Assembly: GCF_000807675.2 (NCBI RefSeq)
Contig: NZ_CP019962.1
Coordinates: 2,170,001-2,234,000, forward strand
Length of the DNA: 64,000 nucleotides
Direction: 5' to 3'
From: Eubacterium limosum
Lineage (GTDB): Bacteria > Bacillota > Clostridia > Eubacteriales > Eubacteriaceae
The notes below the pieces were generated by a model. The model saw only the letters and a list, made by a program, of their open reading frames with translations. It made no database searches and had not been told where the DNA came from. Position 1 is the stretch's first letter. The number at the start of each line of letters is the position of its first letter. This document shows, one piece after another, positions 1 through 64,000 of the stretch. A program made the position numbers and the translations under genes.

Positions 1-612
1 GACAGTCTGCAATTTGGAAAAATGCTGGTCGATCTGAATCTGTGCATAAAGCCTCGCCTTTTCGTGATGGATGGAATCATCGCAATGGAGGGGAATGGTC
101 CGGCGTCAGGAACACCTGTCGCCATGAATCTGCTCCTGGTCTCAGATGATCCTGTCGCCCTGGACGCTACCTTTGCCCGTCTGGTGGATCTGGAGCCGTC
201 TTATGTGCCAACCATTGCTTCAGGTGAAGAAATGGGCCTTGGCACTGGTGACGCTGATAAAATTGAGATTCTTGGTGAAAAGCTCGAGGACCACATCAAC
301 CGCAACTTTAATGTTGAGCGGATTCCGGTCCGTTCCGAGGTAAACAGCACTATTGGCCAGCTGTCTAAAATCAGAGGACTGATTACCAGAAAGCCTGTTA
401 TTATCGAAGAACGCTGTGTACGCTGCGGCATCTGCGTAGCCTCCTGTCCTCTGGAGGATAAAGCGCTGACATGGAAAGAAACACGCAATGGCCGCATACC
501 GCATTACAATTACCATAAATGCATTCGCTGTTATTGTTGCCAGGAAATGTGTCCTAAAAAGGCCATTACAGTTAAAACACCGCTTTTAGGTAAATTGTTG
601 ATATATCGTTAA
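1..612 (+). CDS. DUF362-family ferredoxin protein (5' truncated by window edge)
   Basis: The reading frame is open from base 1, so this is the C-terminal part of a larger protein; the first ATG (22) is not a credible start because coding similarity continues upstream of it. The visible part holds the end of a DUF362 domain (stretch around VSDDPVALDAT) followed by a two-cluster ferredoxin domain. CxxCxxCxxxCP motifs begin at 415 and 520, each able to bind a [4Fe-4S] cluster. DUF362 proteins with such tails are common in anaerobes and their reaction is unknown. A strong promoter follows in the gap to ilvB, so the two are probably not co-transcribed only. Confidence 0.8.
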   Translation, partial: DSLQFGKMLVDLNLCIKPRLFVMDGIIAMEGNGPASGTPVAMNLLLVSDDPVALDATFARLVDLEPSYVPTIASGEEMGLGTGDADKIEILGEKLEDHINRNFNVERIPVRSEVNSTIGQLSKIRGLITRKPVIIEERCVRCGICVASCPLEDKALTWKETRNGRIPHYNYHKCIRCYCCQEMCPKKAITVKTPLLGKLLIYR

Positions 613-634
613 ATTTTTATCTTTTAAAATAGTC

Positions 635-663
635 TTGACAGTTTATTTTAAAAATAATATCAT
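635..663 (+). promoter_or_regulatory. Sigma-A promoter of the ilvBN operon
   Basis: TTGACA (635-640) and TATCAT (658-663) are separated by exactly 17 bases. Transcription would start near 670, leaving a leader of about 30-40 bases, too short for a T-box or leader-peptide attenuator. Confidence 0.75.
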
Positions 664-698
664 AGACTGAATTACTAAATTATACTAAAGTAAAGGGA

Positions 699-2345
699 GT
701 GATTCCACTGTTAGCAGCAAAGTTGATTTTAAAGTGTTTGGAGAAAGAGAATGTGGAGGTCGTCTTCGGTTATCCGGGCGGTGCGCTGCTGCCCTTGTAC
801 GAAGCGTTTCGTGAATCCCCCATCCAGCATGTGCTGGTCCGGAATGAACAGGCAGGACCACATTACGCCAGCGGTTATTCAAGAGAGTCCGGCAAGGTAG
901 GCGTCTGTCTGGCAACCTCTGGTCCAGGAGCAACCAATATGGTCACTGGAATCGCTACCGCTTATTTGGATTCTATTCCACTTGTCGCCATTACAGGGCA
1001 GGTTAACAGAGATCTTATTGGAACGGATGCTTTTCAGGAAGCAGATATTACCGGTGCCACCGAGCCGTTTACCAAGCATTCTTATCTGGTTCAGGACGCC
1101 GCAGATATTCCAAGGATTATAAGAGAAGCATTTCACATTGCTTCCACAGGCCGACCGGGCCCTGTTTTGATTGACATTCCAAGAGATGTGCAGAACACAA
1201 ATCTCAAAAGTGTAAAATACTGTGAGAAGGTAGAGATACGGGGATATAAACCAACCTACGAGGGACATACCGGTCAGATACGGAGAGCGATCAGAAAGAT
1301 GAAAGCAGCCAAGCGTCCGATTGTTTATGCTGGCGGCGGCGTTGTTTTAAGCTATGCCGAAAAAGAACTCCTTACCTTTGCCGAACAGAACGGTATTCCT
1401 GTTATCACCACACTGATGGGGATTGGATGCTTCCCGGAAGACAATCCGCTGTATTGCGGTATTGCCGGCAGCCACGGTTTCGAATACTCGAATAAAATTT
1501 TAGAGGCAGCGGATCTTTGCATCTGTGTAGGGGCCCGGATGTCGGACAGGGGAACCAATAACCTGATGGATATGATCAATGATATGGAGCTTATCCATAT
1601 TGACATTGACCCTGCGGAAATCGGAAAAAACATTGATGATACCAATGTGCCCATTGTAGGCGATGCGCGTACGGTTTTACTCGACCTGATCCAGAAGGAT
1701 TTAAAAAAGGATACCAGAGACTGGCTGAAAACCATTGAGATCATCAAGGAAAACCATCCGCTCCTGTACGACACACATCTGGATTTAGGCCTGGTGAATC
1801 CCAAGCTTTTGTTTGAAAAGTTAGGGGAGATCGCTTCGGATAACGCAACCGTTGTTGCTGATGTTGGGCTGAATCAGATTTGGTCGGCGCTGTATTTCAA
1901 GGTTTGTAAGGATCGGCATTACTTTACTTCAGGTGGTTTGGGAACGATGGGCTACAGTATCCCGGCAGCTGGTGGCGCTGCTTTTGCGACGCGGGAAAAT
2001 CCGAAGCAGATTTTCGCGATTTGCGGTGACGGCAGCTTCCAGATGTCCATGGGTGAGCTGGGAGTTATCGCAGAGCACAATCTGGATATCAATATGATTA
2101 TGATCAACAATCATAAGCTTGGAATGGTTCGGCAGCTCCAGCACGATATTTATGGCAAAAATCATTACAGCGGCACAGACATTAACTTCAGCATTGATTT
2201 TATGAAGCTGGCTGAGGCATACGGTATTAAAGGGTATCGGGCAAGCACAAATGTAGAGGCTGAAGCTGCCTTAAATGATGCCGTCGCTCATAAAGGGCCG
2301 ACTCTGATCGAATGTCAGGTTCATGAAGACTTTATAAAGATTTAG
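699..2345 (+). CDS. ilvB: Acetolactate synthase large (catalytic) subunit
   Basis: Thiamine-diphosphate enzyme that condenses two pyruvates to 2-acetolactate, or pyruvate with 2-oxobutyrate, at the head of valine, leucine and isoleucine synthesis. The N-terminal domain has the FGYPGG and RNEQ signatures, including the catalytic glutamate; the C-terminal domain has the GDGSFQM...NN diphosphate/Mg site. About 548 residues is family-normal. The start is uncertain. GTG at 699 overlaps the AAAGGGAG ribosome site, whereas CTG at 708 sits about 6 bases after it and gives the usual LAAKLILKCLE beginning; no in-frame ATG exists near the start. The small subunit follows after 10 bases. Confidence 0.95.
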   Translation: MIPLLAAKLILKCLEKENVEVVFGYPGGALLPLYEAFRESPIQHVLVRNEQAGPHYASGYSRESGKVGVCLATSGPGATNMVTGIATAYLDSIPLVAITGQVNRDLIGTDAFQEADITGATEPFTKHSYLVQDAADIPRIIREAFHIASTGRPGPVLIDIPRDVQNTNLKSVKYCEKVEIRGYKPTYEGHTGQIRRAIRKMKAAKRPIVYAGGGVVLSYAEKELLTFAEQNGIPVITTLMGIGCFPEDNPLYCGIAGSHGFEYSNKILEAADLCICVGARMSDRGTNNLMDMINDMELIHIDIDPAEIGKNIDDTNVPIVGDARTVLLDLIQKDLKKDTRDWLKTIEIIKENHPLLYDTHLDLGLVNPKLLFEKLGEIASDNATVVADVGLNQIWSALYFKVCKDRHYFTSGGLGTMGYSIPAAGGAAFATRENPKQIFAICGDGSFQMSMGELGVIAEHNLDINMIMINNHKLGMVRQLQHDIYGKNHYSGTDINFSIDFMKLAEAYGIKGYRASTNVEAEAALNDAVAHKGPTLIECQVHEDFIKI

Positions 2346-2355
2346 GAGAGAAGCC

Positions 2356-2844
2356 ATGGAAAACTATTGTTTATCCCTCTTGGTTGAAAATAACTTTGGG
2401 GTTTTAAGCCGTATTGCAGGGCTTTTTGCACGGCGCGGCTATAATATTGACAGCCTGACTGTCGGCACAACAGAGGATGCCAAGGTATCCCGTATCACCA
2501 TCACGGTTACGGGTGATGAGCATATCCTTGCTCAGATAAAAAAACAGCTCAATAAGCTTATCGATGTCATCAAGGTCATTGAACTTAAGCCTGAGGACTC
2601 CATTCGCAGGGAGCTGGTGTTTATTAAGGTCAAAGCCAATGATGAAACCCGCTCAAACATTGTAGAAATCTCCAATTTATTCAGAGCCAATGTTGTAGAT
2701 GTGGCACGCGAAAGCCTGGTGCTGGAGATTACCGGTACCCGGGATAAGGTCGATGCGTTTTTTAATATGATTGAGCCCTATGGAATTTTAGAATTTGTGC
2801 GCTCCGGCGATACTGGCCTTCAGAGAGGCCACCGGATGATTTAG
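2356..2844 (+). CDS. ilvN: Acetolactate synthase small (regulatory) subunit
   Basis: Regulatory partner of IlvB that confers valine feedback control. The N-terminal half is an ACT domain (VENNFGVLSRIAGLFARRGYNI), followed by the ALS_ss_C domain; 162 residues is typical. An AGGAGAG site overlaps the ilvB stop codon, and the ilvB-ilvN spacing of 10 bases implies co-translation. Confidence 0.95.
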   Translation: MENYCLSLLVENNFGVLSRIAGLFARRGYNIDSLTVGTTEDAKVSRITITVTGDEHILAQIKKQLNKLIDVIKVIELKPEDSIRRELVFIKVKANDETRSNIVEISNLFRANVVDVARESLVLEITGTRDKVDAFFNMIEPYGILEFVRSGDTGLQRGHRMI

Positions 2845-2856
2845 GTGCTGCGGGGA

Positions 2857-3771
2857 ATGAATTCAAAAAATAGAGGAGTATGCTTTATTTTACTGGCCGT
2901 CACACTGATGAGTACAGGCGGCCTTTTAATTAAAAGCATTGAGGCGAGTGCGATCAGCATTGCGTTTGGGAGAAGCTTGATTGCAGGGTGCGTTTTTCTG
3001 CCGTTTATAAAATGGAAAAAAATTAAGTTCAGCAAAAATTATATAGGTCTTATTATTTCTTATACTTATCTGACCATTAGTTTTGTCATTGCCACTAAGC
3101 TGACAACTGCTGCCAATGCGATTATACTACAGTGTACAGCACCTCTGTGGCTCTATCTGGCCTATCTTATCGGAGGAAAGAAGAAACTGGTCGTGCGGGA
3201 GTTTATTCCAAGGGTTACGATCTTAGCCGGAATTATCATTATTTTTTGCGACCCGCTGAACGCCTCTGGCAATGTGACCGCCATGGCTGGAAATATTTTA
3301 GCCTTATCAGCCGGTATTGCTTATGCGCTTGAACAGTATTTTATGGAGAAAAAGTATCCGATGGATGACATCACCATCATTGGATTTATCAATTTTATCA
3401 TGGCTGGGGTAATGCTTGTGTTTATGCACAGCCAGATATCTTTTTCGGGTATCCCCGCGATAAACTGGCTGTACCTTGTATTACTCGGCGTCTTTCAAAT
3501 TGGTATCTCTTACCTGTTTTTTCTCAAAGGGGTCCGGTTGGTATCGGCATTTGAAGCGTCGATTCTCTCGTTGCTGGAGCCGATACTTAACCCTGTCTTT
3601 GTCTTTTTATTTGTGGGCGAGGTTCCGAGTACTTACACAATTTGCGGATTTGCGGCCATTTTATGTGGGATTATGCTGACACTTATTCCCAATAAAAAGG
3701 CAACTGTGGTGGCATTGGGAATGGAAGAAGTCACCGAGACTGAAGAACAAAAGAAAAAATTATTAGAATAA
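2857..3771 (+). CDS. EamA (DMT) family membrane transporter
   Basis: About 304 residues with ten predicted hydrophobic helices in two EamA repeats, as in drug/metabolite transporters that export amino acids or other small metabolites. ATG at 2857 starts the usual helix-1 sequence; a GTG at 2845 directly after the ilvN stop is in frame and would add four residues. Only 12 bases separate it from ilvN, so it is probably co-transcribed, and export of an amino acid or keto acid is a fair but unproven guess. The C-terminal tail is charged and cytoplasmic. Confidence 0.8.
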   Translation: MNSKNRGVCFILLAVTLMSTGGLLIKSIEASAISIAFGRSLIAGCVFLPFIKWKKIKFSKNYIGLIISYTYLTISFVIATKLTTAANAIILQCTAPLWLYLAYLIGGKKKLVVREFIPRVTILAGIIIIFCDPLNASGNVTAMAGNILALSAGIAYALEQYFMEKKYPMDDITIIGFINFIMAGVMLVFMHSQISFSGIPAINWLYLVLLGVFQIGISYLFFLKGVRLVSAFEASILSLLEPILNPVFVFLFVGEVPSTYTICGFAAILCGIMLTLIPNKKATVVALGMEEVTETEEQKKKLLE

Positions 3772-3796
3772 AAGTGAAAAAATTCGCAAGAAAAGC

Positions 3797-3824
3797 TTGC
3801 AAAATTTTAAAATAGTAGTATAAT
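3797..3824 (+). promoter_or_regulatory. Promoter of the transhydrogenase operon
   Basis: TTGCAA (3797-3802), 16-base spacer, TATAAT (3819-3824). The predicted leader of about 160 bases contains the hairpin at 3876-3901. Confidence 0.6.
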
Positions 3825-3875
3825 AAAATCAATAAGGATTTATACTATAGAATAAGAAAATATTACCGCAAAACA

Positions 3876-3901
3876 TTCCCGTTTTATCCTTAAAACGGGA
3901 A
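3876..3901 (+). other. Hairpin in operon leader
   Basis: An 11-bp perfect stem (TTCCCGTTTTA with its complement) around a TCCT loop, followed by a weak AAATTTCTTT run. It could be a leaky terminator, an attenuator or a transcript-stabilising structure between the promoter and the first gene. Confidence 0.5.
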
Positions 3902-3989
3902 AATTTCTTTAAAAAAATTGGATACATTGTGCAAGTGGAAGAAATTGAGAAAGCTTGTTAAATCAGGAAGAAAAAAGTAAGGAGTAATT

Positions 3990-4508
3990 ATGAATCACGA
4001 ACACCATCATGATCATCACTGTGGCTGCGGCTGTCAGGATGAACCCAAATTTCCAGAATTAGATGCAGTTCTGGACGCGTACGCCGATGTGGCAGGAAGC
4101 CTGATTACCATTCTGCAGAAGGCTCAGGAAACTTACGGCTATTTGTCTCCGGACTTAATGTTGTATATTTCTCGTGAAACAGACATTCCAGTAGCGAAGA
4201 TATACGGTGTTGCAACTTTTTATGCCCAATTCCGTATGAATCCTGTCGGTAAGCATCTGATCATGCTATGTCAGGGAACAGCCTGCCATGTTAATGGATC
4301 TTCGATGATTGAGGAGGCCGTAGTAGAGTATCTTGGAATTAACGAAGGGGAAACCACTGAGGATGGCCTTTTCACTTTAGAGAATGTTGCATGCCTGGGC
4401 TGCTGCTCTTTATCGCCGGTTATGATGATTGACGGAGAAACCTATGGGCAGCTTACAAAAGATAAGGTAGTTAACATTTTAACAGAACTGAAGGAACAGG
4501 AGGCGTAG
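3990..4508 (+). CDS. NuoE-like [2Fe-2S] subunit of bifurcating transhydrogenase (Stn/HydC type)
   Basis: A 172-residue thioredoxin-fold NuoE family protein. The [2Fe-2S] ligands are the C94-x4-C99 and C135-x3-C139 pairs. Its role would be to pass electrons between the flavin subunit and the rest of the complex. The N-terminus is extended by a His/Cys-rich segment (residues 3-15: seven His and three Cys), not typical of NuoE and possibly metal binding. A strong AAGGAG site precedes ATG 3990. The next gene starts 3 bases after the stop. The order NuoE-NuoF-fusion matches acetogen Stn-type transhydrogenases and [FeFe] hydrogenases (HydC-HydB-HydA), but no hydrogenase H-cluster domain follows. 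Confidence 0.88.
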   Translation: MNHEHHHDHHCGCGCQDEPKFPELDAVLDAYADVAGSLITILQKAQETYGYLSPDLMLYISRETDIPVAKIYGVATFYAQFRMNPVGKHLIMLCQGTACHVNGSSMIEEAVVEYLGINEGETTEDGLFTLENVACLGCCSLSPVMMIDGETYGQLTKDKVVNILTELKEQEA

Positions 4509-4511
4509 GCG

Positions 4512-6269
4512 ATGGAAAACTATAAAGTAATCATTGGACAGGGAAGCTGCGGGATCGCTGCTGGCGCCGCAAAGGTGGAAGAAGCCTTTAAAGATCAGAT
4601 TGCTGCAAAGAGTCTGAGCATTGATCTTGAAAAAACAGGCTGTATCGGCACCTGTTATCTGGAACCCATTGTGGATGTGGTTGATCCTTCCGGCAGTAAG
4701 ATTACCTATGTCAATGTAAATACCGCTGATGTTGAACGCATTGTGGATGAACATATCCTTGGTCAGAAAAATATTACAGATCTGCAGATGGCTGCTCAGG
4801 ACAGAGAAATGATTGCCAAGCAAAAGCGCGTGGTACTTCAGAACTGTGGTATCATTGATCCTGAACGTATTGAGGATTATCTGGCTGTAGAGGGCTATAA
4901 AGCCGCTGAGAAGGCCATTAAGATGACGCCTGAGGAAATCATTGAAACGGTCAAAATCGCTGGATTAGGGGGCCGTGGTGGTGCAGGATTCCCAACCTGG
5001 TTTAAATGGAACGAGGCTCATAAGGCAAAGGGGGATGTCAAATATTTGATCTGTAACGCTGACGAAGGTGACCCTGGCGCATTTATGGACCGGTCCGTTC
5101 TCGAAAGTGATCCTCATGCGCTTATTGAAGGCATGATCATTGCCGCTAAGGCTATTGGGGCCAGCCAGGGGGTTGTCTATGTCCGCGCCGAGTATCCGCT
5201 GGCCATCAAGCGTCTTGAAAATGCCATTGGACAGGCTAGAGAAAAAGGATACCTGGGCGAAAATATTTTTGGTTCAGCCTTCAGCTTTGATCTGAGAATA
5301 AAAGCCGGCGCCGGTGCTTTTGTCTGCGGTGAAGAAACCGCGTTAATCGCATCACTTGAAGGCGAACGCGGGATGCCCCGCCTCAAGCCGCCATTCCCGG
5401 CACAGAAGGGCTACTGGGCAAAACCGACCAATATTAATAACGTAGAAACCTATGCAAACGTGCCGTGGATCTTCAGAAACTCCGGTGAAACCTATGGGCA
5501 GCTCGGAAATGAAAACTCCAAGGGGACCAAAGTATTTGCCTTAACCGGTAAAATCAAAAAGGGCGGCCTGGTTGAAATTCCAATGGGATTAACCCTTCGT
5601 GATGTTATTTATGATATTGGCGGCGGCATTAAAAACGATAAGGCCTTTAAGGCTGTTCAGATGGGCGGGCCATCCGGAGGATGTGTTCCGGCTGAGCTGG
5701 TGGATACGGTTATCGACTACCCTTCCATTATTAAAACCGGCGCGATCATGGGCTCCGGCGGGATGGTTGTTATGGATGAAACCACCTGTATGGTTGATAT
5801 GGCGCGTTTCTTCCTGGATTTCACCCGGAAAGAATCCTGTGGTAAATGCAACTACTGCCGCATTGGGACCATGCGTATGCTGGAAATTTTGACACGTATC
5901 ACAGAAGGCGATGGACGCGACGGTGACATCGAGCTTCTCGAAGAGCTCTGCCTCAAGGTTAAGGAGGGTTCTATGTGTGGTCTTGGCCAGACAGCACCGA
6001 ACCCTGTTCTCACCACACTACGTTATTTCAGAAACGAGTATGAAGATCATATTTACAAGCATAAGTGTACAGCTCACAGCTGTAAGGCCCTGATTACCTA
6101 CAGCATTGATGAAGAAAAATGCGTTGGCTGTACCCGATGTGCTAAAAACTGCCCTGTTGAGGCCATTTCAGGCGCACCTAAGAAAGTTCATGTTATCGAT
6201 CAGGAAAAATGTATTAAGTGCGGCAAATGTGCCAGCGTTTGTAAATTTGATGCGGTAATCGTGGATTAG
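4512..6269 (+). CDS. NuoF-like NADH/FMN subunit of bifurcating transhydrogenase (Stn/HydB type)
   Basis: 585 residues. An N-terminal thioredoxin-like region carries Cys44 and Cys48 (TGCIGTC). It is followed by the FMN/NADH fold with GLGGRGGAGFP at 151-161, the SLBB region, the [4Fe-4S] site SCGKCNYC (442-449) with SMCG (487-490), and a C-terminal 2[4Fe-4S] ferredoxin domain (CVGCTRCAKNCP from 537, CIKCGKCASVC from 567). This is the HydB/StnB architecture, where the FMN is the proposed bifurcation centre. It would oxidise or reduce NADH in the cytoplasm and exchange electrons with ferredoxin. It is translationally coupled to both neighbours. Confidence 0.9.
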   Translation: MENYKVIIGQGSCGIAAGAAKVEEAFKDQIAAKSLSIDLEKTGCIGTCYLEPIVDVVDPSGSKITYVNVNTADVERIVDEHILGQKNITDLQMAAQDREMIAKQKRVVLQNCGIIDPERIEDYLAVEGYKAAEKAIKMTPEEIIETVKIAGLGGRGGAGFPTWFKWNEAHKAKGDVKYLICNADEGDPGAFMDRSVLESDPHALIEGMIIAAKAIGASQGVVYVRAEYPLAIKRLENAIGQAREKGYLGENIFGSAFSFDLRIKAGAGAFVCGEETALIASLEGERGMPRLKPPFPAQKGYWAKPTNINNVETYANVPWIFRNSGETYGQLGNENSKGTKVFALTGKIKKGGLVEIPMGLTLRDVIYDIGGGIKNDKAFKAVQMGGPSGGCVPAELVDTVIDYPSIIKTGAIMGSGGMVVMDETTCMVDMARFFLDFTRKESCGKCNYCRIGTMRMLEILTRITEGDGRDGDIELLEELCLKVKEGSMCGLGQTAPNPVLTTLRYFRNEYEDHIYKHKCTAHSCKALITYSIDEEKCVGCTRCAKNCPVEAISGAPKKVHVIDQEKCIKCGKCASVCKFDAVIVD

Positions 6270-6284
6270 GAAGGAGTGAGGGAC

Positions 6285-9200
6285 ATGAAGAAATTAAGAA
6301 TTAACATTAACGGAAAAGAAGTAACGGGTTTTGCAGAACAGACCATTTTAGATGTTGCCCGCGAAAACGGTATTGATATCCCGACTCTTTGCTATGACGA
6401 ACGCACCGAGATTTATGGCTCCTGCGGCCTCTGCATGGTAGAAGTTGAAGGTAATCCAAAGCTCTTGAAAGCCTGCGCAACGCCCATTGCTGAGGGAATG
6501 GTTATCACGACTAAATCTGACAGAGTGTTGGAATCCAGAAAAACAAACCTGGAGCTTCTGTTATCCAAGCATATCGGCGATTGTGTGGCACCGTGTCAGC
6601 TGGAATGTCCGGGACAGACAGACTGTCAGGGATACGTTGGGCTTATAGCAAACGGGGAATATGAAGAAGCCATCAAGCTGATCAAGGATCGTCTGCCTTT
6701 GCCGGCATCTATTGGACGTGTTTGTCCGCACCCCTGCGAAAAGGCCTGCCGACGCGGCTTAGTAGATGAGCCTGTTTCGATTTTATGGCTCAAGCGATTT
6801 GCGGCGGATCTGGACATCGACAAAGGAATGTTTATGCCTGAAATCGCACCGGATACCCACAAAAGCATTGGCGTTATCGGCGGCGGCCCTGGCGGACTGA
6901 CTGCAGCTTATTTTCTGAGAAAAGCGGGACATGCGGTCACCATATATGAAGCGATGCCTAAAGCCGGTGGAATGCTGCGCTATGGGATTCCTGAATATCG
7001 TCTGCCCAAAACCGTTCTGGATGAGGAAATCAAGCTGATAGAAGATATGGGCGTCACCATTAAGACAGGGGTACGCATTGGCGCGGATCTGCCCTTTGAG
7101 ACCCTGAGAAAACAGCATGACGCCATGTATGTTGCCATTGGCGCCTGGACCAGCAGCGGACTGCGCTGTGAAGGCGTCGACGCTGATGGGGTCATTGGCG
7201 GGATTGAACTGCTCAGACAGATTGTCAACAATGAACCGGCAAACCTGGGTGACAGAGTCGCCATTGTCGGCGGCGGGAATACTGCTATGGATGCCTGCAG
7301 AAGCGCAGTACGCTTAGGTGCAAAGGAAGTTTATAATGTGTATCGCCGTACAGTAGCGGAAATGCCGGCTGAACAGGAAGAGATCGAGGAAGCGCAGGAA
7401 GAAGGCGTTGTCTTTAAGAACCTGTGCAATCCGATAGAAATTATTAAAGATGAAAATGGACATGTCAAGCAGATGCTGCTTCAGAAAATGGAACTGGGTG
7501 AACCGGATGCCAGTGGCCGCCGCCGTCCTGTTCCCATTGAAGGAGAAACGGAACGGATTGATGTGGACACTGTTATTCTGGCCATTGGCCAGGGAATAGA
7601 CCCTGAAGGTATGGACGGGCTTGAACTGACGAAGTTCAATACAGTTGTCGCAGATGAAGAAACCTTTACGACGAACCTTGAGGGCGTCTTTGCAGGCGGT
7701 GACTGTGCCAATGACGGCGCTTCTATTGCGATCCGTGCCATTGGAGAAGCTAAAAAGGCAGTCAGCTTTATTAACGGATATCTGCAGGGACATGAAATTC
7801 GTTATCGCAAACCCTATTATGTCACCAGAGATGATATCGACGCAGATTATCTGGAAGGCAAAAAGAAATATAAGCGGCCTCCAATGGCGCATCTTACACC
7901 AGAGGAACGTAAAAATACCTTTGAAGAAATCGTCAAGGGTTATACACCTGAACAGGCCAGAGAAGAAGCGTCACGCTGTCTGGAATGCGGCTGTCACGAT
8001 TACTTTGAATGTAAGCTGGTAGATTACGCCAATCAGTATGATGTGGCACCTGAACGCTTTGACGGTGAAAATGAAGAACTGATTTTTGAAGACGACCATC
8101 CATTTATTGTACGCAACCCTAATAAATGTATTCTCTGTGGCCGCTGTGTACGTGCCTGTGATGAGGTTGTTGGAGTGACCGCTCTTGGCCTGATGAATCG
8201 TGGCTTTGATACTGTCGTTGTACCGTCCCTTGGCGGAAAACTGGCTGATTCCGGCTGTATTTCCTGTGGAACCTGTATTTCTGTATGCCCAACCGGAGCG
8301 CTGGGAGAACGGGCGAGAGGCTTCAAGAACGTGCCGACCGATACAAAGAAGACACTAACAACCTGCGGATACTGTGGCGCCGGCTGCCAAATGGTAGTTG
8401 AGACCATGGGCGACACCATCGTGAAAGCAGTGCCAACCGATATCACTGCTGCGAATAATGAAGGCGTGATGTGTGGACGCGGACGTTTTGGAACTAACCA
8501 GGTTCAGTTGGGCGATCGCCTGACCAAGCCGTTAATCCGAAATGCAAAGGGACAACTGGAGGAAACAGACTGGTATGACGCTTTTGTCGCAATCGCCAAA
8601 AAAGCACAGACCATTTCTGCAAGAAATGGAGCAGAGGCTTTAAAAGTTGCTGTTTCACCCAAATATACTACTGAAGAGATTGCCATGATTAAAAAGCTGG
8701 CAGATAGTCTGAGAGCAGAAACATTCTCCTTCAGCAACACCGCTCACGGCGAAGATTCCGTACTGCCGTGCAGCGGCGAAATCCACAGTATGGATGAAGT
8801 TCTTTCAGCAGACGCTATACTGGTGCTGGGGTGCCTGCGGATAAACAACCCTGTGCTGCGCTATAAGCTCAGCCAGGCTTCTAAACGCGGTGCCTCAATC
8901 TTCTTCATCAATGCAGCTGAAGATGGGATGAATCGCATTGGGGATGAATTTACAACCGAATATGACGACTTGGATTTCCTGGGCGAAATTACAAAATATG
9001 TCCTTGAAAATCGGAAGGCAGCAGACACCCCCGATGGTTTAGAAGATTTGAAGGATTCTCTGGCAGCGCTTGAGATCAGCGAAGAATCTGAAATGATCGG
9101 GAATGCACTGGTGAACGCGAAACACCCGATGGTGGTTCTTGGCGGTAAATATATCACGGAAGAAGCTTCTGCTCTGGCAGCAGATATTGCGGTCCTCTTA

Positions 9201-9791
9201 GGAAAGAGCGATGGACCGAGACGCGGCGTTTTCAGAGTTGAACAGAAAAATAACAGCAAGGCACTTGGTCTGCTGGGTGTTACTCAGACACCTGAAGTAC
9301 TGGACAATGCAAAAGGGATTATGATTTTTGGCGAAGACCCCAACGCGGATTTATCCGGTTATGATTTTATCATGGTTCAGGATACACACCTGACCCTAGC
9401 TGCCCAAAAGGCAGACGTTGTTCTTCCGGCACTGGCGTTCCCTGAAGTTGCAGGAACCTTTATCAATACTGAAGGCAGAATGCAGCGTGTCACACCGGCG
9501 GTCTCTCGCGCACTGCCCTATACCAACATTGGTATGGTAGTGGAAATTGGAAAAATCCTGGGTGAAAAGCCTGGTTCTACCTGTACCGGCCTGATCCGCA
9601 GAACGCTCCAGGCAGAGATACCTGAGCTGATGAATGTTGAGATTGGCAGTCAGATCCATAGCGGCAGATGTGAAGGCTCAGCTCATCTGGTACCGATGAA
9701 AAAGGATGGCTTCCTGTTTGAAGAAATCCCATATACGGACTTCCTGATGAATGAAATCACCGGTGAAATTAAAAAAGTAACACGCAAATAA
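6285..9791 (+). CDS. Giant fusion: [2Fe-2S] / GltD-type NADPH-FAD / ferredoxin / FDH-like subunit (Stn-type)
   Basis: 1168 residues from ATG 6285, which lies 8 bases after AAGGAG; an upstream GTG at 6276 overlaps that site. Domains in order: plant-type [2Fe-2S] (C36, C47, C50, C64); GltD/NfnB-type module with cysteine clusters (C100-C114, C147-C155), FAD motif VIGGGPGG (197-204), NAD(P) motif IVGGGNT (327-333) and YRR (353-355) typical of NADPH binding; 2[4Fe-4S] ferredoxin (CILCGRCVRAC from 615; CISCGTCISVCP from 658); then a NuoG/formate-dehydrogenase-like part with CGYCGAGC (694-701) and Cys730. The last domain lacks a Sec/Cys catalytic loop and is shortened, so it should not oxidise formate. 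Best explanation: the NADPH-handling subunit of an Stn-type NADH/ferredoxin:NADP transhydrogenase. Confidence 0.85.
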   Translation: MKKLRININGKEVTGFAEQTILDVARENGIDIPTLCYDERTEIYGSCGLCMVEVEGNPKLLKACATPIAEGMVITTKSDRVLESRKTNLELLLSKHIGDCVAPCQLECPGQTDCQGYVGLIANGEYEEAIKLIKDRLPLPASIGRVCPHPCEKACRRGLVDEPVSILWLKRFAADLDIDKGMFMPEIAPDTHKSIGVIGGGPGGLTAAYFLRKAGHAVTIYEAMPKAGGMLRYGIPEYRLPKTVLDEEIKLIEDMGVTIKTGVRIGADLPFETLRKQHDAMYVAIGAWTSSGLRCEGVDADGVIGGIELLRQIVNNEPANLGDRVAIVGGGNTAMDACRSAVRLGAKEVYNVYRRTVAEMPAEQEEIEEAQEEGVVFKNLCNPIEIIKDENGHVKQMLLQKMELGEPDASGRRRPVPIEGETERIDVDTVILAIGQGIDPEGMDGLELTKFNTVVADEETFTTNLEGVFAGGDCANDGASIAIRAIGEAKKAVSFINGYLQGHEIRYRKPYYVTRDDIDADYLEGKKKYKRPPMAHLTPEERKNTFEEIVKGYTPEQAREEASRCLECGCHDYFECKLVDYANQYDVAPERFDGENEELIFEDDHPFIVRNPNKCILCGRCVRACDEVVGVTALGLMNRGFDTVVVPSLGGKLADSGCISCGTCISVCPTGALGERARGFKNVPTDTKKTLTTCGYCGAGCQMVVETMGDTIVKAVPTDITAANNEGVMCGRGRFGTNQVQLGDRLTKPLIRNAKGQLEETDWYDAFVAIAKKAQTISARNGAEALKVAVSPKYTTEEIAMIKKLADSLRAETFSFSNTAHGEDSVLPCSGEIHSMDEVLSADAILVLGCLRINNPVLRYKLSQASKRGASIFFINAAEDGMNRIGDEFTTEYDDLDFLGEITKYVLENRKAADTPDGLEDLKDSLAALEISEESEMIGNALVNAKHPMVVLGGKYITEEASALAADIAVLLGKSDGPRRGVFRVEQKNNSKALGLLGVTQTPEVLDNAKGIMIFGEDPNADLSGYDFIMVQDTHLTLAAQKADVVLPALAFPEVAGTFINTEGRMQRVTPAVSRALPYTNIGMVVEIGKILGEKPGSTCTGLIRRTLQAEIPELMNVEIGSQIHSGRCEGSAHLVPMKKDGFLFEEIPYTDFLMNEITGEIKKVTRK

Positions 9792-9795
9792 AAAA

Positions 9796-9832
9796 GAAGA
9801 GCTTCCTGTTTCAGGAAGCTCTTCGTATTTTT
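9796..9832. terminator. Bidirectional terminator of convergent genes
   Basis: A 13-bp perfect stem with a TTT loop (9796-9824), flanked by A5 on one side and a T-rich run on the other. It ends the transhydrogenase operon. The last codons and the TGA (9811-9813) of the opposing gene lie inside the hairpin. Confidence 0.9.
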
Positions 9833-10269
9833 TGAGGCCGTTTCTGGGGCCTGCGTCTGTGTTTTGAATTAAGATCCTTTGCAAAGATAAGGCGGAGCGC
9901 CATAAGGATCATTATCAGCGTTAAAGGGGCATATACAAGCTTTTCGATGGGATTGTCAGACATGAAGTTGCCGATGATATTTAGCAGATAATAGAGGCTC
10001 ATGATCCAGAGAATGCTGTCCGCGCTTTTTCGTAAGCCTTTCATGGGAAGATAGTTTAGCTTGAGCAGTATACCAAAAATAAACAGCAGAATGAAGAAAA
10101 TAGCAATCCATTCAGAAATTACGACTGACGCTTTATCAGTGATGGTGGTGTCCCAGATAATGTCGGGTGATACCACTCCAAATAATACCAAAATATGAAT
10201 GATCAGTAAAACCAAAAGGGCAATCAGTAAAACATTTCCAATTCCCCGCGAGTTAATCTTAAGTTTCAT
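9811..10269 (-). CDS. Hypothetical four-helix membrane protein
   Basis: 152 residues, start ATG 10269 after AAAGGGG. Four hydrophobic segments are visible (about 10-32, 52-72, 85-105, 118-135), ending in a very basic tail rich in Arg, Lys and Gln. I recognise no family. It is convergent to the transhydrogenase operon and shares its terminator. Likely a cytoplasmic-membrane protein; function unknown. Confidence 0.7.
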   Translation of the reverse strand: MKLKINSRGIGNVLLIALLVLLIIHILVLFGVVSPDIIWDTTITDKASVVISEWIAIFFILLFIFGILLKLNYLPMKGLRKSADSILWIMSLYYLLNIIGNFMSDNPIEKLVYAPLTLIMILMALRLIFAKDLNSKHRRRPQKRPQKIRRAS

Positions 10270-10371
10270 CAGATACCCCTTTATTATTTGAGAATTCGTG
10301 GTTACTTTCTAGTTTAATATAAATAGAGACGAAAAGCAAAAGCTTTTTGAATTTGTGCAAAAGTCTTTTAC

Positions 10372-10400
10372 TTGATATTATTCCCAATAGAAGATATAAT
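10372..10400 (+). promoter_or_regulatory. Promoter of lipoprotein gene
   Basis: TTGATA (10372-10377), 17 bases, TATAAT (10395-10400), 24 bases before the start codon. Confidence 0.75.
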
Positions 10401-10423
10401 ACGCTAAGGAAAGTGAGGAATTA

Positions 10424-10828
10424 ATGAAAAAGAAAAAATATCTGGCACTTTTTTTGATTGCGGTATCGGCCATGCTTCTGTTTACCGGTTGCAACAAGGG
10501 AAAATATGGTGAGGACACTAAGATGAAATCAGAAGAAATCACCCGTTCGCTGGTACAGGCTCTGGCTGAGGGAGATTATGCAAAAGCGGCTGACGATTTC
10601 TCATATACCACTAAGGCGAAGGAAGAAATAAATGCTCAATCACTTGAAACGCTCTGGGAGGGATTGTCTGAAGGAAAAGGTAATTTTAGAGAAGTATCCG
10701 GCCTTGAGGACGATAACTGGGATAAGGAGTTGAAAATTACGGTGATGTGTTCCTTTGAAAAGGGAACAGCAGAGCTTGTGGTGGCGTTTGACCGGACGGT
10801 AAAGATAAAATCAATCTATCCTGGCTGA
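10424..10828 (+). CDS. Small lipoprotein, DUF3887-like
   Basis: 134 residues with a lysine-rich signal peptide and lipobox LFTGC, the lipidated residue being Cys23, so it is anchored to the outer face of the membrane. The mature part resembles the DUF3887/NTF2-like fold (repeated short helices, then strands carrying FEKGTAELVVAF). Function unknown. It has its own strong promoter and a GTGAGG ribosome site. Confidence 0.75.
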   Translation: MKKKKYLALFLIAVSAMLLFTGCNKGKYGEDTKMKSEEITRSLVQALAEGDYAKAADDFSYTTKAKEEINAQSLETLWEGLSEGKGNFREVSGLEDDNWDKELKITVMCSFEKGTAELVVAFDRTVKIKSIYPG

Positions 10829-10934
10829 GAGTGAAAAAAACGGATATATTGGTCTGAGAGATGAATAATTTTTAAACACAGGGGTATACCTCTTACTAAG
10901 ATATTCGATGATTTATGAACCGCTAAGGAGAACG

Positions 10935-11384
10935 ATGATGAGAAAAAATGAAAACAATAAGAATATTGCTGTTATTTATTGGAGCAATAGTGAAAATACA
11001 GAGATTATGGCCGAAAAAATTTCCAATGGCATTGATGAAGCCGGTCAGAAAGCAGATCTTTATAATGTAAGTCAGTTTCCGATCGAACGGATTGCAGACT
11101 ATGATAAAGTAGCCCTTGGATGTCCGTCGATGGACGGTGAAGCGCTTGAAAAGAATACCTTTGAACCATTTTTTGAAGAAATCGAGTCCAATCTCAAAGG
11201 AAAAAAAGTAGCCCTTTTTGGTTCCTATGGGTGGGGCAACGGCGAATGGATGCGTGATTGGGAAGATCGGATTGGTCATACCGGAGCCCGTCTGTTTGAC
11301 GAAGGACTGATGATCAAGGAATTCCCAGACGATGCTGGTCGCCATGCCTGTGTCGAGTTTGGAAAGGCCTTTGCAAGCTTTTAA
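10935..11384 (+). CDS. Short-chain flavodoxin
   Basis: About 149 residues. The FMN phosphate loop is YWSNSENTEIMAEKI, and the later conserved loops GCPSMDGE and GSYGWGNGEWM hold the isoalloxazine ring. It acts as a cytoplasmic low-potential one-electron carrier that replaces ferredoxin under iron limitation. Tandem ATGs at 10935 and 10938 follow AAGGAG; either may start. An upstream GTG or ATG extension is unlikely. It faces an iron-related FeoB-associated gene across a shared terminator. Confidence 0.9.
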   Translation: MMRKNENNKNIAVIYWSNSENTEIMAEKISNGIDEAGQKADLYNVSQFPIERIADYDKVALGCPSMDGEALEKNTFEPFFEEIESNLKGKKVALFGSYGWGNGEWMRDWEDRIGHTGARLFDEGLMIKEFPDDAGRHACVEFGKAFASF

Positions 11385-11385
11385 T

Positions 11386-11419
11386 AAAAAAAGACAGGAA
11401 TCAATTCCTGTCTTTTTTT
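11386..11419. terminator. Bidirectional terminator
   Basis: A-run, stem AAGACAGGAA with its complement, loop TCAA, then T7. It serves the flavodoxin gene and the opposing FeoB-associated gene; the TGA of the latter (11401-11403) is in the loop. Confidence 0.9.
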
Positions 11420-11583
11420 AGTTCAGGTTCCTGAGCCGGACGGCACTGGCTGGCATGAGAGCAGCCGCTGCAGCCACAGCCACAGCCTGTCTGGCCGCTT
11501 CGGGCTTTTTTTATCTGGTTATAGATAATCAGTGCCATTGGAATAAAGACAATGGCAGCAATAATAAAAGTTGCAAAATTCAT
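11401..11583 (-). CDS. FeoB-associated Cys-rich membrane protein
   Basis: 60 residues: one transmembrane helix (5-24), then a basic stretch and a cysteine cluster GCGCGCSGCSHASQC. This is the pattern of the FeoB_associated family, usually found with ferrous-iron transporters. No feoB is in this window. The ribosome site is AAGGAAGTG. The terminal codons form half of the shared terminator stem. Confidence 0.85.
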   Translation of the reverse strand: MNFATFIIAAIVFIPMALIIYNQIKKARSGQTGCGCGCSGCSHASQCRPAQEPELKKDRN

Positions 11584-11627
11584 ATCGTCACTTCCTTATC
11601 GATTGGATTCATAAAAGTAAGTTGCAT

Positions 11628-11649
11628 TTAACTTATAACTATAGTTTAA
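11628..11649. promoter_or_regulatory. Inverted repeat, candidate MarR operator
   Basis: TTAACTTATA, AC, TATAGTTTAA: 10-base arms with 8 of 10 positions paired. It overlaps the -10 of the minus-strand promoter of the Cys-rich gene and lies upstream of the divergent MarR gene. Confidence 0.5.
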
Positions 11650-11671
11650 ACACTCTAACATATTTTGTCAA
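11643..11671 (-). promoter_or_regulatory. Promoter of FeoB-associated gene
   Basis: On the minus strand: TTGACA (11671-11666), 17 bases, TAAACT (11648-11643). Confidence 0.6.
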
Positions 11672-11703
11672 GGGGCAGGAAGAGATTTAAGCTAAGATTG
11701 GTT

Positions 11704-11732
11704 TTGACAAGCAGGGAACAGTAGGCTATAAT
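11704..11732 (+). promoter_or_regulatory. Promoter of MarR gene
   Basis: Perfect TTGACA (11704-11709), 17 bases, perfect TATAAT (11727-11732). Confidence 0.85.
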
Positions 11733-11784
11733 AAACGCAGCCGCAACGAATTGTTTGCGGATGCATGAGATTAAAGAGGATGTT

Positions 11785-12237
11785 ATGAATAAACTTGAAT
11801 CTTCAAGAAGTCTGATGAAGTGGCTGTCGGTGGCAAATCGTTTTACAGGCATGGCTTTGGATAAGGAGTTGGCCGAGATGGGGCTCAACTCAAGCCAGCA
11901 TTTTTTTGTGGTAAAAATCTGCGAGGAACCAGGGATTACCCAGGATAAGCTGCAGTCTCTGATTTATTTAAATCCCAGCAATATTACTAGGGGCATCGCC
12001 CAGCTGGCCCAAAAAGGATTTGTAACCAAGGAAACAAACAGCCGTGACAAACGAACCAGCTGTCTGTATCCTACAGAGAAGGCAGAAGCTTGTTATCAGA
12101 AAATAAAGGCGATACAGAAAAACTGGATGAAGGTCCTGACCAAGGACTTTACAGAGGAAGAACGCGCGCTCTTATGTACAATGGTAGAGCGAACGGCCAA
12201 AAATGCTCTGGATTTTTTTAACGATGAGCAAGCATAG
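11785..12237 (+). CDS. MarR-family transcriptional regulator
   Basis: 150 residues from ATG 11785 (after AGAGGA); earlier TTG/ATG codons (11755, 11761) lack a ribosome site. Central winged helix-turn-helix: ITQDKLQSLIYLNPSNITRGIAQLAQKGFV, then a wing with SRDKRTSCLYPT. It acts as a dimer on inverted repeats. The divergent FeoB-associated gene and the repeat at 11628-11649 make that gene a plausible target. The ligand is not evident. Confidence 0.88.
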   Translation: MNKLESSRSLMKWLSVANRFTGMALDKELAEMGLNSSQHFFVVKICEEPGITQDKLQSLIYLNPSNITRGIAQLAQKGFVTKETNSRDKRTSCLYPTEKAEACYQKIKAIQKNWMKVLTKDFTEEERALLCTMVERTAKNALDFFNDEQA

Positions 12238-12252
12238 AGGAGAGGTAATAAG

Positions 12253-12543
12253 ATGGAAGAAATAAGACGCATTACAATCTATCTTGGACTGGAGGAGTAC
12301 CCTCTGGAGTTCATTACACTGGCACCCATGTCGCCGGATGAAGCAGATCTTATCATAGAGATGGGCGAAGGCTTTTTTAAAGACATTAACCCTGAAATGA
12401 TGGATGAATATGTGATGGAAGACAAGTTGAACCGTTTTTATGACGAGGTACGGGTGAGGACGGAGATAGAGCTCTTCTGCCCTTTGTTTGAGAAAGAGAC
12501 CATCGCAAATATTGAGCGATTGATCGAGGCCTATGAGAAATAA
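12253..12543 (+). CDS. Hypothetical acidic protein downstream of MarR
   Basis: 96 residues, acidic, mostly alpha-helical by composition, with no cysteine clusters or membrane segment; not recognised. AGGAGAGG precedes the ATG, and only 15 bases separate it from the MarR gene, so they form an operon. Function unknown. Confidence 0.7.
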   Translation: MEEIRRITIYLGLEEYPLEFITLAPMSPDEADLIIEMGEGFFKDINPEMMDEYVMEDKLNRFYDEVRVRTEIELFCPLFEKETIANIERLIEAYEK

Positions 12544-12569
12544 AAAAGACGGACATGTCCGTCTTTTTT
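12542..12569. terminator. Bidirectional terminator
   Basis: Near-perfect palindrome AAAAAAGACGGACA with its complement. The T-run contains the TAA (minus strand) of the opposing diguanylate cyclase gene. Confidence 0.9.
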
Positions 12570-14004
12570 ATTGCGGATCGCTGTAAAACTGGTAGTTGCC
12601 TTTACCGGAGTTTTTGGCCCGGTAAAGGGCCTCGTCGGCATGTTGCATGACCTCTGTGTAAGAGGTGCCGTCGCCGGGATACCAGGCGATGCCAATACTC
12701 AGTGAAATAGGTATATTAGGACCGGCAGCGGTAATGTTGCAGAGCATTTCGGCCTTTTGTCTTACAATATCTGCGGTCGGCAGATCCTTGATCCAGACGA
12801 TAAATTCGTCGCCGCCAAAGCGGGCGATAATGTCTGTCTCCCGGAAGCAGTGTAGGAGTATCTGAGCCACAGAAAAAAGGACGTCGTCGCCGGTCTGATG
12901 TCCGTAAGTGTCATTGATGCATTTAAAATCATCAATGTCGAGAAAAAAACAGGCATGACGCTGCTTTTGTCCCTCCTTTTTCAAATGGCGCTCAATGATG
13001 GTATGCGCAATGTCTTTATTGTAAAGACGTGTGAGCGGGTCGCGCTGGTTAGCTTCCATCTGCTTTCCGAAGCGTTTGATAATGGCGAGAACCGTGGCCA
13101 GGATAACGACGTAAAGCAGAATGTTGAAAATCATCAAAACAAAGGCTCCGGCGTTAATGGGGGTTGTCTGCTTGTCAATGGTCTCAGCCATCACCAGAGA
13201 GATCATGGTCCAGTCGTTAATGCCGACGGGCTCAAAATAGACATAGCGCTCATTGTTATTGCGAAAATAAGTGAACAAGCCGGATTCTTCGTTTTTCACG
13301 CGGGATTTGAAGCTTTCTAGAGTATTTTCTCCTCTGAATTCCATCTGTTGTTCGAGAGCGTCATAAAACGTATCAAAATCCTCCATACCGACATAGCTCG
13401 AGACCATTTTTCCGTTTTTCTGCATGATCATGGTTGCGCCAGCGCCCTTGAACTGAGAACTGCTGAGCAGGTCGGTGAAGGACTGGACATCATATTGGGC
13501 ACAGGCAGCGCCTGTGATAACACCGTCACGCTCAATGGGAATGGCGAGGACAATGATATCTCGCCCTGTAGAGGGGTCCGTGACAACATTTGAAACTACG
13601 CGTTCGCCTTTAATGGCACGCTGAAAATAATCCTGATCCGATACATTTTGTTTTGAGCCGCTGCCGGTATAAATGGAGCCGTCAAGGCCGGCAACGCCGA
13701 TCTGGGAATAAGTGTTTCCCAGATTTTTCTGCTGGAGAAGCTCAAATATTTCATGGTCATTAATGCCGGTGTTGACGCCACAGAAAATAGCGATGGTGTC
13801 AAGCTCGCTGAAGTAATTGTCGATCAGGCTGTTAGTCAGTATGATGCTCTGGTCAGTGGATTTTTTCATGTCGGCTTTTGATTTTTCTGCCAGAATATTT
13901 CGAGTATTGTTTTGATACAAAACAAAGCTGACAACAGACAATAAAACGAGTACAATCACGATGGCAATCAGTATTATATTGGAAGACGACTTTTTTCTAA
14001 GCAT
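12568..14004 (-). CDS. Membrane dCACHE-GGDEF diguanylate cyclase
   Basis: 478 residues from the ATG at 14004, which lies 6 bases after GAGGGG; an earlier ATG (14016) overlaps that site. Signal-anchor helix near the N-terminus, extracellular double-CACHE sensor (about 40-280), second helix (about 290-315), then a GGDEF domain. Active-site GGDEF follows RF; an RETD inhibitory site lies exactly five residues upstream, so product inhibition by c-di-GMP is expected. It would make c-di-GMP from two GTP in response to an external small ligand such as an amino or carboxylic acid. Confidence 0.9.
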   Translation of the reverse strand: MLRKKSSSNIILIAIVIVLVLLSVVSFVLYQNNTRNILAEKSKADMKKSTDQSIILTNSLIDNYFSELDTIAIFCGVNTGINDHEIFELLQQKNLGNTYSQIGVAGLDGSIYTGSGSKQNVSDQDYFQRAIKGERVVSNVVTDPSTGRDIIVLAIPIERDGVITGAACAQYDVQSFTDLLSSSQFKGAGATMIMQKNGKMVSSYVGMEDFDTFYDALEQQMEFRGENTLESFKSRVKNEESGLFTYFRNNNERYVYFEPVGINDWTMISLVMAETIDKQTTPINAGAFVLMIFNILLYVVILATVLAIIKRFGKQMEANQRDPLTRLYNKDIAHTIIERHLKKEGQKQRHACFFLDIDDFKCINDTYGHQTGDDVLFSVAQILLHCFRETDIIARFGGDEFIVWIKDLPTADIVRQKAEMLCNITAAGPNIPISLSIGIAWYPGDGTSYTEVMQHADEALYRAKNSGKGNYQFYSDPQ

Positions 14005-14161
14005 AATTCCCCTCATCCCTTAACCACAAAGGCTGCCGGTAAAAATTGAAATGGTAAACAATGGCTTACCATCTGGTCATACCGTTCTTTTAGTGTTATT
14101 ATTAGGTATTATAAGATAAAAAATACAAAAAAGAAATACTGAATTGAAAGGTTTGCTAAAA

Positions 14162-14947
14162 ATGGTTAAATTGATTTCGGCAGATATGGACGGTACGCTT
14201 TTAGACAGTAATAAAGAGCTCTCACCAGAGCTTTTCCCATTGATTGAGTCGCTCGCAGAACAGGGTGTCCGCTTTGCAGCAGCCAGCGGCAGACAATATT
14301 ATAATCTGGAACACATTTTTGAGCCGATAAAGGATAAGATGATCTTCATCGCTGAAAATGGTTCAGTGGTTTTTGAGAATAATGTGAACAGTTTTGCCAA
14401 TGTGATTGACAGGGAGACTGTTTGTGAAATTGTAGAAGAGATCCGAAAGATAACCGGAGCCAGCCCTGTTATCTGTGGACTGAGAGGTGCTTACGCTGAA
14501 AGCGATGAGCCGGAGCTTTTGGAAAACATAAAGATGTATTACCGCCGGTATGAGATAATGGACGATATTCTGAAGACAGAAGATGACATCTGCAAAATTG
14601 CTGTTTATGACTATGTGAATGCCGAAACCAACAGCCATATTCCACTTGTGGAGGCCTTTGGAAAACAGATGGAGATCGCTGTTTCGGGTGAACACTGGGT
14701 GGATCTTTCTAACCCAGGCTGCAACAAAGGGACAGCCATCAGCAAAATTCAGGAAAAATACGGGATCAGTTATGAAGAGACCATGCTCTTTGGCGATTAC
14801 CTTAATGATTATGAGATGATGAAAACCGGAAGATACAGCTATGCTATGGAAAATGCCCATCCACAGCTTAAGGAAATCTGCAATTACACGGCAAAATCCA
14901 ATGATGAAAACGGCGTGGTGGAAGCAATAAGGGCATATTTCAAATAA
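14162..14947 (+). CDS. Cof-type HAD-IIB phosphatase
   Basis: 261 residues. Motif I DMDGTLLD, motif II SGR, the Lys of the GCNKGTA region, and motif IV GDYLNDYEMM identify a cytoplasmic HAD-IIB (Cof/YbiV-like) sugar-phosphate or FMN-type phosphatase; the substrate cannot be read from sequence. ATG 14162 follows GAAAGG by 10 bases; TTG 14144 is less likely. Confidence 0.88.
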   Translation: MVKLISADMDGTLLDSNKELSPELFPLIESLAEQGVRFAAASGRQYYNLEHIFEPIKDKMIFIAENGSVVFENNVNSFANVIDRETVCEIVEEIRKITGASPVICGLRGAYAESDEPELLENIKMYYRRYEIMDDILKTEDDICKIAVYDYVNAETNSHIPLVEAFGKQMEIAVSGEHWVDLSNPGCNKGTAISKIQEKYGISYEETMLFGDYLNDYEMMKTGRYSYAMENAHPQLKEICNYTAKSNDENGVVEAIRAYFK

Positions 14948-14958
14948 ATACAGCCTGC

Positions 14959-14996
14959 GGCAGACGTTTTGAAAAGAGACGTACTGCCTTTTTTTA
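14959..14996 (+). terminator. Terminator after HAD gene
   Basis: GGCAG...CTGCC stem with an inner ACGT pairing and one bulge, then T7. Confidence 0.8.
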
Positions 14997-15063
14997 TTGC
15001 AGTAAACAGCAGAAATTGGAAGAAAAATAATATAAAATGATTGCTTAAAAAGGAATAAAGACG

Positions 15064-15069
15064 TATAAT
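15064..15069 (+). promoter_or_regulatory. -10 box of the intergenic RNA
   Basis: Perfect TATAAT with a weak TTGCTT (15041-15046) 17 bases upstream; start near 15076. Confidence 0.5.
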
Positions 15070-15076
15070 AATGCAT

Positions 15077-15327
15077 AAGGAAAACTAAATAAACAAATGC
15101 GGCATCCGGAAAGTGTTGGGAGCACTGTCCGGCTTGCGCAGGGTGACACTACCACCATACACAACGTCCCGTGGGGGCCGTACCGCATACTGATTATTAT
15201 AGGCTATTTTTCTTCCAAAAACAAGAGAAGACCTATATTTTTTGGTAGGCTTATTTGTGTAAGCATTTTTTCGCTTTGATGACTTTTAGCTGTGTATGGG
15301 TGTCGTGTCCCTGCACGGCTTTTTTTA
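15077..15327 (+). ncRNA. Candidate structured RNA of unknown family
   Basis: A 482-base gene-free stretch separates the HAD and REC-GGDEF genes. It has its own -10, then a G+C-rich block closed by ATGCGG (15097-15102) with CCGCAT (15183-15188). Inside is a hairpin CCGG-AA-AGTGT/GCACT-GT-CCGG (15106-15132), then an A/T-rich part, and finally a terminator (15289-15327). No ORF with a ribosome site fits. It does not match the c-di-GMP-I/II, T-box, SRP, tmRNA or RNase P cores I know. Either a free-standing sRNA or a leader riboswitch for the gene at 15430. Confidence 0.45.
15289..15327 (+). terminator. Terminator of the intergenic RNA
   Basis: An 11-bp stem GCTGTGTATGGG with CCCTGCACGGC (one bulge, GU pairs), followed by T7. 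Confidence 0.75.
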
Positions 15328-15346
15328 TGATGTTTCCTGTGTTTCG

Positions 15347-15386
15347 CCACCTGGTCAGCTGCTGGCTCGGCCGGGTGGTATTTTTT
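15347..15386 (+). terminator. Second tandem terminator upstream of REC-GGDEF gene
   Basis: Stem CCACCTGGTC with GGCCGGGTGG (10 bp including GU pairs), 12-base loop, then TATTTTTT. It lies only about 40 bases before the start codon, so read-through control is possible. Confidence 0.75.
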
Positions 15387-15429
15387 AGAAAGACTCTCCG
15401 GGCGGAGAACAGGTAAGGGGGTGGACAGT

Positions 15430-16371
15430 ATGCGTCAGAGAATATTAATTGTTGATGATATGAAACAAAACCGGGAGATTTTGGGGATGATGTTTCAGGA
15501 CACCTTCGAGATTTTAGAGGCTGAAAACGGATATGAGGCTATGTGCTGTATACGCGAAAATCACGATATGCTGGCAGCAGTGCTATTGGATGTTGTGATG
15601 CCAGAGATGGACGGGTTCGAGGTTCTTGAGCATATGCGGGACGAGGCTATAACAGAAGTGCTGCCTGTGGTGCTCATAACCGCAGAGGAGCCTGGGATAG
15701 CGGCGCGCAGAGGGTATGCGCTTGGTGCACTTGACATTTTGACAAAACCCTTTGATCCTGTTGTGATAAAAAAGCGGGTAGAGAACATCATTGAGCTGGG
15801 AAGCCGTAAAAAGGAATTTAAAAAATTAAAAAATGAGGCGGAAAATGATGCCTTGACAGGGATCTTTAACCGAAAGGCAATGGAGAATCGCATTGGAGAT
15901 ATACTGACCAATTCAGAGACCCGATGCGGGGCCTTGTGCTTCATTGATGTTGATAATTTTAAGACCATCAACGATAGCTTCGGACATCTGTATGGCGACG
16001 AAGTGCTGAAGCAGATGGCTGAAAATTTAAAGAACTGTGCCTTGCCGGGAGATGTGGTAGGACGAATCGGTGGGGATGAGTTTATGATCTTTTTCAGAAA
16101 TTATCCTTCTGAGGAGCGTCTGAAACAAAAAATCGCTGGCATTTGTGAGAACTTCAGATGCTATACAGCTGAGGGGCAGATTACAGGGAGTATCGGAGTG
16201 GCGCGGTATCCTCAAGATGGAGACTGTTACGGTGTCCTTTTCTGTAAAGCAGACCAGGCTCTTTATCACTTGAAAAGGTCAGGAAAAGACGGATATCAGT
16301 TTTATAATGAAAGCTGTACCAGCCTGCCTTTTCAATCTGTACTGACTCAGGTTGAAGGTGAAATGAAATAA
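15430..16371 (+). CDS. Response regulator with GGDEF output (REC-GGDEF)
   Basis: 313 residues from ATG 15430, 8 bases after AAGGGGG; GTG 15421 overlaps the site. The receiver domain has the acidic pair D9/D10, phospho-acceptor D54 (LLDVVMPEMDG) and K106. A short linker leads to a GGDEF domain with an intact GGDEF motif, giving a soluble phosphorylation-controlled diguanylate cyclase (WspR/PleD-like). The position five residues before GGDEF reads LPGD, so the RxxD inhibitory site is lost. No partner histidine kinase is adjacent. Confidence 0.9.
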   Translation: MRQRILIVDDMKQNREILGMMFQDTFEILEAENGYEAMCCIRENHDMLAAVLLDVVMPEMDGFEVLEHMRDEAITEVLPVVLITAEEPGIAARRGYALGALDILTKPFDPVVIKKRVENIIELGSRKKEFKKLKNEAENDALTGIFNRKAMENRIGDILTNSETRCGALCFIDVDNFKTINDSFGHLYGDEVLKQMAENLKNCALPGDVVGRIGGDEFMIFFRNYPSEERLKQKIAGICENFRCYTAEGQITGSIGVARYPQDGDCYGVLFCKADQALYHLKRSGKDGYQFYNESCTSLPFQSVLTQVEGEMK

Positions 16372-16387
16372 AAGAAATGGATAGAGG

Positions 16388-16424
16388 CACAAAGCATTGT
16401 AGAACACGCTGCTTTGTGTTTTTT
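16388..16424 (+). terminator. Terminator after REC-GGDEF gene
   Basis: CACAAAGCA / TGCTTTGTG stem with a 13-base loop, then T6. Confidence 0.85.
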
Positions 16425-16494
16425 GATGGAGAAGAAAAAATTTTTGAATTAATGGTATTTCGGCTATGAGAGAATGGCTATTTTGTTTTAGATT

Positions 16495-16503
16495 TGTTAT
16501 AAT
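16495..16503 (+). promoter_or_regulatory. Extended -10 promoter of serS
   Basis: TGTTATAAT extended -10; the -35 is weak. The leader of about 80 bases shows no T-box motif. Confidence 0.55.
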
Positions 16504-16592
16504 TGGTGGTATCTGTAAAATAATAATGAGCAAGAGGGATTTTCGATTGTCATTAGGCAGCGAAGAGGCACCCATAGATTCAAGGAGGAAAC

Positions 16593-17873
16593 ATGTTAGA
16601 TATTAAATTACTGCGTACCGATCCGGAACTTGTGAAGGAAAATATCCGAAAAAAATTCCAGGATGAGAAGCTGGTTTTGGTTGATGAAGTTGTCGAAATG
16701 GACAAAAAGTACCGTGACTCCAAAACTGAGGGAGATACCCTGAGAGCACAGCGTAATACCATCAGCAAGCAAATCGGCGGCTTTATGTCCAAGGGACAGA
16801 AGGATGAAGCTGAGAAGGCTAAAGCACAGGTTGTGGAGATCAACAAACAACTGGAGGAGCTGGAAGCTCAGGAGGCAAAGCTTGAGGGAGAAATCCGGGA
16901 AAGAATGCTGGTGATTCCGAACATCATTGATTCCTCAGTGCCCATTGGCCGCGATGACAGCGAAAATGTTGAGGTTGAACGCTTTGGGGAGCCAGTGGTA
17001 CCAGAATACGAGGTGCCCTACCACATTGACATTATGGAAAAATTCAACGGTGTGGATCTTGACAGCGCCCGCAAGACCAGCGGCAACGGCTTCTATTATC
17101 TGAGCGGCGACATCGCGAGACTGCACTCAGGTATTTTATCTTATGCCCGTGATTTTATGATCGACCGCGGCTTTACTTACTACATCCCCCCGTTCATGAT
17201 CCGCAGCGATGTGGTCACCGGTGTTATGAGCTTTTCTGAAATGGAAAACATGATGTATAAAATCGAGGGTGAAGATCTCTACCTGATCGGTACCAGCGAG
17301 CACTCTATGATTGGTAAATTCATCGACACTATTTTAGATGAAAATCAGCTGCCGCAGACCCTTACAAGCTACTCACCATGCTTCAGAAAAGAAGTGGGCT
17401 CACATGGGATTGAGGAACGCGGTGTTTACCGTATCCATCAGTTTGAAAAACAGGAAATGGTCGTGGTGTGCGAGCCGGAAGACAGCATGATGTGGTTTGA
17501 GAGACTGTATACCAACACGGTTGATTTCTTCCGTTCACTGGATATTCCTGTGCGCACACTGGAATGCTGCTCAGGAGATCTGGCAGACCTGAAAGTCAAG
17601 AGTATTGATGTTGAGGCGTGGTCACCGCGTCAGCAGAAATATTTTGAAGTGGGCAGCTGCTCTAATCTGGGCGACGCGCAGGCACGGCGTCTGGGCATCC
17701 GCGTCCGCAGCAAGGAAAAAGGAAAATACTTTGCCCATACGCTGAACAATACTGTGGTTGCGCCTCCGCGTATGCTCATCGCCTTCCTTGAAAATAATAT
17801 TAACGAGGACGGTACCATTAATATTCCAGAACCGCTGCGTATGTACATGGGTGGCAAGGGAAAAATTCAATAG
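16593..17873 (+). CDS. serS: Seryl-tRNA synthetase
   Basis: Class II synthetase that charges tRNA-Ser, and also tRNA-Sec, with serine. The 426-residue length is normal. An N-terminal antiparallel coiled-coil arm (about 30-100) is followed by the catalytic core: motif 2 with CFRKEVGSHG and the YRIHQFEKQEM region, motif 3 with NNTVVAPPRMLIAFLEN. AAGGAGG lies 5-7 bases before the ATG. Confidence 0.98.
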   Translation: MLDIKLLRTDPELVKENIRKKFQDEKLVLVDEVVEMDKKYRDSKTEGDTLRAQRNTISKQIGGFMSKGQKDEAEKAKAQVVEINKQLEELEAQEAKLEGEIRERMLVIPNIIDSSVPIGRDDSENVEVERFGEPVVPEYEVPYHIDIMEKFNGVDLDSARKTSGNGFYYLSGDIARLHSGILSYARDFMIDRGFTYYIPPFMIRSDVVTGVMSFSEMENMMYKIEGEDLYLIGTSEHSMIGKFIDTILDENQLPQTLTSYSPCFRKEVGSHGIEERGVYRIHQFEKQEMVVVCEPEDSMMWFERLYTNTVDFFRSLDIPVRTLECCSGDLADLKVKSIDVEAWSPRQQKYFEVGSCSNLGDAQARRLGIRVRSKEKGKYFAHTLNNTVVAPPRMLIAFLENNINEDGTINIPEPLRMYMGGKGKIQ

Positions 17874-17882
17874 AATCAGAGG

Positions 17883-17912
17883 GGAGGTGTATTGGAAAAT
17901 ACATCTCCTTTT
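17883..17912 (+). terminator. serS terminator
   Basis: GGAGGTGTATT / AATACATCTCC stem, loop GGAA, followed by TTTTATG and T7. Confidence 0.85.
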
Positions 17913-17976
17913 ATGATTTTTTTACGGGAAGATTGGGTAGATACAATGGTATCAATCTACGAAAGAGGAACCTGAA

Positions 17977-18153
17977 ATGAAGCTAGCAAAAGAATACCAG
18001 GGGCACTATATGGATGTAATCTACAGTGATGAACGGATACAGGGCATTATCAACGAGACAGGCGAGGTGGTGGACGGCCTGACGGTTGGCGAGGTCATTG
18101 AAAAGTTTAAAAGCCAGGTGAAAGCCAAAGAACAGAGCTTTGCAGAATTTTAA
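17977..18153 (+). CDS. Hypothetical 58-residue soluble protein
   Basis: Short ORF beginning MKLAKEYQGHYMDVIYSD with a good AGAGGA site 7 bases upstream and a codon pattern like its neighbours. Charged and soluble, with no motif I recognise. It ends shortly before a terminator, which supports a real transcription unit. Confidence 0.6.
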   Translation: MKLAKEYQGHYMDVIYSDERIQGIINETGEVVDGLTVGEVIEKFKSQVKAKEQSFAEF

Positions 18154-18190
18154 CGAAATTTTTAGACTGTCTGGCTTGAATCTTAACGCA

Positions 18191-18237
18191 GAGGTGGTGT
18201 AGAATGAGCTTGTTTCCAAGAACATCGCCTCTTTTTT
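18191..18237 (+). terminator. Terminator after the 58-residue ORF
   Basis: GAGGTGGTGT / ACATCGCCTC stem with two GU pairs and a 21-base loop, then T6. Confidence 0.7.
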
Positions 18238-18271
18238 AGTGAACAAGAGCGCTTAGTATTTTCCCCAAACG

Positions 18272-18302
18272 AACATCCTGGCTGCACCCCGGGATGTTTT
18301 TT
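18272..18302 (+). terminator. Second terminator
   Basis: AACATCCTGG / CCGGGATGTT stem with a 7-base loop, then a T-run. No gene lies between it and the previous terminator. Confidence 0.75.
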
Positions 18303-18306
18303 ACAT

Positions 18307-18331
18307 AAAAAAAGTCCGGCGGCGCCGGACT
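18307..18331 (-). terminator. Terminator of the small membrane gene pair
   Basis: On the minus strand: AGTCCGGC / GCCGGACT stem, then T7. Confidence 0.85.
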
Positions 18332-18338
18332 CGGTCAA

Positions 18339-18497
18339 TTATTCAGAAATGGCTGAGGCTGTCTCTTCAACAGCTTCTTCTGCCTTATCTCTCAGGCTTT
18401 CGCCATCAGATGCTTTTTCAGCACTTTTGTTTTTCAAAAGACTAAAGATTAAAACAGCTGCGCCAATGGCGGCAGCTGCGCGTAATAAACGTGCCAT
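18339..18497 (-). CDS. Small single-helix membrane protein (52 residues)
   Basis: Begins MARLLRAAAAIGAAVLIFSLL: a hydrophobic helix, then a charged helical tail (about 25-50) rich in Glu, Lys and Ala. The layout recalls YtxH-like stress proteins, but I cannot assign it. GGAGGA lies 7 bases before the ATG. It sits 29 bases downstream of the GlsB-like gene and just before a terminator, so the two probably form one stress-type operon. Confidence 0.65.
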   Translation of the reverse strand: MARLLRAAAAIGAAVLIFSLLKNKSAEKASDGESLRDKAEEAVEETASAISE

Positions 18498-18526
18498 GGG
18501 TGATTCCTCCTTTATTTATGCTGTGT

Positions 18527-18784
18527 TCAGCTTTCTTTTCTTCCCAAACCAAGAATAAGGGATACGATGACAACGAGGATGATTGCTCCAATGATGGACG
18601 GAAAAACCGCCATACCAGCAATCTGCGGTCCCCAGTTACCTAAAAGTAATTCACCGAGATATGAGCCGATGATCCCGGCAACGATGTTGCCGACCCAGCC
18701 GGCCGGTAGTCTTCTGCTTGTTATAGCTCCGGCAATGGCACCGATGATGCCGCCGATAATTAAAACCCAAATCAGGTGGAACAT
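18527..18784 (-). CDS. GlsB/YeaQ/YmgE family stress membrane protein
   Basis: 85 residues from ATG 18784, 8 bases after AAGGAG; the GTG at 18793 overlaps that site. Three glycine-zipper-like helices (IIGGIIGAIAGA, GNIVAGIIGSYLGELLLG, PSIIGAIILVVIVSLILG) are typical of transglycosylase-associated GlsB proteins, small integral membrane proteins induced by general stress. Role not known in detail. Confidence 0.9.
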   Translation of the reverse strand: MFHLIWVLIIGGIIGAIAGAITSRRLPAGWVGNIVAGIIGSYLGELLLGNWGPQIAGMAVFPSIIGAIILVVIVSLILGLGRKES

Positions 18785-18818
18785 AATTGTCACTCCTTTA
18801 TAGTAATTTTATACATAT

Positions 18819-18843
18819 ATACCTTTACGCAGAATTTCTAAAC
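18819..18843 (-). promoter_or_regulatory. Possible sigma-B-like promoter
   Basis: On the minus strand: GTTTAG (18843-18838), 13 bases, AGGTAT (18824-18819), 35 bases before the GlsB-like ATG. It resembles GTTTAA-N(12-15)-GGGTAT; presence of such a sigma factor in this organism is not shown. Confidence 0.3.
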
Positions 18844-18900
18844 ATTTTATAGTTTTTTTATTTAAGCATTAAAAAGGAACAGGAAAAAATTAAAATCTGC

Positions 18901-18928
18901 TTGCAATAATGTATTTTCATGTTAAAAT
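18901..18928 (+). promoter_or_regulatory. Promoter of small membrane gene
   Basis: TTGCAA (18901-18906), 16 bases, TAAAAT (18923-18928). Confidence 0.5.
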
Positions 18929-19000
18929 AGTATGTAACTAATTTGCAGACGATAGTCTTTGTGTTGAGGACAATTCAAATTGACAAACTTAGGAGAAAAT

Positions 19001-19201
19001 ATGAATACTTTTATGAATAGCCTAGCCAGTACGGCCTGGACCATTGTTCCGATCATCTTAATTTTGTTTTTGATGGCCGGAATTATGTTTGTTTTTTACT
19101 TTAAAGCAAAAATGGAAGAAATGATGGCCTATGTGAAGAGCATCGCCATCTCGTTAGAAAAACTGTCTAACCGGCAAAATGATAACCAATATTTAAAATA
19201 A
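19001..19201 (+). CDS. Small membrane protein with helical tail (66 residues)
   Basis: ATG 19001 follows AGGAGA; a TTG at 18980 is in frame but lacks a site. One transmembrane helix (about 12-35) and a charged helix that could form a coiled coil. No family recognised. It is 31 bases upstream of glyA and may be co-transcribed with it. Confidence 0.65.
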
Positions 19202-19232
19202 ACAGAAAAAGAGCGTATGTGGAGGAGAAAGA

Positions 19233-20462
19233 ATGAATTTTGAACACGTAAAAAGAGAAGACCCGGAGATCTATGAGTTTATGGAAAAGGAGCTCAAAAG
19301 GCAGCAAAGCCATATCGAGCTCATCGCTTCCGAAAACTTTGTTTCAGAGGCTGTGATGGAGGCCATGGGCAGCCATCTGACCAATAAATATGCCGAGGGC
19401 GTACCAGGAGCCCGTTATTATGGCGGGTGTGCATTTGTGGATGAGATAGAACGGATCGCGAGAGAACGCGCCAAAGCACTGTTTGGCGCTGACCACGCCA
19501 ATGTCCAGCCCCATTCCGGCGCACAGGCCAATACAGCAGTGTACTTTGCCGTGCTGGAGCCCGGAGATCTGGTACTGGGGATGCGTTTGGACCAGGGGGG
19601 TCATCTGACCCATGGCAGCAAGGTAAACCTTTCAGGAAAATACTTTAATTTTATTTCTTACGGCGTCAGCCCGGACTCTGAGACCATCGACTATGAAGAA
19701 CTGGAACGGCTGATCGCCCAAAAGAAGCCGAAGCTGGTGGTTGTGGGCGCCAGCTCTTATCCGAGAGCCATTGATTTTGAACGTATCTCAAAGGTCTGTA
19801 AGGCCAATGATGCGCTGATGATGGTTGATATGGCGCATATTGCGGGCCTGGTGGCAGCGGGACTGCACCAGAACCCGGTACCCTACGCGGATTTTGTCAC
19901 TACCACGACCCATAAAACCCTGCGCGGCCCAAGGGGCGGTCTTATCCTGTGCAAGGAGGCCTTTGCTGAAAAAATTGACAAGGCTGTGTTCCCGGGTATC
20001 CAGGGGGGACCGCTGATGCACATTATCGCCGGAAAAGCAGTGGCTTTTAAGGAAGCCGCCAGTCCGGAGTTTACAGAATATCAGAAGCAGATCATCAAGA
20101 ATGCCAAGGCACTGTGCGACGCACTCACCGATAAGGGCTTTCGGATCGTGTCCGGCGGGACCGATAATCATCTGATGCTGGTGGACGTCAGCACTGTTGG
20201 ACTGACAGGCAAGGAGGCTGACGATATCCTGGGCAGTGTTAACATTACCGCCAATAAAAACGCCATCCCTTACGATAAGCAGAAGCCGACCGTGACAAGC
20301 GGTGTGCGTGTGGGAACCCCGGCTGTCACTACCCGCGGCATGAAGGAAGAAGATATGTCAGTCATTGCAGACGCTTTCGAGGCAGCACTGATCAAAAAAG
20401 ACCTGGAGCTGGCAAAAGAAAAGGTGGCTTATCTGACCCAAAAATATCCTTTGTATGAATAA
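19233..20462 (+). CDS. glyA: Serine hydroxymethyltransferase
   Basis: PLP enzyme interconverting serine plus THF with glycine plus methylene-THF; in an acetogen it ties amino-acid metabolism to the methyl branch of CO2 fixation. 409 residues. The PLP lysine is K228 in [14 protein letters not shown], with conserved ASENF and [13 protein letters not shown] near the N-terminus. GGAGGAG lies 6 bases before the ATG. Cytoplasmic dimer/tetramer. Confidence 0.98.
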
Positions 20463-20475
20463 AAGAGAATTTATG

Positions 20476-20503
20476 AAGATGCTGTCCATCAGCATCTTTT
20501 TTT
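20476..20503 (+). terminator. glyA terminator
   Basis: AAGATGCTG / CAGCATCTT stem, 5-base loop, T7. Confidence 0.9.
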
Positions 20504-20511
20504 GTTATAAT
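20503..20511 (+). promoter_or_regulatory. Extended -10 promoter of the methyltransferase gene
   Basis: TGTTATAAT directly follows the glyA terminator T-run; no good -35. Confidence 0.5.
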
Positions 20512-20543
20512 GGTCTGAGTATGACTAAGGAGTGATTCCCGGG

Positions 20544-22562
20544 ATGAAGGAAATAATACAGAAGATCGATGAGGTCTATAAACGTTACGATTATGTTGAG
20601 AATAAGGGCGAGCTTTTGCTCTTTCTCATTAAAATATTGACGCTGAAGTTTTTGGTGGATAATGGCCGCGTCGCTTTAGACAGGAAAAACGCCCAGAAGC
20701 TGAGGACAGACTTTACTGTTGGCGGCATCATGCGGGTGTGGAGCCGCGGCGTCTCAAATGCCCATCACTGGACCGATGAGGGAAAACTGATCCTGAGCGG
20801 GCTGATTTGGGAAGATGTGAAGCGCTTTATCGAGGACACGGACAGTTTTGAGAATAAAAATGCCGGCGTCATCGGAGAGCTGTATGAGGAGTGTCTGCAC
20901 CGCAGTCATAAAAAGAACCAGGGGATTTTCTACACGCCGGATGTTTTGGCAGAGTATATGGTTTCGCTGTGTGTGAGCCTAGTGAAAAAAGAAAAAATTC
21001 TGGACCCTGCCTGTGGCAGCGGGTCGCTGCTCAGCGCTGCTTATGACTATATCCTGAAGAACACCAAGGATCTGGAAAAGGAGGCCGTGCACAAGCGGCT
21101 GCTCCAGAAATCATTGTGCGGTGTGGATAAAGACCCTCTGGCAGTGCTGGTAACCCGGGTCACGCTGGCATTAAAAGGCCCAAAATACTGCTATCCGGCC
21201 GGTATCATGGTGGGGGACTGCCTGGATAAGGCCGCGGCCGACTTTAAGGACAGCTCCTTTGATGTGGTGATTGGCAACCCGCCCTACGTTGGGCATAAGG
21301 AAATCGACTCGGAATACATGAAACGCCTGAAGGCCTTTTACAGCGATGTTTATCAGAACAAGGGTGATCTATCCTATTGCTTTTTCAAACGCGGCTATGA
21401 GCTTCTGAAGGACAAAGGAAGGCTTTTATTCCTGACTTCCCGGTATTTTATGGAAGCCTACAATGCACAGGCCCTCCGGCGGTTTATCCGCGAGCATTTC
21501 ACCATCAAACGACTCATTGATTTTAACGGCCTGCGTGTCATAGGCGGCATCGGCATTGACCCGGCGTTGAGCCTTCTGGTAAAGGGCAGGGCACCAGCGC
21601 GGCATGCGGCACGGGTTTCCCGTTTTTTTGTACAGAAAGGTAAACTGCGGGAAACGCCCGTCTATATCGAGGATCTGGAGAGCGGCCAGCCAAAGCTTCA
21701 CGAGGACTTTAAGACGCGCCAGAGCCAGCTGGATGATGGCCTGTGGCGGCTGTACGGCCCCAGGACAAAAATGGTCGTGGAAAAAATTGAGAAGCACGCA
21801 CCTTTTACCCTGGAAAATCTGGTGGACAGCTTTCAGGGGATCATCACAGGCAATGACAAAGCCTTTATCTTTGACAATGATGAGCTGGATGCGTATAACT
21901 TCAACCCGCAGTTTCTGCATCCCTGGATAAAAAATCGGAACGTGCATGCCTTTGAGATTACTCCGCCGGGCAAGCAAATTTTGTATACCAATGAGATCGA
22001 GGCCATCGAGAAACACCCCTATGAGGAAGTTTACCTGAAGCAGTTCAGGGAAAAGCTGACCAGCCGGCGGGAATGTAAAAGCGGCCGCCTGCCCTGGTAT
22101 GCTATCCAATGGGGAAGAAACCTCGAGTGTTTTATGAAAAAAAAGATCATCTTCCCATATAAGGCAAAGGACAACCGTTTTGCCATTGATAAGAATCGCT
22201 ATTTCTTCAGTGCAGACATTTATGGTCTTACACTGAAGAACCGCCTGTACAGCCAGGTGAATGAGGAGTTTTTAGTGCTGCTGCTCAACAGCCGCCTTTA
22301 TAACTTTTACTTTAAGTCTTTTGCTAAAAAGCTTGGCGTTGACTTATATGAGTATTATCCCAATACTGTGCTAAAGTTGAAAATTCCTGACGTAAGCATG
22401 GAAATTTCGGACAAATTTAAGGGTTTTTATGATAAAATTATAAACTTGACTGAGACTACCCAGAAGAAAGATCGGGAATCCTTACTTTTTGAGGTTGACC
22501 GCTGGCTTTACGGGTATTTTGACATAAATGAAGAAGAAATCAACTGGATTGAAAAACAGTAA
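20544..22562 (+). CDS. Solitary N6-adenine DNA methyltransferase (TaqI/Eco57I type)
   Basis: 672 residues from ATG 20544. Motif I DPACGSGSLL (from residue 154) binds S-adenosylmethionine and the catalytic motif IV is NPPY (245-248), gamma-class order. The N-terminal helical part precedes motif I, and the C-terminal half resembles the TaqI-like target-recognition domain. I see no PD-(D/E)xK nuclease motif and no restriction gene beside it. It sits between housekeeping genes, like the conserved orphan methyltransferase CamA of Clostridioides difficile, so an epigenetic role is possible. The AAGGAG site is about 11 bases from the ATG. Confidence 0.85.
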   Translation: MKEIIQKIDEVYKRYDYVENKGELLLFLIKILTLKFLVDNGRVALDRKNAQKLRTDFTVGGIMRVWSRGVSNAHHWTDEGKLILSGLIWEDVKRFIEDTDSFENKNAGVIGELYEECLHRSHKKNQGIFYTPDVLAEYMVSLCVSLVKKEKILDPACGSGSLLSAAYDYILKNTKDLEKEAVHKRLLQKSLCGVDKDPLAVLVTRVTLALKGPKYCYPAGIMVGDCLDKAAADFKDSSFDVVIGNPPYVGHKEIDSEYMKRLKAFYSDVYQNKGDLSYCFFKRGYELLKDKGRLLFLTSRYFMEAYNAQALRRFIREHFTIKRLIDFNGLRVIGGIGIDPALSLLVKGRAPARHAARVSRFFVQKGKLRETPVYIEDLESGQPKLHEDFKTRQSQLDDGLWRLYGPRTKMVVEKIEKHAPFTLENLVDSFQGIITGNDKAFIFDNDELDAYNFNPQFLHPWIKNRNVHAFEITPPGKQILYTNEIEAIEKHPYEEVYLKQFREKLTSRRECKSGRLPWYAIQWGRNLECFMKKKIIFPYKAKDNRFAIDKNRYFFSADIYGLTLKNRLYSQVNEEFLVLLLNSRLYNFYFKSFAKKLGVDLYEYYPNTVLKLKIPDVSMEISDKFKGFYDKIINLTETTQKKDRESLLFEVDRWLYGYFDINEEEINWIEKQ

Positions 22563-22592
22563 AAACAAATGATAGAAACGGGGTGAGGCATC

Positions 22593-23933
22593 GTGCAGGC
22601 ATCTTTTTTTGACATGAACTATGAAAACCAGATCGAGGACAACGCACCGCTGTCGGTGAGGATGCGTCCAACCACACTGGATGAGTTTGTCGGACAGTCC
22701 CATATTATTGGAAAAGGTAAGCTGCTTTATCGTCTTATTGAGGCGGACAAGCTTTCGTCGGTGGTTTTTTATGGTCCTCCGGGAACCGGCAAGACCACAT
22801 TGGCCAAGATTATAGCCCACCGGACACAGGCTGCTTTTTACGAGCTGAACGCCGTAACCTCCGGTAAAAAAGAAATTACAGAAATTTTAGACAAGGCGAA
22901 GGATAATTTGGGTATCTATAACCGTAAGTCGATTCTTTTTATCGACGAAATCCATCGCTTTAATAAGGCGCAGCAGGATGCATTACTGCCAAGCGTGGAA
23001 GGCGGACTGGTGGTGCTGATCGGTGCGACGACGGAGAACCCTTATTTTGAAATTAATTCGCCGCTTTTGTCACGGTCGACGATCTTTGAATTTAAGACCC
23101 TGACAGACGATGAGATCAAGGGGCTGCTGCGACGGGCCGTTTCTGACAAGAAGAAGGGCTACGGCAGTATGAAGGTCAAGGTGGACGAGGAAGCCCTTGA
23201 TCATCTGACAGCCGTCTCCAACGGGGACGTGCGACGCGCGCTCAATGCGCTGGAGCTCGGGATACTGACCAAGGAGAAGGGCGATCAGGGTTATATCCAT
23301 ATTGACCTTGAAACAGCCCAGGAGTGTATCCAGAAAAAGGCTGTGCAGTATGATAAAAAAGGTGACAACCACTACGACACCATCTCGGCCTTTATTAAAA
23401 GCATTCGGGGCTCAGACCCTGATGCGGCCCTTTACTGGCTGGCCAAGATGCTGGAAGCCGGGGAAGACCCTAAATTCATCGCAAGACGGATTGTGATCTC
23501 CGCCTCCGAGGACATCGGAAACGCAGAGCCCATGGCGCTGATGGTGGCCATAGCTGCCGCCAGGGCTGTCGAAATGATCGGGCTGCCCGAGGCGCGCATC
23601 AACCTGGCTCAGGCGGTAACCTTTCTGGCCTCTGCGCCAAAGAGTAACGCCTCCTACGCTGGTCTGGACGCCGCAGCGTCCGCGGTGAGGCATCAGTCCA
23701 ATTCTGAGGTGCCGGGGCACCTGAGAGACTCCCATTACCCGGGCAGTGAGAAGCTGGGCAGAGGGCTGAACTACGTTTACCCCCACAGCCATCCGGGCAA
23801 CTACTATCCCCAGCAGTACCTGCCGGATGATTTGACCGGAATACGGTTTTACGAGCCGACAGAGAACGGCTATGAACGAAAGATCAAAGACCGCCTGGAG
23901 CACCTGAAAAACTGGGAAGTAAAAACAAAATAA
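22593..23933 (+). CDS. rarA: Replication-associated recombination protein A (RarA/MgsA) AAA+ ATPase
   Basis: 446 residues from GTG 22593, which gives the usual short hydrophobic N-terminus (ASFFDM...APLSVRMRP) and follows GGGGTGAGG. Walker A GPPGTGKT starts at residue 61 and Walker B is [10 protein letters not shown]. The C-terminal tetramerisation part includes GLDAA and [10 protein letters not shown]. It acts at stalled replication forks, interacting with SSB and the clamp loader. Confidence 0.95.
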
Positions 23934-23995
23934 AAATAATATAGATAAAAGTACGCGATGAACCGCATCAAAATATGAAAATAAGGAGAAACAGA

Positions 23996-26914
23996 TTGAA
24001 AGTACACGACAACCACCATGGATTCACCCTTTTGAGGGAGGAAAATATCGAAGAAGTAAACGGCGTTGCCCGGGTTTTTGAGCATGACAAAACCGGGGCC
24101 CGCCTCATCTATATATCCAACGATGATGATAACAAGGTGTTCCACATTGGGTTCAGAACACCCTCGGACAACAGTACCGGTGTAGCCCATATTATGGAGC
24201 ATTCCGTTTTATGCGGCTCTAGAAAATACCCGGTCAAGGAGCCTTTTGTAGAGCTGGCCAAGGGTTCCATGAACACTTTTTTAAACGCTATGACCTACCC
24301 GGACAAGACGGTCTATCCCATTGCCAGCACCAACGACAAGGATTTTATGAATCTGATGGACGTCTATCTGGATGCGGTGTTTTATCCAGACATTTACAAT
24401 ACGCCGCATATCTTCCATCAGGAGGGATGGCACTACCATCTTGAAAACAAGGAGGACCCCATTACCTATAACGGCGTGGTCTACAATGAGATGAAGGGCG
24501 TTTATTCAAGCCCCGAGGAAGTGCTGCAGCGTAAAATCTTCCAGACCCTTTATCCAGATTCTATCTATGGTGAGGAGTCTGGCGGCTACCCGGAAAATAT
24601 TCCGGACCTTACATTTGAAGACTTTGCCGCATTCCATAAAAAGTTGTACCATCCGTCCAATTCCTATATTTACCTTTACGGTGACGGCGATATGGACGCC
24701 CATTTAAAATATCTGGATGAGGCCTATCTGAGCCAGTTTGACCGTGCCGATATTGACAGCGAGATTCCGATTCAGGTACCTTTTGAAGAAATGGCCGTGG
24801 CTTCAGACAGCTACCCGATTCCGTCGGATGAGGACCAGAAAAACAAGGACTATCTCTCTCTGAGCTATGTGCTGGAAAATGAGCCGACCTTTGAGGATAT
24901 ACTGGCCTTTGACGTGCTGGGCCACATTCTGCTTGGTGCAAACTCCGCACCGCTCAAGAAGGCGCTCTTAGATCTTAACATTTGTAAAGAGGTGGATTAC
25001 GCTTATTCCAGCTCTATGAAGCAGCCCTATTTTTCCATTGTGCTCAAACATACGGATGAAAAATATAAGGAGCTGTTTATTGAGACAGTGGAAAAGACCC
25101 TGGAAGATCTGGTGAAAAACGGTCTTGATAAGCGCAGCGTGGAAGCTGGCATCAACATCAATGAATTTATGCTCATCGAGGGTGAGTATGGCTCCTACCC
25201 CAAAGGTCTGATGTACGGACTGGAAATGTTCGATACCTGGCTTTATGGCGGCGACCCGCTTTCACATCTGAAGTATCGCGATGCGATTTCCAAGCTTCGT
25301 ATGAGCAGTGAAAACCGGGGTTTTGAAGCTCTGATCGCGCGTTATCTGCTGGGCAACCCGCACCAGGCATTTGTGAGCATTCACCCGGACAGCAGTCTGG
25401 CTGAAAAGAAAGAAAAGGCCTTCAGCGATAAGCTGGAAGCCTATAAGAAATCCCTGTCACCAGAAGAACTGGATGACCTGGTGGCGGATACACAGGCGCT
25501 TTTAGAACGTCAGAACACCGAGGACAGTCCTGAAGCCCTCGAGAGTATTCCGAAGCTGAGCCTTGATGAAATCAATAAAAAGGCCCGCAAGGTGGTACTT
25601 TATGAAGAAGAATTCAAAGGGCATAAGCTGCTTTATCATCCGGGGTATACCGGAGGTATCGCTTATGTCAAGTTCTACTTTGACACGCACACCGTCCCCC
25701 AGGAGGATCTGAAATATCTGTCTCTGGTCAATAAAATCATTGGCCGGGTCAGTACTGAGGATTATGACTATGAACGCCTGAACCAGGAGATTGAGATCAG
25801 TACTGGCGGCATCTCTTCCAGTGTTGAAACCTACGATAACATCAAAGAGAGCGGACGCTACGAGAGTAAATTTGCCATCAAGGGCAAGGCCGTAGTTGCC
25901 AATGTCAAGCGTCTGCTGGAGCTCATCGAATCCACGATTTTACGGAGCCGCTTTGACGAGCGCCATCTGATTGAGGACATTGTCGGTGAAATCCGTATGA
26001 ATAAGGAAAACCAGTTCCTGATGGGCGGCCACACAGTGAGTGTCCAGCGTCTTCAGTCCTACTATTCCCAGTCAGCCAGAATGTTTGAAGAACTTGGCGG
26101 TGTTGAGTTTTACCAGTTCCTGGCAGATCTCGACGATCATTTTGACGAACGCTGGGAAGAGCTGTCTGCTAAACTGAAGGAAGTTGCGAATACGATCTTT
26201 AATAAAAAAGGCATGATCATCAGCATCACTGGTGACAAGGATCTGAAAGAGCCAGTGCTTGAAGCTGTGGGCAGTTTTTTAGAAAACCTGCCGGACCGTG
26301 ATCTGGAAACCTATCGTTACCATTTTGATCTGGAGGTTAAGGATGAGGGCTTTATGACAGCCGCCAAGATCCAGTATGTTTCCAAAGGCTTTAACATTCG
26401 TGATCTGGGCTACACCTACAATGGCAGTATGCTGGTGCTTAAATCCATCCTGGCTATGGACTACCTCTGGAACCGTATCCGTGTCCAGGGAGGGGCCTAT
26501 GGCGCACATTTTGGCATCAACCGGGCCGGTGAGCTTTACTTTGCCTCTTTCCGTGACCCGAACCTGTCCAAAACACTGGACGCCTATAACGAAGCCTTTG
26601 AATACGTCGAAAATCTGGATGTTTCCAGACGTGAAATGGAAAAATACATTATCGGAACCATCAGCAGCAAGGATGTGCCTTTATCGACAGCCTTGAAAGC
26701 AGACTCGGCTGATACCATGTATTTTAACAAGACCACCCAGGAGGATCTCCAGAAGGAACGAGATGAAATTCTGGGGACGACGAATGAAAGCCTGCGCGGC
26801 ACCGCGGCCATGATTCGTGAGGCTATGGATAAAAATGTGCTCTGCGTCATTGGGAGCGAGGAAGCAGTGCGCGCAGCCGAGGATGAGTTTAAAGAAATAA
26901 AATACATTAAATAG
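23996..26914 (+). CDS. M16-family zinc metallopeptidase, presequence-protease (PreP/Cym1) type
   Basis: 972 residues from TTG 23996, 7 bases after AAGGAG; an in-frame ATG at 23975 lacks a site. The inverted zinc motif is H65-IME-H69 with E165 as the third ligand (YNEMKGVYSS). Two tandem halves form the clam-shell peptidasome that degrades unstructured peptides. No signal peptide, so cytoplasmic. It overlaps the next gene's upstream region closely. Confidence 0.92.
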   Translation: MKVHDNHHGFTLLREENIEEVNGVARVFEHDKTGARLIYISNDDDNKVFHIGFRTPSDNSTGVAHIMEHSVLCGSRKYPVKEPFVELAKGSMNTFLNAMTYPDKTVYPIASTNDKDFMNLMDVYLDAVFYPDIYNTPHIFHQEGWHYHLENKEDPITYNGVVYNEMKGVYSSPEEVLQRKIFQTLYPDSIYGEESGGYPENIPDLTFEDFAAFHKKLYHPSNSYIYLYGDGDMDAHLKYLDEAYLSQFDRADIDSEIPIQVPFEEMAVASDSYPIPSDEDQKNKDYLSLSYVLENEPTFEDILAFDVLGHILLGANSAPLKKALLDLNICKEVDYAYSSSMKQPYFSIVLKHTDEKYKELFIETVEKTLEDLVKNGLDKRSVEAGININEFMLIEGEYGSYPKGLMYGLEMFDTWLYGGDPLSHLKYRDAISKLRMSSENRGFEALIARYLLGNPHQAFVSIHPDSSLAEKKEKAFSDKLEAYKKSLSPEELDDLVADTQALLERQNTEDSPEALESIPKLSLDEINKKARKVVLYEEEFKGHKLLYHPGYTGGIAYVKFYFDTHTVPQEDLKYLSLVNKIIGRVSTEDYDYERLNQEIEISTGGISSSVETYDNIKESGRYESKFAIKGKAVVANVKRLLELIESTILRSRFDERHLIEDIVGEIRMNKENQFLMGGHTVSVQRLQSYYSQSARMFEELGGVEFYQFLADLDDHFDERWEELSAKLKEVANTIFNKKGMIISITGDKDLKEPVLEAVGSFLENLPDRDLETYRYHFDLEVKDEGFMTAAKIQYVSKGFNIRDLGYTYNGSMLVLKSILAMDYLWNRIRVQGGAYGAHFGINRAGELYFASFRDPNLSKTLDAYNEAFEYVENLDVSRREMEKYIIGTISSKDVPLSTALKADSADTMYFNKTTQEDLQKERDEILGTTNESLRGTAAMIREAMDKNVLCVIGSEEAVRAAEDEFKEIKYIK

Positions 26915-26928
26915 TGTGGCGGGGATCA

Positions 26929-28560
26929 ATGAAGAGGAAAATTATTTCAGTTTTAGGGGCTTTGCTGCTGGCCTTTGGGGTCTTTGGCAGCAGTGCGTGG
27001 GCGGCGATGCCGTCCTTTGGCCCCGACGAGGGAGTTGTTGTCTTTGAGGTAAACAGCGGCGATGTTCTGGTGGAACAAAACGCAGACGAACGCTACTACC
27101 CGGCCAGCACGACAAAGCTTATGACCGCTTTAACGGCTCTGGATTATGTGGGCTCAAGCCTGAATGATAAGGTAACCGTTGGCGATGAGGTTAAGCTCAT
27201 CGGCTACGAGAGCAGCGTAGCCCATCTTGAGGTTGGAGAAATCTATACCTGGGAACAGCTGCTGTACGCGCTGCTGCTGCCGTCGGGCAATGACGCGGCC
27301 AACGTGATCGCGGCCAATATCGGGCGTAAGATCAGCGGAAATGAAAAGATGGATTATAACCAGGCCATGACGGTTTTTGTGGATCAAATGAACGCTAAGG
27401 CACAGCAGATGGGCCTTAAGAATACACATTTTAAAAATGCCCACGGCCTTCACGATCCCGACCATTACACCACGCCAGCGGATATGGCGGTGATCGGGAA
27501 GACCGCCTTTTCCAATGAGACCATCTCAAAGGTGGAGGGAACCAAAGTCTATGAAATGACCACCAACCGCGGCGAACCGCAGAAATGGAAAAATACCGAC
27601 ATGCTTCTCTACAAGGACGCCGCCGACTACGGCGGAACCATCGAGGAGGGAAGAACCGATAATCCTTACTACAATGCCAAGGCAAAGGGCGGCAAGACCG
27701 GCAACACCGATGAAGCCGGCCGCTGCTTTGTCTATAACGCCGAGGATGGTGACGCCAAGATTGTCGGGGTGATCATGAAAGGCGACGAAAAGGGGATTTT
27801 TGCCGAGGCCAGCAATACCATCAACGCTGCCTTTGATGACAACCGCTTGCTGGACTGGACCGATGATTCCGGCCATTATAAAGATTTTACGGTGATCAAT
27901 GCCCACTATAAGGACGGCAAAAATCTGTCGGTTAAGACAAAGGAAGCCTACAGCTCCATGATCCCCAAGGGTCAGGAAGACAAATATACTGCCAAGGTCT
28001 CCTGGGACACCAGCCTTCTGGCTGATACCGACAAAGGGCTGAAAGTAGTGGGGGACATTGAGCCCGACGCTCAGGTCGGGACACTGACCATCTACGAGGG
28101 CACCGACTCGGTAAAATCGACACCGCTATACGCCCAGAATCAGATTCGTCCCAGAAATTTCTGGGATTATCTGAGAATTGCAGCCTTTATCGGCATTCCA
28201 CTGCTGGTGATTCTGTTTATCTTTTTCCGTTTTTATGTTTACCGCAAACGGAGAATCATGCGGGAAAAACAGGCCCGGGCCCGAAGAAGGGCGAAACGGA
28301 AACTCTATGAATCTCAGGGCTATACCGGATCAGAGACACCTCCGCGAAAAACCACCACCGGTGAGCCGCCGCGCAGGCCCCAGCAAAAACGCCCATCTGG
28401 CAGCGCGCCAAGGAAAAAAACCTCAGGCTCAGCTTCACCGGGAAGACCTGTGGAGCGCAATGCTACCGCACGGCCGGTACAAAAGAAAAAACGCCCAACC
28501 TCTGGGCAGTCGGGCAGCCGCTCGCAGCAAGGCCCGCGAACAGGCACAAAAAAGCGATAA
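26929..28560 (+). CDS. D-alanyl-D-alanine carboxypeptidase (DacF/PBP5-like) with basic cytoplasmic tail
   Basis: 543 residues. Signal peptide with AWA cleavage near residue 25. Penicillin-binding motifs S60-TT-K63, S119-G-N121 and K256-T-G258 mark an S11 carboxypeptidase that trims the fifth D-Ala from peptidoglycan. A membrane helix around residues 405-430 replaces the usual amphipathic C-terminal anchor. About 110 further residues, very rich in Arg, Lys, Pro, Ser and Gly, should lie inside the cell and be disordered. The ATG at 26929 follows GGCGGGGA; it starts 14 bases after the M16 stop codon. Confidence 0.9.
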   Translation: MKRKIISVLGALLLAFGVFGSSAWAAMPSFGPDEGVVVFEVNSGDVLVEQNADERYYPASTTKLMTALTALDYVGSSLNDKVTVGDEVKLIGYESSVAHLEVGEIYTWEQLLYALLLPSGNDAANVIAANIGRKISGNEKMDYNQAMTVFVDQMNAKAQQMGLKNTHFKNAHGLHDPDHYTTPADMAVIGKTAFSNETISKVEGTKVYEMTTNRGEPQKWKNTDMLLYKDAADYGGTIEEGRTDNPYYNAKAKGGKTGNTDEAGRCFVYNAEDGDAKIVGVIMKGDEKGIFAEASNTINAAFDDNRLLDWTDDSGHYKDFTVINAHYKDGKNLSVKTKEAYSSMIPKGQEDKYTAKVSWDTSLLADTDKGLKVVGDIEPDAQVGTLTIYEGTDSVKSTPLYAQNQIRPRNFWDYLRIAAFIGIPLLVILFIFFRFYVYRKRRIMREKQARARRRAKRKLYESQGYTGSETPPRKTTTGEPPRRPQQKRPSGSAPRKKTSGSASPGRPVERNATARPVQKKKRPTSGQSGSRSQQGPRTGTKKR

Positions 28561-28572
28561 AAACTGAATAAA

Positions 28573-28617
28573 TACACACAAAGCCCCGGACAAGCGCTGT
28601 CCGGGGCTTTGTGTGTG
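28573..28617. terminator. Long G+C-rich hairpin, probable terminator
   Basis: An 18-19 bp perfect stem (ACACACAAAGCCCCGGACA with its complement) and a 5-base loop. There is no U-run, only alternating GT, so termination strength is uncertain. Confidence 0.6.
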
Positions 28618-28728
28618 CGAAAGATTTGCGATTTATTGATTCTGTTCATGATTACATATTTTGTTTTGCCGTTAAAAAGGTTATAATAGACCAATGGTTT
28701 ATACGATAAAATAAAGGAGGCGGGGACA

Positions 28729-31131
28729 ATGTACAAAATACCTGAGCTGCTGGCGCCGGCCGGCACCCTGGAGAGCATCCGCGCGGCCATAAACGGTGGG
28801 GCAGACGCGGTCTATTTTGGCGGCAAGGCCTTTAACGCCAGACGCAACGCGGGCAATATGGACGAGATGGAAATGACAGAAGCTGTGGCGCTGTGCAGGC
28901 AGTATGGCGTAAAAGTCTATGTGACACTCAACATTCTCATCAAGGATGAAGAGTTTGAAGATCTGGTACATTATCTGAACTTTCTGGCAGGTCTGGGCAT
29001 TGACGGCCTTATTGTCCAGGACCCAGGGCTGATCTTTCTGCTGCAAAAATATTTTCCGGAGTTCAGGCTCCAGACCAGTACCCAGGGATCTGTGTACGGC
29101 CTTGAGGGTACCCTGTTCTTTGAAAAGCTGGGCTTTATGCGGGTGGTGCTTCCAAGGGAGATGCCCATTTCAGAAGCAGACATGGTCGCTGGTCAAACCC
29201 GGGTAGAGGTCAAGCTTTTCTGTCATGGTGCGCTCTGTTATGCCTACTCAGGTCAGTGTCTGATGAGCAGCATGATCGGTGGCAGAAGCGGTAACCGAGG
29301 ACTCTGTGCCCAGCCCTGCCGTAAAAAATATCAGCTGAGAGACGCAGATAAGCACCTGATTAAGGAGGGCTATCTGCTCAGTATGAAGGACTTGAACATT
29401 AGAGACAGGCTTAATGAGGTGGCACAGGCGGGCATTGACTCGCTGAAGATTGAGGGGCGGATGAAAAGTCCCGAGTACGTGTACGCTGTGACCCGGGCCT
29501 ACCGTGAAGCTCTGGACGCTGTGGACGAAAAAGGAAAGACACCGTCCATCACGGAAAAAGAGCTGGCTCAGGTGTTTAACCGTTCCTTCACAGAGGGCCG
29601 TCTTTTTAGTGACCCGCAAGTCATTGGTGATGTGGTGGGGCGCAACCGGGGGACTTTGGCAGGCCATATTATTGGCTGTGAGAGTGGCAGGCTTTTGATC
29701 GAGGCTCTGCCGGATACAGTCTTTTCAGTGGGCGACGGCCTGTCTTTTGGGGAGGGCTCTGAAATGGGAATGCGGATTGATGCGCTTTTCGATTTAAAGG
29801 GACGCCCGTTAACCGCAGAAAAACCGGGTATAAAGGTTAAGGTGCCGAGCCGGTTTAAGGTACCTGTTGACACACCTGTCTACCGTAACCACGACGCCCG
29901 CCTGACCAGACGGCTGAAGCGTGCGAGCCGGGCGGCGGAGCCAGCCGGGCAGCAGCCTGTGCGCTTCAGGCTGAGGCTGGCCCTCGGTGAACCGGCAGAG
30001 GTTACCGCGGAGGCGGGAGAGCAGGTGGTGACCAGAGTTTCAGATATCACGCCAACAGCGGCCCAGAAGCTGCCGCTGACCTGTGAGATGCTGTCCGGGC
30101 AGTTTGAACGGCTGGGAGATACGGGCTATCAGTTTGGTGGTTTGGACGCAGACATCGAGCCGGGAATTTTCTTATCAAAGGGCGAGCTGAACGCGCTGCG
30201 CCGGGAGATCGTGGAAGCTCTGGACGCAGAACAGAAAGAAGAAAAGCCTGTGCCGGTGGTCTTTTCACTCAGCCATGAGCTGCCAGTCAAGCGGGAGGTT
30301 AAAAAGCCGCTCCTGTCGCTGGAGCCCGTTGGCAGGGCAGATTTTGAAGCGCTCTGCGGCCTGGCTGTGGATGAGCTGGTGCTTCCGGTACAAGACCTCA
30401 GCAGGCCCCAGGACTGTGAGAGACCCATTGCATGCGCCCACGAATGCGGTAAGCGCGTGCTGCTCGCCTTTCCAAGGATCATGGACACCGCAGCGTCCGC
30501 ACGGCTAAAGGCTCGTCTTGAAGATTTCTGCGGCCTGCACCACGATGGCATACTTATAAAGAATTATGAGGTACTGAACCTGTTTCAGAACAGACCGGTT
30601 TATAAAGAAGCAGACCAGCCTTTTAACCTGCTTAACGCTCTGGCTATGAAGCAGCTAAAAGAATGGCAGGTGGACGGCGGTGTGCTGTCACCAGAGCTGA
30701 GTGCCGCGGAGGCTGCTGGGCTGGCAAAGCGCTCAGCCATCAGCTGTGTGCTGCCCGTATATGGCCGTCAGGAGATTATGGTGAGCGCCAACTGTGTGTA
30801 CAACTGTGCGGACAAGCAATGCGAAGGTTGTCAGAGATACCAGGGCTGGGCAGCCCTGACCGACGAGCGGGGCGCCTCCTTTCCGCTGCGCAAGGACACA
30901 GACAACATTATTCATATCTACAACGGCGATGTGCTTCTCTTAAAAGAGGAGCTGAAGCGCCAGAAGCATATTGATAAATGGCGGATTTACGCTACAGACG
31001 AAGGATCAGAAGAGCTGGAGAATGTGGTAAGCTACTACCGAAACGCGCTTGATAAGGGTGCTTTCGGTCCTATGCCCGGCCGTGCCGGAGTCCGCTATAC
31101 AAAAGGAAATTTTAAACGAGGAGTCGAATAG
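28729..31131 (+). CDS. U32-family protein with DUF3656 (RlhA-like)
   Basis: 800 residues. The N-terminal U32 barrel (ELLAPAG...GADAVYFGG) carries cysteines C170, C177, C193 and C197, expected to bind an iron-sulfur cluster. The middle holds a DUF3656-type insert. This arrangement matches E. coli RlhA, needed for 23S rRNA C2501 hydroxylation, rather than a true collagenase. A further cysteine cluster (CVYNCADKQCEGC) lies near residue 690. A TATAAT at 28682-28687 and a strong AAGGAGG site precede it. mutS2 follows 7 bases after the stop. Confidence 0.88.
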   Translation: MYKIPELLAPAGTLESIRAAINGGADAVYFGGKAFNARRNAGNMDEMEMTEAVALCRQYGVKVYVTLNILIKDEEFEDLVHYLNFLAGLGIDGLIVQDPGLIFLLQKYFPEFRLQTSTQGSVYGLEGTLFFEKLGFMRVVLPREMPISEADMVAGQTRVEVKLFCHGALCYAYSGQCLMSSMIGGRSGNRGLCAQPCRKKYQLRDADKHLIKEGYLLSMKDLNIRDRLNEVAQAGIDSLKIEGRMKSPEYVYAVTRAYREALDAVDEKGKTPSITEKELAQVFNRSFTEGRLFSDPQVIGDVVGRNRGTLAGHIIGCESGRLLIEALPDTVFSVGDGLSFGEGSEMGMRIDALFDLKGRPLTAEKPGIKVKVPSRFKVPVDTPVYRNHDARLTRRLKRASRAAEPAGQQPVRFRLRLALGEPAEVTAEAGEQVVTRVSDITPTAAQKLPLTCEMLSGQFERLGDTGYQFGGLDADIEPGIFLSKGELNALRREIVEALDAEQKEEKPVPVVFSLSHELPVKREVKKPLLSLEPVGRADFEALCGLAVDELVLPVQDLSRPQDCERPIACAHECGKRVLLAFPRIMDTAASARLKARLEDFCGLHHDGILIKNYEVLNLFQNRPVYKEADQPFNLLNALAMKQLKEWQVDGGVLSPELSAAEAAGLAKRSAISCVLPVYGRQEIMVSANCVYNCADKQCEGCQRYQGWAALTDERGASFPLRKDTDNIIHIYNGDVLLLKEELKRQKHIDKWRIYATDEGSEELENVVSYYRNALDKGAFGPMPGRAGVRYTKGNFKRGVE

Positions 31132-31138
31132 TAATAAA

Positions 31139-33508
31139 ATGGACAAACGAAGTCTGAAGGTACTGGAATACCCCAAAATATTGGAAATACTCAAGGGACA
31201 CTGTGTCAGTGAGGGAGCAAAGGAGCGGGCAGCCGCTCTGGTTCCCAACGAGACCGTCTACGAGGTGGAAAGGGCACTTGGCGTCACCGGTGAAGCACTC
31301 AATATGATGCTGCGCAACGGGCGACCGCCGCTTTCCGAAATCAAAAATACCAGCGACTATGTGCACCGGGCATCCATCGGAGCCATGCTCTCCATGAAGG
31401 AGCTGCTGGCCGTCGCATCCCTGCTGCGCATTGTCAAGGATATGGAAAACTATTATTACAATGATACTCAGCTCGAAACCCTGGACCAGCTGAAAAACCT
31501 GTTTACACTGCTGACCCCCTGTGAGGAGCTGGAAAAGGAGATCAGCCATAAAATCTTATCCGAGGGTGAGATGGCAGACAACGCATCACGGGAGCTCTCA
31601 CGCATCCGGCGCGAGATCAACTTTAAAAACACACGTATTTCCGACAAGCTTAACGGCATTATCTCTGCGTCGCAGAATGAAAAATATCTGCAGGAACGCA
31701 TCATTACTATCCGTAACAACCGGTATGTGGTTCCCGTCAAGCAGGAGTACCGGGGCCAGATTCCCGGCATTGTGCTGGATCGGTCGGCCAGCGGCGCTAC
31801 CCTTTACATTGAGCCCCTGGCCGTAGTCGAGCTCAATAACGACCTCAAGGTGCTGGCAGCTGAGGAGGAAAAGGAAATGATACGCATCCTCAAGGAGCTG
31901 TCCGAAAAGGTCGCGAACTATAAAGAAGAGGTCATCGAGGATTACAACCTGTTGGTTGAGCTGGACTTTCAGTTTGCAAAGGGCAAATATGGCCTGGCTA
32001 TTGGCGGCGTGCTAACCCATGTGAGTGAGGAAGGAAAAATCCATTTTATCAAAGGACGCCATCCTCTCATTGACCCCAAGGTAGTGGTGGCTTCGGATAT
32101 TTACATGGACGAAGACATTGACACTATGATCATTACCGGGCCCAATACGGGCGGTAAGACGGTTACCCTGAAAACCATCGGCCTGCTGAACCTCATGGTG
32201 CAGTCCGGGCTGTTTGTCCCGGTCAGAGAGGGCAGCGCTACCCGGGTATATAAGAATATCTACGCCGACATTGGGGATGAACAGAGCATTGAGCAGAGTC
32301 TCAGCACCTTCTCCTCCCATATGACGAACATTGTGGACATTATGAAGAACGCAGATGCTGACGCCCTGGTGCTTTTTGATGAGCTGGGCGCAGGCACCGA
32401 CCCCACCGAGGGAGCGGCGCTGGCGATCTCTATTCTGAATACCCTGCATGAGCGGGGTGTGACCAGTGTATCCACCACACATTACAGCGAGCTCAAGGAA
32501 TACGCTCTGGTCACCCGAGGCGTTGTCAACGCATCGGTTGAGTTCGATGTGGCTACATTGCGGCCAACCTTTAAGCTGCTCATTGGTGTACCGGGAAAAT
32601 CCAACGCTTTCGAGATCGCGAGGCGGCTTGGCTTGAGTGAGGACATCATCGAAGCGTCTAAAAAGCTCATTGAGAATGAAGCCATCCGTTTTGAGGAAAC
32701 CCTGATCAAAATTGAGGAAAAACGGAAAAAGACCGAGGCCGAGCATGAGGAGATCCTGCGCCTGAGACGTCAGATTGAGGACATGAAGGCCGAAATGGCA
32801 GATGAACGGGAAAAAGCCAGGGCGGCGAGCGCCGAACTGATCGAGCGCGCCCAGGAAGAGGCCAGTGCCATTGTGCGGGACACCCGTCAAGAGACAGAGG
32901 AAATCTATAAGGAGATCCGCTATATTCAGGAAACCACTGCCAAGAGTGTCAAGGATAATAAAAAGCTGGAGGCCCTGAGAAGAAAGATCAAGGATCAGGA
33001 AAAAAATATCTTTGATATGTATAAAATCGCCCGGCCCGAGGAGGACGAGGAGCTGGATATCGACGATATCAAAATGGGCATGAAGGTTCATGTCCAGAGC
33101 CTCCACAAAGAGGGCGAGGTGGTTAAGATCATGCCAAAGGACAGCAGCGTCATGGTTCAGACCGACAATATGAAGCTTAAAGTGGGGCTGGCAGATTTAA
33201 CCAAATCCAAGGCCATTGCCAAGCCAAAGGAAAAGAAGGTCAGCTACAAAAGCGCAGACCGTCACACTATGGACACCAAGCTTGACCTTCGGGGTAAAAA
33301 CGGGGAGGAATCTCTGTATCTGGTGGATAAGATGATCAGCGATGCGGTAGTCTCAGGAACCCACCAGCTTATGATTGTCCACGGCAAGGGCACCGGCAAG
33401 CTGCGGCAGGTCATACACGCCTACCTTAAGGATAACAGCCTGATTAAAGACTTCCGTTTGGGTGCGCCAAACGAGGGCGGCTCTGGTGTAACGGTTGTTG
33501 AACTGTAG
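31139..33508 (+). CDS. mutS2: Endonuclease MutS2
   Basis: 789 residues from ATG 31139, the start that gives the family's MDKRSLKVLEYPKIL opening. The nearest ribosome site (GAGGAG, 31118-31123) is 15 bases away, so translation may depend on coupling to the U32 gene. MutS core and clamp, Walker A GPNTGGKT (from residue 334), Walker B LFDELGAGTDPTEG, a long coiled coil, a KOW-like region and a C-terminal Smr nuclease domain (LDLRG, HGKGTGKLR). In Firmicutes MutS2 also acts on collided ribosomes. Confidence 0.96.
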   Translation: MDKRSLKVLEYPKILEILKGHCVSEGAKERAAALVPNETVYEVERALGVTGEALNMMLRNGRPPLSEIKNTSDYVHRASIGAMLSMKELLAVASLLRIVKDMENYYYNDTQLETLDQLKNLFTLLTPCEELEKEISHKILSEGEMADNASRELSRIRREINFKNTRISDKLNGIISASQNEKYLQERIITIRNNRYVVPVKQEYRGQIPGIVLDRSASGATLYIEPLAVVELNNDLKVLAAEEEKEMIRILKELSEKVANYKEEVIEDYNLLVELDFQFAKGKYGLAIGGVLTHVSEEGKIHFIKGRHPLIDPKVVVASDIYMDEDIDTMIITGPNTGGKTVTLKTIGLLNLMVQSGLFVPVREGSATRVYKNIYADIGDEQSIEQSLSTFSSHMTNIVDIMKNADADALVLFDELGAGTDPTEGAALAISILNTLHERGVTSVSTTHYSELKEYALVTRGVVNASVEFDVATLRPTFKLLIGVPGKSNAFEIARRLGLSEDIIEASKKLIENEAIRFEETLIKIEEKRKKTEAEHEEILRLRRQIEDMKAEMADEREKARAASAELIERAQEEASAIVRDTRQETEEIYKEIRYIQETTAKSVKDNKKLEALRRKIKDQEKNIFDMYKIARPEEDEELDIDDIKMGMKVHVQSLHKEGEVVKIMPKDSSVMVQTDNMKLKVGLADLTKSKAIAKPKEKKVSYKSADRHTMDTKLDLRGKNGEESLYLVDKMISDAVVSGTHQLMIVHGKGTGKLRQVIHAYLKDNSLIKDFRLGAPNEGGSGVTVVEL

Positions 33509-33515
33509 TTCGTAG

Positions 33516-33537
33516 GATGTATTTTTTTAAATACATC
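33516..33537 (+). terminator. Weak hairpin after mutS2
   Basis: GATGTATTT / AAATACATC stem with a T4 loop but no T-run afterwards; a weak terminator at best. Confidence 0.4.
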
Positions 33538-33652
33538 AGTATTCCTAATGCTTTATGGATGAAAACATGTTAGAATAAAAAATGGTGAGTATGGAATAAG
33601 GTCTGTTTTTTCGGAAAAAGTCTTTATCTTTATAAAGAAAAGTTAACAAAGG

Positions 33653-33681
33653 TTGACAAATTTCAGGAGATTCAGTATAAT
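33653..33681 (+). promoter_or_regulatory. Consensus promoter of the PerR-like gene
   Basis: Perfect TTGACA (33653-33658), 17 bases, perfect TATAAT (33676-33681). Confidence 0.9.
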
Positions 33682-33696
33682 TAAGTCATCAATTAT
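33677..33696. promoter_or_regulatory. Candidate autoregulatory operator
   Basis: ATAATT, 8 bases, AATTAT: a perfect inverted repeat overlapping the -10, similar in base composition to Per/Fur boxes. Confidence 0.45.
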
Positions 33697-33717
33697 TATC
33701 TAGGAGTGGTTCTAAAG

Positions 33718-34137
33718 ATGAATGCAGATTTACAAGAATACAGAGAACGAATTAAGAGTGTGGGTTTGAAAGCAACGCCACAGAGAATAAGCGTATTAAA
33801 AGTTCTTTCAGAAACGGATGAACATCCCAGCGCTGAGATGCTCATGGATAAACTGAAAAATGAAGGTAGCATCATGTCTGTTGGAACCATCTATAACATT
33901 CTTGAAACGTTCGAGGAAAAAGGATTGATTTTGAAGTTGCACGATCATAACGAGGTTATGCGTTTTGATGCGCGCACGGGTTTTCACGTTCATATCTTTA
34001 ACAAGAAGACCAATCAGATTGAAGATTATTTTGACAATGACCTGGAAGTACTTCTGAAGGATTATCTGAAGGATAAACTTCCCGAGGACGTTACACTTGA
34101 TCATTTGGATATCGCTTTGTATTCACAGTCTGCCTAA
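33718..34137 (+). CDS. PerR-like Fur-family regulator without cysteines
   Basis: 139 residues. The N-terminal winged helix (ATPQRISVLKVL, VGTIYNILETF) and C-terminal dimer domain are intact. H36, D84, H90, H92 and D103 align with the five PerR regulatory-metal ligands (H37, D85, H91, H93, D104 in B. subtilis). The protein has no cysteine at all, so the usual Cys4 structural zinc site is missing. Expected role: metal-dependent peroxide or iron sensing repressor. ATG 33718 follows TAGGAG; GTG 33706 overlaps it. Confidence 0.88.
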   Translation: MNADLQEYRERIKSVGLKATPQRISVLKVLSETDEHPSAEMLMDKLKNEGSIMSVGTIYNILETFEEKGLILKLHDHNEVMRFDARTGFHVHIFNKKTNQIEDYFDNDLEVLLKDYLKDKLPEDVTLDHLDIALYSQSA

Positions 34138-34151
34138 GGCAGGCAAGGTAA

Positions 34152-34179
34152 AGCCGTCGCGGCAATGCGGCGGTTTTTT
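34152..34179 (+). terminator. Terminator after the PerR-like gene
   Basis: AGCCGTCGC / GCGGCGGTT stem, 6-base loop, T6. Confidence 0.9.
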
Positions 34180-34193
34180 ATTGTTTTTCTTTA

Positions 34194-34202
34194 TGTTATA
34201 AT
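34194..34202 (+). promoter_or_regulatory. Extended -10 promoter of the osmoprotectant operon
   Basis: TGTTATAAT, about 40 bases before the first start codon. Confidence 0.5.
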
Positions 34203-34241
34203 AATGGTATCATTATTCGGCAATTAAAAAGGAGTGAAATT

Positions 34242-34886
34242 TTGCTAGAGGAAGTATTAAGTTTATATGCAGAACGCGGGGGCTTTTTCCTACAATTGAC
34301 CCTTCAGCATCTGCGAATCTCGGGTACAGCCATTGCCATCGCGGCAGTGATTGGTCTGGTGCTGGGGGTGGTCGTGAGTGAGCACCCCAGGGTATCGCCT
34401 GTGGTTCTGGGGACAACCAACGTAATCTACACTATCCCGTCCATTGCCCTTCTCGGGTTTTTGATCCCGTTTACCGGCATTGGAAACACTACGGCGATCA
34501 TCGCCTTGACTGTGTACGCCCTGCTGCCTATGGTACGGAACACAGTGACCGGTATCACCGGTATCAGCCCGGCAGTGATCGAGGCGGCCCGAGGCATGGG
34601 CAGTACGGATTTTCAGATCCTTTATAAAATCAAGCTGCCCCTGGCCCTGCCCGTCATTCTGACTGGGTTCAGAAACATGGTAGTCATGACGATTGCCCTG
34701 ACCGGGATCGCCTCCTTCATCGGCGCCGGCGGGTTAGGAGTCGCTATTTACCGGGGCATTACCACCAGTAACATGGCCATGACTGTGGCCGGAAGTATTC
34801 TTATCGCGCTCTTGGCTCTGATCTTAGATTTTGGGATTGGGCTGATTGTTAAAATAATCAACAGGAAGAGGAGATTGATTGCATGA
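34242..34886 (+). CDS. Osmoprotectant ABC transporter permease (OpuCB/ProW-like)
   Basis: 214 residues with six hydrophobic helices and the EAARGMG...L EAA loop that docks the ATPase. It starts at TTG 34242, 7 bases after AAGGAG. It overlaps the binding-protein gene by 4 bases. Family substrates are betaine, choline, carnitine or proline betaine; here these could be either osmoprotectants or methyl donors for acetogenesis. Only one permease gene is present, so it would act as a homodimer. Confidence 0.9.
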   Translation: MLEEVLSLYAERGGFFLQLTLQHLRISGTAIAIAAVIGLVLGVVVSEHPRVSPVVLGTTNVIYTIPSIALLGFLIPFTGIGNTTAIIALTVYALLPMVRNTVTGITGISPAVIEAARGMGSTDFQILYKIKLPLALPVILTGFRNMVVMTIALTGIASFIGAGGLGVAIYRGITTSNMAMTVAGSILIALLALILDFGIGLIVKIINRKRRLIA

Positions 34887-35800
34887 AAAAGAAAACAAAA
34901 ATGATCGGAGTCCTGGCGCTGGCTCTGGTGCTTGGCGTGACCATGATCACCGGGTGCAGCGCAGGCGGACAAAAGGAAAGCGGCACGGTTAAGATCGCTA
35001 CAAAGCCCATGACCGAACAGCTGATCCTGGGAGAAATGCTGTCCATCCTGATTCAGGAAAACACAGACCTGAACGTGGAGATTACCAAAGGTGTAGGCGG
35101 CGGTACCAGTAATATTCACCCTGCGCTTGTCAAGGGAGATTTTGACTTGTACCCTGAGTACACCGGCACAGCCTGGAATAACATCCTGAAAAAAACAGAG
35201 TACCCGGATGACGCGACCCTGTGGAATACCCTGACCGACGAATACGATGCACAGTTCGGCCTTAAATGGGTGGGTATGTACGGTTTTAACAACACCTACA
35301 CCCTGGCTCTTCGCAAGGAGATCGCGGATAAATACAACATCAAAACCTTCTCCGATATGGCCAAGTATACCCCAGAGATCACCTTTGGGGCTAACCCGGA
35401 CTTTTATGAACGTGAAGATGGCTACCAGGCACTTTGTGATGCCTATGGTTTTAGCTTTAAGGATCATATGGACATGGACATTGGCTTAAAATACAATGCA
35501 CTGAACTCTGGTGAGGTGGATGTCATTAACGCCTATACTACCGATGGGCAGCTGTCAGTTGCAGACGCAGTCTCCCTGACTGATGACAAGGGCTTTTTTA
35601 AGAATTATTACTGCGGTACCGTTGTGCGTGAGGAGACGCTGGAAAAATATCCAGAGTTAGAAAACGTGCTTAAGAAAATGGATGGTATCATCACCAATGA
35701 GGAGATGTCCAAAATGAACTATGATCTGGAGGTTAACAACAGGGACGAGCACGACGTCGCTATGGAATTCCTTAGGAGCAAGGGTCTGATCAATGAATGA
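34883..35800 (+). CDS. Osmoprotectant ABC transporter substrate-binding lipoprotein (OpuCC-like)
   Basis: 305 residues. Signal peptide with lipobox ITGC, lipidated Cys25. The OpuAC-type fold is recognisable by VKIATKPMTEQLILGEML and the DLYPEYTGTAW segment that forms part of the quaternary-amine pocket. Located on the outer face of the membrane. Its ATG overlaps the permease stop (ATGA). Confidence 0.92.
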   Translation: MKKKTKMIGVLALALVLGVTMITGCSAGGQKESGTVKIATKPMTEQLILGEMLSILIQENTDLNVEITKGVGGGTSNIHPALVKGDFDLYPEYTGTAWNNILKKTEYPDDATLWNTLTDEYDAQFGLKWVGMYGFNNTYTLALRKEIADKYNIKTFSDMAKYTPEITFGANPDFYEREDGYQALCDAYGFSFKDHMDMDIGLKYNALNSGEVDVINAYTTDGQLSVADAVSLTDDKGFFKNYYCGTVVREETLEKYPELENVLKKMDGIITNEEMSKMNYDLEVNNRDEHDVAMEFLRSKGLINE

Positions 35801-36524
35801 TCCCATTATCCAGTTTGTTGACGTCACCAAGGCATACGATGACGAAGCCATTCTGGAGCGATTCAGCCTGGATATCGGAAGGGGAGAGTTTCTGACCATT
35901 ATCGGCAGCTCCGGCTGTGGTAAGACCACCCTGCTCAAGATGATCAACGGGCTGCTGATTCCCGACACAGGCACAGTCTTTGTGCAGGGACAGGACATCT
36001 CAAAAACCGATCTCATTGCTTTGCGCCGGAATATTGGCTACGCCATTCAGGGAGTAGGACTGTTCCCACACATGACTGTGCGGAAGAACATCGCCTATGT
36101 TCCCAGCCTTTTAAACAAGCAGAACCGGCAGAAAACGGAAGCGGCCGTGGCACGCTTGGTAAAAGTTGTGGGGCTTGATGAGAGCTTGCTGGACCGTTAC
36201 CCCAGCGAGCTGTCCGGTGGGCAGCAGCAAAGGGTGGGCATTGCCCGCTCACTGGCCGCGGCACCGGAGATCCTGCTCATGGACGAGCCCTTCGGAGCTG
36301 TCGATGAGATCACCAGGCGCATGCTCCAGGATGAGATACTGCGTATTCACCGTGAGCTGGGCGTGACCATTGTGTTCATTACCCACGATATCCGGGAGGC
36401 ATTAAAGCTGGGTACCCGTGTGGCTGTTATGGACCACGGCGGTCTGGTACAGATAGATACGCCTGAGAACATCCGCAATCAGCCGGCCACAGACTTTGTG
36501 AAAGAACTGGTGAGTGACCGCTAA
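35793..36524 (+). CDS. Osmoprotectant ABC transporter ATP-binding protein (OpuCA-like, no CBS domains)
   Basis: 243 residues. Walker A GSSGCGKTTLLK, Q-loop, signature LSGGQQQRVGIARSLA, Walker B LLMDEPFGAVD and switch His (FITHD). It ends right after the core, so the C-terminal CBS pair that senses ionic strength in OpuA/OpuC ATPases is missing. It overlaps the binding-protein gene by 8 bases. Confidence 0.92.
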   Translation: MNDPIIQFVDVTKAYDDEAILERFSLDIGRGEFLTIIGSSGCGKTTLLKMINGLLIPDTGTVFVQGQDISKTDLIALRRNIGYAIQGVGLFPHMTVRKNIAYVPSLLNKQNRQKTEAAVARLVKVVGLDESLLDRYPSELSGGQQQRVGIARSLAAAPEILLMDEPFGAVDEITRRMLQDEILRIHRELGVTIVFITHDIREALKLGTRVAVMDHGGLVQIDTPENIRNQPATDFVKELVSDR

Positions 36525-36598
36525 GCTGTGCTTTTCTTTTTTGGTATTTTAGTGTATCATTAGGGTATTAATCTTATATCAACCATTTGGAGGAAATT

Positions 36599-37093
36599 AT
36601 GAGTGAAAAAAATCCTGTAGTCGGCATTGAACTGGCAAACGGAAAGACCATCAAGGTAGAGCTGTATCCGGACGTTGCTCCGATCAGTGTTGAAAACTTT
36701 TTAAATCTGGTAAAGGACGGCTTTTACGATGGCCTGATTTTCCACCGCGTGATCCCCGGCTTTATGATTCAGGGCGGCTGCCCAAGCGGCACCGGCACCG
36801 GTGGCCCGGGACATACCATCAAGGGTGAATTCGCAGCCAACGGCGTTGAAAATAACCTGAAGCACAAAAGAGGTGTGCTGTCCATGGCGCGCTCAGCGAG
36901 CCCGGATTCTGCCGGCTCTCAGTTCTTTATCATGGTCGAGAACGCACCACACCTCGACGGCCAGTACGCAGCCTTTGGCGCTGTGACAGAAGGCATGGAA
37001 GCAGCGGACGAAATCGTCAATGCAGACCGTGACTACATGGATAAACCTTATGAAGACCAGGTAATGAAACGGGTTTACGTGATCGAAGAGTAA
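36599..37093 (+). CDS. Cyclophilin-type peptidyl-prolyl cis-trans isomerase
   Basis: 164 residues, cytoplasmic (no signal). Conserved FHRVIPGFMIQGG, SQFFIM and the HLDGQYAAFG segment form the proline-isomerase site. GGAGGA lies 5 bases before ATG 36599; the in-frame codon at 36587 overlaps it. Assists protein folding. Confidence 0.95.
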   Translation: MSEKNPVVGIELANGKTIKVELYPDVAPISVENFLNLVKDGFYDGLIFHRVIPGFMIQGGCPSGTGTGGPGHTIKGEFAANGVENNLKHKRGVLSMARSASPDSAGSQFFIMVENAPHLDGQYAAFGAVTEGMEAADEIVNADRDYMDKPYEDQVMKRVYVIEE

Positions 37094-37129
37094 ACACCGT
37101 GTTCAAATAAACGAAAAGGAAGTGATCTT

Positions 37130-37759
37130 ATGACCAAGTACTGCCCAAATTGTTATGTCGGTATTGACCCGGAGGATAAGGTATGTTCCAATTGTGGAAC
37201 AGAGCTGAAACCAGACGAAACAAAAATGGCCGAAGCATTCCCGGCAGAAGACCCGGGCGATGCGGCAGATGTATTTGCCGCCAAGATTGAAAACACAAAC
37301 TGTGATACGCTGGAGGATGAAAAAACAGCCGGAACCGGAGAAGAAGAAAATTCATCCGACGCAGCCGATGTGGTCATTGCATCCATGATTGACGATAATA
37401 GCTGCGATGAGAACGCAGAGCCGGAAACAGCAGAGCTGGCACCGGCAACGGCGGATTATAAAAATGCCTTTGAGAATGAGCCCGAACGCCCAGAGCCCGT
37501 GCGTCCGGCAGCAGAAGGCCCGGCAGCGAAAATAATGGGCCTTGGCGAGTGGTTGCTCACTTTGTTTCTCGTCTGCATTCCAATCGTCAACCTTATTATG
37601 CTGATCTATTGGAGCGCAGCCAACGACATCGACCCAAACAAGAAAAATTACGCGAGGGCACAGCTGATCATTATGGCCATTGGTGTGGTCATTTCCTTTA
37701 TGTTTTTCGGTTCCATTGTCGCCATGATTCTGGCCTTTGGAAATTACTACTATTATTAA
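37130..37759 (+). CDS. Zinc-ribbon membrane protein with acidic linker
   Basis: 209 residues. N-terminal zinc ribbon (CPNC...CSNC, residues 5-22), a long Glu/Asp/Ala-rich linker (25-130), then two hydrophobic helices (about 137-160 and 178-205) ending in a tyrosine run. Widespread type in Firmicutes, function unknown; the ribbon would be cytoplasmic. Confidence 0.75.
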   Translation: MTKYCPNCYVGIDPEDKVCSNCGTELKPDETKMAEAFPAEDPGDAADVFAAKIENTNCDTLEDEKTAGTGEEENSSDAADVVIASMIDDNSCDENAEPETAELAPATADYKNAFENEPERPEPVRPAAEGPAAKIMGLGEWLLTLFLVCIPIVNLIMLIYWSAANDIDPNKKNYARAQLIIMAIGVVISFMFFGSIVAMILAFGNYYYY

Positions 37760-37764
37760 AAACA

Positions 37765-37797
37765 AAGCCCTGCTTTCTTTATGAGAGCGGGGTTTTT
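37765..37797 (+). terminator. Terminator after the zinc-ribbon gene
   Basis: AAGCCCTGCT / AGCGGGGTTT stem with a GU pair, then T-run. Confidence 0.75.
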
Positions 37798-37805
37798 AAA
37801 TAGAA

Positions 37806-37834
37806 CAAATGGTTAAAATTTATGGCAAACGGTT
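37806..37834 (+). promoter_or_regulatory. Direct repeats, candidate LytTR binding sites
   Basis: CAAATGGTT (37806-37814) and CAAACGGTT (37826-37834), 20 bases apart, upstream of the response-regulator gene. LytTR proteins bind pairs of 9-base direct repeats about two helical turns apart. Confidence 0.45.
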
Positions 37835-37857
37835 TATAAAATACTAGAATTTAATGC

Positions 37858-37872
37858 TATACTTATAGTATA
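37858..37872 (+). promoter_or_regulatory. Palindrome with -10 of the two-component operon
   Basis: TATACT-TAT-AGTATA; the first arm is a good -10 and the palindrome may bind a regulator. Confidence 0.4.
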
Positions 37873-37918
37873 AATAAACCGCCTGTTTTATGTGGCGTCA
37901 ATGAGAGGTGAGATGGCT

Positions 37919-38641
37919 ATGCTCATTATTTTATGCGAAGACAATACCGTGGACAGAGAACACGCAACCCGATTGATTGAAGCGGCTGTGAGTGGAATCT
38001 TTCCAGATTACTGCCTTCGGGTGTTTGAGGACGCAGAAAGCTGTCTGAAGGCCATCAGAAAACGGCCGCCAGACATTGCGTTCATTGATATATTCCTAAA
38101 AGAAAAGAACGGGATTGAGCTGGCAGAGACTGTCCGGAAGCTTAATCCAGAGGCAGCGATTATTTTTCTGACCACTTCAAATGAGTTTGCTTCAGAATCC
38201 TACCGGGTCAGGGCAGTGGATTATCTGCTAAAGCCTGCTGGGAAAAAACAGGTTGACGAGGCCCTGCGGCGGTGCGTAAGACAGCGAAACGAAGCATTAG
38301 TACCACTTATCATTCATCAGAATCGGGAAATTTTGAAGTTTGATCAGCGAAAAATTGAAAAGCTGGAATCCCAGGGCAATTGGTTACTTATTTATATGGG
38401 CAGTGGTAAGGTCATCAGAACACGCTGTCCGCTTAAGAATGTTCAGGAACAGCTGAGTGCGGACATGCTTATGCTCAGGCGGGGCGTAGTGGTTAATATG
38501 CGCGCGGTGCAGACAATAAAAAATGGAACCTGCAGGATGAAATCCGGCGAAGAAATCATGCTCAGCCGTCAGCATGCTAAGATAATCCGTGATAAATATT
38601 ACAATTATCAGTATGATCTGGTACGGAAGGACACTCCATGA
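37919..38641 (+). CDS. LytTR-family response regulator (AgrA/ComE-like)
   Basis: 240 residues from ATG 37919 after GAGGTGAG; upstream GTG/ATG codons (37892, 37901, 37913) overlap the site. Receiver domain with D57 (FIDIFLKEKNG) as phospho-acceptor, then a LytTR DNA-binding domain (LESQGNWLLIYMGSGKVIRTRCPL...LRRGVVVNM). Such regulators mostly control peptide-signalled, cell-surface or bacteriocin genes. The kinase gene overlaps by 4 bases. Confidence 0.92.
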   Translation: MLIILCEDNTVDREHATRLIEAAVSGIFPDYCLRVFEDAESCLKAIRKRPPDIAFIDIFLKEKNGIELAETVRKLNPEAAIIFLTTSNEFASESYRVRAVDYLLKPAGKKQVDEALRRCVRQRNEALVPLIIHQNREILKFDQRKIEKLESQGNWLLIYMGSGKVIRTRCPLKNVQEQLSADMLMLRRGVVVNMRAVQTIKNGTCRMKSGEEIMLSRQHAKIIRDKYYNYQYDLVRKDTP

Positions 38642-39993
38642 ATGATTTTCTCAATGCCAATCTGTTTGCGCGCTATCTGCTGGGTTTCTGGTTTCAGGTG
38701 GTACCCGTTGCTTTTATCTGTCTGCTACCCTTTGACAGGGAAGACTACCGCCTGCCGCTCAAAAGACTGGTATTTCTGGGGATTGGTAGCATGGCGCTCC
38801 TTTCGCTTGCAGAGACTGCAGTGTTGGTCAGAAATGAGACCCTGTTTACAGGAGATAACGCCATCGCGACAGCGGATAATCTGGTCCGTTTTGTAACCAT
38901 GCTCGTCTGTCTGGCGCTCTATTTCTACTGTGTGCGGAGCACCGCGATGAAAAAAATCCTGGTCTATGCCATGGGTTTTACCTACGCGGCTTTTACGACG
39001 GCCCTGGGCACGCTTTACAGCAATGTAAATCCCTGGCAGGTCGAGGAAGCCGGCGTGCTGTTACAGGATGGGTCGCTGTATTTTTATATGGTGCTCGATG
39101 TTTTGTTAGTGCCGGCAGCAGCAGTGTTTATGCGCAGGCAGGTGCGGCCTGCCCTCAAAAATATGGAGCCCGCGATCACGCGTAAAATCGGCGCAGGGAT
39201 CATACTACTCATGATGATCTACGGCGTCAGTTTTGCGACGGTTACAGGCGCCAGAACCTTTTATACCCCGCCGATGCTTATCGTCTTTTTCAGCCTGACG
39301 CTTTGCGTATTTTTTTCCTTTGCCCTTTTCTTTTCCATTGTGCGCCAGAGCGCCCAGACCATGAAGGCAGAGGAGGAGGCCCAGCGCCTGGCTCAGCAGG
39401 TCGAAATCGACGCCCTCAGCTACCGTAAGATGATAAGCAGCATTGAACAGGCCCGGGCAGCCCGGCATGATGTACGCCATCATATGCGGCAGATCGGCAG
39501 CATGCTGCAAAAGGGCGACCACGAAGGCGCAGAGGCCTACACCCAGGCCTATATGGAGCGTATGGACGCCCATGCGCAGATCATGGTATGTCAGAATTAT
39601 CTGGTCAATAATATTGTGCTCTACTACCTGGATTTGTGCCAGAAGGATGGCATTGAACTAAGACACCGTATTGTGCTTCCAGAGCTCCCGGGGATCAGCC
39701 CAGTGGATTTGACCGTTCTCTTTTCAAATATTTTAGAAAACGCCCTGAACGCCTGCAGGCAGGTAACAGAGGGAACACCCTTTATTGACCTTCGCGCCGA
39801 ATGTATTGGTACTTCCCTCGTGATTGTCATGGAAAACAGCCAGAAGCCTAAAGTGTCAGCTTCAGAAAACGGCAGCGGAGTGGGGATGAAAAGTGTGGCC
39901 GCCATTGTCCAGGCCCACGACGGCCAGGTGAACGCTGGCTCAGAAGGCAACTTTTATGTAACAAAGATCAGTTTGTGTTTAATAGCCCTTTAA
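38638..39993 (+). CDS. GHKL sensor histidine kinase (AgrC-like)
   Basis: 451 residues. Six or seven hydrophobic helices fill the first 240 residues, followed by a coiled coil. The phospho-acceptor region ARHDVRHH has H277. The ATPase part shows the N-box NILENALNAC and G-box GSGVGMKS. This is the polytopic, peptide-sensing class of kinase. No signal-peptide gene is evident nearby. Confidence 0.92.
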   Translation: MNDFLNANLFARYLLGFWFQVVPVAFICLLPFDREDYRLPLKRLVFLGIGSMALLSLAETAVLVRNETLFTGDNAIATADNLVRFVTMLVCLALYFYCVRSTAMKKILVYAMGFTYAAFTTALGTLYSNVNPWQVEEAGVLLQDGSLYFYMVLDVLLVPAAAVFMRRQVRPALKNMEPAITRKIGAGIILLMMIYGVSFATVTGARTFYTPPMLIVFFSLTLCVFFSFALFFSIVRQSAQTMKAEEEAQRLAQQVEIDALSYRKMISSIEQARAARHDVRHHMRQIGSMLQKGDHEGAEAYTQAYMERMDAHAQIMVCQNYLVNNIVLYYLDLCQKDGIELRHRIVLPELPGISPVDLTVLFSNILENALNACRQVTEGTPFIDLRAECIGTSLVIVMENSQKPKVSASENGSGVGMKSVAAIVQAHDGQVNAGSEGNFYVTKISLCLIAL

Positions 39994-40010
39994 AGTGTGA
40001 CGAACTGCGT

Positions 40011-40073
40011 GTAAACGTGATGAGTTGCACTTTTTTTAGTGGATAATCGTGATATAATAATAATAACGTTTAC
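40011..40073. repeat. Inverted repeat flanking CPBP promoter
   Basis: GTAAACGT (40011-40018) and ACGTTTAC (40066-40073) are exact inverted copies 47 bases apart. The second reads AACGTTTAC, 8 of 9 positions of a LytTR half-site. Confidence 0.4.
40050..40058 (+). promoter_or_regulatory. Extended -10 promoter of CPBP gene
   Basis: TGATATAAT; a TTGCAC lies too far upstream (22 bases) to be a standard -35. Confidence 0.45.
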
Positions 40074-40120
40074 GATGGATATTATGAAACATAACAGAGA
40101 AAAAGGAGGGGATCGACAAT

Positions 40121-41029
40121 ATGTATGAAAAAAGAATAGATCGGCTGTTTCCTCGTCCGGCTTTTATGAAAGAGGTCCGGAAGGCAGAGACGAACCAGCG
40201 TTTTATCATTGAAATTGCGTCATTCATTGTGTTTTTTCTGGTTTATTTCAAGCTGACAAAAATGGGTGGCGCTTATATTAAAACGATGGATACCACGGCA
40301 TGGCCTGTGGGAAGCCCCGAAGCAGTCATAAATTTTCTAAATTTCATCGGCATCGCCGGCGCCATTGCCTGTTGCTGGTTTATCGAAAAGCGGCGTCCCC
40401 GCGGGCTGGGCTATGTAAAAGCCGGTCTGGGCGGTGAATATCTGGTGGGAATAGCCACTGGCTTTATCGGATTTGTGGCCTGCGTGGGCTTTGGGATGCT
40501 GGCGGGCGTGGTCAAAATTAACGGCTTGATGCCCGACATCGCGTGGGGCGGTATTCTGTTCCTTTTTGTCAGCTATATGGTGCAGGGGATGACCGAGGAA
40601 GTCATCACGAGAGGTTATTTGATGGTGACCTTGTCCCAAAAGCTGCCCATCTGGGCCAGCGCAGGCATCAGCGCCGCATTCTTCTCATTGGCTCATATCA
40701 AAGCAACAGGGCTCAGCTTTCTGCCCCTGTTCAATATTTTTATCATCGGCGTTTTTTTGGCCCTGGTCATTCTGAGGAGGGGCAGCATCTGGATGGCCGC
40801 AGGCTTTCACACAGCCTGGAACTTTACCCAGGGAAACCTATTCGGCTTTTCAGTGAGCGGTCACGAAAAGAGCGCTGCCATCCTCTCCGCCCAGATCGCA
40901 GAGGGAAACCCCATACTGACCGGCGGCAGCTTTGGACTGGAGGCCGGTATTTTTACAACGCTTACCGCAATGGTCTTGATCATTATTGTGCTTTTGGTAA
41001 AACCCATTGACCGGAGCGCACAGGCTTAG
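40121..41029 (+). CDS. CPBP-family intramembrane metalloprotease
   Basis: 302 residues, about eight hydrophobic helices. The CAAX/Abi motifs are intact: E159-E160 (EEVITRGY), H192 in FFSLAH, and H230-xxx-N234. Members process membrane-bound peptides, are often linked to bacteriocin maturation or immunity, or cleave anti-sigma factors. Position next to a LytTR/GHKL pair suggests peptide processing or immunity. AAAGGAGG site. Confidence 0.9.
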   Translation: MYEKRIDRLFPRPAFMKEVRKAETNQRFIIEIASFIVFFLVYFKLTKMGGAYIKTMDTTAWPVGSPEAVINFLNFIGIAGAIACCWFIEKRRPRGLGYVKAGLGGEYLVGIATGFIGFVACVGFGMLAGVVKINGLMPDIAWGGILFLFVSYMVQGMTEEVITRGYLMVTLSQKLPIWASAGISAAFFSLAHIKATGLSFLPLFNIFIIGVFLALVILRRGSIWMAAGFHTAWNFTQGNLFGFSVSGHEKSAAILSAQIAEGNPILTGGSFGLEAGIFTTLTAMVLIIIVLLVKPIDRSAQA

Positions 41030-41074
41030 CTTTCAGGCCGAAAGGATGGAATAAAAATAAAGAGAGGTAATTAT

Positions 41075-43057
41075 ATGAAAAAGAAACGGATTTTGGCAGT
41101 ATTCATTTCCCTGCTGCTGTGCCTGGCCACAGCGTCGCCTGCTTTTGCGCAGACCATCACTGTTGATGAAGGGAAGGACGGCGTGTATAGCGGCGATATC
41201 TTGATGACACAGAACACAAGGTATGATTTTGATGTACTTAAATATTATGATCCAAATCATCCAGGAGATCTGGATACGAATAAGGATTTTTATGAAAGCT
41301 GGGAGGCGACAGGAAATGACGGACAGGTGATTCCGGCAAATACGGCGGAAACAGCCGGTGAGGAAATAACACAGGCAAAAGCCCTCGCAGAAAACAGTGA
41401 GGATACGGCTCAGGCATCGCTGGAAGCGCAGACCCAGGCAGCAACAGTGCCTTATAAAGTGGGGGATACCAGAACTTTTACATCAAGCATCCATGTGACT
41501 GGTCCTTCTTTTGCTGCAAAGTGTATTGCTGTCGGAGACCACACAACCTTCTGGCTGGACACAGAAAATAAAGATGGCTTCGCGACTGAGGACATTATCC
41601 TTGGTCTGAAGGATAAAATTGATACAGAGATTTATCGACAGCTCACCAGTTCTTTTGGAGGTTCTGACAGTATTGACGTCGATGGTGACGGCAAGGTGGC
41701 ATTTGTTTTTTATCCCATGCCAGACCCACATTTAGGCGGACTTTTTGCGCCAAGCGATCTGCAAGACAATCAAATGGATATGCTCAACATTAACAGCGCC
41801 GCAACAATGGACGACGAAACCTATGGGGAAAATCTGGGAATGGGAATTTTAACCCATGAGTGGCAGCATTTGATCAATTATGCGCAGACCGGCGGCGGGG
41901 AAGTGTTCACACCAGAAGAAGAAAAAAAATCCTACATCTATAGTGAAACCTGGCTGAATGAAACATTTGCCCAGAACGCTGTAGCTGTCTGCGGCGTGAG
42001 CGGTGATGTACCAAATGTACAGCTGACGGCCTACAATACCTATGTCGATGCTTATAACACTACAGTTCCCATGGTTTTCTCAGGTCTGTATGTGCCCCAA
42101 GGAAGGGTGGATACAGCCGGTACAGGCGCTTATATAAACTGGTACCTTTTCGGGCGTTATCTGGCCAGCCAGACCGAAGGACTGAAAGGCGGCGGTGATG
42201 AAATATATAAAACCATACTAAATACCAACCGCGAGACCAGAAAAAGCCCTGTAAGTGATGAACAAATTAGTCTTGGAACCTGCGATAAAGAAGCAGTGAC
42301 AGATGCGTTGACCAAAATGGGTTATATGGGCGAAGGCAACCAGGTCAAGGACTTTGACGCACTTATCCGAAACTATACTTTAGCCAATTTCTTCCAACAG
42401 AAAGACGGCATTTACAGCTTTGGCGACAATCTGGGGAACTTTTCCCTTTCTCAGGCAGCCAGACCAACCATCACCAGCGCAGTAGACGCACCACAGAAGC
42501 TGATCGGTGCAGGCACAGCCACCTTCACCAAAATTGAAAACGGCAGTATCACCGTCGATGAGGCGGCAGCGGGCGAACATATCCGCCACCTCGGCATTAC
42601 CATCAATTACGACGGCGTGACCGCTGAGGGCTACAGCCCGGTTGACGGCGCCATGACTGTGGATAAGGGTACCCCGGTAGCTCTGAGCACAACGGATACC
42701 GACGTCACCCTGCGCTACACCACAGATGGTAGCGACCCTGCCGCTGAAACGGGCACTGTCTACGAAGGACCTGTCACTGTGGATCAGGATATGACCATCA
42801 AGGCCATCGTAACCGATGCGTACGGTACCTCCGACGTGGCAGCTTTTAACTATAAAGTGAAAACCGAAGCGCCGGCTGGCACAGGAGAAGGCACCACCAC
42901 CGACAAAAATGCCGATGGCGCAAACCCCACTGGCTCAGGCAAAAACGCGGGCACTGGCATTGCGGGTACACAGACGCAAACCATCCTGGCAGCTGCAGCG
43001 CTCCTGCTTCTGGCCACAGGCGGATGTATTTTAATTAGAAAGAGAGTTAAAAAATGA
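41075..43057 (+). CDS. Secreted M30-like metalloprotease with NAGTG membrane anchor
   Basis: 660 residues. Signal peptide with cleavage near AFA25. The zinc motif H261-EWQ-H265, followed by SETWLNETFAQ, fits the M30 hyicolysin group. A chitobiase-C-terminal-like beta domain follows (about 550-600; RYTTDGSDP...YEGPV). The end is Thr/Gly/Asn-rich, then N624-AGTG, a hydrophobic helix and a KR tail, i.e. a sortase-type layout with a non-LPXTG motif. It overlaps the next gene by 4 bases (ATGA). Confidence 0.85.
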   Translation: MKKKRILAVFISLLLCLATASPAFAQTITVDEGKDGVYSGDILMTQNTRYDFDVLKYYDPNHPGDLDTNKDFYESWEATGNDGQVIPANTAETAGEEITQAKALAENSEDTAQASLEAQTQAATVPYKVGDTRTFTSSIHVTGPSFAAKCIAVGDHTTFWLDTENKDGFATEDIILGLKDKIDTEIYRQLTSSFGGSDSIDVDGDGKVAFVFYPMPDPHLGGLFAPSDLQDNQMDMLNINSAATMDDETYGENLGMGILTHEWQHLINYAQTGGGEVFTPEEEKKSYIYSETWLNETFAQNAVAVCGVSGDVPNVQLTAYNTYVDAYNTTVPMVFSGLYVPQGRVDTAGTGAYINWYLFGRYLASQTEGLKGGGDEIYKTILNTNRETRKSPVSDEQISLGTCDKEAVTDALTKMGYMGEGNQVKDFDALIRNYTLANFFQQKDGIYSFGDNLGNFSLSQAARPTITSAVDAPQKLIGAGTATFTKIENGSITVDEAAAGEHIRHLGITINYDGVTAEGYSPVDGAMTVDKGTPVALSTTDTDVTLRYTTDGSDPAAETGTVYEGPVTVDQDMTIKAIVTDAYGTSDVAAFNYKVKTEAPAGTGEGTTTDKNADGANPTGSGKNAGTGIAGTQTQTILAAAALLLLATGGCILIRKRVKK

Positions 43058-43491
43058 CCTACAATTATTTCTATGAGACAACTGGCATGGTCGGGCTGCT
43101 TTTAGCCCTGGCCTGGTATGTTTTTATTCTGGTAGCAGGCTGGAAGCTGTTTGAAAAAGCAGGAGAGCCTGGCTGGAAATCACTGATTCCAATTTATGGC
43201 AGTTACATCCTGTATAAAATCAGCTGGAAAACGAGCATGTTCTGGGTTTACCTGGCCTGTATCGTGGTCGGCGGCTTTATGGGGGCTTCTGAAAACAGCG
43301 CACTGCTCACCATTAGCAGCCTGCTTTCTTTAGTATCCTTTATTCTGATGATCATCCAGACCTACAAGCTGTCCAAGGCCTTTGGGCATGGGGGAGGCTA
43401 TACCGTCGGCCTGCTTTTGCTGAGACCTGTTTTTATACTGATCCTTGGCTTCGGCAGCGCAGAATACAAGGGAAACCCAGACCAGAACTGA
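43054..43491 (+). CDS. DUF5684 membrane protein
   Basis: 145 residues, four helices, with the family signature KAGEPGWKSLIPIYGSYILYK. Function unknown; such proteins often accompany signal peptidases or secreted proteins. It is translationally coupled to the M30-like protease and sits 10 bases before the papain-like gene, so all three form one operon. Confidence 0.85.
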   Translation: MTYNYFYETTGMVGLLLALAWYVFILVAGWKLFEKAGEPGWKSLIPIYGSYILYKISWKTSMFWVYLACIVVGGFMGASENSALLTISSLLSLVSFILMIIQTYKLSKAFGHGGGYTVGLLLLRPVFILILGFGSAEYKGNPDQN

Positions 43492-43501
43492 GGAGAAGAA
43501 A

Positions 43502-45739
43502 ATGCAGAAAAAAACAAGCAGACAACCCAGGCGTTTTAAAAAAGCCCTCCTCACAACCTTAGTCACGCTGCCGCTCTTAATGGGCAGTGTGGCCGCAGCA
43601 GGGCCTCTGACGGATCAACCGGCCATTGGCGGCTACAGCAGCGATACCGCAGGGGCTGGCTACAGCAACTACCCCGCAGGCGAGAACCGGATCGCGCCGA
43701 GAAGCGCACTGCCGGAAAAACTGGACCTTCGGGAAGCTGATCTGGATGGGGATGGGGTTACAGATCCATCTTATGTTACCAGCACAAAGCTGCAATCCCC
43801 TTGGGGAACCTGCTGGGCCTTCGGAGCCCTGTCGGCCGTGGAGTCGAATTATATCAAAACCACGGGCAGCGCCGCCGCCGATGTTGATTTTTCGGAGCGG
43901 TACCACGCCTGGTTTGGTTATACGCCCGACCACGGCGAAGGGATCGAGCCAGTTAAAAACGCCGATAAGCGTCTCGATTACGGCGGAAACCGCAATATCA
44001 GCGCAACCGTACTGTCCAGCTGGTCCGGGCCTGCAGAGGAAAGCGCAGCGCCCTATGAGGCAAACGACGGGGACACCGAATCGAAAGAAACGGACTGGAG
44101 CCTGCCGGACAGTCTCATCAGAGATTCGGAAGCCATGTCCGGCGCGCGGGTGCAGAACATCAATTTCCTTCCAGGCACAGCCACTTTCACAGATCAGGAG
44201 AACCACCAAGACTACCAGTATTCGGAGGCAGCTACCGCAGCCATCAAGCAGGCAATCGTGGACAACGGCGTGGTAGAGATTTCCTATTGTGCGGCTGTTT
44301 CAATGCCGGGAGGGGCGACAGATCTGCGTTACCTGAATATGAAAACCAAGGCCCACTATACTTATGAGTACGCCGCCGCAAACCATGCGGTCAGCATTGT
44401 GGGGTGGGATGACAATTACCTGGCTGAAAACTTTAAGGAAGAGCATCGCCCTGCAAAGAATGGCGCGTGGATTGTCAAAAACAGCTGGGGAAACTATGAG
44501 GATAAATCAGACGAAGGCTGGGAATCCAATAAGGACAAATTGCCCGTGGACCGCCATGGCTACTTCTATCTCTCCTACTACGACCAGTCTGTCTGCGATT
44601 TTACCTCCTATCAGGTCGATGCAGATACAGACGGCCTGTTTACCTACGACAACAACTACCAATACGACTATCTGGGGCTTAAATCGCCGGACAGCCGTAA
44701 GCCGTCAGAAGCGGGATGCAGCGGCAAGACCGCCAATGTGTTTACAGCAGCCTCGGACGAGCTGCTTCAGGCAGTCTCAGTGACGACCGTCGAGCCTGAC
44801 TGTACAGCCGATATCAAGATCTATAAGGTGGCCGCAGGAACCACCGACCCCACATCGGGCGAGCTTGTGGCAGAAAAGGAAAGCGTGAGTGTACCTTACG
44901 CGGGCTACCATACCATCGCACTAAAAGAGGCGATCCCATTAAAAGCAGGTGAAAGTTTTGCGGTGGTGGAAACCATCAAAAACAGAGACGGAAACGGCTA
45001 TGCGCCCATCGAGCGTGGAAGCGGTGAAGTGGTGGATGTGGAGGATGAAGAAGCCACTGAACCAACTGGAGAAACCACCATCCGTTACATTGCAGATGTC
45101 GCCGAGGGCCAGAGCTTTCTGTATAAAGAAGGTGCCTGGGTCGATCTGGCTAAGGATGGAACCGACGGTGTGGATAAAGAGGGCCATGCCCTGAAGACCG
45201 GCAACGCCATGATCAAGGCCTTTACCACCAATCTGGACAGCTGTACACTGGCAGGCCTGTCCATTGAGACGCTGAACGCCGAAGGACAGAGTCTTGGCAG
45301 CCAGCAGGTTACCGAATTTTCAAAGGTAACGCTGCCAGAGGGCACAGAGGCGATTCGCCTGAAACCCGCAGTAGAAGGAGAAGGAACCCTGACGATCACC
45401 GCCGCTGGCCAGAACGTGAGCGCGGAAGCCCCGATACCAAAGGATCAGTTTTTACAGGAGGGCTTTGTTTTTACCATCCAGGCCACCGGGCCCAGAGGAA
45501 ATAATACTGAGGTTAGCACCTATCGTCTGAGCTTTGAGATAAAAACAGCGCAGAGTACCGGGGAAGAAGCCGGCACAGGCACAAACGGCTCAGAGGAAGA
45601 AAAAAATAGCCACGCCGATAAAAACGCAGGCACCGGAATCCATGAAAACAGAACAGCCGCAGCTCTGGGAACAGCTGCGTTACTGCTGCTGGCCGCAGGT
45701 CTGGGAGTCGTTTACCGGAGGCGCAGAAACAATCCGTAA
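43502..45739 (+). CDS. Secreted C1A papain-like cysteine protease with lectin-like domain and NAGTG anchor
   Basis: 745 residues from ATG 43502, after GAGGAG; an ATG at 43445 inside the previous gene is in frame but unsupported. Basic signal peptide with cleavage near AAA33. Catalytic C104 (SPWGTCWAFG), H295 (NHAVSIVGW) and N327 (VKNSWG). A lectin-like beta domain follows (about 385-500), then a further beta region, and N708-AGTG with a hydrophobic helix and an RRRR tail. Expected to be displayed on the cell surface. Confidence 0.9.
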   Translation: MQKKTSRQPRRFKKALLTTLVTLPLLMGSVAAAGPLTDQPAIGGYSSDTAGAGYSNYPAGENRIAPRSALPEKLDLREADLDGDGVTDPSYVTSTKLQSPWGTCWAFGALSAVESNYIKTTGSAAADVDFSERYHAWFGYTPDHGEGIEPVKNADKRLDYGGNRNISATVLSSWSGPAEESAAPYEANDGDTESKETDWSLPDSLIRDSEAMSGARVQNINFLPGTATFTDQENHQDYQYSEAATAAIKQAIVDNGVVEISYCAAVSMPGGATDLRYLNMKTKAHYTYEYAAANHAVSIVGWDDNYLAENFKEEHRPAKNGAWIVKNSWGNYEDKSDEGWESNKDKLPVDRHGYFYLSYYDQSVCDFTSYQVDADTDGLFTYDNNYQYDYLGLKSPDSRKPSEAGCSGKTANVFTAASDELLQAVSVTTVEPDCTADIKIYKVAAGTTDPTSGELVAEKESVSVPYAGYHTIALKEAIPLKAGESFAVVETIKNRDGNGYAPIERGSGEVVDVEDEEATEPTGETTIRYIADVAEGQSFLYKEGAWVDLAKDGTDGVDKEGHALKTGNAMIKAFTTNLDSCTLAGLSIETLNAEGQSLGSQQVTEFSKVTLPEGTEAIRLKPAVEGEGTLTITAAGQNVSAEAPIPKDQFLQEGFVFTIQATGPRGNNTEVSTYRLSFEIKTAQSTGEEAGTGTNGSEEEKNSHADKNAGTGIHENRTAAALGTAALLLLAAGLGVVYRRRRNNP

Positions 45740-45770
45740 AAAGACATTTAAGCAGTAAGAGTCATAAAAT

Positions 45771-45819
45771 AAAAAGGTATCCGCAAAGCAGATTAAGTGC
45801 TTTGGGATACCTTTTTTTA
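45771..45819. terminator. Bidirectional terminator
   Basis: GGTATCC-G-CAAAGCA paired with TGCTTTG-GGATACC, flanked by A5 and T7. The TAA of the convergent LCP gene overlaps the T-run. Confidence 0.9.
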
Positions 45820-46932
45820 CGGTGCGTCCTCAACAGGCACCACCACATTTTCATTGGCAGAATCCTTTAGATAGCTTTCAAAGGGAGCGCTGGTATCAAT
45901 GGTAATACCAGTTTTACCATCAGTCTGCCCGGCGATAGTATCGCTGATCTTCATGAGGTCGTCCGAGGGCGTGTAATCTGAATCATTGCCATATAAAATC
46001 TTGTGCAGTACAATGGCGTTATCGGCCAGCGTGTCAGGGACAAGGTACCAGACCCCGTCGATCATATCGCCATAGGAGTAATCATCAAGGGGGACTCTGT
46101 AGCCGTCAAAGGTCTTATTATCCAGGGACATAAAAGTCTTGGCGTAGCCTGTCATATCCTTAAGCGGCAGAGAGGTCTGCACATAGGGGTAAACCTTGCC
46201 GAGAAGACTAAGATCTGTGAAAATATCGCTGTTGAAAAGCTTTTGGGCAATCTGCTCAAAGACCTCCCGCTGGCGTTTGGTACGCATATAGTCGTTGTCG
46301 CTGTAACGCTCACGGCAGAAGGACAGGGCTTGGATTCCGGTAACAGTCTGGACACCCGTCTGTGTAAGAAACGGGTCGGATTTTCCGACCTTATCGTTGT
46401 CATCCATGATGTACTGGTTTGTCCAGTGGAGCACAGACTCATTGGGAATATTGATCTCAACCCCGCCCAGGGCGTCGACCACATCCACCAGGCATTTAAA
46501 GTCAATGGAAACATAGTCCGAAATATTTAAGTCCAGGTTTTCATTCAAGGTTTGGACAGCAAGTTCAGGGCCGCCGTAATCGTAAGCGGCATTGACCTTT
46601 TCATAGCTTACGCTGTTTTCCCTGCTCTCGGGAATTTTGACCATCAGGTCCCGCATAAGAGAGGTGACCTTGACATTGCCGGTTTTGTAATTGACTGTGA
46701 CCAGCATGATGGTGTCGGAGCGGTCACCTTCAACATCATTGCGGCCGTCGAGACCGAAAACAGCAATATTGGCAACATCCTTGTCCAGCTTTTGGTTAAT
46801 ATGGAGCTGGCTTGAATCCAGCCGGTCGCTGGAGATCCCCTGTAAAATGCTGAAGCAGTAAACCGCACCGCTTGCAATCAAAATCACCAGACAAACTAAA
46901 ACGACACTGAGCACCTTTTTCCTTAATTGCAT
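45817..46932 (-). CDS. LytR-CpsA-Psr (LCP) family cell-wall glycopolymer ligase
   Basis: 371 residues from ATG 46932, after AAAGGAGG. One N-terminal membrane helix and an extracellular LCP domain with the conserved Arg/Asp residues (FGLDGR, GDRSDTIMLVTVN, SLMRDLMV). LCP enzymes transfer teichoic-acid or capsule-type polymers from lipid carrier to peptidoglycan. Upstream codons would add 16 residues but lack a site. Confidence 0.92.
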   Translation of the reverse strand: MQLRKKVLSVVLVCLVILIASGAVYCFSILQGISSDRLDSSQLHINQKLDKDVANIAVFGLDGRNDVEGDRSDTIMLVTVNYKTGNVKVTSLMRDLMVKIPESRENSVSYEKVNAAYDYGGPELAVQTLNENLDLNISDYVSIDFKCLVDVVDALGGVEINIPNESVLHWTNQYIMDDNDKVGKSDPFLTQTGVQTVTGIQALSFCRERYSDNDYMRTKRQREVFEQIAQKLFNSDIFTDLSLLGKVYPYVQTSLPLKDMTGYAKTFMSLDNKTFDGYRVPLDDYSYGDMIDGVWYLVPDTLADNAIVLHKILYGNDSDYTPSDDLMKISDTIAGQTDGKTGITIDTSAPFESYLKDSANENVVVPVEDAP

Positions 46933-47093
46933 ACCAGTACCTCCTTTGTACCTGCTTGTATTGACTGCACGCAAGTCCAAACACCGATGTATTAGGATTT
47001 GTTAAGTATAGCACACTTTTGATACAAAATAGATACATTTTAGGTGCATTTAAGGAAGAATACAGAATAAAAAGGTGCACTGGCGTCATGTTT

Positions 47094-50000
47094 CTATTCC
47101 ACACTCTTAAGGGAATCAATCATATCAATATGATCCAGGGTCTTGTTGGTCATGAGGTTGACGATCAGCGCGAAGCTGAAAGAGATCAGCGCTGTGATGG
47201 CGTAGCTGATGGGCTCGACATAGACGGCAAAATGGACCGAGGGCATGTTGAGCACATAGGTCAGGCTGCCGCCCAGGGCACGGCCGACCGGCAGACCCAG
47301 CAGGATGCCGATAAGGGTGAGAATGAGTGTTTCCTTATTTACATAGAGGTGAACCTCCTTGTCATAGAAGCCAAGCACCTTCATGGAGGCCAGCTCCCGC
47401 GTCCGCTCCGATATATTGGTAGAGGACAGGGAAAACAGCACGATAAAGGCCAGACCCGCCGCCATGGCCGTAATCAGGTAAACGACGGAGTTCACCAGGG
47501 AAAAGGCAGAGGAAAAGCTTTCCTTAAGCTGGGCAATGCTGGTGACCGACAGTATTTTATCCTGGCGGCCCAAAGTATCGGCATAAGCCTTGTGATCGGT
47601 ACAGGCGTCTGAAAGATGGGCGAGAGCAGCGTTAGGCTCGTAGGCGCCAAACATCGCGTCATAAACGCTCTGGCGCATATAAACCGCGTTGCCAAGATAG
47701 TTGCGCACGATCCCCGAGACGGTTGATTCCTGCTGAACCAGCTGGTCATCCTGGATAAAGAGCGCATCCCCTGTGCCGAGGTCCAGCATACGGGAGGCGT
47801 TTTCCGTGATCAGCACACCGTTGTCCGGCAGAGAAGCCGTGGAGCCATCGGTGTTTTCGAGATGGATATAGCCTTCGAGGGAATGCCCCTCAGGCACCAC
47901 GATGAGCTGTACCTTTTCCTCTTTGCCCTCGGCAGTTTTTTTGAGCTTGACATTGCCAGTCAGCACGTTTATATAATTTGCAATGTTATCATCCCCAGAC
48001 AGGCGCTCCATGACCTCGGTGTTGTCATCCGCAGAGGTGACAGCCATGAGGTCATACTGGTAGATATGCTCATACTGCTTGGGCATAAGGTCGTTGACCG
48101 AGTTTTTAATGGCAAAGCCGCAGAGCACCAGGGCAGTGCAGCCCATGATGCCCGCCACGGTCATAAACAGCCTTTTTTTGTAGCGGAACAGGTTTCGCAT
48201 GGTCACCTTGTTTAAAAAAGAGAGACGGTTCCAGAGCGCCGGAATACGTTCCAGCAGAACCCGTGAGCCGCCGCGCGGGGCCTTAGGGCACATGAGCACA
48301 TCGGGCATATGAATGAGCTCGGTGCGGCAGGCGATGGCCGCCGCACCCGAAATACTGACGGTGAACAGCAGCACACCGCCCAGGCCATAGAGCAGGTTAA
48401 ACCGGAACAGGTATTCCGGCAGCATATAAAGGATCTGGAAGATGGTAAACACAAATTTGGGCAGCAGGATAAAGCCGCAGACGTCGCCCAGAATACCGCC
48501 GGCCAGACAGGCCGCCAAGGAGTAAAGCAGGTACTTGCTGTAAATGGCGGCATCCCGGTAGCCCAGTGCCTTGTAGGTACCGATGAGCCCACGTTCCTCC
48601 TCAACCATGCGGGTGATGGTGGTCAGGCTGATGAGCACCGCCACCACCAGAAAGACAATGGGGAACGCAGTCCCGACCGCCTCGATAGAGCCCGCGTCGC
48701 TCTCAATACTGGCGTAGCCGCCCAGGGCGCTGCGGTCCTGAACATACCATTTGGCCGTGTCGACATCGGACAGCTCGGTCCGGGCGTCTGCCAGCTTTTG
48801 CTCGGCCTTTGCTTTGGCATCCTCATATTCCTGACGCTTTTCGGTAAGCTCTGCCTGTCCTTCGTTTAGCTCGGTTTCTCCGTCCACCAGCTCCTGACGG
48901 CCGTTTTCCAGGGTTTGGCGTCCCTCAGCCAGCTGCCTGCGGGCGTTGTCCTCCTGGGAGGAGAGCTCAGCCGCGCCAGCGTCCAGCTGGTTTTGTCCGT
49001 TCAGCAGCTGGGTGCGTCCCTCAGTCAGCTGAGCCCGGGCAGCTGCGAGCTGCGTGGCGTTCGCCTCCAATGTCTCGGCGGTGGCCTTAAATTGGGTGTC
49101 GGCTTCGGTCTGCTGCTGTTCCAGCTTCACGCGGTTTTCATCCAGAGTTTTACGGCCCTCTGTCAGCTGGCGCAGACCGCCGGCCAGCTGAGGAATGGCC
49201 TCTGGCAGAGCCTGAAGCTGAGCCTTTTGGGCCTGAAGCGCTTCCAGCCGGGCAGCAGCATCCGGATCGGCCGGGTCCAGAGCGGCAATCTGCGCGTCGA
49301 TGGCCTGAACAGCGCCGTTCAGCACCGGCGTAAAGGCAGCCATAAAGGCAGACTGGGCCTCTGCTTCCGATTCCGGGGGCGCTGCGAGCCAGGCGTCCCA
49401 GAGATCATTGGGCCAGGCTGGACCAAACAGACCAGACAGGGCTTCCTCCTGGGCGTTTAAATCGGCCTGGGAGTCCTCCAGCTTTGCCTGCTCCTCGTCG
49501 AGCAGGGCACGAGCGCTTTGCAGCTGGGCATTCACCTCAGCCTGCTTTTGGGCCAGAAGCTCACGTCCCTGGCTCAGCTGTGCCTCACCCTCATCCAGCA
49601 AAGCGCTGGAATCCTCAAGCCTGGCGGCATTGGCGATAAGCGCAGCGTAGCCGTCGTTTATCTGCTGCCGGGCTGCCTCAAACTGGGCATTTGCTGTCTG
49701 CTCCTGGCCAGCCAGCTCCCACGCTCCGTTTTCCAGTTCCCGAAAACCGTCTGTAAGCTTCTGCCGCCCATCGGCCAGCTCCTGTTCGGCGTCTGCGAAC
49801 TCGGCGTCTGCCTCCGCAAACTGCGTGTTCATTTTTTGCTCAGCATCGGCGATTTTGTTGGCCGCCTCACCAGTAACGAACTGGGTGCGCACCTGCTCAC
49901 GGTCCGTTTTGATCTTAGCCTCAATGGCTTGAATAACCTGCTGCACACTGTCCTTATACGCGTCGGAGTAGCAGATTAAGTCGCGGCTGTCCGCGAGCGT

Positions 50001-50708
50001 CAGGTAAACAGCAGTAAAGACATCGCTGCTAACAGCCCTGGGAGTCACAAAAAAGGTGAAATCAGTGGTGGAGGCAGAACGGAAGGCAGAGGCGCCCTCA
50101 TTGTTGCTGATATCCATGGGGTCCAGTACCACACCAGTGATCTTATAGGTGGTATTCGCAAAGGTAGGCGCTTCGGCCTCGTCCTCAAAGTCTGCGGCCC
50201 ATTCATCGGTATCCCTGGCACTGTCCACTGGTTCAGCGGTCGCCAGATCCTCCAGGATGGTGAGCGAGTCGCCAAGGGCTTTGCCGGTGTCCTTCATGTA
50301 TTTCTGCGTCACGGCGATCTCATCTGCCTTTTGCGGAAGAGCGCCCTCCAGCAGATAAGGCTCGTTCAGGCCCTTGGCGCTCAGCACCTTGACCTCGGCG
50401 TTCTGGCGCTTGTCATCCACCTGGGTGTAGACGGTCTCGCTGTAGGCTCCCTCGGCCGTTTCAACGCCGTCCAGCTGCGAGAGCGCTGCCACATCCTCAT
50501 CTGTCAGCCCCAGGGTGGACATGACCGAGATGTCATAGAGCTTTTGAGTATCAAAAAAACGGTCTGCCGAATAGCGCAGGTCATCACAGGCGGCTTTAAG
50601 GCCTGTGAGCATGGTGACGCCAAGGGCTGTGATCATGAGGATGGAAAAAAAGCGTTTGCGGCTTTTCTGGATGGTCCGCCAAATATCTTTAAGAAATGCG
50701 TTTTTCAT
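47094..50708 (-). CDS. FtsX-family ABC permease with very long extracellular coiled coil
   Basis: 1204 residues. Layout: N-terminal helix (about 18-38), a MacB-like periplasm-type domain, a coiled coil of about 370 residues (280-650) full of Leu-x2-Gly-type heptads and Ala/Gln/Glu, three helices (about 670-800), an internal second helix near 860, a second soluble domain, and a final FtsX three-helix block (about 1070-1190). Fits peptide-resistance or lipoprotein-handling permeases. The partner ATPase is not adjacent. The divergent TetR gene and shared operators suggest induction by a compound. Confidence 0.88.
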   Translation of the reverse strand: MKNAFLKDIWRTIQKSRKRFFSILMITALGVTMLTGLKAACDDLRYSADRFFDTQKLYDISVMSTLGLTDEDVAALSQLDGVETAEGAYSETVYTQVDDKRQNAEVKVLSAKGLNEPYLLEGALPQKADEIAVTQKYMKDTGKALGDSLTILEDLATAEPVDSARDTDEWAADFEDEAEAPTFANTTYKITGVVLDPMDISNNEGASAFRSASTTDFTFFVTPRAVSSDVFTAVYLTLADSRDLICYSDAYKDSVQQVIQAIEAKIKTDREQVRTQFVTGEAANKIADAEQKMNTQFAEADAEFADAEQELADGRQKLTDGFRELENGAWELAGQEQTANAQFEAARQQINDGYAALIANAARLEDSSALLDEGEAQLSQGRELLAQKQAEVNAQLQSARALLDEEQAKLEDSQADLNAQEEALSGLFGPAWPNDLWDAWLAAPPESEAEAQSAFMAAFTPVLNGAVQAIDAQIAALDPADPDAAARLEALQAQKAQLQALPEAIPQLAGGLRQLTEGRKTLDENRVKLEQQQTEADTQFKATAETLEANATQLAAARAQLTEGRTQLLNGQNQLDAGAAELSSQEDNARRQLAEGRQTLENGRQELVDGETELNEGQAELTEKRQEYEDAKAKAEQKLADARTELSDVDTAKWYVQDRSALGGYASIESDAGSIEAVGTAFPIVFLVVAVLISLTTITRMVEEERGLIGTYKALGYRDAAIYSKYLLYSLAACLAGGILGDVCGFILLPKFVFTIFQILYMLPEYLFRFNLLYGLGGVLLFTVSISGAAAIACRTELIHMPDVLMCPKAPRGGSRVLLERIPALWNRLSFLNKVTMRNLFRYKKRLFMTVAGIMGCTALVLCGFAIKNSVNDLMPKQYEHIYQYDLMAVTSADDNTEVMERLSGDDNIANYINVLTGNVKLKKTAEGKEEKVQLIVVPEGHSLEGYIHLENTDGSTASLPDNGVLITENASRMLDLGTGDALFIQDDQLVQQESTVSGIVRNYLGNAVYMRQSVYDAMFGAYEPNAALAHLSDACTDHKAYADTLGRQDKILSVTSIAQLKESFSSAFSLVNSVVYLITAMAAGLAFIVLFSLSSTNISERTRELASMKVLGFYDKEVHLYVNKETLILTLIGILLGLPVGRALGGSLTYVLNMPSVHFAVYVEPISYAITALISFSFALIVNLMTNKTLDHIDMIDSLKSVE

Positions 50709-50728
50709 GGTTGTCTGCCTCCGGTATG

Positions 50729-50745
50729 CACAACATAGTGTTTAG
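50729..50745. promoter_or_regulatory. TetR operator copy 2 (imperfect)
   Basis: CACAACA-TAG-TGTTTAG: same half-site and 3-base spacing as copy 1, with two mismatches in the second arm. It lies just downstream of the permease -10. Confidence 0.6.
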
Positions 50746-50757
50746 TGCTTTATCTTT

Positions 50758-50786
50758 ATTATAGAGCTTAAACCAGGCGGCATCAA
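50758..50786 (-). promoter_or_regulatory. Promoter of the FtsX-type permease gene
   Basis: On the minus strand: TTGATG (50786-50781), 17 bases, TATAAT (50763-50758). Confidence 0.65.
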
Positions 50787-50807
50787 TAAACAAAATAAGC
50801 GGAAATG

Positions 50808-50836
50808 TTGAACACAACATGTTGTTGTGCTATGAT
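50808..50836 (+). promoter_or_regulatory. Promoter of the tetR-type gene
   Basis: TTGAAC (50808-50813), 17 bases, TATGAT (50831-50836); the spacer is filled by the operator. Confidence 0.7.
50813..50829. promoter_or_regulatory. TetR operator copy 1
   Basis: Perfect palindrome CACAACA-TGT-TGTTGTG lying exactly between the -35 and -10 of the regulator gene. Confidence 0.75.
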
Positions 50837-50858
50837 TACGAAAAAAGGAGACGATTCC

Positions 50859-51422
50859 ATGAGAAAACAACCCGAAGTTACTGAACAGACCAAAGCAAAA
50901 CTCAGAATAGCGTTCTGGGGTCTTTATAAAGAAAAGCCTATTGAAAAGATAACTATCAAGGAGATAACCGATGCCGCCGGGTATAACAGAGGTACCTTTT
51001 ACCTTTATTATAAAGATGTCTACGACCTTTTTAGCAAGATCGAGGAGGAACTGCTGGAGGCTATACGCATTCTCATCCATGATAATCTGCCCCAGAAAGA
51101 GGGCCTGGATTTCGCGGGGCATATGGGATTAATTGTCAAGCTGTCCCAGCAGTACTCGGCCTATATGTCTGTACTTCTCAGCGATCACGGTGACCCTACC
51201 TTCGTTACACGGCTTAAGGAGCTTATCTGGCCTTTGCTTAACCGCTATGTTCTTGATACCAGCACCCTTACTATCCAGGAGCAGTCCCTCCTGTCGGAGT
51301 TTTACCTTTCTGGACTTTTGGCAGCCATAACCCGCTGGCTTGAGACTCCGGGCGATATGACCATCGACCAGTTTATCGGATTTGTGATGAGGCAGGTGTT
51401 TGCCGGGGTGGTGGTGGTGTGA
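50859..51422 (+). CDS. TetR-family repressor
   Basis: 187 residues from ATG 50859 after AAAGGAGA; upstream ATGs (50805, 50832) lie in the promoter. N-terminal helix-turn-helix: ITIKEITDAAGYNRGTFYLYYKDVYDLF. The C-terminal ligand domain resembles the TetR_C group found with AcrR/YhgE-type regulators. Predicted to repress itself and the divergent permease through two copies of one palindrome. Confidence 0.92.
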   Translation: MRKQPEVTEQTKAKLRIAFWGLYKEKPIEKITIKEITDAAGYNRGTFYLYYKDVYDLFSKIEEELLEAIRILIHDNLPQKEGLDFAGHMGLIVKLSQQYSAYMSVLLSDHGDPTFVTRLKELIWPLLNRYVLDTSTLTIQEQSLLSEFYLSGLLAAITRWLETPGDMTIDQFIGFVMRQVFAGVVVV

Positions 51423-51584
51423 AAAAAATAGCTGTAATCCGTTATATTTTCTGAAGGAGGCATAAAAATAAGAAAGAATTACATAAAAAATTGCGTCGTC
51501 CTATGATGTCTCTTATGCAAATAAAGATCTCTGATGAATAGGAGGTATGTAATTAAAATTTACAAGATAAAAAGTAAAATATAT

Positions 51585-51613
51585 TTGACTTTTTGTCGGG
51601 CGAGGTTTAGAAT
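51585..51613 (+). promoter_or_regulatory. Promoter of the XRE/membrane pair
   Basis: TTGACT (51585-51590), 17 bases, TAGAAT (51608-51613). Confidence 0.65.
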
Positions 51614-51637
51614 AAGGGTGTAAAGGATGGTGACACA

Positions 51638-51841
51638 ATGGGGAAGAACTTAAAGATCAAAGCTGCCAGGGCCGCCCTCGATATGACCCAGAAAGACCTG
51701 GCCGAGGCGGTCGGCGTTACCCGGCAGACCATGAACGCCATTGAGAAAGGGGACTATAACCCTACCATCAAGCTGTGCGTTGCGATCTGCAGGGTGCTTG
51801 GGAAAACACTGGACGAGCTTTTCTGGGAAGAAGCGGAGTGA
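51638..51841 (+). CDS. Small XRE/Cro-type HTH regulator
   Basis: 67 residues, almost all one HTH_3 domain (MTQKDLAEAVGVTRQTMNAIEKGDYNPTI). These YozG-like one-domain regulators usually precede a membrane protein gene, as here, and control it. Downstream gene starts 33 bases after the stop. Confidence 0.88.
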   Translation: MGKNLKIKAARAALDMTQKDLAEAVGVTRQTMNAIEKGDYNPTIKLCVAICRVLGKTLDELFWEEAE

Positions 51842-51874
51842 GCATAAAGGATTTAACGACAGGAGGATTATAAA

Positions 51875-52309
51875 ATGTTTAATTTGTGTAAGGAATACGA
51901 CGAGCGGCAGCAGATTATCCGGGGAAGCATCTGCAAGCATATTATGGTGATCATGGGGATCTGTGTTTTTATCAATGGCATCATTGAGGACGCGGGCTTT
52001 GCCTGGCCGGACAAATTCATCGCTGGCATTATCCTGATCATGGTGCCCATTACCATCGGTACGGTTGAGATGAACATCCGGGGCGTTTATCTGAGTAAGG
52101 ACCGCCAGGTTTTCTTTGTGGTCGTCTTTGGGCTGGTGGCCCTGGCCAATGTGGTTCTCCTCATCAGTCACAACGAGCCCCCTTTTAAAGCAGGCGCCAT
52201 TACCGATTACGGCGAGCACGCGGTTCTGGCCGTCTGTTTTCTGACGATTTTTATCGCTGCCATTATCCGCCTGATCTACGATAAACGTATGGAAAGGGCT
52301 GAGGAGTAA
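51875..52309 (+). CDS. Four-helix membrane protein paired with XRE regulator
   Basis: 144 residues. Begins with a cytoplasmic DERQ motif (CKEYDERQQIIRG), common in DUF2178/DUF6773-like proteins, followed by four helices. Function unknown. Strong AGGAGG site. Operon with the XRE gene. Confidence 0.75.
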   Translation: MFNLCKEYDERQQIIRGSICKHIMVIMGICVFINGIIEDAGFAWPDKFIAGIILIMVPITIGTVEMNIRGVYLSKDRQVFFVVVFGLVALANVVLLISHNEPPFKAGAITDYGEHAVLAVCFLTIFIAAIIRLIYDKRMERAEE

Positions 52310-52361
52310 AAAAAGCCCTCACAAAAGGAGCCTGAAACAGAGCAGCTGCCATACAGGGCGG

Positions 52362-52410
52362 AAAAAGCAGGCGTATTGTTTTAGCGATACAGCGATACGC
52401 CTGCTTTTTT
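52362..52410. terminator. Long bidirectional terminator
   Basis: A 15-bp perfect stem (AAAAAGCAGGCGTAT with its complement) around an 18-base loop, T-run at both ends. Confidence 0.9.
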
Positions 52411-52459
52411 TATTTTTGTGAAGGCTTATTGCCATTTCTACAGGCAATTAAGCTGTTTT

Positions 52460-53107
52460 TTATAGGCTTCCATTTCCATCGCCAGACGGCAAAGTTTGCA
52501 TGAGGGCAAAGAAATGCTCAGGCTCCCCGGTGCTAAAGTATTCATACCAGGCTTCCAGCGTGTTTGATTGAAAAACGCCTAAATGCTCAATGATTTGTTT
52601 TGCCCACAGCAAAGCGCCGGTAGGGGCGGCAGTAATAAGATTGCCCTCCGATACAGAGGGTTTGTCGATGTAATAGCTTTGCCCCTTATAGCCGGGAGAA
52701 ACCATTTCGAGAAATCCCGGCCCATTGCTGGTATGCGGGCGCTTATCCAATAAGCCAAAGCTGGCAAGGGCAGCGGTAGCACCACAGATGGCGCACACCA
52801 TAGCGCCTGAAGCGAGAAATTCGCTTGCTTTTTCGAGGATAGCCCCATGCTTTGGGTCGTTCCAGGTGTCTGCGCCCGGCAACAGTAGCAGGCTTGTTTT
52901 ACCCACAACAATGTCCTCGATTAAGCAGTCGGGCAGGATTGTGAGCCCGCCCATTGTATGGATTGGCGCTTTAGAATAGCTTACCGTTTTGAGCGATATA
53001 CGTCGTGCGTCCTTTTTAAAAAACCGACCGGAATTCAGCTCCGAAATAACATGCCCTAATTCCCAGTCCGCCAAAGTATCAAGAACATAAACATAAATTG
53101 TAAACAT
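52460..53107 (-). CDS. DJ-1/PfpI family protein
   Basis: 215 residues. The class I glutamine amidotransferase-like fold has the nucleophile elbow AICGATAAL with the reactive Cys and the LLPGADTWND loop. Possible glyoxalase, deglycase-like or chaperone function; the substrate is unknown. Strong GGAGGA site. The divergent WYL-type regulator probably controls it. Confidence 0.9.
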   Translation of the reverse strand: MFTIYVYVLDTLADWELGHVISELNSGRFFKKDARRISLKTVSYSKAPIHTMGGLTILPDCLIEDIVVGKTSLLLLPGADTWNDPKHGAILEKASEFLASGAMVCAICGATAALASFGLLDKRPHTSNGPGFLEMVSPGYKGQSYYIDKPSVSEGNLITAAPTGALLWAKQIIEHLGVFQSNTLEAWYEYFSTGEPEHFFALMQTLPSGDGNGSL

Positions 53108-53165
53108 AAATTTCCTCCAATTTCATTGTCTTATTGATTTGTCTGCTTTTTTATTGTACCATGTC

Positions 53166-53191
53166 ATTGTTGACAACAGTGTGGCAACAAT
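53166..53191. promoter_or_regulatory. Inverted repeat between divergent genes
   Basis: ATTGTTG-N12-CAACAAT, perfect 7-base arms, between the DJ-1/PfpI gene and the WYL regulator; a TTGACA lies within it. Confidence 0.5.
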
Positions 53192-53213
53192 CGAATTGAA
53201 AGGCGGCTAACCA

Positions 53214-54146
53214 ATGAAAGTGGACAGACTTGTTAGCATTATTATGATACTTCTTGATAAAAAGCGTATCGGCGCCCAGGCGTTGGCAGATATGTTTGAG
53301 GTTTCCCCCCGCACAATCTACCGCGACGTCGACGCGATCAACATGGCGGGTATTCCTGTTCGTTCGACATCAGGAGTGGGCGGCGGCTTTGAAATCATGC
53401 CGGAATACAAGGTTGATAAAAAGGTTTTTTCGGCTGATGACCTTTCGGCCCTCCTGATGGGGCTTTCCAGTCTTTCGGGTATGGTACGGGGGGATGAGCT
53501 GGTACACGCGCTTGCCAAAGTCAGAAGTTTTATCCCAGCCGACAGAGCGAAAGACATTGAATTAAAAGCAAATCAAATAAACATAGACCTGAGTCTGTGG
53601 ATGGGGAACGGGAACATACAGTCAAACCTGGAAATTATCAAAGCCGCTATGCAGGAAAGCAGGCTTCTGACCTTTGAATATATAGCGCATCATGGAAACA
53701 AAACCGCTCGAACCGCCGAGCCATATCAGCTTGTATTAAAAAGCAGTCATTGATATTTACAAGGGTATTGCCACAAAAGAGAGGCTTACCGCTTATTCAG
53801 GCTATCCCGCATGTCAAACCTGCAAATGCAGGAGGAAACTTTTACACCACGAAAGTATCAAAAACCACAGCTGGATTTTGATAATATTCTGACGAATATG
53901 CAAACAAAAATCAAAATCCGTATTCATAAATCTGTGATGGACAGGGTACTTGATTTTTGCGCCTATGAAGATTTTTTACCAGATGGTGACGCGCACTATA
54001 TTGTCAGCTTCCCTTTCATAGAGAACGAATACCACTACGGTATTCTGTTTAGCTTTGGGGATAAATGCGAGTGCTTAGAGCCGCCGCATGTCCGCGCGGA
54101 AATGAAGCGCAGAATACAGGAGATAGCGATGATATATGAAGGCTAG
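53214..54146 (+). pseudogene. YafY-type HTH-WYL regulator interrupted by in-frame TGA
   Basis: One continuous frame of 310 codons is broken only by TGA at 53751-53753. The first part (179 residues) has the HTH_11 domain (IGAQALADMFEVSPRTIYRDVDAI) and the start of the WYL domain. After the TGA the same frame reads YLQGYCHKREAYRLFRLSRM and continues to a normal C-terminal WCX domain. Family members have Trp at this place (SSHWY), so a TGG-to-TGA change explains it. A distal ATG (53811) has no ribosome site. It may be a true pseudogene, read through at low level, or a sequencing error. Confidence 0.85.
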
Positions 54147-54187
54147 CAGGCTGTCGCGCATGACAAGCCAAACAAACATGTAAAACG

Positions 54188-54213
54188 AAAAAACAGCGCA
54201 GACAAAGCTGCGC
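54188..54213 (-). terminator. Terminator of the low-complexity membrane gene
   Basis: On the minus strand: GCGCAG / CTGCGC stem, 6-base loop, then TG and T6. Confidence 0.8.
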
Positions 54214-54271
54214 CGTTTCCCGAAAACAATACCCATACTGTTTTATAAATGCCGCCCTGAGGCCCTGTTTT

Positions 54272-55156
54272 TTATTCGCTTTCTCCGTCCGCAGTGGGTG
54301 AGGGGAGAATGGAATTGATGGCGTCTTTGATGAAGTTGGAGCCGCCGCCGGCGTCAGAGCCACTGTCTGTGCCACTTCCCGGAGAGGTCGTGGTGCTGCT
54401 GTCCGAGTTCGTGCTGGGGGTTGCAGACGGCGTGGCAGACGGGCTGGGACTGCTGTTTTTCTGATTGTTGATGAGCCTTGTAATCTGGGACTGCCCATTT
54501 TGGAGCCAGCTGTTAATGGTCTCCTGGTTGATCCCTGTGTTGATGCCAAAAAGTCCGAGCCAGATCAGCAGTGTGTAGAGTACGGCGATCAAGGTTAAAA
54601 GGATTCTTGGAATCAGCCCAAACTTTTTATAGCAGTACATTAGGAAAATGCCGAGCGGGGGTACAAGCACCAGCATGAGCAGGATGAACCAGGTGCGGGC
54701 ATAAAAGGGATCACCCGAACGTCTGCCGCCGGGCATACGAAGCCCGCGCCCGCCGGAACGGCCCTTTTTACCGCGCTTGCCCTTGTTGCCCTGGCTGCCG
54801 GAATTACCGTCATCCGCCTCGGCTTCTCCCTCGTCCGCATAGCGGCTGCTCCCTGCGCGGCTGTCACGTCTGCCGGAACGGCTTTCACCATTGCCACCGC
54901 CCTGCATAACCCGGGCCACCGAGGATTTAAACTGGTCGATCAGCGCCTTGTCGGAGGCGTCGATTTCCAGTCGTACCCGTCCGTCGTTCTGTATCAGAAA
55001 ATTAATATCGAGATAACCGTTCTCGCCGATATCAGCGGCGAGGCGGTCAAAATGTTCATCCACCTCCACGCGCTCAAAGCCCGCGTTCCAGAGTGCCTCC
55101 TCAGAAGCGTCAATCCAGTCGTCCAGACTGCCTCTGGCAGATAAATTTTCACGCAT
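54272..55156 (-). CDS. Hypothetical two-helix membrane protein with low-complexity regions
   Basis: 294 residues, start after AGAGGTGA. A folded N-terminal part (1-80, beginning MRENLSARGSLDDWIDASEEAL) is followed by a Gly/Arg/Ser-rich linker, two hydrophobic helices (about 155-175 and 185-205), and a Ser/Thr/Pro/Gly-rich tail likely outside the cell. No family recognised. Confidence 0.7.
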   Translation of the reverse strand: MRENLSARGSLDDWIDASEEALWNAGFERVEVDEHFDRLAADIGENGYLDINFLIQNDGRVRLEIDASDKALIDQFKSSVARVMQGGGNGESRSGRRDSRAGSSRYADEGEAEADDGNSGSQGNKGKRGKKGRSGGRGLRMPGGRRSGDPFYARTWFILLMLVLVPPLGIFLMYCYKKFGLIPRILLTLIAVLYTLLIWLGLFGINTGINQETINSWLQNGQSQITRLINNQKNSSPSPSATPSATPSTNSDSSTTTSPGSGTDSGSDAGGGSNFIKDAINSILPSPTADGESE

Positions 55157-55280
55157 TTATTTTCACCTCTGATTTTATTGAATATTTCACAGTGCTTTTT
55201 ATTATACAATGGAAAACTTAAATAATCGGGGATAAAACCCGCTTTTGTTTAAAAAAACAGGGACTGGTCCAGAGAGCATA

Positions 55281-55316
55281 AAAAAAGACGGCGTGTCGTT
55301 TTGGCACGCCATCTCA
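55281..55316 (-). terminator. Terminator of the lysine operon (repeat copy 1)
   Basis: On the minus strand: a GGCGTG / CACGCC hairpin followed by T6. The 30-base hairpin sequence (55287-55316) is repeated with one mismatch at 55552-55581. Confidence 0.8.
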
Positions 55317-55581
55317 GGCTGTTGAGGAAGTGACGCAGCCCCGATACTGCGTCTTTTATCCAGACAAGAAAAAAGGTCCAGGCGCTGAGTAAACGGCCGG
55401 GATTCATAACGATTTACTCGAGCAGCCGGACATTGCCGATATAAAACATCAACCTTAGTGAAGAAGATACAGGTGTTGGGGCAGTGCCTGCAGGACGCTT
55501 TTTTCTTTCTTAGGTAAAAGGCTTCGTCTCTTAGGTTTTCTGACACTTTGAGACGGCGTGTCGTTTTGGAACGCCATCTCA
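55287..55581. repeat. Direct repeat of a terminator hairpin around a structured spacer
   Basis: Copies at 55287-55316 and 55552-55581 match at 29 of 30 bases. The spacer in this 433-base gene-free stretch holds a bulged stem (55376-55431, followed on the minus strand by T6) and a 7-bp hairpin GACGCAG/CTGCGTC (55332-55353). An open frame across it (minus strand) has no ribosome site or recognisable protein. Confidence 0.7.
55376..55431 (-). terminator. Additional minus-strand terminator in the spacer
   Basis: GTCC-GGC-GCT-GAGTAAA pairs with TTTACTC-AGC-GCC-GGAC through small bulges; CTTTTTT follows on the minus strand. Confidence 0.6.
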
Positions 55582-55589
55582 AAGCTGTT

Positions 55590-56081
55590 TCAGTCCTCCA
55601 GGTCAAAGGCCTCTTTCGTGGCCGCGACCGCTTTCTCGGTATCCTCGATCTTGATGATGCAGGAGATACGGATTTCGGAGGTGGTGATCATTAGAATCTG
55701 GACGTCATTGTCGGCCAGCACCTGGAAGAATTTGGCGGCGACCCCGGACTGGGTGCGCATGCCAATGCCTGAGACGGACAGGCGTGTAATATCCTTATTG
55801 ATGGTGATTTTAATTTCAGGGTATTCCTCGCCAAGGGCGTTTACGATGTCCTTGACCTTCTCCAGGTCGCGCTCGAGGACAATAAAGGAAACGTCAAAGG
55901 CGTTTTTGACCGGCGCGGTCTGGGTGATGATATCGACATTGACGTCGGCGTCTGACAGCTCGCTGAGGCAGCGGGTCAGGATAATGGAATTGACCGGCAC
56001 TTTCTTCAGCGAGATCATGAGGTTTTTGTGGTCAACGGTCAGGCCGTCAACACTGTGGCTCTCCATATAGGTGGTCGTCAT
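55590..56081 (-). CDS. Standalone ACT-domain paralogue of aspartokinase regulatory region
   Basis: 163 residues. It aligns along nearly its whole length with the C-terminal ACT pair of the LysC encoded just upstream (shared: GIGMR-QSGVAAKFFQ-LADN, MITTSEIRISC, DIITQTAPV/DMISQTAPV). No kinase domain is present. TAGGAGG, which includes the lysC stop, precedes its ATG by 6 bases. It could act as a beta-like regulatory subunit of LysC or as a separate lysine/threonine sensor. Last gene of the lysine operon. Confidence 0.88.
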   Translation of the reverse strand: MTTTYMESHSVDGLTVDHKNLMISLKKVPVNSIILTRCLSELSDADVNVDIITQTAPVKNAFDVSFIVLERDLEKVKDIVNALGEEYPEIKITINKDITRLSVSGIGMRTQSGVAAKFFQVLADNDVQILMITTSEIRISCIIKIEDTEKAVAATKEAFDLED

Positions 56082-56090
56082 AAGGGCCTC

Positions 56091-57305
56091 CTACAGGTCG
56101 AACGCGTCGGCGGTGGCCATGACAGCCGTATCCCGCAGTTCGGATGGAATCACGCAGGAAATGCGGATTTCAGAGGTTGTGATCATGAGCATGGGGATAT
56201 TGTTGTCGGCCAAAAGCTGGAAGAATTTGGCCGCAACGCCGGACTGGCTGCGCATGCCGATGCCCACAACAGAAAGCTTGGAGATTTCCTTGTTGATGTC
56301 CATTTCCACCTGAGGGTATTTTTCCATGAAATCATACAGGATCTTCCGCAGCTCGGACAGATCCTCGATGGGGGCGGAAAAGGAAATGTTGATCGCGCCG
56401 TAGACCGGAGCGGTCTGGCTGATCATGTCGATGTTGATGCTTTTTTTAGCCAGGTCTGAGAAGAACTGGGCTGTAATGTTCATATCAAAGGGAACGTTCT
56501 TGAGAGACACCATCAGCTCGTCGTTGTCGATGGCGAGGCCGGTAATGGCCTGCTGTTCCATAGGGCTCATGTTGCTGTCACCTTCCTTAATGAGAGTACC
56601 GGGCACGTCGTGAATACTGGATGCCACATAGATTTCCGCGTTGTACTTGCTGCCCAGCTCGATGGCGCGGGCGTGCATGACGCCTGCGCCCAGGCTGGCC
56701 ATTTCCAGCATTTCGTCAAAGCTTACTGTGCTCAGCTTTTTAGCCGGCGGGTACAGCCGCGGGTCCACACCGTAGATGCCGTCCACATCGGTGTAGATTT
56801 CGCAGGGGCATTCCAACACACAGGACAGGGCAACCGCGCTGGTGTCAGAGCCGCCCCGGCCCAGGGTGGTGATATCGTCATTTTCATTAACCCCCTGGAA
56901 ACCTGCGATAATAACGATCTTGCCGTCGTTTAGGGCATCCTCGATTTTCCGGGTTTCAATATCCATGATCCGGGATTTCCCGTGGTGGCCCATAGTGTGG
57001 ACGCCCACCTGGGGGCCGGTAAAGGAGATTGCGTCGTAGCCCATGGCGTTGAGGGCCATGGACAGCATGGAGATCGAGACCTGCTCGCCGGTCGCTAACA
57101 GCATATCCAGCTCACGTCTCGGCGGCGCGTCGCTGATGGAGTAAGCCATTTTGATGAGCTCGTCGGTGCTTTTGCCCATGGCAGAAACCACCACGACCAT
57201 CTGATTGCCTTCTTCTCTTTTTTTAATAATACGTCTTGCGACATTTTTAATACGGTCGATGGTCCCCATGGAGGTACCGCCGTATTTTTGGACAATGATG
57301 CTCAT
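56091..57305 (-). CDS. lysC: Aspartate kinase
   Basis: 404 residues, first step of the aspartate family: ATP-dependent phosphorylation of aspartate. Kinase domain with KYGGTSMG at the N-terminus and GRGGSDTSAVAL; two C-terminal ACT domains give allosteric control. GAGGTTAGG site. Co-transcribed with dap genes 7 bases upstream, consistent with a lysine-dedicated isozyme. Confidence 0.96.
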   Translation of the reverse strand: MSIIVQKYGGTSMGTIDRIKNVARRIIKKREEGNQMVVVVSAMGKSTDELIKMAYSISDAPPRRELDMLLATGEQVSISMLSMALNAMGYDAISFTGPQVGVHTMGHHGKSRIMDIETRKIEDALNDGKIVIIAGFQGVNENDDITTLGRGGSDTSAVALSCVLECPCEIYTDVDGIYGVDPRLYPPAKKLSTVSFDEMLEMASLGAGVMHARAIELGSKYNAEIYVASSIHDVPGTLIKEGDSNMSPMEQQAITGLAIDNDELMVSLKNVPFDMNITAQFFSDLAKKSINIDMISQTAPVYGAINISFSAPIEDLSELRKILYDFMEKYPQVEMDINKEISKLSVVGIGMRSQSGVAAKFFQLLADNNIPMLMITTSEIRISCVIPSELRDTAVMATADAFDL

Positions 57306-57312
57306 CGGAAAC

Positions 57313-58044
57313 CTAACCTCTCAAATCGTCGAGTAATTCGGTTTTATCCTCGGTTTTTTCGTCCTTGTCTTTAATGACCTTGGCAGGGGAGCCTGCGGCC
57401 ACAACGCCGGCAGGGATATCCTCTGTCACTACCGAACCAGCGGCAACCACAGCGCCCTTACCGATTTTGACGCCCTCAAGGATAACGGCGTTGGCCCCGA
57501 TCAGAACTTCGTCCTCAATGATGACCGGCTGTTTTGACGGTGGCTCAAGCACGCCGGCAACCACAGCACCCGCCCCGATATGGCAGTTCTTGCCAATGGT
57601 AGCACGCGCGCCCAGCACAGCGTTCATATCAATCATGGTGCCCTCGCCCACAACCGCGCCGATATTGATCACGGCACCCATCATGACCACAGCGTTTTTG
57701 TGAATGTGCGCGCCCTCGCGGATAAAGGAGCCGGGCTCGATGCGGGCGTCCACCTCGGTTAAGTCCAGCAGCGGAATGGCCGAGTTGCGGCGGTCACATT
57801 CGATGCGGACAGAAGAGATTGAGCCTGCCTTGGCGTCCAGAAGGGCGCTGATCTCACCGGCCTCACCGATGATCATGCAGGCGGAAGGATCGCCATAATA
57901 TTCGTAGCCAGCCAGGTCGCTCGATCTCAGGTAGCCGCGGACATAGGCCTTTACCGGCGTGGATTTCTCGACGGCCTTAATGTATTTTGCGATCTGGTAT
58001 GGGTCGTTTAAATCAAATTGTTTTTTCAGTTCTTCGTTTGTCAT
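57313..58044 (-). CDS. dapH: Tetrahydrodipicolinate N-acetyltransferase
   Basis: 243 residues. An N-terminal DapH domain precedes a left-handed beta helix built of hexapeptide repeats (for example [24 protein letters not shown]). Uses acetyl-CoA, so the pathway runs through acetylated intermediates, as in Bacillus, rather than the succinyl branch. AAAGGAT site. The acetyl-DAP aminotransferase and deacetylase genes are not in the window. Confidence 0.94.
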
Positions 58045-58064
58045 GTTAAATCCTTTCGTGTGGT

Positions 58065-58820
58065 TTAATTGTCAATCAGCATTTCCATATTGAAAAGGCC
58101 AGGAGCCTGGTCTACAAGGTATTTGGCCGCGGTCACTGCGCCGCTTGCAAAGACTTTTTTGGAGAGGGCAGTGTGGCGGATTTCGATCAGTTCATCGTTG
58201 CCGGCAAATAACACCGTGTGCTCGCCGGGGATGGTGCCGCCGCGGACGGCGTGGATGCCCAGCTCCTGGGGTTTCCGCTTACAGTCTCTGCCGTGGCGGC
58301 CAAAGGTATAGTCCTTTTTATTTTCAAGGCCGTCGTTTACCGCGTCGGCAAGGAGCAGCGCGGTGCCGCTGGGGGCGTCGGCTTTTTTATTGTGGTGTTT
58401 CTCGATAATCTCAATGTCAAAGCCGTCCTCCAGAGCACCGGCCATATCCCGCAGGGCTTTTGCCAGAAGGTTGATGCCCAGGCTCATGTTGGCTGTTCTG
58501 AAAACCGGAAATTCCTTTGAGCCGGCTTCAATATCGGCCAGGTTCGCTTCGGAGAGGCCGGTGGTGGCGATGACGATGGGGGTTCTGGTGTCTCTGGCAT
58601 AGCCAAAGACGCTGTCAAAGGCCTTGTAGTGGGAAAAGTCAATGATGACATCCGCCTTTTCCGCACACTGGCTTAAATCGGAATAGACAGGGAAGGGGGT
58701 ATCCTGATCGGTGTTGATGTCAAAACCTGCCACAATCTGGCAGTCCGGATCTTCACCGATAATGGTCTGGAGCATATGCCCCATGGCGCCGCCGACGCCG
58801 GATAAGAGTATATTTAGCAT
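58065..58820 (-). CDS. dapB: 4-hydroxy-tetrahydrodipicolinate reductase
   Basis: 251 residues, NAD(P)H-dependent reductase. Rossmann motif GVGGAMG near the N-terminus, and the active-site segment [15 protein letters not shown] with catalytic His and Lys. Third enzyme-encoding gene of the operon, 40 bases after dapA. Confidence 0.96.
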
Positions 58821-58860
58821 AGGGGAGTACCTCTTTTATTAAATTTTATGCACCGCCTTA

Positions 58861-59742
58861 TTAAAGCAGTCCGTATTCCTTCAGGGCTTCAACCAAACGC
58901 GCCTTATTGGCCTCTTCCATTTCAACCAGGGGCAGGCGCATTTCGCCGGTATCGGTGCCCAGCAGCCGCATGGCGGTTTTAACCGGGATCGGGTTGGTTT
59001 CATAGAACATGGCCAGGTTAATCAGGTTGGTGTCAAATTGCATTTTCCGCGCCTTGTCCACATCGCCGTCCATAAAGGTGGCTACCAGGTCGTGCATATC
59101 CCTTGGAATGATGTTGGCAGAAACGGAGATAATACCCTTGCCGCCCACAGAAAGGATAGGCAGGGTCTGGTCGTCGTTGCCGCTGTAAACATCCAGCTTG
59201 TCGCCGCAGGTGCGGGCAATTTCTGTGATCTGGCTGATATCGCCGCTGGCTTCCTTGACCGCCTGGACATTGGGGATCTCGGCCAGCTTCTGCATGGTGG
59301 ACACACTGATGTTGGCCCCGGTGCGGCTGGGCACATTGTAGACAATGATCGGCACCTTGATGGCGTCGGCAATGGCCTTAATGTGTACGTAAATCCCCTT
59401 CTGGGTGGATTTGTTGTAGTAGGGGTTAATGACTAAAACCGCGTCCGCACCCTGCTCCTCAGCGTATTTTGAGAGCATGATGGAGTAGGCGGTATCATTA
59501 CTGCCGGTACCGGCAATGTAGGGAACGCGTCCGGCGATATGTTCGCCGGCAACCCGCAGCAGATCAAGATGCTCCTGATCGGTGAGGGTTGAGGTCTCGC
59601 CGGTGGTTCCGGCCACCAGAATGGCGTCGGTGCCATTTTCGATGTGCCAGTCAATGAGCTCTCTGAACCGGTCAAAATCAATCTTGTTGTCCCTGAATGG
59701 TGTGACCAGAGCCACACAGCTTCCTGTAAAAATAGTGGACAT
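58861..59742 (-). CDS. dapA: 4-hydroxy-tetrahydrodipicolinate synthase
   Basis: 293 residues, TIM barrel that condenses pyruvate with aspartate semialdehyde. Schiff-base lysine K163 (VKEASGD), proton-relay Y135 (VYNVPSRTG) and GTTGE at 45-49. AGGAGGA site. It lies 45 bases downstream of asd. Confidence 0.97.
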   Translation of the reverse strand: MSTIFTGSCVALVTPFRDNKIDFDRFRELIDWHIENGTDAILVAGTTGETSTLTDQEHLDLLRVAGEHIAGRVPYIAGTGSNDTAYSIMLSKYAEEQGADAVLVINPYYNKSTQKGIYVHIKAIADAIKVPIIVYNVPSRTGANISVSTMQKLAEIPNVQAVKEASGDISQITEIARTCGDKLDVYSGNDDQTLPILSVGGKGIISVSANIIPRDMHDLVATFMDGDVDKARKMQFDTNLINLAMFYETNPIPVKTAMRLLGTDTGEMRLPLVEMEEANKARLVEALKEYGLL

Positions 59743-59787
59743 AATAGTTCCTCCTCAGTATTTTATCCGGCGCGGGGCCGGAAAGTG

Positions 59788-60786
59788 TTAAATTAAGCCT
59801 TCTTCGATTAAGGCGAAAGCGATCTGTACCGCGTTGGCAGCTGCGCCCTTGCGGATGTTGTCGGCAACACACCAGAAGTTGATGCCGTTGTCGATGCTGA
59901 AATCGCGGCGGATACGGCCGATATAGACGTCATTGGTGCCTTCGGCTTCACGGGCCAGCGGGTAAACATTGTTGGCAGGGTCATCTCTCAGGACACAGCC
60001 TGGTGCGTCCTTGAAAAGGGCCTTGACATCCTCGATTTCAAAAGACTTTTTGGTTTCAACGTTAATGCTTTCGGAATGGCCGTAGTAAACCGGAACACGC
60101 ACTGTGGTAGCGGTCACCCGGATATTGTCGTCATGCATGATCTTGTGGGTTTCGTTGACCATTTTCATTTCTTCCTTGGTATAGCCGTTGTCCAGAAAAT
60201 CGTCGATATGGGGCAGGCAGTTGTAGGCGATGGGGTGTGGGTAAAACTGGTTTTCGGCGCCCTTTACGCCTTCCTCCAGATCCTTGTAGCCCTTGACGCC
60301 AGAGCCGGAAACGGCCTGGTAGGTAGAGTAGACGATACGGTCGATCCCGTATTTGTCATAGATGGGCTTTAAGGCGACCATGGCCTGGATGGTAGAGCAG
60401 TTTGGGTTGGCAATGATGTTTTTATGTCCTTTTAAGTCCTCTGGATTTACCTCCGGCACAACCAGCGGCACTTCCGGGTCCATGCGCCAAGCAGAGCTGT
60501 TGTCAATGACAATAACGCCTCTCTTGGCAGCGGCAGGGGCAAAGCGTTCGCTGGTGCTGCCGCCGGCAGAGAACAGGGCAATATCAATATCCTTGTCAAA
60601 GGCCTCGTCGCAGAGCTCCTCAACCACGTATTCTTTATCGCCGAATTTGACGGTTTTACCCTTGGAGCGGGCAGAAGCCATAGGATATAAATTATTCACT
60701 GGAAATTTCATTTCTTCCAGTACCTGAAGCATTTTTTGACCGACCATGCCAGTGGCGCCGACCACAGCAACGTTGTATGATTTCAT
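59788..60786 (-). CDS. asd: Aspartate-semialdehyde dehydrogenase
   Basis: 332 residues, NADPH-dependent reduction of aspartyl phosphate. N-terminal GATGMVGQ motif and catalytic C130 in NPNCSTIQ. First gene after the lysine riboswitch, with AAGGAGG before the ATG, so the riboswitch terminator governs the whole operon. Confidence 0.96.
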   Translation of the reverse strand: MKSYNVAVVGATGMVGQKMLQVLEEMKFPVNNLYPMASARSKGKTVKFGDKEYVVEELCDEAFDKDIDIALFSAGGSTSERFAPAAAKRGVIVIDNSSAWRMDPEVPLVVPEVNPEDLKGHKNIIANPNCSTIQAMVALKPIYDKYGIDRIVYSTYQAVSGSGVKGYKDLEEGVKGAENQFYPHPIAYNCLPHIDDFLDNGYTKEEMKMVNETHKIMHDDNIRVTATTVRVPVYYGHSESINVETKKSFEIEDVKALFKDAPGCVLRDDPANNVYPLAREAEGTNDVYIGRIRRDFSIDNGINFWCVADNIRKGAAANAVQIAFALIEEGLI

Positions 60787-60815
60787 CGAGAAATCCTCCT
60801 TTGATTAAATATAAT

Positions 60816-60841
60816 AAAAAAAGCCAGTAAAGATACCAGCT
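60816..60841 (-). terminator. Riboswitch expression-platform terminator
   Basis: On the minus strand: AGCTGGTA / TACTGGCT stem with GU pairs, loop TCTT, then T6-7, about 30 bases before the asd start codon. Confidence 0.8.
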
Positions 60842-60933
60842 ATAAAATTGCAAAAAGTTACAGATTCCGGAAAACGCAAAAGCCCTGGGGGCCAGAGTCC
60901 GGAAGGACTAAAATGTATCGAGTTTGCAGTTTT

Positions 60934-61092
60934 GACAGCACTCCATCTTTCGATGACAGTATTATTGTTCTTCACAATAACCCCAGGAAGCCGGCTGACA
61001 GTACCGGACCCTTCGGCGTTTTTCCCTTTGGCCGCCATTCCTCTTACCCTGTCGTAATCCTGGCAGTTACTCTTTAAAAACGCGCCTCTATC
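60934..61092 (-). ncRNA. Lysine riboswitch (L-box)
   Basis: Read on the minus strand it carries the L-box core in order: AGAGGCGCG (61089-61081), AAGAGTA (61074-61068), AGAGGAAT, CGCCGAAGGG (near 61018-61008), CCTGGGG and ACTGTCAT...GTGCTGTC at the end. These match the known aptamer, such as the T. maritima example, in sequence and spacing. With lysine bound, the downstream terminator should form and switch off asd-dapA-dapB-dapH-lysC-ACT. Confidence 0.93.
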
Positions 61093-61116
61093 TTTACTTA
61101 TTAGTTTGTAATCCCT

Positions 61117-61125
61117 ATTGTACCA
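61117..61125 (-). promoter_or_regulatory. Extended -10 promoter of the lysine operon
   Basis: On the minus strand: TGGTACAAT, about 25-30 bases before the aptamer; the -35 is poor. Confidence 0.5.
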
Positions 61126-61199
61126 GATGTATACAGGAAAAGAAACAGAAAAATTTAAAATAATGTAAAATTTGCAGACATTATTTTCATAAAAAAAGC

Positions 61200-61228
61200 T
61201 TGACAGATTCTTAACAGTGCCGTATGAT
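61200..61228 (+). promoter_or_regulatory. Promoter of the PTS gene
   Basis: TTGACA (61200-61205), 17 bases, TATGAT (61223-61228). Confidence 0.8.
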
Positions 61229-61255
61229 AGTGGTAGTTAAATAATTTGTACCGAT

Positions 61256-61283
61256 GGTGTGTTACTGGTTATGCAGGCATTAA
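61256..61283 (+). promoter_or_regulatory. RAT antiterminator site (GlcT/LicT type)
   Basis: The core TGTTACTGGTTATGCAGGCA closely follows the ribonucleic-antiterminator pattern of ptsG/bgl leaders (GTTACTG...CAGGCA). Its 3' end runs into the 5' arm of the next hairpin, so binding of a CAT-domain protein would prevent termination. Confidence 0.8.
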
Positions 61284-61313
61284 CTGTCAAAGAACTGTTT
61301 GTTACAGTTTTTT
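61282..61313 (+). terminator. Leader terminator controlled by the RAT
   Basis: AACTGT (61282-61287 or 61293-61298) can pair with ACAGTT (61304-61309), followed by T4. Two alternative 5' arms, one overlapping the RAT. Confidence 0.7.
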
Positions 61314-61441
61314 GAGAGTTAATGACTTTTTTGTTGCCCGAAATGAGACCAGCTTATAAAATTGGGTATATAACCTGAGAAGCTTGTTATCGTTTTATCC
61401 GATAGCATTAGGTCTTTATTTCCAACATGTACAAATCCTGA

Positions 61442-63700
<2,259 letters not shown>

Positions 63701-63746
63701 GTGTATAATAGGATAGAAAGCTAAAACAAGACCATCAGCGAACGAC

Positions 63747-63786
63747 AAAAGGAAGGCTCTTTATAATAGGAAAGGCCTTCCTTTTT
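63747..63786 (+). terminator. Terminator after the PTS gene
   Basis: AAAAGGAAGGC / GCCTTCCTTTTT stem with a 17-base loop. Confidence 0.85.
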
Positions 63787-63825
63787 ACAGCTCTGTGAGA
63801 AGATACAGAAGGGGGGACACACCGA

Positions 63826-64000
63826 GTGTACTGTGTCAAAAAAGTTTTAAATAACAACGCGGTTCTGGCCGTTGACCTCAGACGCAAGGAGGAGGTCATC
63901 TTTCTGGGGAAAGGCGTGGGCTTTAATAAAAAAGTCAACCAGCCCTTTGAGGACCCGAAAAGCGTTAAAAAATACCATCTGCAAAAGGAAACCAGCAAAG
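63826..64000 (+). CDS. BglG/GlcT-type transcription antiterminator (3' truncated by window edge)
   Basis: Frame open from GTG 63826 to the window end (58 codons), after a GGGGGG site. The translation (VKKVLNNNAVLAVD, FLGKGVGFNKKVNQPF) is the CAT RNA-binding domain found at the N-terminus of LicT, GlcT and SacY. It is the obvious candidate to bind the RAT in the PTS leader; PRD domains would follow beyond the window. Confidence 0.9.
   Translation, partial: MYCVKKVLNNNAVLAVDLRRKEEVIFLGKGVGFNKKVNQPFEDPKSVKKYHLQKETSK

Follow-up and report, generated by a model that had tools for sequence, protein, structure and literature searches.

A predicted Stn-type electron-bifurcating transhydrogenase operon in an acetogenic Eubacterium limosum genome

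The Eubacterium limosum window (the whole stretch of DNA analysed, 64,000 nucleotides) contains three adjacent genes whose products combine NuoE-, NuoF-, GltD- and formate dehydrogenase-like parts, which raises the question of what reaction their complex would catalyze. From its sequence features we assign the operon, with high confidence, as a Stn-type (Sporomusa-type Nfn) electron-bifurcating transhydrogenase. The genome is acetogenic, is close to that of Eubacterium callanderi, and encodes CODH/ACS and formyl-THF synthetase. Stn is the route through which acetogens lacking Nfn can connect NADH and ferredoxin with NADPH; PMC7483475 counts 20 of 48 acetogen genomes.

Table 1. Positions of the operon genes, protein domains and flanking hairpins (window coordinates unless given as aa)
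Feature	Position	Strand	Description
stnA	3990..4508	+	NuoE/HydC-like, 172 aa, one [2Fe-2S] (C94, C99, C135, C139)
stnB	4512..6269	+	NuoF/HydB-like, 585 aa
stnB FMN/NADH domain	4950-5465		
stnB C-terminal 2x[4Fe-4S] ferredoxin domain	about 6102-6266		
stnC	6285..9791	+	ATG start, 1168 aa
StnC N-terminal [2Fe-2S] domain	aa 1-101		
StnC GltD/NfnB-like FAD and NADPH domain	aa 102-565		limits follow the published S. ovata domain
StnC further [4Fe-4S] sites	aa 565-730		
StnC degenerate NuoG/FdhF-like domain	about aa 688-1168		
11-bp hairpin, leader between upstream EamA-type gene and stnA	3876..3901	+	consensus scan
13-bp perfect hairpin, T-rich stretches on both strands	9796..9824	.	consensus scan

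The sequence-only reading had placed NuoE-like, NuoF-like and GltD/NfnB-fusion genes back to back, and both the open reading frames and the Pfam matches bear this out. The first possible start of stnC is a GTG at 6276 (ORF 6276-9791, 1171 aa), and the stretch GGAGTGA precedes the ATG at 6285; with the ATG taken as the start, the gaps between the three genes are 3 and 15 bases. Among the Pfam families listed (1 for StnA, 12 for StnB and 18 for StnC), StnA matches 2Fe-2S_thioredx; StnB matches Complex1_51K, NADH_4Fe-4S and, at its C terminus, ferredoxin domains with two clusters. StnC matches Fer2_4, Fer4_20, Pyr_redox_2, Fer4_Nqo3, Molybdop_Fe4S4 and Molybdopterin, and its YRR motif, also named in that reading, lies at residues 353-355. 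A degenerate NuoG/formate dehydrogenase-like domain, not mentioned in the earlier reading, takes up about 40% of StnC and runs from residue 688 to the C terminus.

For all three subunits, the two top matches in the PDB are Sporomusa ovata Stn (8oh5/8oh9, the models reported in PMC10482914) and the similarly built 9bov/9bp5, with E-values of 0 to 5e-56, so that the matches are not due to chance. StnC scores 1035 bits against 9bov and 973 bits against 8oh5 (residues 4 to about 1100; the alignment with 8oh5_C spans residues 4-1101), StnB 900 and 903 bits, and StnA 193 and 182 bits, so that 9bov is the top-scoring match of StnC and StnA. Hydrogenase chains score lower against StnB (737 bits for the NiFe enzyme 7t2r, and 709 and 661 bits for the HydB chains 7q4v and 8a6t). 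A third close complex, 9n5u (chains NfnA, NfnB and NfnC), which we take to come from Thermococcus, matches StnB at 805 bits, and 9bov/9bp5 is presumably the NfnABC of Caldicellulosiruptor. With a length of 1178, the chain of 9bov/9bp5 is exactly as long as three StnC entries from Caldicellulosiruptor in Table 1 of PMC7483475. A search of mainly open-access literature found no paper describing the 9bov complex.

The operon resembles StnABC of S. ovata in its subunits, domain order and gene order, in the residues K170, C114 and R239, and in the spacing of the cluster cysteines in the alignments. K170, C114, Y117 and R239 of S. ovata StnC occur at identical residue numbers in the window StnC. Neither these four residues nor the 29 other StnC positions checked vary among the relatives of StnC (80 of 80); the importance of K170, R239 and C114 was shown by mutation in S. 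ovata (PMC10482914). All four cysteines of the StnA [2Fe-2S] cluster are present in 70 of 70 aligned rows (one partial row was dropped and 9 of the 80 loci had no match). In StnB, 71 of 73 rows retain all eight ferredoxin-domain cysteines, with six partial rows dropped and one locus without a match; the two exceptions are second-cluster B' sequences of L045 and L080, and the other departures are a change of C449 to Tyr in L019 and an N-terminally cut sequence in L008. The A-B-C order within 250 bp is found at 69 of the 71 loci, among the 80 relatives, that have matches for all three genes. At the other two, L045 and L080, the best A and B matches fall in a second cluster, and a cut-off stnB precedes stnC; at the nine loci without a StnA match, stnC begins at most 1.9 kb from the start of the locus.

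Gene order and spacing, a StnC fusion of about 1170 aa, K170, C114 and R239, the StnB ferredoxin domain and the StnA cysteines are thus all those of Stn, and the tested sequence features uphold the earlier assignment to this type. The assignment is also already in print for the species group: Table 2 of PMC7483475 lists Stn as present and Nfn as absent for E. limosum ATCC 8486 (Ga0213646_111405) and E. callanderi KIST612 (ELI_3306). The table agrees with our genome searches, in which the only other carrier of Fer4_20, the NfnB-type domain, was a YgfK-type protein and no PntB was found. The window StnC is 96% identical to that of E. callanderi, and the window operon is very likely the gene in that table, or a near copy of it. 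Stn in E. limosum is therefore known, and the window copy confirms the published assignment. Among the points against the identification, the identity to S. ovata StnC is moderate (about 43% for E. limosum StnC in Table 2 of PMC7483475), the third complex 9n5u is also close, and the literature consulted reports no purified Eubacterium Stn.

The same chassis could instead serve an NADPH-dependent reductase of sulfur or another acceptor. NsoABC of Thermococcus litoralis is composed in the same way and is described in PMC7483475 as an NADPH-dependent sulfur oxidoreductase, although Nso itself may be a transhydrogenase according to that source. K170, C114, the StnA cluster and the StnB ferredoxin domain match a Stn proven to bifurcate, and we consider a Nso-like function very unlikely.

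An electron-bifurcating [FeFe] or [NiFe] hydrogenase resembling HydABC has the StnA/StnB bifurcating core in its favor, StnA and StnB being 48% and 56% identical to HydC and HydB of this genome. StnC also matches [FeFe]-hydrogenase models, albeit far below the cut-off (FeFe_hydrog_A6: 200 versus 765 bits), and its match to HydA of the genome is limited to two iron-sulfur segments (residues 1-100 and 576-677). Among the Pfam families listed for the three operon proteins there is neither Fe_hyd_lg_C nor any other iron- or nickel-hydrogenase family, in line with the sequence-only reading. All four Fe_hyd_lg_C matches of the genome lie outside the window, and a HydABC hydrogenase is encoded elsewhere in the genome. 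Where HydABC has an H-cluster subunit Stn has none, and the NADPH-binding StnC is the input module; the lack of that subunit speaks against this function, and we give it almost no probability.

Another candidate is a formate dehydrogenase, in which the C-terminal molybdopterin-type domain of StnC would oxidize formate and pass the electrons to NAD(P)+. Molybdop_Fe4S4 and Molybdopterin both exceed their Pfam cut-offs in StnC, and the S. ovata StnC chain was deposited in the PDB as 'Formate dehydrogenase-O, major subunit'. However, StnC reaches only 135.4 bits against Fdh-alpha (TIGR01591, cut-off 666.25), its alignment lacks the Sec/Cys-His active-site segment and the cofactor-binding cap domain, and the motif C-[AS]-R-x-C-H is absent from 80 of 80 StnC relatives. 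A TGA codon would end the frame in this motif scan, yet 79 of the 80 frames span 1140-1256 aa. Stn of S. ovata, moreover, did not oxidize formate with methyl viologen (PMC7483475). The sequence refutes this activity, which we regard as extremely improbable. The operon did not turn out to be more closely related to hydrogenases or formate dehydrogenases, which would have spoken against Stn.

A plain NfnAB, which shares the GltD-like NADPH domain, is rejected because the operon ORFs include no NfnA-like gene and the ligand position of cluster C7 is K170 in StnC and glutamate in NfnB; Stn, moreover, bifurcates at the FMN of StnB, as published for S. ovata.

For the Stn-type transhydrogenase, this genome supplies the parts in their order, the residues, the cysteines and the outcome of the NfnB-type and PntB searches; the electron path, gating and reaction are taken from work on S. 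ovata. In the GltD-like part of StnC, NADPH would transfer a hydride to FAD, from which single electrons would pass through iron-sulfur clusters to the FMN in StnB. StnA and StnB would then divide the electrons between two acceptors: the FMN would reduce NAD+, and the C-terminal 2x[4Fe-4S] domain of StnB would reduce ferredoxin. Clusters C1 and C2, which belong to the dead formate dehydrogenase domain of StnC, are needed for assembly and are not thought to carry electrons (PMC10482914). The reaction is expected to be reversible, with gating and electron path as in S. ovata, and where an acetogen lacks both NfnB and PntB, its main direction would be the formation of NADPH from NADH and reduced ferredoxin. 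The complex may be a tetramer of StnABC trimers.

The upstream EamA-type gene stops at 3771, and the hairpin in the leader may be a terminator of the upstream unit or a leader structure; the consensus scan found 10 terminator-like sites against a shuffle mean of 6.5 (sd 3.1), which is weak evidence for it. The perfect hairpin downstream lies between stnC and a convergent ORF (9811-10269, minus strand), overlaps the end of that ORF and is likely a two-way terminator for both. The neighborhood of ilvB, ilvN and EamA is uninformative on Stn function because, among the 80 loci with flanks, it recurs only in E. callanderi.

Among 148 relatives of genome G001, at least five genomes carry a StnC-like GltD chassis in which a formate dehydrogenase domain replaces the degenerate domain of StnC; a 398-genome sample of the phylum was also searched. 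At least three of these retain a selenocysteine or cysteine active site, and one encodes, besides StnA, a complete StnB that includes the ferredoxin domain. In genome G430, the A-B-C genes of such a complex lie at 2866-9241 of locus L147. In genome G113, a 1254-aa frame has no GltD part and was rejected as such a fusion. No description of a GltD-formate dehydrogenase fusion was found in the search of mainly open-access literature; the available text of a Chloroflexi paper (PMC5736913) deals with formate dehydrogenases, of the Hyl type and others, and with Nfn rather than with this fusion. The formate dehydrogenase domain seemingly works in some relatives. It is conceivable, if somewhat short of probable, that the third domain of StnC is exchangeable. 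Some uncultured relatives would then join an NADPH-binding GltD/NuoG front end to a live Sec/Cys formate dehydrogenase and StnA, and the resulting complex could couple formate reversibly to NADPH, NADH and ferredoxin. The dead domain in the window would represent the silent form of a site at which domains are swapped in and out, with decaying intermediates in two genomes.

Stn is relevant to models and to the engineering of gas-fermenting Eubacterium strains. The fusion lead matters more than the window copy of Stn; if true, a formate dehydrogenase on a Stn chassis would be a natural test of why StnC retains a dead domain.

Pfam domains of the three proteins agree with the NuoE-like, NuoF-like and GltD/NfnB fusion subunits proposed in the sequence-only reading, and the ORF coordinates confirm its back-to-back gene order with gaps of 3 and 15 bases (stnC counted from its ATG). 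StnA is a single 2Fe-2S thioredoxin-like domain. In StnB, the FMN and [4Fe-4S] domains of NuoF are accompanied by a ferredoxin domain with two clusters at the C terminus. On its N-terminal side, StnC has a [2Fe-2S] domain, GltD-type Fer4_20 and Pyr_redox_2 domains and an Nqo3 ferredoxin domain; Molybdop_Fe4S4 and Molybdopterin domains are also present. For each protein, the top two PDB chains are from 9bov and 8oh5, the latter being, with 8oh9, one of two states of the Sporomusa ovata StnABC complex (PMC10482914). The third-ranked chains are those of 9n5u, named NfnA, B and C (StnC 644, StnB 805 and StnA 175 bits).

Closer kinship to formate dehydrogenases or hydrogenases, which the same reading had named as evidence against itself, was not seen. 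StnC scores 135.4 bits with the NCBIfam formate dehydrogenase model TIGR01591 (Fdh-alpha), versus a cut-off of 666.25. Aligned with live formate dehydrogenase domains, it lacks both the segment bearing the Sec/Cys-His pair and the cofactor-binding cap domain, and no copy of the live motif in its cysteine form was found among the 80 StnC relatives. StnB matches the 8oh5 and 9bov chains at 903 and 900 bits, versus 737 (NiFe, 7t2r), 709 and 661 (HydB) for the closest hydrogenase chains. The earlier statement that the complex is not a hydrogenase also holds, with no hydrogenase family among the Pfam families listed for the three proteins and StnC far under the cut-off of the [FeFe]-hydrogenase group A6 model from NCBIfam (200.4 bits versus 765).

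Residues K170, C114, Y117 and R239 have identical numbering in the window and S. ovata StnC. In the latter, activity is severely reduced by K170A and K170C, drops from 1.08 to 0.03 U/mg with R239A and is halved by C114A (PMC10482914). A residue survey of 80 relatives, kept from 148 loci encoding one, found all 33 StnC positions checked to be invariant (80/80 rows). The four StnA cysteines are present in 70/70 rows (1 partial row dropped, 9 loci without a match), and the eight cysteines of the StnB C-terminal ferredoxin domain in 71 of 73 (6 partial rows dropped, 1 locus without a match). The two StnB exceptions are second-cluster proteins of MAG loci L045 and L080; other departures are C449 to Tyr in L019 and a cut N terminus in L008. 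A convergent ORF terminates at the hairpin downstream of stnC; this hairpin and the leader hairpin rest on consensus scans whose totals are close to those of shuffled sequence.

Features of the window operon and of the related loci
Feature	Sequence	Position	Strand	Remarks
Leader, 218 bases	window	3772-3989		between upstream ORF and stnA; 11-bp hairpin; consensus scan
stnA	window	3990-4508	+	ORF, 172 aa
stnB	window	4512-6269	+	ORF, 585 aa
stnC	window	6285-9791	+	ORF, 1168 aa from ATG; earliest possible start GTG at 6276
13-bp hairpin	window	9796-9824		after stnC stop; T-rich stretches on both strands; consensus scan
Second stnAB-like set and C'	L105	3472-9728	-	C' 1375 aa
Second stnAB-like set and C'	L106	5521-11756	+	C' 1351 aa
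Three-gene A-B-C operon of G430	L147	2866-9241	+	full StnA, 585-aa StnB, 1356-aa C
Fusion with decaying formate dehydrogenase domain, G424	L148	frame from 7699	-	active-site residue Asn
Fusion with decaying formate dehydrogenase domain, G472	L149	frame from 9399	-	motif changed, cap domain gone

In L045 and L080, stnC is preceded by a cut-off stnB at the contig end, and there is a homoserine-dehydrogenase-like gene, then a second set, A'B'C'. The NuoF-like B' stops at 531 aa, without the C-terminal ferredoxin domain. C' joins the GltD front end of StnC, with K170, C114 and R239 retained, to a formate dehydrogenase domain scoring above the Fdh-alpha cut-off (894.5 bits). Its 1375-aa reading takes one in-frame TGA as selenocysteine, within the active-site motif DHCARLUHSS. 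The SECIS-like match at this TGA scores 34.7 bits, which is under the gathering score for the family (63). Downstream of C' lies a tRNA-Sec gene (72.5 bits, gathering 47). In L105, which is near-identical to L106, the next ORFs are SelA (579.8 bits, cut-off 267.9) and, judged by eye, a SelB-like protein.

A 300-residue piece of the C' formate dehydrogenase domain matched 95 of the 148 relatives of genome G001 searched (G001 and G002 included). Among the matches listed are five long frames of 1260-1380 aa (G001 99%, G002 98%, G430 71%, G424 63% and G472 54% identity), all of them GltD fusions; identity of the piece reaches 66% with formate dehydrogenase frames that stand alone (about 900 aa) and is 29-39% with StnC-sized frames. 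A further candidate, in G113, proved to be a frame without the GltD part. The C protein of G430 passes the Fdh-alpha cut-off (903.8 bits) and has a cysteine at the active site, and its operon could possibly encode a formate-linked bifurcating complex. An assembly error is unlikely to explain the fusions, because G430, G424 and G472 are separate genomes. In a midpoint-rooted tree of 39 front ends, in which 33 of the 80 relatives stand beside the window StnC and the five fusions, the fusions form one group (support 100/98) nested within the sampled StnC set, with four flagged long branches making the branching order provisional. The simplest reading is that a formate dehydrogenase domain was swapped onto an StnC front end and then apparently decayed in two lines. 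A targeted literature search, which reached few subscription papers and is thus a weak negative, did not turn up any account of a fusion of this kind.

The host genome (4,422,837 bases, single contig) encodes CODH/ACS and formyl-THF synthetase, and the organism is therefore very likely an acetogen. Window StnC and its counterpart in Eubacterium callanderi FD have 96% identity, and the two loci share the neighbours ilvB, ilvN, EamA and a downstream ORF. Near 2.53 Mb the genome also encodes a hydrogenase of the HydABC type, whose large subunit passes the group A6 model. Searches of the genome for the NfnB-type Fer4_20 domain gave StnC and one protein of the YgfK type as the only carriers, and a search for PntB gave no match. 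This agrees with Table 2 of Kremp et al. 2020, which lists E. limosum ATCC 8486 and E. callanderi KIST612 as having Stn and not Nfn (PMC7483475). The YgfK-type gene (near 4.006 Mb; L095 3636-6632, + strand; 998 aa, 1382.7 bits, cut-off 835.3) adjoins genes reading as amidohydrolase, hydantoinase and xanthine-dehydrogenase-like.

Near 3.42 Mb (L092 1257-6917), an aldehyde:ferredoxin-oxidoreductase-like gene (233 bits, model cut-off 868) adjoins a NuoE-like gene, a NuoF-like gene whose product has a ferredoxin tail, and a gene resembling the NuoG N terminus; the product of this last gene has 9mqx as its best PDB match. By sequence, this set looks like an aldehyde enzyme on a Stn-type bifurcating core. 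Two more proteins of the genome have a NuoF FMN domain and read as RnfC, adjoining an RnfD-like ORF (L001 994-2343, - strand), and as PduS/RnfC-like, adjoining an aldehyde-dehydrogenase-like ORF (L005 1468-2802, + strand).

By homology, the mechanism proposed for S. ovata (PMC10482914) may be carried over to the window Stn: NADPH would reduce the FAD in StnC, electrons would pass through clusters C7 to C3 and then B1 to the FMN in StnB, and movement of StnA would gate the split between NAD+ and ferredoxin. The enzyme encoded by the window operon is already known, Stn is already listed for this species group, and this copy itself adds little beyond the published assignment; we infer that in the cell it would form NADPH from NADH and reduced ferredoxin.
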